NCBI GenBank assembly: GCA_027306655.1
Contig: DAHUZL010000056.1
Span: 1 to 35,338, forward strand
Reading direction: 5' to 3'
Length of the DNA stretch: 35,338 nucleotides
Source: Candidatus Dormiibacterota bacterium
Lineage (GTDB): Bacteria > Chloroflexota > Dormibacteria > Aeolococcales > Bog-877
Of the stretch, positions 1 to 35,338 are shown piece after piece. The position numbers were made by a program, and so were the translations under genes. The notes beneath the pieces are model-generated. The model saw only the letters and a program-made list of their open reading frames with translations, had not been told where the DNA came from and did not search any database. Position 1 is the first letter of the stretch; every line of letters starts with the position of its first letter.

Positions 1-312
1 GCGGGCGGAGCGGCCCGTCTCCTCGGCCAGCTCGCGCCGCGCGGTGACGTCGGCGGGCTCACTCGGCTCGCGGGTGCCGGCGGGCAGCTCCCAGAGCATC
101 GCCCCCGCGGCGTGGCGGAACTGCCGGACCAGGATCACCGCACCCGACGCCTCCACCGCCACGACGGCGACCCCTCCGGGATGGTGGACGACCTCCCGGG
201 TCGACGTCTGGCCATCGGCGAGGCGCACGGTGTCGAGGCTCAGGGAGATGATCCGGCCGCGGAAGCGCTCGTCGCGGCGAAGCAGCGTCTCGGGGCCGAG
301 CGGGCCGGTCAC
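1..312 (-). CDS. NUDIX hydrolase (ADP-ribose pyrophosphatase-like), 3' end outside window
   Basis: The visible 104 codons carry a complete Nudix box, G-x5-E-x7-R-E-L-x-E-E-x-G, beginning at the G of PAGTREPSE. It is preceded by VILVRQFRHAAGAMLWELP, the strand layout of ADP-sugar pyrophosphatases of the NudF group. Such enzymes hydrolyse ADP-ribose and related nucleoside diphosphate sugars in the cytosol, with Mg ions held by the box glutamates. The start is a GTG at 312; an ATG at 323 is in another frame and stops after four codons. The gene lies 27 nt downstream of the S53 peptidase on the same strand and may be cotranscribed with it. The C-terminus, which decides substrate, is cut off by the window edge, so the exact substrate is not known. 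Confidence 0.88.
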   Translation of the reverse strand, partial: MTGPLGPETLLRRDERFRGRIISLSLDTVRLADGQTSTREVVHHPGGVAVVAVEASGAVILVRQFRHAAGAMLWELPAGTREPSEPADVTARRELAEETGRSAR

Positions 313-339
313 CGGCCGAGCATACCGGCCGTCCGGACC

Positions 340-1809
340 TCAGCCGGCGAGGGCGGCGAGGAGGCCGGCCCCGACCGGGCTGCCCCAGCCGGTGCAGGGG
401 TCCCATCCGATCCCGGCGCGGTACGCGCCATTGCTGCCCTGGGTGATGTCGCGCGTGACCCCGCGCGCGGCCAGGGACCGGTACAGGATCGGGTTGAGGT
501 AGCCGACCGGGCGTCCCAGCCGCTGGTTGCAGCGGGCGATCAGGGCCGCCCACAGCGGCGCGACCGCGCTGGTCCCGCCGAAGACGGCGGGCGTCCCGTC
601 GACCGACACCCGGTAGCCGGTCTCGGGATCTGCGTCGCCGGCGACGTCGGGAACCCCCCGCCCGACGCCGGCGCCGGGGTCGGCCGATCCCGGCACCCCG
701 GCGGCGGACTGCCACGCCGGCAGGGGGAAGACGGCGCTCACGCCGCCCCCGCTGGCGCCCCCACCGGGACCGTCGTTCCAGACGACCTCGGTCGTGATCG
801 CGCCGGCGGAGGCGTCCACCCGGGTGCCGCCGCATCCGAGCACCAGCGGGCTGGACGCCGGGAAATCGACGTGGGCGAGCCCGTCGGGGACCCCATCCGC
901 GGAGCCACGGTCCCCGGCGGCGACGCAGACCGTGATCCCGACCAGCGCGGCGTCCTCGAACGCCTGCGCGAAGGCGGCCCGGGCGGCCGGGGTCCACGAC
1001 GGTTCCGGGCCGCCCCAGCTGATCGAGATCACCGACGGGCGATTGACGTCGTCGTGGACGGCGGCGGCGATCGCGTCATGGAACCCGCGGTCAGTGTTGG
1101 GCGCGAAGTACACGGCGAGGTGCGCTCCCGGGGCCAGCCCACCCGCCACCTCGATGTCGAGCTGCACCTCGCCGTCGGGGCCGTCGGGGGACCCGGTCGG
1201 CTGGTTCGCCGCCCCGTCGACGCCGACCGCGGTCACGGCGGGGACCGGGAGGCCGAGCGCGCCGAACGCCGCCGCCAGGTCGGCCGCGCGGTACCCGCCG
1301 CCGAGCTCGATCAGCCCGATCGTCTCGCCGGCGCCGTCGGTGCCGGGCGGGAATCCATACAGCTCACCCACGGTCGGAGCCGAGAACGACAGCGGGGCGG
1401 CGAGCGCCAGGGGTTGGGAGCGGTCGGGGAGCGGCAGGCGCCGCAGCATGGGGCGTGCCGCCGGACCGCCGTCCAGCCCGAGCACGGCCACCATCGCCGC
1501 TCGCACCGCCGGCGGGACGCCGGTCGCGAAGGTGCGGGCGACCCGCTCCCGTTCGCCGGTGACCTGGACCGTTCGGCGCTCGGGCGAGACCGGGCCGATC
1601 GCGAGCCCGTGCGCCGACGCGTGCCCGACCACGACCTCGATGTCGCGGGGCTGGGAACCGCGGCTGCCCCCCAGCTCGGCGCGGCTCAGGTGGCGCCGCC
1701 GTCCGGGAGGCAGCGCCCCGAGAGCGTCCAGGTCGAGCGGCGCGGGGGCGTCCGGTCGCGGACGGCACACGACCGTGACCGTGACCGGGTCGGTCGTGGC
1801 GGCGTCCAT
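340..1809 (-). CDS. Kumamolisin-like S53 (sedolisin) serine-carboxyl peptidase
   Basis: This 489-residue protein has the sedolisin layout: an N-terminal pro-kumamolisin activation domain (about 1-130) and a catalytic domain from about 140 (SFSAPTVGELYGFP). The catalytic Glu and Asp are E214 and D218 in GEVQLDIEV, the nucleophile is S414 in GGTSAVAPLW, and an oxyanion-type Asp lies in AAGDRGS. A calcium-site tail (RDITQGSNG ... GIGWDPCTGWGSP) closes the domain. Family members are acid-active endopeptidases matured by self-cleavage. The ATG at 1809 is chosen because GAGGTGGAG precedes it; a longer frame reaches 2106, but that extra stretch looks non-coding. No Sec or Tat signal peptide is visible, which is unusual for an enzyme normally secreted. 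A TATGCT hexamer at 1872-1867 could be the -10 element. Confidence 0.93.
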   Translation of the reverse strand: MDAATTDPVTVTVVCRPRPDAPAPLDLDALGALPPGRRRHLSRAELGGSRGSQPRDIEVVVGHASAHGLAIGPVSPERRTVQVTGERERVARTFATGVPPAVRAAMVAVLGLDGGPAARPMLRRLPLPDRSQPLALAAPLSFSAPTVGELYGFPPGTDGAGETIGLIELGGGYRAADLAAAFGALGLPVPAVTAVGVDGAANQPTGSPDGPDGEVQLDIEVAGGLAPGAHLAVYFAPNTDRGFHDAIAAAVHDDVNRPSVISISWGGPEPSWTPAARAAFAQAFEDAALVGITVCVAAGDRGSADGVPDGLAHVDFPASSPLVLGCGGTRVDASAGAITTEVVWNDGPGGGASGGGVSAVFPLPAWQSAAGVPGSADPGAGVGRGVPDVAGDADPETGYRVSVDGTPAVFGGTSAVAPLWAALIARCNQRLGRPVGYLNPILYRSLAARGVTRDITQGSNGAYRAGIGWDPCTGWGSPVGAGLLAALAG

Positions 1810-1866
1810 CTCCACCTCACGGGCCGACGGCGCCGGGTCCGCCGGACGTGGGCCGGTTCCTCCCCC

Positions 1867-1872
1867 AGCATA
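1867..1872 (-). promoter_or_regulatory. Candidate -10 element for the S53 peptidase
   Basis: On the minus strand this reads TATGCT, about 58 nt before the ATG at 1809, giving a leader near 50 nt. No -35 match is seen. The prediction rests on hexamer similarity only. Confidence 0.35.
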
Positions 1873-1934
1873 GCCGACGGGCTCCCGAGCCCCACCGCCG
1901 ACGGTCGACGATTGACACCGCTCCCCAGGGGCTC

Positions 1935-1940
1935 GATACT
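1935..1940 (+). promoter_or_regulatory. Candidate -10 element for the gene at 2013
   Basis: GATACT, about 73 nt before the ATG at 2013. It has the A2 and T6 shared by the other candidate -10 hexamers here. No clear -35 element is seen. Confidence 0.3.
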
Positions 1941-2012
1941 CTCGGCGAGCCGCGTCCGCCGCCGCTCGCCGCGCCCCCTCGTCCTTGACCACGTCCCCTC
2001 GCGGAGGCTGCG

Positions 2013-2588
2013 ATGACGCCAATCTCCCTGCTCGATGTCGTCGACCGTCTCTGGGTGCGCTGGACCCGGCTCTGGCTGGGCGCTCCGGTCGCGATGACGG
2101 TGGCATCGGCGGGGACCGGCCCGGGCGGGCCGCCGGCCTCCCTCGCCGTCGAGGTCCAGCACCGCGGCTCCCGCTGGCATCGGGGACCTGCCGGCGCCGC
2201 CGCAGACCCCCCCGCGGTCATCCCGGTCAACGACCCGGGCCAGGTGGAGCGCCAGCTGGTCGACTGCCTCCGGTGGCGGCGCTACGAGCACGCCTGGCGC
2301 CTGCTGGCCCCGGAGTGCCAGGCGGCGTGGGGCAGGGTCTCCGCCTTCGCCGAGGTGATGCGGGCCCGCGACGACGGGGCCCGGCTGGCCTCGATCCAGG
2401 TCCGCGAGGTCCACATCCTGCCCCGGTGGTCGGATCCGGAGACCCACAGGACCCATCGCGATGTCGCCGAGCTCGCCGTCGACTACGTGGTCGTCCTGGG
2501 GGCGGGACGCCGCCGGGTGGTCCGTCGGGACGTCCACCTGCTGCCGGTCGACGGGGGCTGGCGCTCGCTCTGCTATCCGACCCGCTGA
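2013..2588 (+). CDS. Unrecognised protein, possibly NTF2-like/DUF4878-type fold
   Basis: The 191-residue product is not recognised by name. Residues 1-35 are mildly hydrophobic (SLLDVVDRLWVRWTRLWLG) and could be membrane-associated. A Gly/Pro-rich linker follows to about residue 70. The rest, from VERQLVDCLRWRRYEHAWRLLAPECQAAW, resembles the helix-then-sheet pattern of NTF2-like or DUF4878-type domains, where a small alpha+beta cone is built from a helix pair and a curved sheet ending DGGWRSLCYP. The start is supported by GGAGG at 2002-2006, 6 nt before the ATG. It is divergent from the S53 peptidase and lies 31 nt before the next gene. The fold assignment is inference from pattern; no function is proposed. 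Confidence 0.7.
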   Translation: MTPISLLDVVDRLWVRWTRLWLGAPVAMTVASAGTGPGGPPASLAVEVQHRGSRWHRGPAGAAADPPAVIPVNDPGQVERQLVDCLRWRRYEHAWRLLAPECQAAWGRVSAFAEVMRARDDGARLASIQVREVHILPRWSDPETHRTHRDVAELAVDYVVVLGAGRRRVVRRDVHLLPVDGGWRSLCYPTR

Positions 2589-2607
2589 GGAGGGCGGCGG
2601 CGGCGCG

Positions 2608-2613
2608 TATCAT
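2608..2613 (+). promoter_or_regulatory. -10 element for leaderless start at 2620
   Basis: TATCAT followed by exactly six bases (GCCGCC) and then ATG, so transcription is predicted to begin at the A of the start codon. No ribosome binding site lies at a usable distance. This matches nine other genes in the window. Confidence 0.6.
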
Positions 2614-2619
2614 GCCGCC

Positions 2620-3030
2620 ATGCTGCCGCTGGGAGTGCCCTCGCCGACGGCGCCGACGGCCGCGCCGGTACCGGTCGCGGCCGGCCCGATCGAGCGCGCG
2701 GTGGCCGCGATCGCCGCCGCCCGGCGGGCCGCGGCCTTCCGCCGACCCCGCCGCGGCCCTCGGCAGCGGCTGCTGTGGTCGGACGCGCTCCTGGAGCAGG
2801 TCGAGCGCTGCCGCCTGGAGGCGCTCCCGCTGGTGCCCGGCACCGTCTGGTCGGATGTGGTCCGGCTGGTGGCGACCGTGGACCCGCACCTGCGCCTGCG
2901 CCTCGGAACCAACCGCCACCCCGACCATGTGGGCCGCGTGCTCTTCGAGACCCAGGCGCGGCTGATGCTGGCGTCCCGCGGGGAGCGGGAGCGGCACGTC
3001 GCGGAGATCATCCAGCTCTTCCCGAGCTGA
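2620..3030 (+). CDS. Unrecognised small protein, leaderless
   Basis: A 136-residue soluble protein with no match I can name. It begins MLPLGVPSPTAPTAAP, then has a basic helix (ERAVAAIAAARRAAAFRRPRRGPRQRLLW) and an acidic/basic C-terminal half (GTVWSDVVRLVATVDPHLRLRLGTNRHPDHVGRVLFETQ ...) ending in HVAEIIQLFPS. The open frame continues upstream to 2461. The ATG at 2620 is preferred because TATCAT lies exactly 6 nt before it, the leaderless pattern repeated in this window. The nearest purine-rich run (2587-2595) is too far for a normal ribosome site. It overlaps nothing and precedes the PfkB kinase by about 48 nt. Confidence 0.7.
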   Translation: MLPLGVPSPTAPTAAPVPVAAGPIERAVAAIAAARRAAAFRRPRRGPRQRLLWSDALLEQVERCRLEALPLVPGTVWSDVVRLVATVDPHLRLRLGTNRHPDHVGRVLFETQARLMLASRGERERHVAEIIQLFPS

Positions 3031-3077
3031 GCGGCTCGCGTGCGCGGCTCACGCCGGCCCGTCGTGACGCGTCGGGC

Positions 3078-3938
3078 GTGAGCGCCCCGCCCTGGACCGT
3101 CGTGGTGGCGGGAACTCTCAGCCTCGACGACGTCACCACCCCGAGCGGCCGCGTGCGCGAGGAACCGGGGGGCTCGGCCGCCTACGCCGCGCTGGCGGCG
3201 GCGCCGCTCGCACCGGTCCGGGTGGTGGCCGCCGTGGGCGTGGACGGGGCGGCCGCGCGCGCGGTGGTCGACCAGCCCGCCATCGACGGGGAGGACGTGG
3301 TGATCCTGCGGGGTCCCACCTACCGGTGGCAGGCGCGCCACGACCCCGACACCGGCGCGGTGGACGCCGACCGCCAGCGTCTCGGCGTCTACCGGACCTG
3401 GCGGCCGCAGCTCTCGCCCGCCAGCCGGGCCGCCCCCGTCTGCCTGGTGGGATCGATGGTGCCGGCGTGCCAGCTCGCGGTCCTGTCCCAGTGCGCCGGC
3501 GCCCGCCTGATCGTGGCCGACACCATGGAGGACTTCATCGCCACCGACCCCGACGCGGTGCGCCGGTGCCTCGCCGGCGCCGATGTCGTCTGCCTCAACG
3601 CACGGGAGCTCCGCCGGCTCGGCGGGGTCGGCACCGACGAGGCGGCGCGCTCGCTGCTCGGGGTCGGGCGGACCCGGGCGGTGGTGATCAAGGGCGGGCC
3701 GGCCGGGGTGCGGCTGATCACGCCCCGCGCGACGCTGGACCTTCCCGCCGCCTCGGCCCCGGAGGTGCGCGACCCCACCGGCGCGGGCGACGCGCTCGCG
3801 GGCGGCTTCTGCGGGGAGTTGGCCCGCCGGCGGACCGCCGACCCCGCCGCCTACCCCGCCGCGCTCGCGGTCGGGCTGGCCGCCGCCGCCCGCGCCGTCA
3901 GCGGCTTCGGCCTCGCCGGGCTCCGGCTCGCGCCCTGA
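3078..3938 (+). CDS. PfkB-family carbohydrate/nucleoside kinase
   Basis: The 286-residue product has the ribokinase/PfkB pattern. An N-terminal substrate strand runs VVVAGTLSLDDVTTPSGRVREEPGGSAAYAA (the G-G-S-A-x-Y stands for PfkB signature 1). A lid region and a Rossmann half follow (VADTMEDFIATDPDAV, VVCLNARELRRLGG). PfkB signature 2 is near the C-terminus as DPTGAGDALAGGF; its GAGD Asp is the catalytic base and anion-hole element. The family phosphorylates sugars or nucleosides with ATP. The N-terminal GTG at 3078 puts the first beta strand about seven residues in, as usual. The lid is short and the substrate cannot be read from sequence. Neighbours do not form an obvious sugar pathway. 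Confidence 0.85.
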   Translation: MSAPPWTVVVAGTLSLDDVTTPSGRVREEPGGSAAYAALAAAPLAPVRVVAAVGVDGAAARAVVDQPAIDGEDVVILRGPTYRWQARHDPDTGAVDADRQRLGVYRTWRPQLSPASRAAPVCLVGSMVPACQLAVLSQCAGARLIVADTMEDFIATDPDAVRRCLAGADVVCLNARELRRLGGVGTDEAARSLLGVGRTRAVVIKGGPAGVRLITPRATLDLPAASAPEVRDPTGAGDALAGGFCGELARRRTADPAAYPAALAVGLAAAARAVSGFGLAGLRLAP

Positions 3939-4000
3939 CCCCCGGGGGGTCGCCGCGGACCACCGTCGCCGATTCTCATGCGCCTCACATCCCGGCAGGA

Positions 4001-4006
4001 GATACT
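4001..4006 (+). promoter_or_regulatory. -10 element for leaderless start at 4013
   Basis: GATACT, then six bases (CCGTCG), then GTG. The first base departs from TANNNT but the strongly selected A2 and T6 are present and the spacing equals that at the other leaderless genes. Confidence 0.5.
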
Positions 4007-4012
4007 CCGTCG

Positions 4013-4645
4013 GTGCGCATCGGACCGGAGCGCGTCGGCCCCGCCGGGACCGCCGTGCTGATCTTGGTCGGCCTGCTGGCTGTCGGCCTCGCCATCCACG
4101 GGGCCCACCAGCCCGGGCTCGGGCTCGGTGGCACCACCGCCGGCGCCGCCGGCGCGATCGCGCCCGGAGGGTCGGCCCATCCGACGCCCACTCCGACGCC
4201 CGCTCCGAGCCCGGCGGGGAGGCCCACCGGCCCTCGATCCGCACCCGCCGCCCGTCCCACCGCCTCCTCGACCGCCCCCGCGTCGACCGCCGGCGCCGCG
4301 GCCGGGAGCCCGGCGGCCGGAGCCCCCGCGGTGAAGCTCGGCCCGGCCCTGTCCACGAGTCCGTACGCCGCCTACGCGTTCCAGATCTATCCCGGCGCGC
4401 CCTCGTCCCAGGCCCAGCTGGCGCTGGCCGGCTTCCGCACCGCGGTGAGGCGGCAGGGCACGGCGCTCCAGCTCACGATCGACATCCTCGGCAGCGGCCA
4501 GGCCCCGGTCCACCAGACCTATGCCGCGGGCGACCGGATCTATTTCATCGAGGCCAACTTCGGCGACGACACCGGGTCTACCGAGTTCAACTTCGGCGAC
4601 GACGGCGTCGTGGCAACCAACCCAGAGGGACGAATCATCGAATGA
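4013..4645 (+). CDS. Membrane-anchored Pro/Thr/Ala-rich protein of unknown function
   Basis: The 210-residue product starts at a leaderless GTG. A short N-terminal arm is followed by one hydrophobic segment (TAVLILVGLLAVGLAIHG, about residues 12-30), a probable signal anchor. A low-complexity linker rich in Pro, Thr, Ala and Ser then runs to about residue 105 (HPTPTPTPAPSPAG ...), typical of cell-wall or extracytoplasmic spacers. The C-terminal domain (YAAYAFQIYPGAPSSQAQLALAGFRTAVRRQG ... FIEANFGDDTGSTEFNFGDDG) is a compact alpha/beta unit facing outside if the anchor is N-in. No family is recognised. The stop overlaps the next start by ATGA, implying translational coupling to the DoxX-like protein. 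Confidence 0.75.
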   Translation: MRIGPERVGPAGTAVLILVGLLAVGLAIHGAHQPGLGLGGTTAGAAGAIAPGGSAHPTPTPTPAPSPAGRPTGPRSAPAARPTASSTAPASTAGAAAGSPAAGAPAVKLGPALSTSPYAAYAFQIYPGAPSSQAQLALAGFRTAVRRQGTALQLTIDILGSGQAPVHQTYAAGDRIYFIEANFGDDTGSTEFNFGDDGVVATNPEGRIIE

Positions 4646-5166
4646 GCAGCCGGTCGCCGCGCGGTCGTCGTCGGCGGACGTCGGCGGTGGCCGCCCCCGA
4701 CCTGGCCGCCGCCGCCGCCCCGCCAGGAGGGGCGTCCCCGCCCTCCCGGTCCCGGGACGGAGCTCGCCCGCCCGGGGTCACGGCGCTCCTCGTGGGCCTC
4801 GAGGGCTGGGCTCCGACCGCGGCCCGGCTCGCGCTCGGAGCGGTCTTCCTCTGGTTCGGGTCGGGTGAGCTCTGGCAGCCCCGGCTCTGGACCGGGTACG
4901 TCCCGCTCGTCCCCCAGACCTCGGGCGTCGCGATCACGCTCGTCCTCGTCCACGGGGCCCTCCTCCTCGTCCTGGCCGCGTCGCTCGTGATCGGGATCGC
5001 GCCGCGCGTGGCGGCCGGGGTCGGGGCCTGCTTCGTCGCCGAGATCGTCGTCGCGCTGACCGTCCACGGCGGGCTCAACGACATCTCGATGCGGGACCTG
5101 GGCGTCCTGGGGCTGGCGCTGGCCGTGGCCGGCACCAGCCGCCACCGACTCCTCCTCACCCGCTGA
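4642..5166 (+). CDS. DoxX-like four-helix membrane protein
   Basis: The 174-residue product has a basic, Ser/Ala-rich cytosolic N-terminus of about 50 residues. Four hydrophobic segments follow: ARLALGAVFLWFGSGELW, GVAITLVLVHGALLLVLAASLVIG, RVAAGVGACFVAEIVVALTVHG and DLGVLGLALAVAGT. The first helix with its F-x-x-G-x-x-K/E-like loop and the ISMRDLGVLGLALA end match the DoxX/DUF6041-type pattern. Some family members work in respiratory or redox membrane complexes, but most are uncharacterised. The ATG overlaps the stop of the previous gene by four bases, so the two are probably one unit. Function beyond membrane protein is not supported. Confidence 0.72.
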   Translation: MSSRSPRGRRRRTSAVAAPDLAAAAAPPGGASPPSRSRDGARPPGVTALLVGLEGWAPTAARLALGAVFLWFGSGELWQPRLWTGYVPLVPQTSGVAITLVLVHGALLLVLAASLVIGIAPRVAAGVGACFVAEIVVALTVHGGLNDISMRDLGVLGLALAVAGTSRHRLLLTR

Positions 5167-5176
5167 GCCAGCCGAC

Positions 5177-5192
5177 GCCGGCGTCCGCCGGC
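5177..5192 (+). terminator. Hairpin after the DoxX-like gene
   Basis: GCCGG (5177-5181) pairs with CCGGC (5188-5192) across a six-base loop, 11 nt past the stop codon. No T-run follows, so termination is only a possibility in this GC-rich background. Confidence 0.3.
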
Positions 5193-5227
5193 GGGCGGCC
5201 CCGAGCCAGCGGCCGCCCCTCCGTCCG

Positions 5228-5243
5228 GTGTGACTCGTCACAC
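5228..5243 (+). promoter_or_regulatory. Palindromic candidate operator upstream of the response regulator
   Basis: GTGTGAC and GTCACAC form a perfect 7-bp inverted repeat separated by TC. Its end sits next to the -35 position of the promoter whose -10 is at 5265. A dimeric regulator could bind it. Its owner is unknown; the adjacent OmpR-type regulator would usually prefer direct repeats, so another protein is as likely. Confidence 0.45.
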
Positions 5244-5264
5244 GCCCCTCACATGTCCTGGGCG

Positions 5265-5270
5265 TAGGCT
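5265..5270 (+). promoter_or_regulatory. -10 element for leaderless start at 5277
   Basis: TAGGCT, six bases (GCCCCT), then the GTG of the response regulator. The same hexamer and spacing occur before the IS607 tnpA at 19781 on the minus strand. Confidence 0.6.
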
Positions 5271-5276
5271 GCCCCT

Positions 5277-5957
5277 GTGCACATCCTGGTGGTCGAGGAC
5301 GAGGTCCGCATGGCGGCGCTGCTCAAGCGCGGCCTGGAGGAGGAGGGCCACGTCGTCGACATTGCCGCGAATGGCCCCGACGGGGTCTGGATGGCGACCG
5401 AGTCCCCGTTCAACGCCGTCGTCCTCGACGTCATGCTCCCCGGCATCGACGGCTTCGAGGTGTGTCGGCGCCTGCGGGCGGCGCAGCGCTGGGTCCCAGT
5501 GCTGATGCTGACCGCCCGGGACGACGTCCAGGACCGTGTCCGCGGCCTCGACGCCGGGGCCGACGACTACCTGTCCAAGCCGTTCAGCTTCGCCGAGCTG
5601 GCGGCGCGCCTGCGCGCCCTCGACCGCCGCGGCAGCGAGGTCCGCCCGGCAGTGCTGGAGACCGGCGACCTGCGCCTCGACCCCGCCGCGCGGCGGGCGT
5701 GGCGGGGGCCGGCGGAGCTGCAGCTCTCCGCGCGCGAGTTCGCCCTGCTCGAGCTGTTCATGCGCCACGTCGGGGTGGTCCTCACCCGGACCCGGATCCT
5801 GGAGCAGGTCTGGGACCTCGCCTACGAGGGCGGCTCCAACGTGGTGGACCAGTACGTGGCGTACCTGCGCCGCAAGCTCGACCGGCCCTTCGGCCGGGCC
5901 GACCTGGAGACGGTGCGCGGCTCCGGATACCGGCTGCGCCAGCCGGAGGCGTCGTAG
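5277..5957 (+). CDS. OmpR/PhoB-family response regulator
   Basis: The 226-residue product has a CheY-like receiver with acidic pocket E7/D8, phosphoacceptor D51 (VVLDVMLPGIDG), switch T79 and K101 (LSKPFSF). A winged-helix DNA-binding domain from about 125 follows (LQLSAREFALLELFMRHVGVVLTRTRILEQVW ... VVDQYVAYLRRKLDRPFG ... VRGSGYRL). It is phosphorylated by a partner kinase and controls transcription. The histidine kinase starts 12 nt downstream and is the obvious partner. The GTG start is leaderless (TAGGCT six bases before). A perfect palindrome at 5228-5243 lies next to its promoter and may control the pair. The stimulus is unknown. Confidence 0.95.
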   Translation: MHILVVEDEVRMAALLKRGLEEEGHVVDIAANGPDGVWMATESPFNAVVLDVMLPGIDGFEVCRRLRAAQRWVPVLMLTARDDVQDRVRGLDAGADDYLSKPFSFAELAARLRALDRRGSEVRPAVLETGDLRLDPAARRAWRGPAELQLSAREFALLELFMRHVGVVLTRTRILEQVWDLAYEGGSNVVDQYVAYLRRKLDRPFGRADLETVRGSGYRLRQPEAS

Positions 5958-5969
5958 GGCTGGCGGCGG

Positions 5970-7433
5970 GTGCCGATCCGGCTCCGGCTCACCCTCCTCT
6001 TCGCCGCCGCGGCCGCGCTCCTGGCCGCGCTCGGCGGGCTGCTGGTGGTCCACCAGCTCGACGCCGGCCTGGTGAGCTCGCTCGATGACACCCTCGCCGC
6101 GCGGATCTCCACGATCACCGGCCGGGTGGACTTCGGCAGCCAGCCGATGGACCAGGGGCTGGCCCGGGCGATCCTCTACGGTCAGGCGGCGCAGGGCAGC
6201 CTCGCCGAGCTCGCCAGCCCGCACGTCCCCGTCGCCTTCGCCGACTTCACGCCCGCGCGGGCGCTGCTCTCGGCGGCGCAGCTCCGGGTGGGGGCGGGAC
6301 GCTCGCTGGTCACCGACGTGACCTTCCCGGGCACCACCGAGCTGCTCCGGGTCCACGCCGCCCCGCTCCCGGGCGAGCCCGGCTGGGCGATCGTCGTGGC
6401 GGCTCCGCTGCAGCCGACGGACGCCGCGGTCGCGGGCATCCGGGGCGCGATCGTGCTGGGCGGGCTGGTGCTGGTCCTCCTCGCCGGGGTGGGCGCCTGG
6501 CTGCTGGCGGGGGCCGCGCTGGCGCCGATGGACCGGCTGCGCCGCGAGGCGGAGGCGATCTCGGCGAATGACCCCGCCGCCCGGCTCCGGGTCCCGCGCA
6601 CCCGCGACGAGGTCGCGGCCCTGGCCCGGACCATGAACGACCTCCTCCAGCGCCTCCAGGCCTCGCTCGCGCGCCAGCGCGCCTTCCTCGCCGATGCCGG
6701 CCATGAGCTCCGCACGCCGCTGGCCGTCCTCCGCGCCGAGCTCGAGCTGGCGGGCCGGCCGGGCCGGAACCGCGACGAGCTCGCCCGCGCCGTCGGCAGC
6801 GCCGCCGACGAGACCCAGCGGGTGACCCGGCTGGCCGAGCACCTGCTCCTGCTCGCCCGCAGCGACGAGGGGAGGCTGGTGGGCGCGCTGGTGCCCGCCC
6901 GTCTCGACGAGCTGCTGCGGGAGTCGGCGGACGGCATGGCTCAGCAGGCGGCCGCCGCCGGGGTCGCGGTCGCCATCGACGCACCCGGGCTGATGGTCCC
7001 CATGGACGCCGCCCGCGTCCGTCAGGCGGTGGACAACCTGCTCAGCAACGGCCTCCGGCTGGCGCCGCCAGGAACCGTGATCGAGCTCCACGCGGAGGCG
7101 GAGGGCGACCGGGCGCGGGTCGAGGTGCGCGACCGCGGCCCCGGCTTTCCGCCCGAGTTCCTGCCCCGCGCCTTCGAGCGCTTCAGCCGTCCCGACGGCG
7201 CCCGCGACCGGGACCAGGGAGGGAGCGGCCTCGGGCTGTCGATCGTGCGGGCGATCGCCGAGGGGCACGGCGGCGGCGCCGACGCCGCCAACCGCCCGGG
7301 CGGGGGGGCGGTGGTCGGCTTCACCCTGCCGCTGGAGGCTCCCGCCGAGGGGGTCCGGCCCGCGGCGCCGGGCGAGCGGGCGCCCGGCGCCGCCGTGCGC
7401 AGCGAGGAGATGGCGCCGCCGCTGCCCCGCTGA
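5970..7433 (+). CDS. Two-component sensor histidine kinase
   Basis: The 487-residue product has a first membrane segment at about 7-27 (LFAAAAALLAALGGLLVV), an extracytoplasmic region of about 130 residues and a second segment near 160-185 (GAIVLGGLVLVLLAGVGAWLLAGAAL). A HAMP linker follows, then a HisKA domain with the phospho-His in FLADAGHELRTPLAVL and a HATPase domain with N box DNLLSNGLRL, G1 DRGPGFPPEF and G2 GGSGLGLSIV. It autophosphorylates and passes phosphate to the receiver encoded just upstream. A proline/alanine-rich tail follows the kinase core. Start is the GTG at 5970, 12 nt after the regulator stop. The sensor domain is not recognised, so the signal cannot be named. Confidence 0.94.
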   Translation: MPIRLRLTLLFAAAAALLAALGGLLVVHQLDAGLVSSLDDTLAARISTITGRVDFGSQPMDQGLARAILYGQAAQGSLAELASPHVPVAFADFTPARALLSAAQLRVGAGRSLVTDVTFPGTTELLRVHAAPLPGEPGWAIVVAAPLQPTDAAVAGIRGAIVLGGLVLVLLAGVGAWLLAGAALAPMDRLRREAEAISANDPAARLRVPRTRDEVAALARTMNDLLQRLQASLARQRAFLADAGHELRTPLAVLRAELELAGRPGRNRDELARAVGSAADETQRVTRLAEHLLLLARSDEGRLVGALVPARLDELLRESADGMAQQAAAAGVAVAIDAPGLMVPMDAARVRQAVDNLLSNGLRLAPPGTVIELHAEAEGDRARVEVRDRGPGFPPEFLPRAFERFSRPDGARDRDQGGSGLGLSIVRAIAEGHGGGADAANRPGGGAVVGFTLPLEAPAEGVRPAAPGERAPGAAVRSEEMAPPLPR

Positions 7434-7474
7434 GGGCGGGCGCCGACGGTCGGAGGGGCGGGCCGGACGCCGCC

Positions 7475-8086
7475 TCAGCCGCGGTTCGCGGGCTCGGCCG
7501 CGGGGGCCTGGCGGCCCCGCCAGAACCACCCGACCACGATCGCCACCACCACCACCGCCAGGACCACCGCGATGGTCCCGATCGGGCCCGAGAACCTCGT
7601 GTAGTTGCGGCCCACCGCGTAGCCCCCGGCGGCCAGGGCGGCCGACCAGACCAGGGATCCGGCCAGGGTGAGACCGGCGAATCGGACCAGGTCGAGCCGG
7701 GCCAGCCCGGCCGGGAACGAGATGTAGGTCCGCACCACCGGCAGCACACGGCCCACCAGGACCGCCACCGATCCGCGGCGCCGGAACCATCGGTCGGCCA
7801 GCTCCAGGTGGGTGGGCCGGATTCCGATCCATCGGCCCGGCCCGAGGAGGAGGGGCTCGCCGAGCCAGGCCGCGAGCCCGTAGGCGACCAGCGATCCGAC
7901 CAGGTTCCCGAGCCCCCCGGCGACGATCGCCGCCGCCAGGTTGAGGTGACCGAGCGCGGCAAGTGCCCCCGCCACCGGCATGATCACCTCGCTCGGGAAC
8001 GGGACGGCGCAGCTCTCGGCCGCCATCAGCAGGAAGACGGCGACCAGCCCGTAGTGGTCGACGAACTGGATCAGCGCGTGGGTCAT
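7475..8086 (-). CDS. DedA/SNARE-associated family membrane protein
   Basis: The 203-residue product matches the DedA (VTT) family. Residues FLLMAAESCAVPFPSEVIMPVAGALAALG carry the conserved E-x-x-x-x-x-F/P-P-S-E-x-x-x-P motif. Further on comes GRVLPVVRTYISFPAGLARL, the conserved (F/G)-R-x-x-P-x-x-R-x-x-x-x-x-x-A-G signature. Several hydrophobic helices and a C-terminal segment (TIAVVLAVVVVAIVVGWFW) follow. Family members act in the cytoplasmic membrane as lipid carrier recyclers, for example undecaprenyl phosphate flippases. The ATG overlaps the stop of the glutamine amidotransferase by ATGA. It is last in a minus-strand group and converges with the histidine kinase across 41 bp. Confidence 0.9.
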   Translation of the reverse strand: MTHALIQFVDHYGLVAVFLLMAAESCAVPFPSEVIMPVAGALAALGHLNLAAAIVAGGLGNLVGSLVAYGLAAWLGEPLLLGPGRWIGIRPTHLELADRWFRRRGSVAVLVGRVLPVVRTYISFPAGLARLDLVRFAGLTLAGSLVWSAALAAGGYAVGRNYTRFSGPIGTIAVVLAVVVVAIVVGWFWRGRQAPAAEPANRG

Positions 8087-8832
8087 GCGGCGGCCGCGCG
8101 GCGGGCCTGCACCAGCTCGGCGTACCCCTGGAAGAGGGCGTGGCGAAGCGTGCGCAGCGCCGCCAGCCGCGCCGCCGCCGCCGCCAGCAGCCCCCCGGCG
8201 CCGCCCGCGGCGAGCGCGGCCTCGGCGGGGGCTTCCCGCACCCACGCCGCCACCTCGCGGATCCCCACCTCGGGGTGGAACTGGACCCCGTGGGCGCGGG
8301 CGCCGAGGCGGAAGGCCTGGACCGGGTAGGCAGCCGACCGAGCCAGCACCACCGCGCCCGCCGGCGGCTCGCAACCGTCCTCGTGCCAGGACAGTGGGGC
8401 GAACCGGGCGGGGGCCCGGCCGAGGAGGGGATCGTCGGCCCCGGCGGCCAGCCTCTCGACCGGAACGAAGCCGACCTCCCAGTCCCGGCCCCGGAAGACC
8501 CGTCCGCCGCCCGCCACCGCCAGCAGCTGGGCACCGAGGCAGATCCCGAGGACCGGGAGGTCGGCGGCGAGGGCGCGCTCCAGGAGGCGCACCTCGGCGT
8601 CCCGGGACGGGAAGCCGTCCACCGAGCGCGCCGACATCGCCCCCCCCAGCACCACCACGCCGTCGAGGCCGCGCACGGTCGCCGGCGGCGGCCCGTCGCA
8701 CCCCGTCCGGTGCAGCCGCGGGGCCAGCCCGGCTCGGCGGAGGGCGCGGCCGAGGGCGCCGGGCGGGTCGTCCGGGGAGTGCTCCACCACCAGCACCGTG
8801 GGGGCGGCCGCGGGCCGGGCTGCCAGGGTCAT
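8083..8832 (-). CDS. Class I glutamine amidotransferase (GMP synthase-like subfamily)
   Basis: The 249-residue product has the GATase1 triad: nucleophile C98 in GICLGAQLLA, then H186 and E188 in GVQFHPEVG. An oxyanion strand (VVLGGAMSA) precedes them. Stand-alone members of this group resemble the glutaminase half of GMP synthase and release ammonia from glutamine or gamma-glutamyl compounds for an unknown acceptor. The open frame begins at a GTG at 8850. The ATG at 8832 is preferred because TAAGCT lies seven bases before it, close to the leaderless pattern. The stop overlaps the DedA start by four bases. No obvious synthetase partner is adjacent. Confidence 0.88.
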   Translation of the reverse strand: MTLAARPAAAPTVLVVEHSPDDPPGALGRALRRAGLAPRLHRTGCDGPPPATVRGLDGVVVLGGAMSARSVDGFPSRDAEVRLLERALAADLPVLGICLGAQLLAVAGGGRVFRGRDWEVGFVPVERLAAGADDPLLGRAPARFAPLSWHEDGCEPPAGAVVLARSAAYPVQAFRLGARAHGVQFHPEVGIREVAAWVREAPAEAALAAGGAGGLLAAAAARLAALRTLRHALFQGYAELVQARRAAAA

Positions 8833-8881
8833 CCGCCGTAGCTTACGCACACCGGGAGGGCGGCCCGGGGCCCGGAGCCCC

Positions 8882-10525
8882 TCAGCGGACGCCCGCCAGC
8901 TGCACCGCCTTGACCACCAGGAGCAGTGCGGCGACCCCGAGATACCCGCGCAGGGCCCACATCCCGAGCGTGCGCCCGCGGGACCAGCGGGGCCGGGCCA
9001 GGAGCGCCAGCGGCGGCATCCGCCAGGTCATCCGCTCCGCGCGCGGCACCGGCGGCGCTCCGTGGTCGCCCTGGCGCAGGGTCATCACGGCCCCGCCGGC
9101 CAGCAGGCACAGCAGCATCACCCCGGTGAGGACCGCGAACAGCAGACCCACGTTGAGCGAGGAGTCGAGCGTCGAGAGCACCAGGATGAGGGAGAGGACC
9201 AGCAGCACGCCCACGATGAAGCTGGCGACCAGGTTGAGCCAGCGGGCGTTGACCCAGGGGCCGAGGACCTCTCGGTCGTTGCAGAGCAGGAGCAGGAACA
9301 CGGTCGCGCTCGGCAGCAGCACCCCCGCCAGCGCCTGCACCGCGGTGGTCACCACTCCGAGGGGGGCGTTGGGCACCAGCACCACCGCGGCGGCCACCAG
9401 CACCATCGCCGAGTAGCTGCCGTAGAAGACGCGGGCCTCGGCGAAGCGGCGGTGGAGGGAGTGGCGGAGGCCGAAGACGTCGCCGAAGGCGTACGACGTC
9501 GCCAGCGTCACCGCGCTGGCGCCGATCACCGACGCGACCAGCAACACGACCGCGAACATCGCCCCCGCCGCCCCGCTGACGTGCCGGGCGATCCCCTTCG
9601 CCACCTGGCCGGCGTTGACGAAGTGGCCGGCTGCGGCGGTGCCCTGGAAGGCGTGGGCGGCCGCGATCATGAGCGCGGCCGCCCCGACGATGACCACCAC
9701 CGCGCCGATCACGGTGTCGGCCCGCTCGTAGGCGATCCAGCGCGGAGTGATCCGCTTGTCGATCACATTGGACTGCTGGAAGAACAGCTGCCAGGGGGCG
9801 ACGGTGGTGCCGACGATGGCGATGATCAGCAGCACCGCGGTGGAGGTGAATCCGTGGGCCACGCTGGGCACCGCGAGTCCGCGGGCGACGGCGCCCGGGG
9901 CGGGATGGCTGAGCACCGCCAGCGGCACGACCAGGAGGCTGCCGACGACGAACACCAGCATGGCGCGCTCCCAGCGGCGGAAGTTGCCGCTGGCGATGAC
10001 GGCGACCAGCAGCACCGCCGCCAGCGGCACCGCCAGGTAGGGGGAGACGCCAAAGTAGCCCGCCGCCAGGCGCACCCCGATGAACTCGGTGACGATGGTG
10101 AGGAAGTTGAGGACGAAGAGGTCGCCGACGGAGAAGGAGACCCAGAAGCGGCCGAACCGCTCCTGGATGAGGCGGGCGTGGCCCACCCCGGTGACGGCGC
10201 CCAGCCGCACCACCATCTCCTGGTTCACGATCAGGACGGGGATCAGCAGGACCAGGGTCCAGAGCAGGCTGGGCCCGTAGTTCTGCCCCGCCTGCGCGTA
10301 GGTGGCGACGCCCCCGGCGTCGTTGTCCCCCACCATGACGATGAGCCCCGGCCCAACGATCGCCAGCAGCGCGATCAGGCGGCCCCGCCAGCTCCGCCGC
10401 TCGCCCACGTCGGCCATCCGGATCGTGCCGAGCGCGCCGCGGATGTCGCCCACGTGGGCGCTGTCGAGCACCGCCGACCCGGGTGGCGTCGGTGGCGTCG
10501 CCGCGGCGACCACGGGCTCAGGCAT
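8882..10525 (-). CDS. NRAMP-related divalent metal transporter (non-canonical motifs)
   Basis: The 547-residue product has the many hydrophobic helices of the NRAMP fold. In TM1 the canonical D-P-G-N is replaced by GDNDAGGVATYAQAGQNYG. In TM6 the canonical M-P-H is replaced by GTTVAPWQLFFQQS. These replacements are known from NRAMP-related magnesium/manganese carriers, in which the metal site loses the methionine that selects transition metals. The protein is therefore likely to move Mg or Mn ions. A 35-residue Ala/Pro-rich N-terminus precedes TM1. The gene lies downstream of an MgtE_N/CBS protein on the same strand and has its own predicted promoter and a roughly 310-nt leader with an 11-bp stem. 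The exact ion is an inference. Confidence 0.88.
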   Translation of the reverse strand: MPEPVVAAATPPTPPGSAVLDSAHVGDIRGALGTIRMADVGERRSWRGRLIALLAIVGPGLIVMVGDNDAGGVATYAQAGQNYGPSLLWTLVLLIPVLIVNQEMVVRLGAVTGVGHARLIQERFGRFWVSFSVGDLFVLNFLTIVTEFIGVRLAAGYFGVSPYLAVPLAAVLLVAVIASGNFRRWERAMLVFVVGSLLVVPLAVLSHPAPGAVARGLAVPSVAHGFTSTAVLLIIAIVGTTVAPWQLFFQQSNVIDKRITPRWIAYERADTVIGAVVVIVGAAALMIAAAHAFQGTAAAGHFVNAGQVAKGIARHVSGAAGAMFAVVLLVASVIGASAVTLATSYAFGDVFGLRHSLHRRFAEARVFYGSYSAMVLVAAAVVLVPNAPLGVVTTAVQALAGVLLPSATVFLLLLCNDREVLGPWVNARWLNLVASFIVGVLLVLSLILVLSTLDSSLNVGLLFAVLTGVMLLCLLAGGAVMTLRQGDHGAPPVPRAERMTWRMPPLALLARPRWSRGRTLGMWALRGYLGVAALLLVVKAVQLAGVR

Positions 10526-10731
10526 GCCACCATCCCCGGCGGGCCGCGCCCGGTCGGGCCCCGCACGCCGACGCGCGGCCGGGACCCAACCACGGTCCCA
10601 CCGCCGCGGGCGGCGACCGGAAACCCTCGCTGCTCATGGCACCACTCCTCACGCGACCCCATGCCGAGGCGGTCCCGGCGTGGGGAGGGGAGGGGCGGCC
10701 GATCAGCCGGGGCCCGCCCTCCGATGGCGCA

Positions 10732-10782
10732 AGGACCGCATGACGGTGACGGGGCGTCTACTGCCGGGGTCCATGCGGTCCT
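10732..10782 (-). other. Long inverted repeat in the leader of the NRAMP-like gene
   Basis: AGGACCGCATG (10732-10742) and CATGCGGTCCT (10772-10782) are perfect 11-bp complements around a 29-base loop. The stem lies in the predicted untranslated leader of the metal transporter (about +58 to +108 from the predicted start). No T-run follows, so it is unlikely to be a simple terminator. I could not match the leader to the M-box or yybP-ykoY consensus. Confidence 0.55.
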
Positions 10783-10845
10783 CTTCCTTCAGAAACCCAG
10801 GGGCGCAGCACCGCACGGGCATGGGCCCGCCGGGCGTTCCGGCTG

Positions 10846-10851
10846 AGTGTA
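10846..10851 (-). promoter_or_regulatory. Candidate -10 element for the NRAMP-like gene
   Basis: On the minus strand TACACT, identical to the -10 candidates at 16121 and 31232. It would start transcription near 10839 and leave a leader of about 310 nt before the ATG at 10525. The intergenic stretch 10526-10897 otherwise holds no gene. Confidence 0.45.
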
Positions 10852-10897
10852 CCGCCGGGCCGGAGCCGGGGCAACCGCTCCAGCGCCTCGCCGGCGC

Positions 10898-12238
10898 TCA
10901 CCCCTCCGCCTCGCCGCGCTGGCGACGCCGCCAGTCGGGGGGGATCATCGCCTCCAGGAGGTCGTCCACCGTGACCAGACCGATGAAGCGGTCGTCGTCG
11001 TCGACGACCGGCAGCGCGGGGAGGTTGTAGTCGGTCATGACCAGTGCGACCGAGGGTAGGTCGGCGGCGCCGTGGAGCCTCGCCGTGACGGCGGTGGCGA
11101 GGGTGGTCGCCGCGGCCCCGGCGGGTGCGCGCACAAGGTCCGCCAGCGGCACGGTGGACACGACCCGGCCCCCCGGATCGACCACCACCACCACCGATCC
11201 CGCCTGCGAGGGGAGGTCGTCCGCGGCCCGCACCGCCTGAAGGGCCTGCTCGACGGTGGCATCGGCAGCGACGGTGACCGCCTGGGTGGTCATCATCCCG
11301 CCCGCCGTCTCCGGATGGTAGGCGAGCAGCCGGCGCAGGGTCGTCTGCCGGGCCGGGGGCAGCAGCTGGAGGATCGCCATCCTGCGGTCCTGGTCGATCT
11401 TGGCGATCAGGTCGGCGGCGTCGTCGGCGGCCATCTCGCCCAGGAGCTCGGCGGCCTCGGGGTCGGAGCGCTCCTCGAAGAAGCGCCGCTGGTGCTCGTC
11501 GTCGAGCTCCTCGAACACGTCGGCCTCGAGGTCAGGGTCGTCGGCGACCGCGTCGATGATCTCGGTCCCCTCCCGGTGGGACGCGTGCTCGATCAGGTCG
11601 GCGATCTGGGCCGGGTGGAGTCGACGGAGGCGGCGCAGGGGGATGGGCAGGTGGGGGCCGGGGACGTGGCCGGTGAACGGCTCGATGTCCGACCAGTCCA
11701 CGAGCCGGCGCGGACTGACCATCCCGGACCGGCTCCGCCACGGGAGCGCGCGGTGGAGAGCGCTGAGGCGGGTGGGGTCCACGGCCACGATGTGCCAGCG
11801 TCCGTCGATCGGGGCGAGGGCGAGGTCGTTGGCGTGGATGAGGGTGCCCAGCCGGACGTCGATCAGCCGCCGTCCGATCACGTCGTCATCGATCAGGACC
11901 TCGCCGGAGCGGCGCTCGAAGGGGCCGAGGTTGACGGAGTCGCCGGTGAGCTGCACTCGGAAGGGCTCCAACGGCCCAACCTGGCCGATGGGCAGGAAGA
12001 GCTCCCGCTGGCCGATGCGCACGCGCAGGCCGGTGACCGGCGGGTAGGCGCCCTCGGCGATCCGGGCGATGACGTCGCGCACCCGGCCGAGGGGGCGGCC
12101 CCGGCGGTCGAGGAGGGCGGCGTGGGCGACGGTGGTGGCGCTGACCAGGCTGCCGGCCCATCGCTCCAACGATCCAGGGCCGGGAGTCCGCTGGAGGGCC
12201 GCCCCGTCCCTCGCGTCGTCGCGGGGCGCGTCGCTCAT
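10898..12238 (-). CDS. PRC-barrel / MgtE N-terminal / CBS-pair regulatory protein
   Basis: The 446-residue soluble protein has three parts. Residues about 25-180 look like PRC-barrel strands (LLDRRGRPLGRVRDVIAR, GRRLIDVRLGTLIHANDLAL). Residues about 210-325 are the superhelical MgtE_N domain (LHPAQIADLIEHA, DVFEELDDEHQRRFFEERSDPEAAELLGEMAADDAADLIAKI). Then a CBS pair begins TAGGMMTTQAVTVAADATVEQAL and ends VMTDYNLPALPVVDDDDRFIGLVTVDDLLEAM. In MgtE, this N-CBS module senses cytosolic Mg and gates the channel. Here no transmembrane channel domain is attached; a metal transporter of another fold is the next gene on the same strand. The ATG has GGAGG five bases upstream. It probably gates or tunes that transporter, which is inference. 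Confidence 0.9.
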   Translation of the reverse strand: MSDAPRDDARDGAALQRTPGPGSLERWAGSLVSATTVAHAALLDRRGRPLGRVRDVIARIAEGAYPPVTGLRVRIGQRELFLPIGQVGPLEPFRVQLTGDSVNLGPFERRSGEVLIDDDVIGRRLIDVRLGTLIHANDLALAPIDGRWHIVAVDPTRLSALHRALPWRSRSGMVSPRRLVDWSDIEPFTGHVPGPHLPIPLRRLRRLHPAQIADLIEHASHREGTEIIDAVADDPDLEADVFEELDDEHQRRFFEERSDPEAAELLGEMAADDAADLIAKIDQDRRMAILQLLPPARQTTLRRLLAYHPETAGGMMTTQAVTVAADATVEQALQAVRAADDLPSQAGSVVVVVDPGGRVVSTVPLADLVRAPAGAAATTLATAVTARLHGAADLPSVALVMTDYNLPALPVVDDDDRFIGLVTVDDLLEAMIPPDWRRRQRGEAEG

Positions 12239-12339
12239 GGTGGCCTCCAGGGGCTCACGCCCGCCCGCGACCCGACCGGGGCCCGGCCCCGGGAATCTCG
12301 CCGGCTGCGGTGGTGGGGGTGAGCCGGTGTGCTGCCGCG

Positions 12340-12345
12340 ATTATC
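12340..12345 (-). promoter_or_regulatory. Candidate -10 element for the MgtE_N/CBS gene
   Basis: Minus-strand GATAAT, leaving a leader of roughly 95 nt that contains a GC-rich palindrome near 12276-12292 and ends in a GGAGG site. It faces the opposing promoter for the PIG-L gene. Confidence 0.4.
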
Positions 12346-12401
12346 GGCCTCCCGCGCCTCCCGGGGGCCGATCGCGCCCGACCGCCGGCCGGCGCCGCCC
12401 G

Positions 12402-12407
12402 TATCCT
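12402..12407 (+). promoter_or_regulatory. Candidate -10 element for the PIG-L gene
   Basis: TATCCT with a GTG five bases downstream at 12413 that is in frame with the PIG-L gene. Translation from there would add 26 poorly conserved-looking residues, so it is treated as a promoter with a leader of about 75 nt. A leaderless start here cannot be excluded. Confidence 0.4.
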
Positions 12408-12490
12408 GGCCGGTGGCGGCCCGCCGGGGCGGGCTCGCGAGTCAGCCGGCGATCGCGGCGGGGCGCCCGGGGCGGCCCCGAGGAGGCCCT

Positions 12491-13204
12491 GTGGCGGAAC
12501 GCGACCCCATCCCGATCCAGCGTGCGATGGTCATCGTCGCCCATCCGGATGACGCCGAGTTCGGCTGCTCCGCCACGGTGGCGAAATGGGTGAGCCAGGG
12601 GATCGCCGTCACCTACGTCGTCTGCACCGACGGCGGGGCCGGCTCGGCCGACCCCTCGCTGACGGCGGCGGAGCTGCCCCGACGACGGGAGGAGGAGCAG
12701 CGCCGAGCGGCCGACGTCCTGGGGGTCGCGCGGGTGGAGTTCCTGGGCCGGCGCGACGGCGAGCTGCTCCCGACCCTGGAGCTGCGCCGCGACCTGACCC
12801 GCCTCATCCGCCTCCACCGGCCCGACCGCGTGGTCTGCCAGAACGCAGTCCGAACCTACTCCAACATCTACGGCAACCACCCCGACCACCTCGCCGCCGG
12901 GCAGGCCGCGATGGAGGCGATCTACCCCACCGCCCGCAATCCGCGCGCCTTCCCCGAGCTGCTGGCGGAGGGGCTCCAGCCCCACCTGGTCCGCGAGGTG
13001 TGGATCACCGGTACTGACCAGCCCAACCACGCTGAGGACGTCGGCGGCTTCGTCGACAAGAAGATCGAGGCCCTGATGCAGCATCGCAGCCAGATGGGCG
13101 AGGCCGACCGGGTCGCCGAACGGGTCCGGCAGCGGATGCAGGACGCGGGGCGGCCCAGCGGCCTCGCCTACGCCGAGGCCTTCCGGCGGCTGTCGGCGGA
13201 GTAG
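12491..13204 (+). CDS. PIG-L/LmbE family deacetylase
   Basis: The 237-residue product has the LmbE/PIG-L zinc site: AHPDD near the N-terminus (MVIVAHPDDAEFGCSATVAKW) and a second histidine in YGNHPDHLAAG. Enzymes of this fold remove N-acetyl groups from amino sugars, for example in mycothiol or bacillithiol synthesis or glycan turnover. GTG at 12491 is chosen because AGGAGG at 12481-12486 precedes it by four bases and the first beta strand then begins about residue 12, as usual in the family. The dehydrogenase-like gene begins two bases after its stop. The substrate is unknown; no mycothiol or bacillithiol genes are next to it. Confidence 0.9.
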   Translation: MAERDPIPIQRAMVIVAHPDDAEFGCSATVAKWVSQGIAVTYVVCTDGGAGSADPSLTAAELPRRREEEQRRAADVLGVARVEFLGRRDGELLPTLELRRDLTRLIRLHRPDRVVCQNAVRTYSNIYGNHPDHLAAGQAAMEAIYPTARNPRAFPELLAEGLQPHLVREVWITGTDQPNHAEDVGGFVDKKIEALMQHRSQMGEADRVAERVRQRMQDAGRPSGLAYAEAFRRLSAE

Positions 13205-13206
13205 CG

Positions 13207-14283
13207 GTGGGGATGGGGGATCCTGACCCGCCGCTGCTGACGATCCTCCACGGCGACCAGACCGGCGAGGAGCTCCTCCAGGAGGCGCTGCGCGTGCTCG
13301 ACCCCGCCGTCGTGGGCGTGCCGCTCCGGCTCGCCTCGTTCGACTGCAGCGTCGCCGAGCGCCGCCGCACCCGGAACCAGGTGGTGCACGAGGCGGCCCG
13401 GCACCTGCGCCAGAGCGGCTTCGGGTTGAAGGCGGCGACGGTGACCCCCGAGGGGCGGGACGACGTCGGCAGCCCCAATGCCATCCTCCGCGCCGCGATC
13501 GGGGGCGACGTGATCGTGCGAACCGGGCGGCGCATTCCCGGGGTGGTCCCGCTGGGGGGCGTGCACGCCCCGATCACGGTGGTGCGGATGGCGGTCGACG
13601 ACGCCTACGGCGCTCGTGAGTGGCGAGAGGGGAGCGGCGCCGGCGAGGTCGCTCTGCGCACGACTCGAATCAGCCGCCGCCTCTGCCGGCGCGTCGCCGC
13701 CTATGCCTTCGACCACGCCCGGCGCGTCGGCGCCACCGTCTTCGGCGGCCCCAAGTACACCGTCTCGCCGGTCTACGAGGGGATGTTCAAGGAGGAGCTC
13801 GACGCCGCCGCCCGTCGCCACCCCTCCGTGCGCTACGAGCCGCAGCTGATCGACGCGGTGGTGGCGCTGGTGCTCACCCGCGACGACGCCCTGGTCATTC
13901 CCGCGCTCAACCGCGACGGCGACATCCTCTCGGACCTGGTCCTCGCTCTCTACGGGTCGCTGGCGGGGAGCGAGTCACTGGTGATCGGCTTCGGCGATGG
14001 CGACCGCCCCCAGGTGGTGATGGCGGAGGCTCCCCACGGGACTGCGCCGCAGCTGGAGGGGCGCAACGTCGCCAACCCGATGGCGATGATCCTCGCCGCC
14101 GCCGCGGTGCTGGAGGCGCTGCCGCAGCCGGCGGCGCGGCGCGCCGGCCGAGCGGTGCGGGTGGCGATCCTGGATGCCGTCGGCGCGGGCGTGCGCACCG
14201 CCGATCTCGGTGGCAGTGCGCTGACCTCGGAGGTCACCGACGCCGTGATCGCCCGGCTTCGCGCGGGGACGGCGTCCAGCTGA
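13207..14283 (+). CDS. Isocitrate/isopropylmalate dehydrogenase-family protein
   Basis: The 358-residue product belongs to the beta-decarboxylating dehydrogenase family. Signs are GDQTG near residue 16, GGPKYTVSPVYEGMFKEELDA (catalytic Lys/Tyr region), NRDGDILSDLVLALYGSLAGSES (metal-binding Asp loop; the usual N-x-Y is N-R-D here) and EAPHGTAPQLEGRNVANPMAMILA (cofactor loop with the conserved HG-AP-x-x-x-G). Such enzymes oxidise and decarboxylate isocitrate, isopropylmalate or relatives with NAD(P) and Mg or Mn. The GTG at 13207 has GGAG five bases before; an ATG at 13213 is an alternative. It is tightly packed behind the PIG-L gene, so likely cotranscribed. Substrate is not decided by sequence alone. 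Confidence 0.85.
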   Translation: MGMGDPDPPLLTILHGDQTGEELLQEALRVLDPAVVGVPLRLASFDCSVAERRRTRNQVVHEAARHLRQSGFGLKAATVTPEGRDDVGSPNAILRAAIGGDVIVRTGRRIPGVVPLGGVHAPITVVRMAVDDAYGAREWREGSGAGEVALRTTRISRRLCRRVAAYAFDHARRVGATVFGGPKYTVSPVYEGMFKEELDAAARRHPSVRYEPQLIDAVVALVLTRDDALVIPALNRDGDILSDLVLALYGSLAGSESLVIGFGDGDRPQVVMAEAPHGTAPQLEGRNVANPMAMILAAAAVLEALPQPAARRAGRAVRVAILDAVGAGVRTADLGGSALTSEVTDAVIARLRAGTASS

Positions 14284-14368
14284 GGCCGGCGCGGCCCCTG
14301 CCGCCTTGCCGCCACTCCCGGCCGCCCGTCGGCGCGCGGTGCCGCCGGACCGGGCCCAGCCGCCAGCG

Positions 14369-14374
14369 TATACT
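14369..14374 (+). promoter_or_regulatory. -10 element upstream of the zinc-ribbon gene
   Basis: TATACT, 18 bases before the ATG at 14393, giving a leader of about 12 nt with no ribosome site. It is the closest match to TATAAT in the window. Confidence 0.5.
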
Positions 14375-14392
14375 CGATCCCATCCCCCGCCG

Positions 14393-14812
14393 ATGGACAT
14401 CCTCCCCTTCCTGCGTCAGCGAGCCGGTGACTTCACATGTCCCCGCTGTCGCTATTCGCTCGCCGATTGCGGAGTGCGCATCGTTCAGCAGCGCGGCCCG
14501 CTCTACACGGTGCAGGTGACCTGCCGACGCTGCGAGCTGAGCCTGCTGGTCCAGCTCGAGGTGCAGGGCGACGCCGACCGCGACGGCCCCGCCGCGATTC
14601 CCAGCACCCGGTCCCAGCGGGGTGCCAGCGCGCCGAGGCGGGCCGGGCGGGCGGGGACGCCCGCACCGGCTGCGCCGCCGATCAGCCCCGACGAGCTCCT
14701 GGACCTCCATCTTCACCTCGCCGGCTTCGAGGGGCCGCTCCTGCAGCTGCTGGCTCCGTCGCTGCCGACGGCGCCCGAGACCGCGCACGACGGCCGCCGC
14801 GGTGAGCGCTGA
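14393..14812 (+). CDS. Small zinc-ribbon protein
   Basis: The 139-residue product begins MDILPFLRQRAGDFTCPRCRYSL and has a second CxxC later (VTCRRCELSLLV), together one zinc ribbon over residues 15-55. A Pro/Ala/Arg-rich linker follows (about 60-100). A short acidic, leucine-rich helix ends the protein (SPDELLDLHLHLAGFEGPLLQLLAPSL). Zinc ribbons of this type bind nucleic acid or proteins. The gene overlaps the cysteine desulfurase start by 11 bases, so the two are probably translated together. A role in delivering sulfur or recruiting the desulfurase is only a suggestion from that coupling. Confidence 0.75.
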   Translation: MDILPFLRQRAGDFTCPRCRYSLADCGVRIVQQRGPLYTVQVTCRRCELSLLVQLEVQGDADRDGPAAIPSTRSQRGASAPRRAGRAGTPAPAAPPISPDELLDLHLHLAGFEGPLLQLLAPSLPTAPETAHDGRRGER

Positions 14813-16085
14813 CCTGGACCATCCCGCGGCGGCGGTGTACCTCGACCACGCCGCCACCACCCCGGTGCGTGCCGAGGTGCGCCGGGTGATGGACCTGGCC
14901 CAGGACCGCGGCTACGGCAACCCCTCCAGCGTGCACGCGGCCGGCCGCGCGGCGCGGGCGATGCTCGACGAGGCTCGCGACCGGCTCGCCGCCGTCCTCC
15001 ACGCCGATCCCGCGGGCGTGGTCTTCACCGCCGGCGGCAGCGAGGCGGACAACCTCGCCCTCCGAGGGGTCGCCGATGCGCTCGGAGCGCCGGGGCACAT
15101 CGTCGTCAGCGCGGTGGAGCACGAGGCGGTCCTCCGCACCGCGGACCGCCTGGAGCGCGGCGGCTGGTCGGTGACGGTGGTGGGGGTCGACCGCTGCGCC
15201 CGCGTCGACCCCGAGCGGCTGCGGGCGGCGCTCCGCTCCGATACCCGGCTGGTGTCGATCATGGCCGCCAACAACGAGGTCGGCACCGTCCAGCCCCTCC
15301 TCGAGCTGGTGCCGATCGTGCGCGCCCACAGCCGCGCCCTCGTCCACAGCGACGCGGTCCAGGCGCTGGGCCGCGTCCCCCTCGACGTCGCCGCCCTCGA
15401 CCTCGACCTCTGCTCCGTGTCGGCCCACAAGTGCTATGGGCCCAAGGGCGTGGGCGCGCTCTGGGCCCGCCCCGGCATCCCGCTCGCCCCGCAGCTCACC
15501 GGAGGGCTCCAGGAGCGCGGCCATCGGGCGGGGACGGAGAACGTCCCCGGGATCGCGGGCTTCGGCCTGGCGGCCTCGCTCGCAGAGGCCGAGCGACCCA
15601 CCGAGGCCCCTCGGCAGCGGGCGCTCGCCGACCGCCTTCGGGACCTGGTCCAGGCGGCCGTCCCCGACGTGGTGGTGACCGGCGCCCCCGGCGAGGCGCG
15701 TCTCTGCGGGTTCGCCAGCTTCGCCTTCCCCGGCGTCCCCGGCGACCTCCTCCTGATCCGTCTCGACCGGGCCGGGATCATGGCCTCCGCCGGGTCCGCC
15801 TGCACGTCGGGGGCGGTCCACCCCTCCCACGTGCTGGCCGCGACGGGCCTGGCGCCGGAGGTCGCGGCCGGGGGGCTGCGCTGCACCACCGGCCGCGCCA
15901 CACGGGCGGCCGACGTCGAGAGGGCGGCCCTCGCCATCGCCGAGGCGGTGCGGGGGGTGCGAGGGGCGGGGATCGCGCGGGATGGACGTCAGGCCGGCGT
16001 CGGGGTGGTGTCGACCGCGGCCGTCCAGGCGGCCGGCGACCCCGGCGCGCTCCCCGTCCCCCCGCGAGCGGTGCTCCGCCCCTGA
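14802..16085 (+). CDS. Cysteine desulfurase, NifS/IscS type
   Basis: The 427-residue product is a class V aminotransferase-fold PLP enzyme. It shows VYLDHAATTP near residue 12, the PLP lysine K210 in SVSAHKCYGPKGVG and the active cysteine C334 in GSACTSGAVHPSHVL, a class I (IscS/NifS) S-A-C-T-S-G loop. It converts cysteine to alanine and carries persulfide sulfur for Fe-S clusters or tRNA thiolation. A poorly conserved extension of about 40 residues (GIARDGRQAGVGVV ...) follows the normal end. The GTG at 14802 overlaps the zinc-ribbon gene. A second, SufS-type desulfurase lies at 24574, so the two probably serve different acceptors; mnmA is not in the window. Confidence 0.93.
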   Translation: MSADLDHPAAAVYLDHAATTPVRAEVRRVMDLAQDRGYGNPSSVHAAGRAARAMLDEARDRLAAVLHADPAGVVFTAGGSEADNLALRGVADALGAPGHIVVSAVEHEAVLRTADRLERGGWSVTVVGVDRCARVDPERLRAALRSDTRLVSIMAANNEVGTVQPLLELVPIVRAHSRALVHSDAVQALGRVPLDVAALDLDLCSVSAHKCYGPKGVGALWARPGIPLAPQLTGGLQERGHRAGTENVPGIAGFGLAASLAEAERPTEAPRQRALADRLRDLVQAAVPDVVVTGAPGEARLCGFASFAFPGVPGDLLLIRLDRAGIMASAGSACTSGAVHPSHVLAATGLAPEVAAGGLRCTTGRATRAADVERAALAIAEAVRGVRGAGIARDGRQAGVGVVSTAAVQAAGDPGALPVPPRAVLRP

Positions 16086-16120
16086 GCACCGCCGATCGCC
16101 AGCGTGCGGTGGGCCCTCTG

Positions 16121-16126
16121 TACACT
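16121..16126 (+). promoter_or_regulatory. -10 element for leaderless start at 16133
   Basis: TACACT, six bases (CCGCGG), then GTG. Its presence argues that the short reading frame downstream is a real gene in spite of its frame problem. Confidence 0.55.
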
Positions 16127-16132
16127 CCGCGG

Positions 16133-16561
16133 GTGCGGCGGGCACGCGGGGGCCGGGCCGCTCGGATCGGCGGGGCCGTGCTGATCCTGGGGCTGGTACC
16201 TCCCGACCCTGGCCGCGGCCCCGCTCGCGGGCCCGGCCCGGGGGAGCGCCGCCGGGCCCCGCTCGCGCACCGCCCGCCCGGTGGCGTGGGCGGCCCTCCA
16301 GACCGTGGGGGACGCGTTCCAGCGCGGGTACAACGTGATGAGCGGCAGCGACGGCACGGCCTCTACGGAGGCCGCGTCACGGTCCAGGGCCCGTACTACG
16401 CGTACGCGCCGCTGGTCCTCGACTTCCAGGGGAACCGGTTCGTCCGCGATCTCGACGTCAGCGGGTCGGTCAGCTGGAATCGCATCCAGGACCGGGTCGC
16501 CGGTCGCCTCCTGGTGGCGGGAGCGAAGGGCCTGCGCGGGCAGCTCGTGATCCCCCACTGA
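16133..16561 (+). pseudogene. Small exported protein with two apparent compensating frame shifts
   Basis: One open frame of 142 codons runs from a leaderless GTG to 16561. Its middle (about 16190-16358) is Gly/Arg/Pro-rich and looks read in the wrong frame. The neighbouring frame across that stretch reads WYLPTLAAAPLAGPARG and then WAALQTVGDAFQRGYNVMSGSDG, with third positions nearly all G or C. The first 20 residues (arginine-rich then IGGAVLILG) and the last 65 (GRVTVQGPYYAYAPLVLDFQGNRF ... RLLVAGAKGLRGQLVIPH) look right in the original frame. A signal peptide followed by a small beta-rich domain would result if the frame shifted forward near 16190 and back near 16358. This may be two true indels or two read errors. 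Family unknown. Confidence 0.5.
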
Positions 16562-16604
16562 CCGGGGCCGGCACGGCCGGGGCGCGGCCACGGGCTCTGC
16601 CGCC

Positions 16605-19013
16605 TCAGCGCGTCCCCGCCGGCCCAGGGGGGGGGGCCGTCGCCACGGCGGGCGCGGACGCGGAGATGGGGAGGACCGCGCGGAAGACCGATCCGAATCC
16701 CTCCGCCCCGGCGTGCACCGACACCGCGCCCCCCATGGCGGCCACCAGCCCTCGCACGACGGTGAGGCCGATCCCGGTGCCGGGGCCGTTCACCGACCCC
16801 GCCGGCGGCGCCGGCCCGCGCCGGAACCGCTCGAAGATCGCGCCCCGCTCCGCCTCCGGGATCCCCGTCCCCCGGTCCTCGACCTCGAACACGGCGGTGT
16901 CGCCCGCACGCCACGCCCGCACCGAGATCGGCGCGCCGTCGGGGGAGAACTTGACGGCGTTGCCGACCAGCTGGGCCAGCACCTGGCGGAGGCGGTCGGG
17001 ATCGGTGGGGATGAGCGCGCAGGTGTCCTCCACCGTCACCGACACCGGGTGGCGATCCCTCGCGTGCACCGCCTGGACCGCCTCGTCGAGGATCGGACGC
17101 ACCCGCGCCGGGGCGAGCCGAATCTCGGTGGAGTCGTCCTCGATCCGGGAGAGGGCGAGGAGGTCCTCCACCAGGAGGTGGAGCCGGGTCGCCTCGTCGT
17201 CGATGATGCGCAGCAGCTGCACTTCCTCGGCCTCGGGGATCGTGCCCGACCGGAGCAGGGTGGCCGCCCCGCAGATGCTGGTGAGCGGGGTGCGCAGCTC
17301 GTGCGAGACCGTCGAAACGAAGTCGTCCTTCATTCGATCCAGCTCGCGCTGCTGGGTGACGTCGCGGAAGACGGCGACGGTGCCCCCGAGGTCGCCCGGG
17401 AGCCGGTGCGCCTCCATGGCGAGGAGGTGGTCGGCGTGCTGCCCCACCAGGCCGACCCCGTGGTCCGCCGTCTCGCCGTCATCGGGGGGCCCCCCGGCGG
17501 CGGCGCGGGCGGCGGCCACCGCCGGCAGATCCGCCGCCGCCAGCGGGCGGTCGCGCTCGTCGCGCCAGTCGAGCGTCGCCAGGTAGGTGGCGAGATCGAG
17601 CCCGGGACGGCACCCCGGCAGCAGCACGGTGCCACGGGCGTTGATGCTGGTCACCCGTCCGCGCGCGTCGCACACCACCACCGCCTCGTCGAGGGCGGCC
17701 AGGGTGCCCCGCAGCTCGCCGAGCAGGCAGGCCTGCTGGGTCGCCAGCGCGGCGAAGGCGGCGAGCGCCCTCAGGGTCTCCTGCGCCTCGCGGCCGAGCT
17801 CGGGCCGGCCGCCGTGGACCACCAGCAGGGCGGCGTCGGCGTGCCCGACCACGTGGAAGGGCAGGATGGTGACCGAGTCGGCGCCCGAGGCGGACGCCCC
17901 GACCGCCTCCACCGTCGCCGGCTCGCCCCCGACGATGGCATGGGGCGCCGCCCGCATGGCGGCCTCGAGCAGCGGCACGGTCCGGGTGGGGGCGTCGGCG
18001 ACCACCGCCCGCAGGCGGGTCGTCCGCTCCGCCTCCCCCTGCCAGGCGATCCCGGCCGCATCCGACTCGGTCAGGTCGCGGGCGGCGGTGGCGACCTCGT
18101 GGAGGAGCCGGTCCAGGTCGCCGGCCGTTCGGAGCGCCGTGGTGATGCGGCGGATCCGCTCGGTCGCCTGGCGGCGCCGCTCGCCCTCGGCGCGGGACAG
18201 GAACACCAGCCCGAGCAGCAGCACCTCCAGCGAGACCGGGACGGCCGCCCAGCCCGCGTACCAGGTGGGGGTCCGGGGGGTGGCGAAGAGGAGACCGGCG
18301 GGCGCCGCGATCAGGATCACGCACACCGTCTGCACCCACGGGGCGAGGGGGTCGGCCGGGTGGCGCCAGCGCAGGCGGGTCCAGGTGAGGAGGGGAAACT
18401 CCATCGCCACCAGCGGGACCACCTCCAGCACCCGGCCGGCCAGGGTCGGCCGGTCGAAGGACCCGAGGTTGGGCAGCAGCGGCGTGAAGGCCAGGACCGC
18501 CGCCAGCAGCGCCAACCCGGTGATGACCGCGACCCCCCCGGCGGCGACCGGGGCGCGCCGCACCACGTCGGCGCGGCCGTGCCCGTCGGGGTCGGCGGGC
18601 GGGGTGGCCGCCACCGCCACCGCGAGGGTGGTGAGCGCGAGCAGCACCAGCCAGGCTCCCGCCGAGGCCGGCTCGGCGCCGATCCCGCGCGCCCCCAGGA
18701 TGCCGGGCGTCACCAGTGCCGCGGCGCCGAGGAGCACCGCGACCGTCAGCAGCGAGCCGCCCAGGAACTGGGCCCAGCCGCCGTCAGGGGAGCGTCCCCG
18801 CTCCAGACTCACCACGCCGGCCATCACCGCTCCCACCGTGGCCACGGCGATGCTGGTGGGGATCCACCACACCAGCCCGCGGGCGGCTCCGAGGGGGATC
18901 GCGGCCAGGACCGCGAACCCCGCGGCGACGCCGAGACCGGCGCCCAGGGCCGGCCCGGCGGCGCGCACGGCGCCGCGGACCAGGGGTTCGGGTCGGCGGG
19001 AGAGGGTGGACAT
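16605..19013 (-). CDS. Multi-pass sensor histidine kinase with GAF/PAS-like region
   Basis: The 802-residue product begins with about eight hydrophobic segments (AGPALGAGLGVAAGFAVLAAI to VSLEVLLLGLVFL, residues 20-270). A GAF-like domain follows (about 300-450) and a PAS-like domain (LDEAVVVCDARGRVTSINARG ... GTVAVFRDVTQQRELDRMK). Then come HisKA with phospho-His in FVSTVSHELRTPLTSI and HATPase with N box LVGNAVKFSPDG, G1 EDRGTGIPEAERG and G2 GPGTGIGLTVVRG. No response regulator is adjacent. ATG 19013 is chosen as start (MSTLSRRPEPLV); an ATG at 19079 would add 22 residues. The region just upstream is the right-end hairpin block of an IS607 element, so its promoter may have been altered. Confidence 0.9.
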   Translation of the reverse strand: MSTLSRRPEPLVRGAVRAAGPALGAGLGVAAGFAVLAAIPLGAARGLVWWIPTSIAVATVGAVMAGVVSLERGRSPDGGWAQFLGGSLLTVAVLLGAAALVTPGILGARGIGAEPASAGAWLVLLALTTLAVAVAATPPADPDGHGRADVVRRAPVAAGGVAVITGLALLAAVLAFTPLLPNLGSFDRPTLAGRVLEVVPLVAMEFPLLTWTRLRWRHPADPLAPWVQTVCVILIAAPAGLLFATPRTPTWYAGWAAVPVSLEVLLLGLVFLSRAEGERRRQATERIRRITTALRTAGDLDRLLHEVATAARDLTESDAAGIAWQGEAERTTRLRAVVADAPTRTVPLLEAAMRAAPHAIVGGEPATVEAVGASASGADSVTILPFHVVGHADAALLVVHGGRPELGREAQETLRALAAFAALATQQACLLGELRGTLAALDEAVVVCDARGRVTSINARGTVLLPGCRPGLDLATYLATLDWRDERDRPLAAADLPAVAAARAAAGGPPDDGETADHGVGLVGQHADHLLAMEAHRLPGDLGGTVAVFRDVTQQRELDRMKDDFVSTVSHELRTPLTSICGAATLLRSGTIPEAEEVQLLRIIDDEATRLHLLVEDLLALSRIEDDSTEIRLAPARVRPILDEAVQAVHARDRHPVSVTVEDTCALIPTDPDRLRQVLAQLVGNAVKFSPDGAPISVRAWRAGDTAVFEVEDRGTGIPEAERGAIFERFRRGPAPPAGSVNGPGTGIGLTVVRGLVAAMGGAVSVHAGAEGFGSVFRAVLPISASAPAVATAPPPGPAGTR

Positions 19014-19097
19014 GGCGGGGGAGGGCGGCCCGCCGCGAGCGGCCAGGTTCGCCCAACCGTTCCTCAAGCCGCGACCCATGCGACGGCGGCGTGCGGG

Positions 19098-19172
19098 CCA
19101 CCGGTCAAGCCGGTGGGCTCCGGGGCGACCCCGGTTCCCACGTCGCCGCGGTCTGCCGGGCTCACCCCCGGC
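19098..19172 (-). ncRNA. omegaRNA-like three-hairpin scaffold / right end of IS607 element
   Basis: Read on the minus strand after the tnpA stop, three stems occur in order: GCCGGG with CCCGGC (19172-19155), CCGGGG with CCCCGG (19134-19120), and CCACCGG with CCGGTGG around a five-base loop (19116-19098). The same order and spacing recur at 26058-25986 beside a tnpB remnant. The two inner hairpins match at 37 of 41 bases, and the first stem differs completely in sequence while keeping pairing. That pattern fits the structured guide-RNA scaffold that TnpB elements encode at their right end. No tnpB is present here. RNA production is inferred. Confidence 0.5.
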
Positions 19173-19199
19173 CCCTCGTCGTGACGTGGCGGACCTGGG

Positions 19200-19781
19200 T
19201 CATCGCGCCGCCTCGACCGGCTGCGCGGCGCAGCGCAGGGCCCGGGCCGCTCGCGTGCGCGCCGACCGCCGACCGTAGAGCCGGGCGCACAGGCTGGTCA
19301 TCACCTCGGTCATGTCGCGGACCAGATCATCCGCTCCCTCGGCGGCGTCAACCACGATGAGCCTCCGCCCGGCGCCGAGCAGCGCGGCCTCGATGTATTC
19401 CGAGCCCAGGCGCGCGAGCCGGTCGCGGTGCTCGACCACGATCGTGGTGACGGTCGCATCGGCGAGCAGGCGCCGGAGCTTCGGACGGGCGCCGGTGATG
19501 CCCGAGCCCACCTCGCTGACGGCCTGCGTCACGGGCAGCTGCTGGGCGGTCGCCCAGGTGACCAGCCGGCCCAGCTGTCGGTCGAGGTCGGCCCGCTGGT
19601 CGTGGGAGGAGACACGCGCGTACAGCACCACCCGCTCGGCCTCGCCCGTCAGGGCTTCCTCGACCAGGATGGTCCCGGACGGGAGCTGGCGAGCGGGGAC
19701 CGGGAGGGTGCCGGCCCGGAACCACCGCATGGCGGTCCGGGGGTGGATGTGCTGGGTCCGCGCCCACTGGCTCAGCTTCAC
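19200..19781 (-). CDS. tnpA: IS607-family serine recombinase TnpA
   Basis: The 193-residue product has an N-terminal MerR-like helix-turn-helix (MKLSQWARTQHIHPRTAMRWFRAGTLPVPA) that binds element ends. A small serine-recombinase catalytic domain follows with S58 in VVLYARVSSHDQRADLDRQ and later VVEHRDRLARLGSEYIEAAL. IS607 TnpA excises and inserts elements through a 5'-phosphoserine link with little site preference. All family motifs are intact. The GTG is leaderless (TAGGCT six bases before). tnpB, normally the next gene, is missing; the stop is followed about 30 bases later by the right-end hairpin block. The copy at 34543 is clearly related but frameshifted. Confidence 0.93.
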   Translation of the reverse strand: MKLSQWARTQHIHPRTAMRWFRAGTLPVPARQLPSGTILVEEALTGEAERVVLYARVSSHDQRADLDRQLGRLVTWATAQQLPVTQAVSEVGSGITGARPKLRRLLADATVTTIVVEHRDRLARLGSEYIEAALLGAGRRLIVVDAAEGADDLVRDMTEVMTSLCARLYGRRSARTRAARALRCAAQPVEAAR

Positions 19782-19787
19782 CCGTCC

Positions 19788-19793
19788 AGCCTA
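19788..19793 (-). promoter_or_regulatory. -10 element for leaderless tnpA
   Basis: Minus-strand TAGGCT, six bases (GGACGG), then GTG at 19781. The element thus carries a host-like leaderless promoter. Confidence 0.55.
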
Positions 19794-19910
19794 TCACGTC
19801 CAACAACCGTTTGCGCCAACTTGTCACCATCTCTTTGAGCAGCTCCCTAACCCTACCGCCGATTCGCCCGGGGCGGGCCCTCCTTCGTGCGCCGGGAGGT
19901 CGGCGCGCCC

Positions 19911-19916
19911 TAAAAT
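19911..19916 (+). promoter_or_regulatory. -10 element for the suf cluster, leaderless start at 19923
   Basis: TAAAAT, six bases (GACACC), then GTG of the Rrf2 regulator. A GGCGCGCC palindrome at 19902-19909 sits directly upstream and could be part of an operator. Confidence 0.6.
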
Positions 19917-19922
19917 GACACC

Positions 19923-20483
19923 GTGGCACTCGGATTTGTTCCGCCCCAGTCGCTGGCCATGCGGATCTCGACCCGCGCCCACTACGGGCTGCGGATGATG
20001 ACCGAGCTGGCCAAGCACCGCGGCTCCGGGCCGCTCAGCCTCAGCGCCATCGCCCGCACCGAGCACCTCCCGCTCGCCTACCTCGAGCAGCTGGTGGCCC
20101 CGCTGCGGCGGGGAGGGCTGGTGGAGGGGACCCGGGGGCTGCACGGGGGCTACCGGCTGACCCGCGCCCCGGGGGCGGTGACCGTCCTCGAGGTGGTCGA
20201 GCTGCTCGAGGGCCGGGTGGTGCCGGTGGAGTGCCTCGCCGAGGGGTACCGTCCCGGCGCCTGCGTGCGCGAACCGGCCTGTCTCTCCCGGGGCCTCTGG
20301 GGGCGGCTCCAGGCGGCGGTGACCGGCGTCCTGGGTGGGACCACCCTGGCCGACTTGGTCGCCGAGGCCCCCGTCCCGCCGCTGGCGGTGCCCCGGGTCA
20401 TTCCGGTGCCGGTCGCCCCCATCGAGGCCCTCGCCGCGCACGCGCCGCACGCCCCGGAGGTCGCGGCATGGCCGGCGCGGTGA
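19923..20483 (+). CDS. Rrf2-family transcriptional regulator of the suf cluster
   Basis: The 186-residue product has an Rrf2 winged helix starting MRISTRAHYGLRMMTELA at residue 13, with a recognition region LPLAYLEQLVAPLRRGGLVEGTRGLHGGYRLTR. Three cysteines follow at 104, 114 and 120, spaced C-x9-C-x5-C; IscR uses C-x5-C-x5-C for its 2Fe-2S cluster, so the first gap is longer here. Such proteins sense cluster status and repress Fe-S assembly genes. It begins the suf cluster and overlaps sufC by 16 bases, so autoregulation of the operon is likely. The leaderless GTG adds 12 residues before the usual start; an internal ATG at 19959 would give the standard length. Confidence 0.9.
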   Translation: MALGFVPPQSLAMRISTRAHYGLRMMTELAKHRGSGPLSLSAIARTEHLPLAYLEQLVAPLRRGGLVEGTRGLHGGYRLTRAPGAVTVLEVVELLEGRVVPVECLAEGYRPGACVREPACLSRGLWGRLQAAVTGVLGGTTLADLVAEAPVPPLAVPRVIPVPVAPIEALAAHAPHAPEVAAWPAR

Positions 20484-21325
20484 CGGCGGTCGCGACCGAG
20501 CGGCTCGAGATCGAGGGCCTCGCCGTCGAGATCGATGGCAAGCGGATCCTGGACGGCGTCGACCTGGTGGTGCCCCGGGGCGAGGTCCACGCCCTCATGG
20601 GGCCGAACGGATCGGGCAAGTCGACGCTCGCCTATACCGTCCTCGGCCACCCCCGCTACACCGTGACCGGGGGCGACTGCCGGTGGCGGGGCGAGAGCCT
20701 GCTCGGCCTCACCCCCGACGAGCGCGCCCGCCGCGGGCTCTTCCTCTCGCTCCAGTACCCCACCGCGATCCCGGGGGTCTCGGTGGTGAACTTCCTGCGC
20801 GCGGCGCTGAAGGCGCAGGGAAAGACCCTGACCGCCCGGGAGCTGCTCGGCCGCCTCCGGGGCGAGATCGGCGCCCTCAAGATGGACGACGCCTTCCTCT
20901 CCCGCTACATCAACGACGGCTTCTCCGGAGGTGAGAAGAAGCGGATGGAGATCGTCCAGCTGGCGGTCCTCCGCCCCGCCCTGGCGATCCTGGACGAGAC
21001 CGACAGCGGCCTCGACGTCGATGCCCTGCGCACCGTGGCCGAGGGGGTGAACCGGGTCCGCGGCGAGGACATGGGCATCCTGATCATCACCCACTACCAG
21101 CGCATCCTCGACTACGTCACCCCCGACCGGGTCCACGTCATGGCGGCCGGCCGGGTGATCGCCTCGGGCGGGCGCGAGCTGGTGGACCGGATCGAGCGCG
21201 AGGGCTACGACTCCCTGCTGCGGGCGGCCGGGATCGAGCCGACCGGGGTGGAGGGCACCCCCCTCGAGCCCGGCGTCGAGCCGCCCCCGCTCCCCGGGGA
21301 TGCGGGCGAGTCTCCGGGAGCGTAA
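20468..21325 (+). CDS. sufC: Fe-S cluster assembly ATPase SufC
   Basis: The 285-residue product is a soluble ABC ATPase with Walker [10 protein letters not shown] (45-53), the SufC signature FSGGEKKR (152-159), Walker [12 protein letters not shown] (catalytic E177) and the switch His in [12 protein letters not shown]. SufC drives the conformational change of the SufB-SufC-SufD scaffold during cluster assembly. A 30-residue Pro/Glu-rich C-terminal tail extends past the usual end. ATG 20468 has GGAGGT about eight bases upstream and lies inside the end of the regulator gene. The stop codon TAA is part of a TAAAAT hexamer that may be a separate promoter for sufB. Confidence 0.97.
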
Positions 21326-21328
21326 AAT
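21323..21328 (+). promoter_or_regulatory. Candidate internal -10 element before sufB
   Basis: TAAAAT, identical to the hexamer at 19911, overlapping the sufC stop. It would give sufB a leader of about 58 nt. Confidence 0.4.
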
Positions 21329-21355
21329 ACGACGTAGGCGGTCGGATTTCCAACG

Positions 21356-21370
21356 CCCCGCGTCGCGGGG
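21356..21370 (+). other. Hairpin in the sufC-sufB gap
   Basis: CCCCGC (21356-21361) pairs with GCGGGG (21365-21370) over a three-base loop, ending 22 bases before the sufB ATG. It could be an attenuator, an RNA-processing stop or part of the ribosome site region. Confidence 0.4.
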
Positions 21371-21392
21371 CTTCCAGCGAGGCACCAACCCC

Positions 21393-22793
21393 ATGGCTGT
21401 GGCTGCCAAGGACCTGACCAAGGACTACCAGTTCGGCTTCAACGATGGCGACGTCTTCGTCTTCAAGGCGGCCAAGGGGCTCTCGCCGCAGGTGGTGGCC
21501 GATATCTCCCGCCGCAAGGCGGAGCCGGCCTGGATGCTCGCCTACCGGCTCAAGGCGCTGGACCACTTCCTGCGCCGGCCGCTGCCGACGTGGGGTGCCG
21601 ACCTCTCCGGCCTCGACTTCGCCGACATCTACTACTACGTCCGCCCCGCGGAGGAGCAGGGGCGCACCTGGGACGAGGTCCCGGCGGCGATCAAGCAGAC
21701 CTTCGACCGGCTCGGGATCCCGGAGGCGGAGCGCAAGTACCTGGCCGGGGTCTCGGCCCAGTACGAGTCCGAGGTGGTCTACCACTCCATCAACAAGGAC
21801 CTGGAGAAGCAGGGCGTCATCTTCTGCGACTGCGACACCGGTCTGCGCGAGCACTCCGACATCTTCCGGCGGTACTTCGGCACCGTCGTGCCTGCCAACG
21901 ACAACAAATTCGCCGCCCTCAACAGCGCGGTCTGGTCGGGCGGCTCCTTCGTCTACGTGCCCAAGGGGGTCCGGGTGGAGGTCCCGCTGCAGGCCTACTT
22001 CCGCATCAACAGCGAGAGCATGGGGCAGTTCGAGCGCACCCTGATCATCGCCGAGGAGGGCAGCTTCGTCCACTACGTCGAGGGCTGCACCGCGCCCACC
22101 TACAGCAGCGACTCGCTCCACAGCGCGGTGGTGGAGATCATCGCCCAGCCCGGCGCGCACGTCCGCTACACCACCATCCAGAACTGGTCCACCAACGTCT
22201 ACAACCTGGTCACCAAGCGGGCGATCGCCAAGGCGGGGGCGACCGTGCAGTGGGTGGACGGCAACCTGGGCAGCAAGGTGACCGCCAAGTACCCCTCCAT
22301 CTACCTGATGGGCGAGGGCGCCCACGGCGAGATCCTCTCAGTGGCCTTCGCCGGCGACGGGCAGCACCAGGATGCCGGCGGCAAGTGCATCCACGTCGCC
22401 CCCAACACCACCAGCACCATCGTCAGCAAGTCGGTGAGCAAGGGCACCGGGCGCACCTCCTACCGCGGCCATCTCAAGGTCCATCCCAAGGCCACCGGGG
22501 TGCGCAGCAACGTCCGCTGCGATGCCCTCCTCCTCGACGAGCAGGCGCGCAGTGACACCTACCCCTACATGGACATCGAGGCCGACGACGTCGAGATCGG
22601 CCACGAGGCGACCGTGAGCAAGGTCGGCGACGAGCAGCTCTTCTACCTGGAGTCGCGGGGGATCCCCGAGGCGGAGGCCACCGCGATGGTGGTCAACGGC
22701 TTCATCGAGCCGTTCGTGAAGGAGCTGCCGATGGAGTACGCGGTCGAGCTCAACCGCCTCATCGTGCTGCAGATGGAGGGAAGCGTCGGCTGA
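21393..22793 (+). CDS. sufB: Fe-S cluster assembly scaffold protein SufB
   Basis: The 466-residue product is a full-length Suf[12 protein letters not shown] near the start, the beta-helix core and the C-terminal SufBD helices. Conserved stretches include [75 protein letters not shown] and [21 protein letters not shown]. SufB accepts persulfide sulfur and, with SufC and SufD, builds Fe-S clusters in the cytosol. ATG 21393 matches the family N-terminus. The 67-base gap from sufC holds a hexamer and a hairpin. Codon use is like the neighbours. Confidence 0.97.
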
Positions 22794-22881
22794 GGCCGGC
22801 GGCCGCGACCCCGGTCCGCCGCCGGGTCTCCGGCCGGGCCGCCGGGGGACCGCCCCCGCCCCGACGCCGACGGCTCTGACC

Positions 22882-24255
22882 GTGTCCGCAATCGCGCCGC
22901 CCAGCACCCGACCCGCGGCTGAGCCGCTCCGCCCCCCGTGGGACGAGCCTCCACGCCTCACGGCCCTGCGGGCCGCCGGGGCCGAGGCCGCCCGGACTCT
23001 CCCCTGGCCGTCGAGCGGGCAGGGCGAGGACTGGCGCCGCACCCCCCAGATCGACCGTCTCGACCTGGGCAGCTTCCACCAGCCCGAGCCCGATCGCGCA
23101 GGGGGCGGCGATATGCCCGCCTACCTCGCCGCCGCGCTGCGGGAGGCGACCGCGGTCAGCGCGGCGGAGACCGTCCTCGGGGACGACGCCGCCGGCCACC
23201 GCGGGAGCGGCCACGGGGACGCCTGGGCGCCCGGCGCGGTGCCGCTGGGGGAGGCGTGGGACCGCCTCCCCGAGGCCGCCCATCGGCTGGGAGCCGTCCT
23301 CCCCCCCAGCTCCGGCCCGATCGTGGCCCGCAACACCGCCCGCTTCGCGGCCGCGACCGTCATCGCGGTGGGGCGCGGGGATCCCCCCCGCACGGTCCAC
23401 CTCGTGCACGGGGTCGAGCCCGGTCAGGTGGCCTGGCCCCGGACCCTGGTCGTCATGGGCGAGGGCACCGAGTGCACCCTGGTGGAGGAGTGGCTCGGTC
23501 CGCCCACCCCGGGCGAGGCCCTCTGCGTTCCCGTCACCGAGGTGCTGGTGGGGCCGGGTGCCCACTGCCGCCACGTCCTGATCCACCGCCTCGGGCCGGA
23601 GGCGATCCTCCTCGCCGGCTGCCGCGCGGTCGTCGACCGGGACGCCGCCTACGACGCCAGCTGGGTCTGGGTGGGGGGGGCGTGGGGCAAGGTCGCGCTC
23701 GCGGTCGCCCTCCAGGGGCCAGGCGCGAGCACCCGGCTCAGCGGCTGCGCCGTCGGCCGGGCGAGCCAGCACATGGACCTCCAGACCACCCAGGCCCACG
23801 AGGCCCCCGCCACCTTCAGCGACTGCCTCCACCGCACTGTGGTGCGCGATCGGGCTCGCTCCGTCTACGCGGGCCTGATCCGGGTCGCCCCGGCGGCCCA
23901 GAAGACCAACGCCTACGTGCAGAACCGCAACCTCCTGCTCAGCCCCACCGCCAAGGCGGACAGCAACCCGACCCTGGAGATCCTCGCCAACGATGTCCGC
24001 TGCACCCACGGCGCCACCGCCGGGCCGGTGGACCGCGACCAGCTCTTCTACTGCCAGTCGCGCGGGATCGAGCCGCAGGCGGCGCGGGAGCTGATCGTGG
24101 GCGGCTTCCTCGCCGACGTCGTGGGCCGCCTGCCGCTGCTGGGGCTGCGCGCCGCCGCCCAGGGCTGGGTGGCGGCGGCCCTGGGGATGGGCGTCGGCCC
24201 GGAGGGCGCGGGCGCGGTTCGGACCGCGGCGGACGCGGCCCCGGCCGATGGGTGA
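22882..24255 (+). CDS. sufD: Fe-S cluster assembly protein SufD
   Basis: The 457-residue product has the SufD layout: a variable N-terminus (PPWDEPPRLTALRAAGAEAARTLPWPSSGQGEDWRRT), a central beta-helix and the C-terminal core with KTNAYVQNRNLLLSPTAKADSNPTLEILANDVRCTHGATAGPVDRDQLFYCQSRGI. That end carries the SufD cysteine and histidine (DVRCTHG) used at the SufB-SufD interface. SufD pairs with SufB and SufC and helps iron entry. The GTG at 22882 follows an 88-base gap. The stop overlaps the Rieske start by eight bases. A tail of about 50 residues after the core is not conserved. Confidence 0.95.
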   Translation: MSAIAPPSTRPAAEPLRPPWDEPPRLTALRAAGAEAARTLPWPSSGQGEDWRRTPQIDRLDLGSFHQPEPDRAGGGDMPAYLAAALREATAVSAAETVLGDDAAGHRGSGHGDAWAPGAVPLGEAWDRLPEAAHRLGAVLPPSSGPIVARNTARFAAATVIAVGRGDPPRTVHLVHGVEPGQVAWPRTLVVMGEGTECTLVEEWLGPPTPGEALCVPVTEVLVGPGAHCRHVLIHRLGPEAILLAGCRAVVDRDAAYDASWVWVGGAWGKVALAVALQGPGASTRLSGCAVGRASQHMDLQTTQAHEAPATFSDCLHRTVVRDRARSVYAGLIRVAPAAQKTNAYVQNRNLLLSPTAKADSNPTLEILANDVRCTHGATAGPVDRDQLFYCQSRGIEPQAARELIVGGFLADVVGRLPLLGLRAAAQGWVAAALGMGVGPEGAGAVRTAADAAPADG

Positions 24256-24577
24256 GTTCGTGAGGGTGTGCGAGGCCGCGGTGATCCCCGCCGGTCACGC
24301 CGCCCGGGTCGAGATCGGCGACAGCGCGGTGGCGGTGTTCAACGTGGGCGGCCAGTACTACGCTCTCGACGACACCTGCAGCCATGCGCTCGCCTCCCTC
24401 TCCGACGGCGAGCTCGACCCCGAGGGCTGCGCCATCGAATGCCCGCTGCACGGCTCCCGGTTCGACCTGCGCACGGGAGAGCCGCTCTGCCTGCCGGCAG
24501 TCGACCCGGTCCGCACCCACGAGGTGGAGATGCGCGACGGCGCGCTCTGGGTGGCCCTCAGCCCGGAGCCGGCATGA
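24248..24577 (+). CDS. Rieske-type 2Fe-2S ferredoxin of the suf cluster
   Basis: The 109-residue product is a small Rieske domain with cluster ligands C44-x-H46 (TCSHALAS) and C65-x2-H68 (CPLHGSRFDL); C61 lies nearby. This is the same type as ferredoxin subunits of non-heme oxygenases and matches proteins found inside many actinobacterial and Chloroflexota suf clusters. It probably passes electrons during cluster assembly or serves as a client. It overlaps sufD by eight bases and sufS by four, so translation is coupled. Confidence 0.92.
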   Translation: MGEFVRVCEAAVIPAGHAARVEIGDSAVAVFNVGGQYYALDDTCSHALASLSDGELDPEGCAIECPLHGSRFDLRTGEPLCLPAVDPVRTHEVEMRDGALWVALSPEPA

Positions 24578-25806
24578 CCGCGGCCGTGATCGATCCGGCC
24601 CGGCTGCGCCGGGACTTCCCGATCCTCACCGAGCGGGTCAACGGCCACCCGCTGGTCTACCTGGACAGCGCCGCCACCTCGCAGAAGCCGGAGGCGGTGC
24701 TCGACGCCGTCCTCGACTACTACCGCAGCGCCAATGCCAACGTCCATCGCGGGGTCCATGCGCTCGCCGAGCGCGCCACCGACATCTTCGAGGGCGCCCG
24801 CCTGCGCGTGGCCGGCTTCGTGGGCGCCGATCCCCGGGGCGTGGTCTTCGTCCGCAACACCACCGAGGGGCTGAACCTCGTCGCCCGCGCCTTTGCCGAG
24901 CCCCGCTGGGGGCCGGGCGACCGCATCGTGGTGACGGAGATGGAGCACCACTCCAACTTCGTGCCCTGGCAGATGCTCTGCGATCGCCGCGGCTGCGAGC
25001 TGGCGGTGGCACCGCTGGGCGAGGACGGCCGCCTCGACCAGGTCCAGCTCGAGCGCCTGCTGGCGCCGCCCACCCGCCTGCTCGCGGTGTCCCACGTCAG
25101 CAACGTGCTGGGGACCGTCACCGACATCGCCGGCCTCAGCCGGATGGCCCACCGGGAGGGGGTGTTCGTCTGCGTCGACGGGGCCCAGGCGGTGCCCCGG
25201 GTGCCGGTGGACGTGGCCGGGCTGGGGGCCGACTTCTATGCCTTCTCCGGGCACAAGATGCTGGGGCCCACCGGGATCGGGGTCCTCTGGGGGCGGCCCG
25301 AGCTCCTGGAGGCGATGCCGCCCTTCCTCGGGGGGGGGAGCATGATCGAGGTGGTGACCCCGGAGCGCACCACCTGGAATGAGATCCCCCACAAGTTCGA
25401 GGCCGGCACGCCGGACATCGCCGGTGCCGCCGGGCTCACCGCGGCGGTGGCCTATCTGGAGGCGGTCGGGATGCCCCAGGTCCAGGCCCACGAGGCGATG
25501 CTGACCCACTACGCCTACGAGGTCGTCGGCGATGCCGGCGACGTCACCGTCTACGGGCCGCCCGCGGCGGACCGCTCCGGGGTGCTGAGCTTCAACCTGC
25601 AGGGGGTCCATCCCCACGATGTGGGCACCATCCTCGACCGCCATGGGGTGGCGGTCCGGGCCGGCCACCACTGCTGCCAGCCGCTGATGCGCCGGCTGGG
25701 GGTGGCCGCCACCGTTCGGGCCAGCTTCGCCCTCTACAACACCGTCGAGGAGGTGGACGCCCTGGGCCAGGCGCTGGGGGACGTGCGCCGGGTGTTTGGA
25801 GCCTGA
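24574..25806 (+). CDS. sufS: Cysteine desulfurase SufS (class II)
   Basis: The 410-residue product is a full-length SufS. The N-terminus is DFPILTERVNGHPLVYLDSAATSQKP, the PLP lysine is K228 in FYAFSGHKMLGPTG, and the class II active loop is RAGHHCCQPLMRRL with C367 as the catalytic cysteine. The usual residue after it is Ala; here it is a second Cys, C368. SufS makes persulfide from cysteine, which SufU normally accepts in Gram-positive-type systems. sufU would be expected next but lies at 33171-33647 in the other orientation. The start overlaps the Rieske gene by ATGA. Downstream is an IS scar. Confidence 0.97.
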   Translation: MTAAVIDPARLRRDFPILTERVNGHPLVYLDSAATSQKPEAVLDAVLDYYRSANANVHRGVHALAERATDIFEGARLRVAGFVGADPRGVVFVRNTTEGLNLVARAFAEPRWGPGDRIVVTEMEHHSNFVPWQMLCDRRGCELAVAPLGEDGRLDQVQLERLLAPPTRLLAVSHVSNVLGTVTDIAGLSRMAHREGVFVCVDGAQAVPRVPVDVAGLGADFYAFSGHKMLGPTGIGVLWGRPELLEAMPPFLGGGSMIEVVTPERTTWNEIPHKFEAGTPDIAGAAGLTAAVAYLEAVGMPQVQAHEAMLTHYAYEVVGDAGDVTVYGPPAADRSGVLSFNLQGVHPHDVGTILDRHGVAVRAGHHCCQPLMRRLGVAATVRASFALYNTVEEVDALGQALGDVRRVFGA

Positions 25807-25979
25807 TCCCGGCTCCGGCGGCACCGGTCCGGGAGGGGCTGGAGCGGCGCTCACGGGGACGGGTCGTCTCCGAGCTGGCCCGTCGCGACCTGTCGGCCCG
25901 CGTCGCCGGCATCGACCTGGAGGACGGGTTCCGTTCCTACGCAACGGACAGGAGGGACAGGCGGTCCCGCTGCCGCTGA
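25807..25979 (+). other. Stretch between sufS and the tnpB remnant with coding-like residue
   Basis: One plus frame with mostly G or C third positions reads PVREGLERRSRGRVVSELA and then RRDLSARVAGIDLEDGFRSY before a stop at 25979. It has no start codon of its own. It may be a piece of a gene broken by insertion or rearrangement. No family is recognised. Confidence 0.25.
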
Positions 25980-26614
25980 CGCGGACCACCGGTCGAGCCG
26001 GTGGGCTCCGGGGCAGTCCCGGTTCCTGCTTCCCAGCCACCTGCCAGCGACACGCTGGACTTCCGGTCGGCTCCACAGGCAGTTATCGTCTCCGCCGCAC
26101 TGGCGGTGACGGGGTGGTGGGCGTCGGCCCACCACGCAAGATTGCGGGCCGCGTTGAGGTCCCGGTCGAGGACCACGCCGCAGGCGTCGCAGCGGTAGGT
26201 CCGCTCCCGGAGCAGCAGCTCGGCCGTGACGGTCCCGCAGTTCGAACAGCTCTGGGAGCTGGGGAACCAGCGGTCGGCGACGACGAGCCGGCTCCCGTAC
26301 CAGGCGCATTGGTACGCGAGCTGCCGGCGGAACTCGCCGAAGCCGGCGTCGGCCAGGGACCGGGCCAGCCGGTGGGTCCGCAGCATGCCGCGGACGTTGA
26401 GGTCTTCCACCACGATCCGGCGGTGGGTCTTGGCCAGCGCGGTGGTCAGCTTGTGCAGGCGATCGCGCCGGATCGCCGCCACCCGGGCGTGATGCCGCGC
26501 GAGCCGGCGCGCAGCCTTCGCCGCGTTGCGGGAACCGCGACGCGTGCGGCTCTGGGCACGGGAGAGCCGGCGCAGCTTGCGCAGGCCCCGGAGGCGCCCG
26601 ACCGGTTGGGCCCT
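25937..26614 (-). pseudogene. 5'-truncated tnpB (RNA-guided nuclease) of an IS607/IS605-type element
   Basis: The 225 open codons match only the C-terminal half of TnpB. They include RTRRGSRNAAKAARRLARHHARVAA, the RuvC-II region IVVEDLNVRGML (catalytic Glu), WYGSRLVVADRWFPSSQSC, the zinc finger CSNCG ... CDACG and RuvC-III VLDRDLNAARNLA (catalytic Asp). The N-terminal half with RuvC-I and the REC/wedge domains is gone: an in-frame TGA at 26617-26615 ends similarity, and plus-strand sequence of an unrelated gene begins there. The 3' coding part runs through the three-hairpin block, as in intact elements. It cannot make a working nuclease. Confidence 0.88.
25986..26058 (-). ncRNA. omegaRNA-like three-hairpin scaffold of the tnpB remnant
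   Basis: On the minus strand the stems are CCAGCG/CGCTGG (26058-26044), CCGGG/CCCGG (26022-26008) and CCACCGG/CCGGTGG (26004-25986), in the same order as at 19172-19098. It overlaps the 3' end of the tnpB frame, as expected for TnpB guide RNAs. Expression is not shown by sequence. Confidence 0.5.
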
Positions 26615-26946
26615 TCACCCTGATCTTCCACGGCGCCGTCAGCGACGGCAGCGACGGCCCCATCGAAGCCACGCTCGGCTGCCCGGAGACTGTTTTGCCG
26701 ACCGAGGTGATCGGGATCCGCACCGAGCCCGCCCACGACGAGGCATACACCACCATCACGAAGGCCCAATGGGCGTACCCGGCGATCCTCGCCGCCTACG
26801 ACGCCGTCGCCTGCTCACCCGAGGCGACCGCTCGTCCCGGCAGCCGGCTATCGTGCCGGGAGGTCTACCTTGCCGAACCCGACACCATCGGCGAGGACGA
26901 CCTCATCTGCGACATCGCGTTCCCTCTCGGGGAACGGTACGACTGA
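26602..26946 (+). pseudogene. GyrI-like effector-binding domain, 5'-truncated
   Basis: The frame reads GPFTLIFHGAVSDGSDGPIE, then ATLGCP, PTEVIGIRTEPAHDEAYTTI, YPAILAAYDAV and CREVYLAEPDTIGEDDLICDIAFPL, the C-terminal part of the GyrI-like/AraC_E_bind fold. Such domains bind small molecules in MerR- or AraC-type regulators, or stand alone. The piece begins in mid-domain where the tnpB remnant ends and has no start in a sensible place; an internal GTG/TTG near 26694 would drop half the fold. It is most likely a regulator gene broken by the IS event. The DNA-binding half is not in the window. Confidence 0.7.
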
Positions 26947-27101
26947 TCAGGGGAGGCTCTTCGGGCCACGAGTGCCGACTCACGCTCGCGGCGACGGTCG
27001 CGGTGGCATTCGCCGCACCGTGGTCGGCCACGAAGGCACTGTTTCAATGCCTGCCTGGCTCCGCTCATGGGTTTCCCCGGCCCTTGCCACCGATCCACGT
27101 C
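26947..27101. other. Gene-free stretch between the regulator remnant and rsmG
   Basis: No convincing reading frame, promoter or terminator is seen. It holds a short AGGCA/TGCCT hairpin around 27036-27054 and the string GTTTCAATGC once. Codon-like bias is absent. Confidence 0.4.
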
Positions 27102-27713
27102 TCACCGGGGGGAACGCCCCACCGTGCACCGGAGCACCCGCACCGGCGGGACGACCTCGATCACCGGACGGCCGGCGCCGGCGGCCCTGGCGGCGTCGAC
27201 GAGGGAGCGATCCACCGTCGCCGTCGCGCCCACCATCGCCAGCACCTCGCCTCCGCGGCGGAGCAGGGGGGCGGCCAGGCGGACCAGCTCCGGCGGCGCG
27301 GCTGCCGCCCGCGACACCACCACGTCCGCCGGACGCCATCCGGGCGTCGAGGCCACCGTCTCGGCGGGAGCTCCGACCACGGTCACCCCGGCGAGGCCCA
27401 GCCGGAGCTGCATCCACCGGAGGACCTCCGCCTTGCGCCCGCTCTTCTCCACCAGCACGCAGATCAGGTCGGGGCGCGCGAGCGCGAGCGGGATCCCCGG
27501 GATGCCGCCCCCCGAGCCCAGGTCGACGACGCGCTCTCGCGGAGCCCAGGGGCGGGCGTCGAGGAGGGCCAGCGACTCCTCGACATGGCGGGCCCACGCG
27601 TTCTCCCTCGGGACGCGGGTGAGGTTGAGCCCCTCCCCGGCCTGGTAGAGGAGGTCGAGGAATCGCTCCAGCCGGTCCCGGACGGAGGCGGGGAGAGCGT
27701 CCGCGGCGGTCAT
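27102..27713 (-). CDS. rsmG: 16S rRNA (guanine-N7) methyltransferase RsmG (GidB)
   Basis: The 203-residue product has the RsmG pattern: N-terminal helix pair (RFLDLLYQAGEGLNLTRVPRENAWARHVEESLALL), the SAM-binding loop VVDLGSGGGIPGIPLAL, LVEKSGRKAEVLRWMQLRLGL and the VVSRAAAAPPELVRLAAPLLRRGGEVLAMVG strand. It methylates N7 of G527 (E. coli numbering) in 16S rRNA; loss gives low-level streptomycin resistance in other bacteria. ATG 27713 fits the family length. No gid/mnmG, parA or rnpA genes are beside it, unlike the usual oriC-near location. It is divergent from the DUF2203 gene with a 44-bp gap. Confidence 0.93.
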   Translation of the reverse strand: MTAADALPASVRDRLERFLDLLYQAGEGLNLTRVPRENAWARHVEESLALLDARPWAPRERVVDLGSGGGIPGIPLALARPDLICVLVEKSGRKAEVLRWMQLRLGLAGVTVVGAPAETVASTPGWRPADVVVSRAAAAPPELVRLAAPLLRRGGEVLAMVGATATVDRSLVDAARAAGAGRPVIEVVPPVRVLRCTVGRSPR

Positions 27714-27757
27714 CCGGGTCGCCCCGAGCCACCCCGGCTCGCGCCAGAATCAAAGAG

Positions 27758-28150
27758 GTGGGTCAGACGGCCGACCGGTCCGAGCGCCCCTACACCGTGG
27801 ACGAGGCGAACCGCCTCCTCCCGGTCCTGGTTCCCGTCCTGGAGGCGCTCCGCACCGAGCTCCGGACCGCCGCCGACCGGGACGGCATTGGGCGCGTGCG
27901 CCGGTCGGCCGTCCACAACGGCGGCGGCACGACGGGGTCGGACCTGATGCGGGCGGGCCGGCGGGCGGAGCGGCACGTGGACCTCCTCCTCCGCCACGGG
28001 GTCCGGCTGCGCGACCCTGAGCGGGGCCTGGTCGACTTCCCCGCGGTCCGGGAGGGCCGCCCCATCTTCCTCTGCTGGCGGCTGGGGGAGCCGCAGGTGG
28101 CCTTCTGGCACGCCCGCGACCAGGGGTTCGACGACCGCCGACCGCTCTGA
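27758..28150 (+). CDS. DUF2203-family protein
   Basis: The 130-residue product begins RPYTVDEANRLLPVLVPVLEALRTELRTAAD, the typical DUF2203 N-terminal helix. It ends with GVRLRDPERGLVDFPAVREGRPIFLCWRLGEPQVAFWHARDQGFDDRRPL, the strongly conserved segment (G-x-V-K/R-x-x-x-x-G-L-V-D-F, W-x-x-G-E, W-H). The function of the family is unknown. The GTG start has CAGAAT seven bases before it, close to the leaderless pattern. It precedes zwf by 76 bp on the same strand and is divergent from rsmG. Confidence 0.88.
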   Translation: MGQTADRSERPYTVDEANRLLPVLVPVLEALRTELRTAADRDGIGRVRRSAVHNGGGTTGSDLMRAGRRAERHVDLLLRHGVRLRDPERGLVDFPAVREGRPIFLCWRLGEPQVAFWHARDQGFDDRRPL

Positions 28151-28214
28151 GCGCGGGCGGCCCTGTGGCGGGCGCCGGCCGCCCAGCCGGAAGCGCCCGT
28201 GCGGACCCCTGCGG

Positions 28215-28220
28215 CATGAT
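28215..28220 (+). promoter_or_regulatory. -10 element for leaderless zwf
   Basis: CATGAT, six bases (GAACGC), then ATG. The first base departs from the consensus but A2, T6 and spacing agree. Confidence 0.45.
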
Positions 28221-28226
28221 GAACGC

Positions 28227-29657
28227 ATGATCACCGACCTCATCCTCTTCGGCGCCACCGGCGACCTCAGCCACCGCAAGGTGCTGCCCGCGCTCCAGGC
28301 GCTGCTGGCCCGCGGCGAGGTGCACAGGACGGTCCGGGTCATCGGCGCCGGACGCTCCGAGCTCTCCCGGGAGGCCTTCCGTGAGAGCCTGCGCCGCTCG
28401 CCCCAGACCGCCCTGCTGGCGGACACCGCCGAATGGGTCTGCGCCGACACCAACGCCCCCGAGTCCTACCGCGCCCTCCGAGCGCTGGTGGAAGACGGGT
28501 CCACCGTCGTCTTCTACCTCGCCACCCCGCCCGCCACCTTCGGCCCCATCCTCGACACGCTCGCCGAGGCCGGCCTCACCGACCGCGGCAACCGCCAGCG
28601 CCGAGTGGTGGTGGAGAAGCCCCTCGGACGCGACCTCCCGAGCTCCCGCGAGCTCAATCGCAAGCTCCGCGAACGCTTCGAGGAGCCCCAGATCTTTCGC
28701 ATCGACCACTACCTCGCCAAGGACACGGTCCAGAACGTGCTCGCCTTCCGCTTCAGCAACAGCATCTTCGAGGCGATCTGGAACCGCACCCTGGTGGAGA
28801 GCGTGCAGATCACCACCGCCGAGTCGGAGGGGATCGGCGCCCGCTCCGGCTACTACGACGCCATGGGGGCGGTGCGGGACATGCTCCAGAACCACGTCCT
28901 CCAGCTGCTGGCGCTGGTGGCGATGGAGCCGCCCACCACCTTCGATCCCGCCGACATCCGCAAGGCCAAGGTGGAGGTGCTGCGGGCGGTGCGCCCGCTC
29001 GACCCCGCCCTCGCCGTGCGCGGCCAGTACGACGGCTACCTGGATGAGGAGGGCGTTCCGGCGACGTCGCGGCGCGAGACCTTTGCCGCCGCCGCGCTCT
29101 CGATCGAGAACTGGCGCTGGGACGGGGTCCCGATCTTCGTGCGCACCGGCAAGGCGCTGCGCCGCCGGGTGACCGAGGTGGTGATCCGGTTCCGCGAGGC
29201 CCCCCACCTGCGCCTCGACGGGCGCCGGCAGCGGCCGATCCCGACGGTGCTGACGATCCGGATCCAGCCCGAGGAGGGGATCACCCTCCGGATCGGGGCC
29301 AAGCTGCCGGGCCGTCGCTTCGAGATGGTGCCGGCGGGGATGCGGCTGGAGTACTCGCGGCTCTCCCGCGCCGCTCTTCCCGACGCCTACGAGCACGTGC
29401 TGAGCGAGATCCTCGCCGGGGGCCACACCGTCTTCCCGGGGGGGGATGAGATCGACCGCGCCTGGGAGCTGGTCGACCCGCTGATCCACGCCTGGGAGTC
29501 GGAGGGGCACCCGGAACCGTACCCGGTCGGCAGCTGGGGGCCGGACGGGGCCGACGAGCTGATCCAGGTCAACCGCGGCGGCCGCTGGGTCAACCCCGGC
29601 GAGGAGCCCGTGGCGCCGGGGGCTCCCCGAACGGGCCTCGCCGACATCGCCGGATGA
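28227..29657 (+). CDS. zwf: Glucose-6-phosphate 1-dehydrogenase
   Basis: The 476-residue product has the nucleotide loop LILFGATGDLSHRKVLPAL (usually GASGDL), VVVEKPLGRDLPSS and the active-site segment FRIDHYLAKDTVQNVLAFRFSN (family D-H-Y-L-G-K-E; here A-K-D), with the catalytic pair expected further on in LQNHVLQLLALVAMEPP. It oxidises glucose-6-phosphate to the lactone with NADP, the entry to the oxidative pentose phosphate path. The A-K-D change is a departure worth noting but the Asp-His and Lys are kept. It stands alone: gnd, pgl, tal and opcA are not in the window. Start is leaderless. Confidence 0.95.
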   Translation: MITDLILFGATGDLSHRKVLPALQALLARGEVHRTVRVIGAGRSELSREAFRESLRRSPQTALLADTAEWVCADTNAPESYRALRALVEDGSTVVFYLATPPATFGPILDTLAEAGLTDRGNRQRRVVVEKPLGRDLPSSRELNRKLRERFEEPQIFRIDHYLAKDTVQNVLAFRFSNSIFEAIWNRTLVESVQITTAESEGIGARSGYYDAMGAVRDMLQNHVLQLLALVAMEPPTTFDPADIRKAKVEVLRAVRPLDPALAVRGQYDGYLDEEGVPATSRRETFAAAALSIENWRWDGVPIFVRTGKALRRRVTEVVIRFREAPHLRLDGRRQRPIPTVLTIRIQPEEGITLRIGAKLPGRRFEMVPAGMRLEYSRLSRAALPDAYEHVLSEILAGGHTVFPGGDEIDRAWELVDPLIHAWESEGHPEPYPVGSWGPDGADELIQVNRGGRWVNPGEEPVAPGAPRTGLADIAG

Positions 29658-29864
29658 GCGGCCCGGCGGCCCGGCGGCCGACTCGATCGGGGCAGGGGGT
29701 CCGAGCGGCCGAAACGGGACCCGACGGCGCGGGCCGGGGCGACCCGCACCGCCGGCTCCGCCCCTCCGGGACGTCGCCTGGCCCCGCGTGCTGAGGGTAT
29801 CGGCGGGGTACCGGGGCGGCATCGCCCATCAGGGTGATTTTGGGCAGCCGACAGGGCGGCGCCG

Positions 29865-30512
29865 GTGACCGCCCAGGTCCCCCTCGACCACGCGCTGCAG
29901 ACCGCGCTCGACGTCGGAGGCACCTTCGCGTTCGCGGCCTCCGGCGCGCTGCTGGCGGTGCGCAAGCGCTTCGATGTCGTCGGCCTGGTGATCCTCGCCG
30001 CGATCACCGCCATCGGCGGCGGCGTGATTCGCGACCTGCTGCTGGGATCGGTTCCCCCGCTCGCCTTTCGCACGCCGACCTACCTGGTGGTCGCGCTCGC
30101 CGCCGCCGCCGTCACCTTCGTGGCCGCCCCCCAGCTGGAGCGGCTGGCCCCGGCGGTGCTGGTGTTCGATGCCGCCGGGCTGGCCCTCTTCTGCGTTGTC
30201 GGGACGGCCAAGGCGCTCAGCTTCGGGCTCGGACCACTGCCCGCGATCGGGGTCGGGATCACCACCGGCATCGGCGGGGGCATCCTCCGGGACATCCTCG
30301 CCGGCGACGTCCCGGTCGTGGTGCGCCGGGACTCGGAGCTCTACGCGGTCCCGGCGGCGCTCGCCTGCGTGATCGTGGTCGCTACCGCCTACGCCCACCG
30401 CTACGGCACCGCCGCCGCCGCCGCCGCGGTCCTGGCCGCGTTCGCGCTGCGGATGCTGGCGGTCTGGCGGCACTGGCGGGCGCCCGTCCCGCGCATCATC
30501 TGGCCGCGCTGA
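29865..30512 (+). CDS. TRIC/UPF0126 (YadS-like) cation channel-family membrane protein
   Basis: The 215-residue product has the duplicated three-helix plus one layout of UPF0126. It shows GTFAFAASGALLAVRKRFDVVGLVILAAITAIGGGVIRDLLLGSVPP, then a second copy AAGLALFCVVGTAKALSFGLGPLPAIGVGITTGIGGGILRDILAGDVP. The G-G-G-x-x-R-D-x-L motif in each half is diagnostic. Bacterial TRIC proteins are trimeric potassium channels; some are suggested to carry glycine. GTG 29865 is the best start; a 207-bp gap to zwf holds no gene. It converges with vapC. Confidence 0.9.
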   Translation: MTAQVPLDHALQTALDVGGTFAFAASGALLAVRKRFDVVGLVILAAITAIGGGVIRDLLLGSVPPLAFRTPTYLVVALAAAAVTFVAAPQLERLAPAVLVFDAAGLALFCVVGTAKALSFGLGPLPAIGVGITTGIGGGILRDILAGDVPVVVRRDSELYAVPAALACVIVVATAYAHRYGTAAAAAAVLAAFALRMLAVWRHWRAPVPRIIWPR

Positions 30513-30555
30513 GGCGACGCGGACGCCGCGGCGACGGCACCCGAGCGTCGCGCAC

Positions 30556-30981
30556 TCACCCGCCCGGACGATCGTCCACGTGACGGACCGGACAGCGCGG
30601 TCCGGCTGCGCGGGCGAGGCGCGCATCAGCCGTCACCAGCTCGGAGTCGAGCCACTCGGCCAGGGCGACGTACCAGGCGTCGTAGACGGAGAGTGTGCCG
30701 CGCAGCTCCCAGACCCGGGCCGCAAACGGCTCGAATGGATAGAGGATCGCCCGCACGGCGCAGACCTGGTCCAGGGCGCGGGCCGCGTGCGCGGGACCGA
30801 GGTGGCCGCGGAGGACGAGCCCTCGCAGCGCGGAGGCGGCCTCGGCGCGGACGATGGCCGGTGCCTGGATCACCTCCTGGGCACGCAGCTCCCGCCGGGC
30901 ATGCTCACCGGCCGGTCCGATCCGGACCAGGGCGTCAACCAGGACCGACGCGTCGATGACGGTCGGTGCGGCGACCTTCAG
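30556..30981 (-). CDS. VapC-type PIN-domain toxin, apparent CTG start
   Basis: The frame gives 141 residues with a complete PIN pattern: VIDASVLVDALVR (first Asp), IVRAEAASALRGL (Glu), SVYDAWYVALAEWL (Asp) and ELVTADARLARAAG (last Asp). PIN toxins cut RNA and are held inactive by their antitoxin. No ATG, GTG or TTG lies between the upstream in-frame TGA and the first beta strand. The only usable codon is CTG at 30981, whose TG belongs to the antitoxin's TGA (CTGA, as ATGA in usual vapBC pairs). A GTG at 30873 would remove the first catalytic Asp. Either CTG is used or the start has been lost. Confidence 0.8.
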   Translation of the reverse strand: MKVAAPTVIDASVLVDALVRIGPAGEHARRELRAQEVIQAPAIVRAEAASALRGLVLRGHLGPAHAARALDQVCAVRAILYPFEPFAARVWELRGTLSVYDAWYVALAEWLDSELVTADARLARAAGPRCPVRHVDDRPGG

Positions 30982-31220
30982 TGGGACTCACGGTCGGCGC
31001 GGACCAGGTCCGCCGACGGCGCTCGGGCGAAGCCCTCCGGTCCCTCGACGCGCATCCGCTCCTCGACCTCGCGCACCAGCTCGGCCGGGGTCCGGAGGGC
31101 GGCCTGGCGCCCGATCTCCGCCAGGAGGTATTCCTGCAGGCTCATCCCGGCTGCCGCCGCCCGTGTCCGGTACATGCGGTGCACGGCCTCGGGCACGTTC
31201 CGGATCTGAATGGTCGCCAT
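30978..31220 (-). CDS. FitA/VapB-like ribbon-helix-helix antitoxin
   Basis: The 80-residue product begins MATIQIRNVPEAVHRMYRTRAAAAGMSLQEYLLAEIGRQA, the FitA-type ribbon-helix-helix. Its C-terminal acidic arm (REVEERMRVEGPEGFARAPSADLVRADRESH) would wrap the toxin. It binds operator DNA as a dimer and neutralises the PIN toxin encoded next. The ATG at 31220 is leaderless, with TACACT six bases before. The toxin frame begins inside its stop codon. Autoregulation is expected from the family but no operator is recognised beyond nearby AGCGCTCAGAGCGC. Confidence 0.88.
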   Translation of the reverse strand: MATIQIRNVPEAVHRMYRTRAAAAGMSLQEYLLAEIGRQAALRTPAELVREVEERMRVEGPEGFARAPSADLVRADRESH

Positions 31221-31226
31221 GGCGCC

Positions 31227-31232
31227 AGTGTA
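31227..31232 (-). promoter_or_regulatory. -10 element for leaderless vapB-like gene
   Basis: Minus-strand TACACT, six bases (GGCGCC), then ATG at 31220. Confidence 0.55.
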
Positions 31233-31336
31233 GCGCTCAGAGCGCGGGTGCGCCACCTCTCGCGCTGGGACGGCGCGCCCGCCCGGACGGCGCTCCGGAG
31301 GCGCCCCGAGCGTTCGCCCGCGACGCCGGTGCCCGC

Positions 31337-32758
31337 TCAGCCGGGGGACGCAGGCCCTGCGGGTCGCCCCAGGCCCGCCGCCCCCAGCGTTCCCAGCTCG
31401 TCCCAGAGCCGCACCGCGGCGCGGGTGCCGCGATGGAGCTGCTCCAGGCGGAGGCGTTCGTTGGGGGCGTGGAAGCGATCGTCGGGCAGGCCCACCCCGA
31501 ACAGGACGCAGGCGAGGCCGAGCTCGGCCGCGATCGCCGCGACCGGCGGGATGCTGCCGCCCTCGCGCACCAGGCTCGGGGCGCGTCCCCACACCGCCTC
31601 CACCGCGCGGCCGGCCGCCCCCAGCGCCGGGTGGTCGGGGGGCGCGCTCACCCACCGCCCCCGGCTCACGACCTCGACGGTCGTCGTGAGCCCGGCCGGA
31701 GCGCGGTCCAGGAGATGGCGGCGGACCAGGTCGGCGATGACGTCGGGGTCCTGGTCGGGGACGATCCGGGCCGAGAGCTTGACCCCGCAGCGGGCCGGGA
31801 TGATCGTCTTGGCCCCGGCCCCGGCGTACCCGCCCCAGATCCCGCAGACGTCGAGGGTGGGGCGGACGGTGCGCCGCTCCAGGGTGCTCCAGCCGCGCTC
31901 GCCGGACGGGCCGGGCACCTCGGCGGCGGCGAGGAATCCGGCTTCGTCGAAGGGGATCCGCGCCATCTCTTGCCGTTCCGCCGCCCCCGGGACCCGCACC
32001 GCCTCGTAGAAGCCAGGGACGGCGACGCGGCCCTCGCCGTCGTGGAGGCCGGCGAGCAGGGTGGCCAGCCCCAGGACCGGGTTCGCCACCGTGCCCCCGT
32101 AGAGACCAGAGTGGAGGTCGTGCGCCGGCCCCGCGACCCGGACCTCCCAGTAGACGAGGCCGCGGAGGCCGATGGTGAGGGCGGGAGACTCGGGCCCCAG
32201 CATCCCGGTGTCGCTGATCACGGCGAGGTCAGCCGCGAGCTCGGAGCGGCGGGAACGGATCAGGTCCTCGAAGTGGGCCGACCCCGACTCCTCCTCGCCC
32301 TCCACCAGGAGGCGGAGGTTGACCGGCATCCGTCCGACCACGGCGAGGTGCGCCCGCACCGCCTCCAGGTGCATGCAGACGTTCTGCTTGTCGTCGACCA
32401 CGCCCCGGCCGCGCAGCTCGCCCTCGACCACGACCGGCTCGAAGGGCGGGCTGGTCCACTCGTCGAGCGGGTCCGCCGGCTGGACGTCGTGGTGGGCATA
32501 GATGAGGACGGTGGGCAGGCGGGGATCCTCCATCCGCTCGGCGAAGACGGCCGGGTGTCCCGCCGTCTCCCAGAGCTCGGCGCGGGGGAACCCGGCCTCC
32601 CCCGCGGCGGCGGCGAGGAACTCGGCGGACCGGCGGACGTCGGCGGTGTGCTCGGGGTCGGCGCTGATGCTGGGGATGCGCACCCAGTCGATCAGCTGGC
32701 GGAGCAGCTCGCCCCGGTGGCCGTCGAGCCAGCGGTCGAGGTCATCTCCCCGCGACAT
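31337..32758 (-). CDS. M20-family metallopeptidase (dipeptidase)
   Basis: The 473-residue product is an M20 zinc peptidase. Ligands and catalytic residues are visible in LIYAHHDVQPADP (His and catalytic Asp), GRGVVDDKQN (bridging Asp), LVEGEEESGSAHF (catalytic Glu and ligand Glu), SDTGMLG (Asp) and RFHAPNERL (His). A dimerisation lid separates the halves (GLRGLVYWEVRVAGPAHDLHSGLYGG). The DDKQN and SGLYGG forms match the beta-Ala-His/carnosinase-like dipeptidases; peptide trimming in the cytosol is expected. ATG 32758 fits family length. It lies 80 bp downstream of sufT on the same strand. Confidence 0.93.
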   Translation of the reverse strand: MSRGDDLDRWLDGHRGELLRQLIDWVRIPSISADPEHTADVRRSAEFLAAAAGEAGFPRAELWETAGHPAVFAERMEDPRLPTVLIYAHHDVQPADPLDEWTSPPFEPVVVEGELRGRGVVDDKQNVCMHLEAVRAHLAVVGRMPVNLRLLVEGEEESGSAHFEDLIRSRRSELAADLAVISDTGMLGPESPALTIGLRGLVYWEVRVAGPAHDLHSGLYGGTVANPVLGLATLLAGLHDGEGRVAVPGFYEAVRVPGAAERQEMARIPFDEAGFLAAAEVPGPSGERGWSTLERRTVRPTLDVCGIWGGYAGAGAKTIIPARCGVKLSARIVPDQDPDVIADLVRRHLLDRAPAGLTTTVEVVSRGRWVSAPPDHPALGAAGRAVEAVWGRAPSLVREGGSIPPVAAIAAELGLACVLFGVGLPDDRFHAPNERLRLEQLHRGTRAAVRLWDELGTLGAAGLGRPAGPASPG

Positions 32759-32838
32759 CGCCCCGGTGTGCCTCCATGGCCGGGACGGGGCGCCGGTCGC
32801 TGACCCTCATCGACCGAGGCCGACCCCGTTCGCCCGCG

Positions 32839-33174
32839 TCAGTAGATCCCGAGCTCGAGCCGGGCCTCGTCCGAGGCCATCGTCCGCGGGTCCCAGGGCG
32901 GGCTCCAGACCAGGTCGATTCGGACATCGGTGATCCCGGGCAAGCTGGCGGCGGCAGCGTGGACCTGGGTCTCGATGACCGGTCCCAGGGGACAGTACGG
33001 GGTGGTCAGGGTCAGCTCCACCGCGGCGATGCCCCCGTCGTCGACGCTGACTCCGTAGACGAGGCCGAGGCTCACGATGTCGAGACCGATCTCGGGATCG
33101 ATCACGGTGCGGAGCGTCTCGCGGACCTCGTCCGCGCTCGCCCGCCCAACGGTGGTCGGCTCGGACTCGGTCAT
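32839..33174 (-). CDS. sufT: SufT/MIP18 (DUF59) Fe-S assembly factor
   Basis: The 111-residue product has the DUF59 pattern ETLRTVIDPEIGLDIVSLGLVYGV, TTPYCPLGPVIETQV with the conserved cysteine, and the end VWSPPWDPRTMASDEARLELGIY. These proteins aid Fe-S cluster maturation or transfer under high demand. It overlaps sufU by four bases (ATGA) and follows it, the same order as in many suf operons. Here the pair is separated from sufS and on the opposite strand. A longer open frame to 33246 is not used because sufU covers it. Confidence 0.92.
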   Translation of the reverse strand: MTESEPTTVGRASADEVRETLRTVIDPEIGLDIVSLGLVYGVSVDDGGIAAVELTLTTPYCPLGPVIETQVHAAAASLPGITDVRIDLVWSPPWDPRTMASDEARLELGIY

Positions 33175-33647
33175 GGGGATGGCTCCTCGTCGGCGCCCGC
33201 CTGGTCCAGCCCACGCTCCAGGGCGTTCCACGGCAGGACGGCACACTTGACCCGGCTGGCGTAGCGGCGGACGCCCTGGAGCGCCTCCAGGTCCCCGAGG
33301 TCCTCGAGTCGGCCGGCGTCCACCCCGTCCACGATCATCTGCTTGAAGCGATCCAGCACTCCACGGACCGCGTCCACCGGGAGGCCCGCGACCTGCTCGG
33401 TCATCATCGAGGCCGACGCCAGCGAGATCGAGCAGCCCTGCCCCTCGAAGCCGATCGCCTCCACCCGCCCCCCCCGAACCCTGAGGCTGACGTCGACCTC
33501 GTCGCCGCAGAGGGGGTTGTGGCCATGCACCGTGGAGTCGGCCGGGTCCACTCGGCCGTGGTGGCGGGGGCGCCGGTAGTGGTCGAGGATGATCTCCCGG
33601 TAGAGGTCGTCATCGACCGCCTGGGCGGCGGCGCTGCCCATCACCAT
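33171..33647 (-). CDS. sufU: SufU zinc-dependent sulfurtransferase
   Basis: The 158-residue product has DDDLYREIILDHYRRPRHHG, NPLCGDEVDVS (C47, D49), GFEGQGCSISLASASMM (C72) and YASRVKCAVLPWNALERGL (C135), the four Zn/persulfide ligands of SufU. An insertion between the second and third cysteines, typical of SufU versus IscU, is present. It takes sulfur from SufS. The leaderless ATG at 33647 has TAGGAT six bases before. A second ATG at 33641 has GGAGGG six bases upstream, so both start types are possible. With sufT it forms an operon facing the main suf cluster. Confidence 0.95.
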   Translation of the reverse strand: MVMGSAAAQAVDDDLYREIILDHYRRPRHHGRVDPADSTVHGHNPLCGDEVDVSLRVRGGRVEAIGFEGQGCSISLASASMMTEQVAGLPVDAVRGVLDRFKQMIVDGVDAGRLEDLGDLEALQGVRRYASRVKCAVLPWNALERGLDQAGADEEPSP

Positions 33648-33653
33648 CCCTCC

Positions 33654-33659
33654 ATCCTA
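33654..33659 (-). promoter_or_regulatory. -10 element for leaderless sufU
   Basis: Minus-strand TAGGAT, six bases (GGAGGG), then ATG at 33647. It gives sufU-sufT a promoter of its own. Confidence 0.55.
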
Positions 33660-33728
33660 CGCCGGGGCGCGATCGGCCCGAAGGGGGGGCGGTGCGTCTC
33701 CCCTGGGATCGCGGGGACCACGCGAATC

Positions 33729-33763
33729 GGGGGGCGGGGACCACGGCTCGGTCCCCGCCCCCC
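33729..33763 (-). terminator. Perfect 14-bp hairpin between the small peptide gene and sufU
   Basis: The arms 33729-33742 and 33750-33763 (plus-strand left arm GGGGGGCGGGGACC) are exact complements around a seven-base loop. It is the strongest short hairpin seen in the window. It follows the small peptide transcript on the minus strand and precedes the sufU promoter. No T-run follows on either side. Confidence 0.65.
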
Positions 33764-33889
33764 GTTGTGAGTCAGCGGCCGATGACCACCGGTCGGAACC
33801 ACCGACACCGCGGCACCCCACGGGGACGCGGTCTCAGCGGGTCGGGGGTGATCAGCGCCTCCAGAAAGTACAGGTCCCGGCGGCAGTCC

Positions 33890-33937
33890 TCAGCCGGAGC
33901 TCACAGGGGTGAGGGTGCGACTGGGTTGATCTGGCAT
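33890..33937 (-). CDS. Short peptide gene (15 residues) with strong ribosome site
   Basis: The peptide is MPDQPSRTLTPVSSG. AAAGGAGGT, the strongest ribosome site in the window, lies about seven bases before the ATG at 33937. A TACACT -10 hexamer (34041-34036) and a 14-bp terminator-like hairpin (33763-33729) frame it. After the stop, another frame continues coding-like for 40 residues (AEDCRRDLYFLEALITPDPL, then a proline/arginine-rich end) to a TGA at 33771. The true product could thus be about 55 residues if one base was lost or if the ribosome shifts. No family is recognised. Confidence 0.5.
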   Translation of the reverse strand: MPDQPSRTLTPVSSG

Positions 33938-34035
33938 GGGCAGGACCTCCTTTTTCGAAGAGTGCCGGTCGTCCCCGGACGCGGGCGGCCACCCGCTCAC
34001 CCGAGCGACGCCGGCCGGCTGCGCTGTCGCCGATA

Positions 34036-34041
34036 AGTGTA
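34036..34041 (-). promoter_or_regulatory. -10 element for the short peptide gene
   Basis: Minus-strand TACACT, predicted start near 34029, giving a leader of about 90 nt before the ATG at 33937. Confidence 0.45.
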
Positions 34042-34101
34042 TCCCTCCGCCACCGGCCGCGCCCACCCGGTGCAAGGCCGACGGCGATGTGCCGGTGGCG
34101 G

Positions 34102-34403
34102 TCAGGCGGTGGGGATGACGACGACGTCCGGCACCGGCCCGAGCGCGCGGAGTCCGCGGTCGACCGTGGCGAGTCGGGCTCCATGGCGCCGCGCCACCGC
34201 CAGCAGGTGGGCATCGGTGACGTGCCGGTGCCCCAGCACGCGCTCCGGCAGGAGCGCGTCCCCGACGACCTCCGCCACATCGTCGGCCAGGAAGCGGTGC
34301 CCGGCCAGGCCCCGGAGCCGGCCGAGGACGAGGAGCGCCGCGGCCACGCCAGGCTGAGCAGCACGTTGACATCCAGGAGATCGGTCGGCGCGCTGTCGCT
34401 CAC
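34102..34403 (-). pseudogene. VapC-type PIN toxin with internal deletion and frame change
   Basis: The start frame from GTG 34403 reads MSDSAPTDLLDVNVLLSLAW, the normal PIN N-terminus. The end frame reads AAALLVLGRLRGLAGHRFLADD and later GHRHVTDAHLLAVARRHGARLATVDRGL, the normal C-terminal half with its two Asp residues. The two meet near 34345 in different frames, and about 50 residues of the usual 130-140 are absent between them, including the conserved Glu. A deletion joined the halves out of frame. The GTG overlaps the stop of the antitoxin remnant (GTGA). No active toxin is expected. Confidence 0.8.
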
Positions 34404-34500
34404 GGAGTGTCGAGCGCCACCTGGATCGCGTCCTCGCTGATCAGGGGGGCATCCTCGGGGACGCTGAAGGTGGCGTTGCGAACTGTTCCGGGGTAAACGA
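34400..34500 (-). pseudogene. VapB-like antitoxin, C-terminal remnant
   Basis: The frame ends VRNATFSVPEDAPLISEDAI then QVALDTP at a TGA overlapping the vapC GTG. This looks like the toxin-wrapping tail of a VapB antitoxin. The ribbon-helix-helix part is missing because the IS607 element begins within about 40 bases upstream. The exact junction is not defined by sequence alone. Confidence 0.5.
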
Positions 34501-34530
34501 CGCCAGGTAGCGTACGGGTGTGTGTGATGC

Positions 34531-34536
34531 TATCCT
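34531..34536 (+). promoter_or_regulatory. -10 element for leaderless tnpA copy 2
   Basis: TATCCT, six bases (GCCTCC), then ATG at 34543. Confidence 0.55.
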
Positions 34537-34542
34537 GCCTCC

Positions 34543-35113
34543 ATGAAGCTCGCCGCCTGGGCTCGGGCCGATGGCATCCACCCCCAGACCGCGCTGCGCT
34601 GGTGGCGCGAGGGCACGCTCCCGGTGCCGGCGCGGAAGGTGGGGCCGCGGACGATCCTGGTGGACCACGCGCCGGCCGCCGGGGCGCCGTCGGTGGCGCG
34701 GGACGCCCGCTTCTCCTCCTATGACCAGCGGGCCGACCTCGACCGCAAGCTTGGGCGCCTGGGCATCGGCCCACGACCTGGCGGTGGCCCACGCCGCCAG
34801 CGAGGTGGGCTCCGGGCCGACCGGGGCGCGGCCGAAGCTGCGCCGTCTGCTCGCCGGCGCGACAGTCACGACCATCGTGGTCGAGCACCGCGACCGGCTG
34901 GCCCGCCTGGGCTCGGAGTACATCGAGGCCGTCCTGCTCGGGGCCGGGCGCCGTCTCGTCGTGGTGGTGCCGACAGAGGTGGCGGATGATCTGGTCCGGG
35001 ACATGACCGAGGTGCTGACCAGCCTCTGCGCACGGCTCTACGGGCGGCGGGCGGCGCGGGCCCGGGCCAACCACGCCCTGCGGTACGCGGCCCAGCCCGT
35101 CGGGGCCGCCTGA
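34543..35113 (+). pseudogene. tnpA: IS607-family TnpA, frameshifted by an apparent 8-base deletion
   Basis: Frame 1 reads MKLAAWARADGIHPQTALRW then WREGTLPVPARKV and FSSYDQRADLDRKLGRL. Frame 2 continues WASAHDLAVAHAASEVGSG and later TIVVEHRDRLARLGSEYIEA to the stop at 35113. Alignment with the intact copy at 19200-19781 shows 13 bases between the codons for the Arg of DLDRK and the Trp, where 21 are expected, so eight are missing near 34758. CGCCTGG occurs at the site, which fits slippage between short repeats. The catalytic YARVSS is also changed to RDARFSS. Restored length would be 192 residues against 193. Confidence 0.88.
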
Positions 35114-35338
35114 TGGCCCGCGTCCGCCAGGCGCTCCGGTTCGCCGTGGACCCGACCGTCTCCCAGCGGCGGGACCTAGCCCGCCATGCTGGCACGGCGC
35201 GGTACGCCTACAACTGGGCGCTCGAGCGGGTGCAGGAGACCCTGCGGGCGCGGGCGGCGTTCACGGTCCTGGCGCTGCGCCAGGGGGCCCCCCTGGATGA
35301 CGCGCGCGCCTGGGCCGCCGGGCTGGTCGGTCCGGTGC
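35113..35338 (+). CDS. tnpB: TnpB N-terminus, partial
   Basis: The visible 75 codons read MARVRQALRFAVDPTVSQRR, then DLARHAGTARYAYNWALERV and on to the window edge. This is the typical TnpB start (R-F-x-x-x-P-T-x-x-Q ... H-x-G-x-x-R-x-x-Y-N-W). TnpB is the RNA-guided nuclease of IS200/IS605 and IS607 elements. ATG 35113 overlaps the tnpA stop as TGATG. The frame is open to the last base. Whether the catalytic RuvC residues are intact cannot be seen. It is the only TnpB start in the window and might act with scaffold RNAs made from other copies. Confidence 0.88.
   Translation, partial: MARVRQALRFAVDPTVSQRRDLARHAGTARYAYNWALERVQETLRARAAFTVLALRQGAPLDDARAWAAGLVGPV

Follow-up and report, generated by a model that had tools for sequence, protein, structure and literature searches.

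The two genes described here, a sensor gene and a carrier gene that lie next to each other on the minus strand of a 35,338-nt stretch of DNA (the whole of which is called the window; contig DAHUZL010000056.1, Candidatus Dormiibacterota bacterium, assembly GCA_027306655.1), probably encode an NRMT-type carrier, most likely an importer of Mg2+ with Mn2+ as a possible substrate, and a dedicated cytosolic regulator derived from the gating module of MgtE. At high cytosolic Mg2+, the ion would bridge acidic residues of the N domain and of the CBS dimer; the regulator would close up, contact the cytosolic segments of the carrier with either the PRC barrel or the basic C-terminal end, and slow the uptake. 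At low Mg2+ the regulator would open and the uptake would proceed. Expression of the carrier would be governed separately by its own leader, with a small ORF in the clade and an M-box riboswitch in two relatives.

The carrier gene (8882..10525, minus strand) encodes a protein of 547 aa that matched the Nramp family PF01566 with 251.2 bits (cut-off 29.8), while its scores for three matching NCBIfam MntH/Nramp models fell under their cut-offs. The top match among solved structures was EleNRMT (7qia) in sequence (2.1e-56; 195 bits versus 85 for the next solved carrier), and 7qia was also the top Foldseek match, with a TM-score of 0.88 on the target. In the part of PMC8806188 available to us, the NRMT signature is given as DxxG in TM1 and TxxA/T in TM6, replacing DxxN and A/CxxM, and the characterised NRMT carriers are described as moving Mg2+ and Mn2+, EleNRMT both. 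The alignment placed D69-A-G-G72 (10310..10321, minus strand) at the TM1 metal site and T240-T-V-A-P-W245 (9791..9808, minus strand), with Trp in place of His, at that of TM6. The absence of DPGN and MPH, which the earlier note had claimed, was thus confirmed, because DAGG and TTVAPW stand in their places. Judged from the DxxG-TxxA signature and from EleNRMT as the best solved match in both sequence and fold, the carrier is provisionally assigned to NRMT, a group also marked by Mg2+ transport that is not coupled to protons. A broken or degenerate MntH was rejected, as the NRMT signature is complete and EleNRMT is the best match.

Two parts of the carrier are characteristic of its clade. An N-terminal cytosolic segment, AVLDxAHxGDIxGAxGTI (10418..10474, minus strand), is conserved in the alignment of the clade and modelled as a beta hairpin, and may be a docking site. 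The C-terminal extension of residues 459-547 (8885..9151, minus strand) adds two more long helices in the model (459-486 and 516-545) flanking a conserved W-x-MP loop, and is missing from more distant aligned carriers.

The sensor gene (10898..12238, minus strand) encodes a soluble PRC-MgtE_N-CBS-CBS protein of 446 aa, in agreement with the earlier note, which had read here a separate MgtE_N/CBS protein without a channel. Pfam detected the MgtE_N domain at residues 207-310 (11309..11620, minus strand; 73.8 bits) and the CBS pair at about residues 311-432 (10943..11308, minus strand; 60.4 bits), the latter also aligned with MgtE. The AlphaFold2 model had a mean pLDDT of 86.2; its ten top Foldseek matches were MgtE cytosolic domains, and such domains superposed on it at Z 20-22. 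The protein ends 17 residues past the equivalent of MgtE D250, so that both the channel domain and the plug helix are missing. It is the sole MgtE_N protein of its own genome (92% complete), in which neither the MgtE membrane domain PF01769 nor CorA was found. A truncated MgtE channel was rejected because aligned relatives share the same length and architecture and the genome lacks PF01769. The PRC barrel claimed in the note stood in part: AlphaFold2 confidently modelled a stretch rich in strands at about residues 41-154 (11777..12118, minus strand), and PF05239 matched 20 of 29 aligned relatives (in L024, residues 2-55 at 30 bits), but no PRC-barrel match was obtained with Pfam for the window sensor itself.

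Alignment with MgtE showed that sensor residues D240, D272 and D276 correspond to the Mg ligands E59, D91 and D95, and D426 and E429 to D247 and D250. Among 104 aligned sensors, D240 was present in all, and D272 and D276 in 103 each; acids equivalent to E59, D91, D95 and D247 were retained in 103-104, and the position of D250 was acidic in 101. According to the portion of PMC5882242 at hand, mutating these MgtE residues (E59/D91/D95/D247/D250) abolishes Mg-driven closure. D226 of MgtE (site Mg5) is N405 in the window sensor, and Asn occupies this position in 80 of 104 sensors, which weighs against the proposed working. The ATP-pocket residues Y170, R187 and F227 were replaced in the window clade (in the window sensor by V349, A366 and L406), and the ribose contact D188 is retained as D367. 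From the alignment, the sensor retains the MgtE acids that bridge the N and CBS domains, and its clade has lost most of the ATP-pocket residues. Coupling to ATP in the manner of MgtE is unlikely in this clade because of the three replacements.

In two relatives, the carrier is directly preceded by an M-box (RF00380; 121.8 bits in L005 and 123.3 bits in L129), which stands ahead of the small ORF in both leaders, and the carriers concerned are 70-78% identical to that of the window. The M-box was missing from 41 of the 43 scanned loci of relatives in the carrier clade; the window had none, nor was there a sub-threshold one in the gap between sensor and carrier. Other Rfam RNAs in this gap were rejected, as the two sub-threshold matches lay under their gathering scores. 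The gap as a whole folded slightly better than its shuffles (z -1.72).

The leader of the window carrier holds a small ORF (10703..10774, minus strand), reading MDPGSRRPVTVMRSLRHRRAGPG; a Shine-Dalgarno-like site accompanies it, and its codon 5 is AGT. The copy in the same-genus locus L128 reads MEPGSRRPLTVAWSSRPRRLPAG. A second small open frame of 39 aa (10518..10637, minus strand) has a stop that overlaps the carrier start (ATGCCTGA). With a relaxed pattern, set after the result on the last 20 leaders described below, members of the first ORF family were present in 34 of 50 carrier leaders, when shuffles averaged 0.1. In all 34, start and stop codons lie in frame and a Shine-Dalgarno-like site is present, and 28 of them differ in sequence. 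The rare serine codon AGT is retained in 27 of 28, in frame across the leader ORFs at slightly different codons. The copies have the start M-D/E-x-G/D/S in common and diverge in the remainder.

These counts were built up in stages. An acid/proline criterion, fixed after inspecting the first 21 leaders, gave 7 of 21 (shuffles 0.66; the distant loci L031 and L069 had been omitted before counting from the first 23), and gave 5 of 9 when kept unchanged for new leaders (of 30 candidates, 18 with short gaps and 3 that repeated known loci had likewise been omitted before counting). The pattern ^M[DE].[GD], chosen after those 30 leaders, old and new, gave 8 of 21 and 9 of 9. It was then recorded before 20 further leaders, some of them near relatives of one another, were computed, and gave 8 of 20, one via a different ORF (shuffles 0.40, maximum 3). 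The family was rejected as a leader of MgtE channel genes, since it occurred in 1 of 30 leaders and shuffles did as well (mean 0.14); none of 11 short-gap loci had it upstream of the sensor gene, and other sensor upstreams gave 1 of 60 and, in a second set, 1 of 51, where the gene concerned was an MgtE channel gene. No description of a conserved leader ORF ahead of an NRMT carrier, perhaps a second magnesium switch, was found among the literature titles listed.

The chance that this ORF is not a translated switch, being instead a conserved RNA element or a sigma or RNA-binding site with a chance open frame, is considerable, though somewhat below even. Substitutions in 26 pairs of related copies were spread over the codon positions as 79, 73 and 87, and because of this evenness selection on the leader peptide is not demonstrated; a codon-position proof of such selection was accordingly negative. 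The retention of AGT also looks like conservation at the nucleotide level. That all 34 copies combine start, ribosome site and stop in one frame, that AGT stays in that frame, and that the first residues are shared while the remainder diverges, however, argue for translation. In the window itself the leader features are less marked. The peptide of its copy has a single acid, D2, most relatives having at least two in the first seven residues, and the pairing analysis found no Shine-Dalgarno site for the window carrier. Among 27 relatives, the mean pairing of the carrier ribosome site was 0.69 versus 0.47 in controls, with 8 of the 27 under their own control.

A carrier that chiefly imports manganese, with a sensor that answers Mn2+ and not Mg2+, is rather improbable. 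As far as the available portion of PMC4072509 goes, NrmT of Acidobacterium capsulatum, encoded beside an MgtE-like gene, behaved mainly as a Mn transporter, fully rescuing a Mn-transport mutant and rescuing Mg deficiency only at low-millimolar Mg, and transport of both ions by EleNRMT (PMC8806188, likewise in part) agrees with such a role. The M-box riboswitches ahead of the two related carriers point instead to Mg2+. So does the lack, in the window's own genome, of the two Mg transporter types looked for, CorA and the MgtE channel, which suggests that Mg has to be imported by another protein.

The pairing of the two genes is real. The earlier note had named co-occurrence beforehand as its refuting test, and an Nramp gene was found within the 1.5-kb flanks of 28 of the 29 other sensor loci that ranked best in the phylum survey (L004-L032) and beside 8 of 11 weaker ones, a count from which two loci of MgtE type and a repeated L004 were excluded. 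The gene order was reversed in three loci (L020-L022) and divergent in L039, so the linkage is not a mere inherited order. This association has been known since 2014: in the accessible part of Shin et al. (PMC4072509), most NrmT genes adjoin an MgtE-like gene and feedback regulation is proposed, and co-expression of the A. capsulatum carrier with the partial MgtE gene, the sole reported test of such an effect, gave no further rescue, which speaks against the regulator reading. The note's reading of a Mg sensor re-used for an unrelated carrier stands as the likely meaning, but not as something unexplained, since the NRMT group was already characterised and the MgtE-like neighbour and the feedback idea were in print in 2014 (PMC8806188 and PMC4072509, both in part). 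Fusion proteins were dropped as direct proof of contact, as four loci with unusually long frames contained no sensor-carrier fusion.

In Actinomycetota, the sensor adjoins a DUF1003 gene and a Mrp-type ATPase gene. Among 80 named sensor loci of this phylum, 55 had a DUF1003 neighbour, 21 a carrier, none both and 4 neither. No M-box was found ahead of the DUF1003-type operons in 8 such loci scanned, and nothing relevant linking Rv1232c with magnesium was found among the titles listed. This swap of partners, one of them from a family of unknown function, provides a natural comparison.

That the sensor has no gating role and is an independent regulator or chaperone merely sharing the carrier's regulon is quite unlikely: in genome G045, the 8 kb to each side of the closest sensor (65% identical) contain no carrier, one being encoded elsewhere in that genome, and the absence of fusions from the four long-frame loci and the Actinomycetota neighbourhood fit such a role, but the two genes are strongly linked whichever comes first, the replacement partner DUF1003 is likewise a membrane protein, and the loss of the plug helix with the N-CBS bridging acids retained is expected of a detached gating module.

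For the preferred reading, a regulated NRMT carrier, we tentatively propose a wider scheme, for which the odds are well short of even. The MDGGDSP... ORF, with its early acids and rare AGT, may act as an undescribed translational Mg2+ switch, in which the behaviour of the ribosome on this ORF at low Mg2+ would free or hide the carrier ribosome site, an independent counterpart of mgtQ/MgtL outside enterobacteria. Together with the sensor and, in some relatives, the M-box, this would place Mg2+ control at the RNA, translation and protein levels, the sensor having later been handed to DUF1003. If so, DUF1003 would be a Mg-related membrane protein. Should the leader ORF respond to Mg2+, the control of Mg transporters by their leaders would reach well beyond enterobacteria. 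What the MgtE-like partner does for NRMT carriers has been a question since 2014 (PMC4072509, in the part available); the comparison makes it testable by naming the acids on which the sensor should depend, two segments of the carrier as candidate docking sites, and the DUF1003 swap.

Compared with known systems, the L005 and L129 carriers resemble those under M-box (ykoK, RF00380) control, unlike the window, which lacks this element. As with mgtQ (Salmonella mgtCBRU, PMC8092293) and MgtL (E. coli mgtA, discussed in PMC11282234), a small ORF, with early acidic codons in most relatives, precedes the gene of a probable Mg transporter; mgtQ, too, is situated between two genes of an operon, and the ribosome site of the transporter is sequestered there (PMC8092293), as is predicted for most relatives here. 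Unlike them, the predicted leader ORF is of a different sequence family, precedes a different carrier and occurs in other phyla, and the window copy has one acid and no detected sequestered site. The sensor shares with the MgtE channel the cytosolic N-CBS fold and most of the bridging Mg ligands, but has lost PF01769 and the plug helix, gained a PRC-like region, and had D226 replaced, as was the ATP pocket in its clade. The closest likeness is to NrmT/NRMT (Shin 2014; EleNRMT, Ramanadane 2022), as far as described in the parts of these papers at hand, in PF01566, the DxxG-TxxA site, the TM6 change of His to Trp and the adjoining gene for an MgtE cytoplasmic domain. The window system differs from these in a leader with a small ORF and no M-box, in the two-helix C-terminal extension and conserved N-terminal cytosolic segment of its carrier clade, and in the PRC-like domain of its sensor, a domain unmentioned there for the MgtE-like neighbour.

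The sensor gene (10898-12238, reverse strand) encodes a 446-residue protein carrying an MgtE_N domain at residues 207-310 (73.8 bits) together with CBS domains (60.4 bits), and is separated by 372 nt from the gene of a 547-residue Nramp-family carrier (8882-10525, reverse strand, 251 bits). The downstream neighbour of the pair is a co-oriented glutamine amidotransferase-like ORF (8083-8850), and the upstream neighbour is an oppositely oriented PIG-L/LmbE-type ORF (12329-13204). Neither CorA nor the MgtE membrane domain (PF01769) was found in the window's own genome. The observation in the earlier note of a detached MgtE-type sensor beside a non-canonical Nramp carrier was correct, though the arrangement is already known. 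We hold with moderate confidence that the pair most likely works as a Mg2+ carrier restrained by the detached sensor.

The AlphaFold2 model of the sensor, built on 29 relatives, was confident (mean pLDDT 86.2). The C-terminal two thirds of this model were predicted to resemble MgtE cytosolic domains, which were the ten best Foldseek matches and gave Z of 20-22 in a second structure alignment, and strands were abundant in the N-terminal third. Pfam made no PRC call in the window's copy and called the domain in 20 of 29 relatives. For residue comparison, 104 sensors were aligned with the MgtE stretch, using the ligand numbering of PMC5882242 and the ATP contacts given in PMC5529423. In the N domain, sensor D240, corresponding to MgtE E59, was Asp in all 104 sensors, and D272 and D276, corresponding to D91 and D95, were each kept in 103. 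D426 (MgtE D247) was present in 104/104, the D250 position was acidic in 101, and the D226 position was Asn in 80, including the window's copy. The sensor terminates shortly past the D250 equivalent with a basic P..WRRR tail and, unlike MgtE, has no counterpart of the plug helix. In the alignment, the ATP contacts Y170, R187 and F227 were replaced in the window's sensor clade, and D188 was kept in the window's sensor. Because the bridging acids are kept while the plug helix is missing and most ATP contacts are replaced, the N-CBS closing mechanism looks intact, whereas coupling to ATP and to a channel does not.

The solved Nramp-related Mg2+ transporter (NRMT) EleNRMT (7qia) was the top solved match to the carrier both by sequence (2.1e-56, 195 bits; 85 bits for the runner-up carrier) and, for the predicted model (mean pLDDT 84.9), by fold (Foldseek, TM-score 0.88 on target). 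According to a recent preprint, Nramp-related proteins lack DPGN and MPH (PMC12873925). The window's carrier has D69-A-G-G72 in TM1 and T240-T-V-A243-P-W245 in TM6, sharing the DxxG-TxxA signature of NRMTs and the TM6 His-to-Trp change of EleNRMT (PMC8806188). Its clade also carries an N-terminal cytosolic segment, AVLDxAHxGDIxGAxGTI, and a post-core extension, both absent from more distant carriers in the alignment. In the alignment and model, this extension comprises a conserved W-x-MP loop flanked by two long helices (459-486 and 516-545).

Sensor-like matches, MgtE channels counted in, came from 204 of the 301 genomes in the phylum survey. An Nramp gene was found in the flanks of 28 of the 29 best other sensor loci (L004-L032), and beside the sensor in 8 of 11 weaker loci, the others being L040, L045 and L038, whose sensor begins at the edge of a contig. 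Of the best loci, the one without it comes from genome G045, whose carrier (72% identical) is on another contig. Its sensor (L037, 8505-9749, reverse strand), the closest outside the genus at 65% identity, had no carrier within 8 kb; the G045 carrier of this clade sits behind an M-box, the Mg2+ riboswitch, and a leader ORF. The gene order was swapped in L020-L022, and the two genes were divergent in L039. Among the named-genome matches listed, the closest sensor was 52% identical, in a Candidatus Dormiibacterota assembly.

The sensor also occurs with another partner. Among the 80 sensor loci listed from named genomes (L047-L126), an Nramp gene neighboured the sensor in 21, and genes of one family came next on the sensor's strand in 55, at 5-95 bp in 53 of these. 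The member of this family tested was DUF1003 (PF06210, 126.9 bits). An Mrp-type ATPase gene often follows at the 55 loci, which were Actinomycetota where named. Carrier and DUF1003 occurred together in none of the 80, and neither was present in L070, L078, L090 and L114; in L070 and L114 the locus stops shortly after the sensor. In a quick-method tree of 60 rows rooted on MgtE, with 19 of the 55 loci of DUF1003 type represented, the DUF1003-type sensors grouped with L078 in a single clade (100) that sits inside the carrier-paired sensors (branches 85 and 95). From this nesting, pairing with the carrier seems to be the older state, and pairing with DUF1003 seems to have arisen in one later switch. 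These data suggest DUF1003 as a second membrane partner of the sensor. No link of DUF1003 to magnesium was found in the literature searched, as judged by titles.

Many carriers of the window's clade are preceded by 200-450 nt. An M-box was detected in 2 of 43 scanned loci of this clade, in the L005 gap (121.8 bits) and before the unlinked G045 carrier (L129, 123.3 bits), both with a small ORF between M-box and carrier; none was found in the window. Similar small ORFs recurred, such as MDGGDSPQSRQLTGRPVSR, MEGDDSPNPRQLRARPRGGLTD, MESDDPLSSNSARASQAR and MDGSSRPPGNPSPARALSLS. Under a criterion written down before the result, 8 of 20 new leaders scored, one of them via another ORF, where shuffles gave 0.40; under the relaxed criterion adopted last the figures were 34 of 50 and 0.095, and the reverse strand yielded none. 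When 110 genomes of the class were searched with a 20-base form of the ORF start, all 9 matches lay immediately upstream of carrier genes, and the reversed control matched nowhere. The leader ORF goes with the carrier, not the sensor, since carriers whose sensor gene lies apart (L129) or diverges (L168-L175) retain it. A tandem pair of carrier genes in genome G159 (contig C24, 52283-55930) has an ORF start ATGGACGGCGGCGACAGTCC for each gene. The serine codon AGT lay within codons 3-9 in 27 of 28 distinct leader ORFs, although only 10 of 288 serine codons (3.5%) in ten carrier genes were AGT. CCTCC started 11-17 nt past the ORF stop in 17 of 27 leaders. Predicted upstream pairing of the carrier Shine-Dalgarno site was 0.69 versus 0.47 with shuffled upstream sequence (27 leaders); 0 of 60 control sets were as high, yet 8 of the 27 leaders fell below their own control.

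The codon positions of the ORF change equally among copies, so an RNA motif is as possible as a peptide. The ORF was absent from 13 of the first 21 leaders, and from short-gap loci before carrier and sensor alike. It preceded 1 of 30 MgtE channel genes and is thus no general MgtE leader; that gene (L200, the gene of L044) has a leader ORF MDAGSKPRYPRAVGRPTPR similar to those of the carriers, and the set was not above chance. Upstream of a presumed MgtE channel gene of another family (L043, 3016-4374, reverse strand), we observed a small ORF MSDSDSSPRTKRPYHTARSGPNL that includes AGT AGT, a Shine-Dalgarno site and, interpreted by eye as an attenuator, a GC-rich inverted repeat with TTTTT after it.

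The window's own leader ORF, MDPGSRRPVTVMRSLRHRRAGPG (10703-10774, reverse strand), was supported by the same-genus locus L128 (MEPGSRRPLTVAWSSRPRRLPAG), the two copies being 87% identical over their first 30 nt, against 17-70% for the remaining 30-nt blocks examined. Its peptide contains a single acidic residue, and this copy showed no sequestered ribosome site. By eye, -10-like TACACT, TAGACT, TAGGGT, TAGAGT and TAGGCT were seen upstream of the small ORF in the window (10800-10897) and in the gaps of L047, L048, L056 and L062. A second small ORF of 39 codons (10518-10637, reverse strand) has a good Shine-Dalgarno-like sequence, and its stop falls inside the carrier start (ATGCCTGA). Carrier translation may be coupled to this ORF, and the carrier may also have its own promoter.

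Two points of this analysis are new and bolder, the conservation of the leader ORF and the sensor's swap of partner to DUF1003. Parallels to the leader ORF are known: mgtQ controls mgtB through Asp and Glu codons near its start together with sequestration of a ribosome site (PMC8092293), and in MgtL a shortage of Mg2+ makes ribosomes dissociate at an EPDP motif (PMC11282234). Shin et al. 2014 (PMC4072509) reported a homologue of the MgtE cytoplasmic domain in most NrmT neighbourhoods and proposed cytoplasmic feedback or chaperoning as its role; in the single case tried there, with a carrier that acted as a Mn transporter, co-expression of the MgtE-like gene gave no extra rescue. The sensor-carrier adjacency found here matches the pairing described in that study.

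Follow-up and report, generated by a model that had tools for sequence, protein, structure and literature searches.

A predicted reRNA scaffold orphaned beside an intact IS607-family tnpA in a Candidatus Dormiibacterota genome

TnpB is thought to secure the retention of its transposon by cleaving the site that the transposon has vacated. IS607 elements insert by GG exchange without target duplication, and tnpA alone suffices for their transposition (PMC6188088). The IS607 TnpB of ISXfa1 uses GGG as target-adjacent motif (TAM), and the first flanking nucleotide is counted in its scaffold (PMC10711439). Other IS607 TnpBs, described in a study on RAGATH-18-derived reRNAs, use the TAMs GAGGG or AGGAG (PMC11061315). 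The same study states that 64% of the RAGATH-18 RNAs adjoin an IS607 TnpB, which leaves about 36% that are not found beside one; the occurrence of RNAs of this kind at a distance from TnpB therefore has a precedent, and a discussion of TnpB-less copies was not found in the passages searched (PMC11061315).

The locus described here lies on contig C161 of a 2.8-Mb assembly in 233 contigs; "the window" denotes the whole stretch of 35,338 nucleotides that was analysed. Judged by homology and covariation, the block under study is an omegaRNA-type (reRNA) scaffold that stands orphaned beside an intact IS607 tnpA. The initial annotation had arrived at an orphan omegaRNA-like scaffold at this place, and this part of it holds; completeness of the scaffold does not, as its 5' hairpin is lost. 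The features are collected in Table 1.

Table 1. Features of the window locus, of the other IS607 copies in the window and of the related mini-elements
Feature	Position	Strand	Basis or remark
Entire IS607-family element, from left end through tnpA and tnpB remnant to right-end scaffold	~19057-19852	-	congener empty site
TAM-like TAGGG, left flank	19851-19855	-	left-end alignment and empty site
tnpA, IS607-family serine transposase, 193 aa, intact	19200-19781	-	Pfam Resolvase; NCBIfam NF033518
tnpB remnant, ATG and four codons (ATG ACC CAG GTC CGC)	19189-19203	-	aligned with six tnpB starts
Right-end RNA scaffold without 5' hairpin H1 (predicted)	19057-19190	-	cmsearch, pair table, GAACGG end
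Helices 2-4, stem CCACGTC/GACGTGG and inner hairpin	19138-19189	-	pair table; run length against shuffles
Helices 5 and 6, hairpins CCGGG/CCCGG and CCACCGG/CCGGTGG	19098-19137	-	pair table
Predicted guide, kinase leader	19037-19056	-	abuts right end; matches congener pre-insertion site with few differences
Histidine kinase gene	16605-19013	-	HisKA and HATPase_c domains; start by congener ATG
Complete scaffold of the 26 kb comparison copy, ends GAACGG	25931-26111	-	R1, 139.8 bits
3' fragment of tnpB in the comparison copy, without RuvC-I region	25937-26482	-	Pfam TNB; NCBIfam IS607_TnpB positions 273-428 of 431
Third IS607 tnpA, frameshifted	34543-35110	+	matched in two pieces, 34543-34764 and 34748-35110, that lie in different frames
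tnpB start, runs off contig end	35112-35338	+	tnpB-start alignment
Mini-element C162	C162:8111-8444 (L049:2317-2645)		complete scaffold, no tnpA or tnpB
Mini-element C5	C5:2504-2836 (L048:2005-2334)		complete scaffold, no tnpA or tnpB
Mini-element C211	C211:12054-12383 (L047:2055-2384)		complete scaffold, no tnpA or tnpB

An IS607 insertion that has lost tnpB

The transposase of the window element is of the IS607 type and of full length, reaching 187 bits against the profile NF033518 (cut-off 110). Four further full-length copies in the genome share 77-82% identity with this transposase, whose nearest named relatives come from metagenome-assembled genomes, one of which is labelled Candidatus Dormiibacterota. 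The left end resembles the left ends of the other copies. At the distal end of tnpA, the stop codon is overlapped by the ATG with which tnpB starts in six further copies. Here the tnpB reading frame ends after five codons and right-end sequence begins. Of the usual accessory gene nothing else remains: the missing part of tnpB begins with codon 6 and stops immediately short of helix 2 of the right-end RNA, and the earlier description of an intact tnpA without tnpB is borne out.

In a congeneric genome (G001, locus L209) the same divergent pair of an rrf2-type gene and a kinase gene is present and the element is absent. The uninterrupted site reads GGCGGTAGGG/TTGGGCGG, and the junctions in the window are GGCGGTAGGG/TTAGGGAG on the left and GAACGG/TTGGGCGA on the right. 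Comparison with the congener reveals no target duplication and GG at both junctions, as in GG exchange; the crossover cannot be placed more precisely than GG(TT). The right ends of related copies read GAACGG, in one case GAAGGG, and the counterpart in the window is found at 19062-19057. The empty site of G001 together with these conserved ends fixes the ends of the element at about 19852 and 19057. The insertion went between the divergent genes for the rrf2-type regulator and the histidine kinase. The kinase most likely starts with the ATG at 19013, which matches the congener ATG beyond the insertion site; an alternative ATG at 19079 falls within the element. The element is oriented toward the kinase, with its right end 43 nt ahead of the start codon, and a simple scan of the interval between the two returned no terminator-like site.

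The right-end scaffold and its predicted guide

A covariance model (R1) was trained on six tnpB-linked right ends and three mini-elements, with the window locus left out. The nine sequences have in common a predicted structure that opens with the hairpin H1 at the 5' end; helices 2 and 3 make up a long-range stem, helix 4 is an inner hairpin, and helices 5 and 6 are two further hairpins. In this set 11 of the 34 pairs are changed on both sides, and covariation amounts to 0.290, where shuffles give 0.134 and slid controls do not exceed 0.074. In an alignment of 39 family loci, which was fitted to the structure and hence leans towards it, 24 of the 34 pairs are changed on both sides (covariation 0.259; shuffles 0.098; slid controls 0.037-0.076). 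Among the matches of R1 are also IS607 right ends of Frankia and further actinomycetes, spaced from the preceding tnpA as expected. Searches against Rfam gave no match at gathering score and, for the mini-element and tnpB loci, none at E<=1; RAGATH-18 was unmatched. Single-sequence folding with flanks placed both the window locus (z -1.58) and the copy at 26 kb close to shuffles. As this method was not decisive, alignment and covariation were relied on.

In the window, R1 retrieves the locus at 19094-19218 on the minus strand (57.5 bits, E=6.7e-10), second to the 26 kb copy, with the next chance match at 15.8 bits. A covariance model of right ends, a check of the kind proposed beforehand, thus recovers a sequence on which it had not been trained, and the locus carries the conserved scaffold of related tnpB right ends. 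The hairpins following tnpA, which the initial annotation had likened to those at 25986-26058, are by this measure homologous to them. Intact tnpB copies of this genome bear the hairpins at their right ends too, contrary to the sequence condition set beforehand for refutation. Helices 3-6 are almost fully paired, and across helices 2-6 two core pairs are broken. Helix 2 retains four of its five pairs with letters absent from the other copies (CCACGTC at 19189-19183, GACGTGG at 19144-19138), in agreement with the original observation of a first stem that differs in sequence and still pairs. It extends to a 7-bp run, as found in about 2% of shuffles. A loss of the 5' strand of this central stem had been considered and was dropped, since the model alignment shows the stem kept with new letters. 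The block had initially been bounded at 19098-19172; this stretch is scaffold, but it leaves out the 5' strand of helix 2 and the end up to GAACGG. All full scaffolds have the conserved H1 and the linker; at this locus both are lost, and tnpA/tnpB-start sequence stands in their place. The window scaffold is homologous to that of copy C12 (88% over 112 nt).

Some further matches deserve mention in their own right. At C5:7910-8002 (L054:2111-2203) lies a tnpB whose 3' end is IS200/IS605-like; it has scaffold helices 1-4 in common with the family and is devoid of helices 5 and 6. On C158 (L125:3029-3110) a degenerate scaffold remnant of 35 bits occurs without tnpB and without a GAACGG end. Short matches of 36-39 bits in G009, G011 and G014 were considered as orphans and left uncounted; they are pieces at contig ends, most of them with traces of tnpB.

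Since the predicted RNA would run past 19057, its guide would be TTGGGCGAACCTGGCCGCTC (19056-19037). The earlier proposal of a guide from the kinase region is correct in so far as this sequence belongs to the kinase leader; its start would be at 19056 instead of 19097, a shift of 41 nt that follows from the empty site. The target in the congener reads TAGGG/TTGGGCG, so that a guide situated at the end of the element has its counterpart beside a TAM-bearing empty site. The left flank TAGGG is TAM-like and would fit the GGG published for an IS607 TnpB, the TAM at this locus being derived from published IS607 TnpBs. At the occupied site CGG and not GGG precedes the guide sequence, and self-cutting is therefore not expected. 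No close second guide target beside GGG was found in the genome; with up to three mismatches 18 matches were obtained, compared to 25 for the reversed pattern.

Candidate TnpB partners and mini-elements

The stretch 25931-26600 of the window is a decayed IS607 copy with a 5'-truncated tnpB and without tnpA, and thus harbors a second scaffold without a working cis nuclease. As a standard of comparison for the hairpins this copy offers a complete scaffold, but not a complete element. Elsewhere in the genome, the TnpBs of copies C185 and C130 are long, contain the motifs GVDLG, VVVEDLN and DRD and apparently carry an intact D-E-D triad; the motifs are weaker in the TnpBs of C12 and C97. The C185 protein reaches 412 bits against NCBIfam IS607_TnpB and also matches solved TnpBs.

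Three elements of about 330 bp in the same genome (G000) are 85-91% alike, and their scaffolds score 136-142 bits with R1, the training set of which includes them. A single weak TnpB-like translation, in the C162 element, overlaps the scaffold. H1 is conserved in these mini-elements although TnpB is not encoded there. In pairwise comparison they differ at 3-7 of 127 scaffold positions versus 23-38 of about 166 positions upstream (Fisher tests, p = 2e-3 to 1e-6, limited by n=3 copies with a common history), and their left ends show no such restraint (9-13 of 45 positions changed). The few differences within the scaffold include a compensated change in helix 6, from C-G to T-A. The C5 element is a discrete insertion, since G001 lacks it at the matching site. 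For the C162 element an empty site was not demonstrated in the congener, where the first ~200 bases of the right flank have no match. With both ends, no transposase, three copies and the empty site of C5, the mini-elements have the properties of MITEs or other non-autonomous elements. A phylum-wide scan (301 genomes, two candidates scored per genome) returned none outside G000, a weak negative.

Another genus of the same family (G006) contains three related mini-elements (L091, L100, L123 and in part L122), and a TnpB of this group was not found in its 83% complete assembly. There the scaffolds look decayed: their conservation does not exceed that of the remainder, and their pairing is poorer, the comparison of pairing being one that favors the G000 elements because the model includes them. 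The contrast fits a loss of constraint where no partner is left, as far as three copies per genome and an incomplete G006 allow. The conserved scaffold of the mini-elements could in part reflect binding of TnpA to the DNA, although the left ends vary freely. All six share conserved blocks, GAACAGGYGTWCGC and ACCGGGCGCGTCG, upstream of the scaffold and outside tnpB homology. The sequence TTGACA-N17-TACGCT was considered as a dedicated promoter of the G000 mini-elements and rejected, as it fails a strict scan and is not common to those of G006. In simple promoter and terminator scans none passed, and one terminator-like match was located on the opposite strand of a mini-element.

Possible roles of the scaffold and relation to known systems

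We consider it moderately probable that an IS607 insertion lost tnpB by internal deletion and kept tnpA and both ends, and that a readthrough reRNA is possibly loaded by the TnpB of another copy. The deletion would have brought scaffold and tnpB start together near a GCC common to both ends. TnpA and the two ends may still permit movement, and the right end would persist in the first place because TnpA needs it. With less certainty, readthrough of the tnpA transcript would yield an H1-less reRNA with the kinase-leader guide, which the TnpB of another copy could load. Such a complex would cut insertion-free DNA at TAGGG plus target, with the consequence that the element is retained or spread. 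As H1 is missing, the RNA from the window locus may not fold or be processed; use of the scaffold by TnpB in trans would be plausible. The same reasoning would apply with more force to the three mini-elements, which combine a complete scaffold with the lack of any protein gene and are presumably moved by TnpA in trans, and a guide-only role suits them better than the window locus. The wider proposal, that TnpB-less elements, i.e. the tnpA-only copy and above all the mini-elements, are guide-only units, each making a reRNA with its own right flank as guide and borrowing TnpB from autonomous relatives to cut sites where the element is absent, is put forward tentatively and is open to considerable doubt.

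Among the alternatives, a plain deletion relic fares best and falls just short of an even chance. The right end would then be kept as a transposon end only, its RNA would be functionless and its pairing inherited from a tnpB-bearing parent. The loss of H1 agrees with this, as do the single occurrence of a tnpA-plus-scaffold arrangement among 57 classified family loci and the lack of another guide target in the genome; besides, the ends serve transposition first, for which tnpA alone suffices (PMC6188088). On the other hand, a mere relic sits uneasily with only two broken core pairs in helices 2-6 and with a helix 2 that pairs using letters unlike those of the other copies.

That the window copy itself acts as a guide-only locus in trans, its RNA directing the TnpB of another copy against the empty kinase-leader site, we regard as unlikely. 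Scaffold core, TAM-like TAGGG and guide follow each other in the correct order, the congener has a matching target and full-length TnpBs exist in the genome, but H1 is missing and the contig ends within the TnpB initially named as partner (at 35113). Still more improbable is a regulatory effect on the kinase, exerted by the insertion or its RNA through tnpA readthrough or a bound TnpB repressor complex. The element does face the kinase at short distance with no terminator-like site between them; however, binding of a TnpB complex in situ is not to be expected at a site with CGG instead of GGG, the TnpBs of this genome appear catalytically intact and not repressor-like, and absence of the element from the congener marks it as recent or not conserved. 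Chance hairpins in GC-rich DNA (78% GC), which the folding of locus and flanks little better than shuffles might suggest, are refuted by homology, namely by the score of R1 far above its next chance match and by the similarity to C12.

Should tnpB-less elements keep a constrained guide scaffold, the nuclease would serve other elements as well, and retention would become a shared or parasitised service; this would also help to explain guide RNAs of this kind far from any nuclease gene. Under the wider guide-only proposal, one nuclease would be at the disposal of a whole population of non-autonomous elements. The three mini-elements and the window copy permit a direct test, since their flanks are known, a congener provides empty sites and candidate TnpBs are at hand.

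Guide RNA loci separate from the nuclease gene were reportedly noted in the OMEGA literature of 2021 as stand-alone omegaRNAs of IscB; the present loci would resemble them in lying apart from a nuclease gene and differ in the nuclease family. Like MITEs and other non-autonomous IS derivatives, the mini-elements keep both ends and no gene; unlike these, they retain a complete and constrained guide-RNA scaffold, and no description of constrained scaffold-only IS607 mini-elements or of MITEs of this type was found in the literature searched. ISFba1, with its RAGATH-18-derived reRNA, likewise combines IS607 TnpBs with a structured reRNA and has GAGGG among the TAMs, whereas its RNA does not overlap the 3' end of tnpB as the present predicted RNA does, and the latter has no Rfam match (PMC11061315). 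ISXfa1 differs from the window copy, in which tnpB is deleted and the predicted RNA is devoid of its 5' hairpin; it agrees with it in the order of tnpA and tnpB, in GG exchange and in an RNA that extends past the element boundary, and its GGG TAM recurs at the left flanks of the present copies, which end in GGG (PMC10711439).
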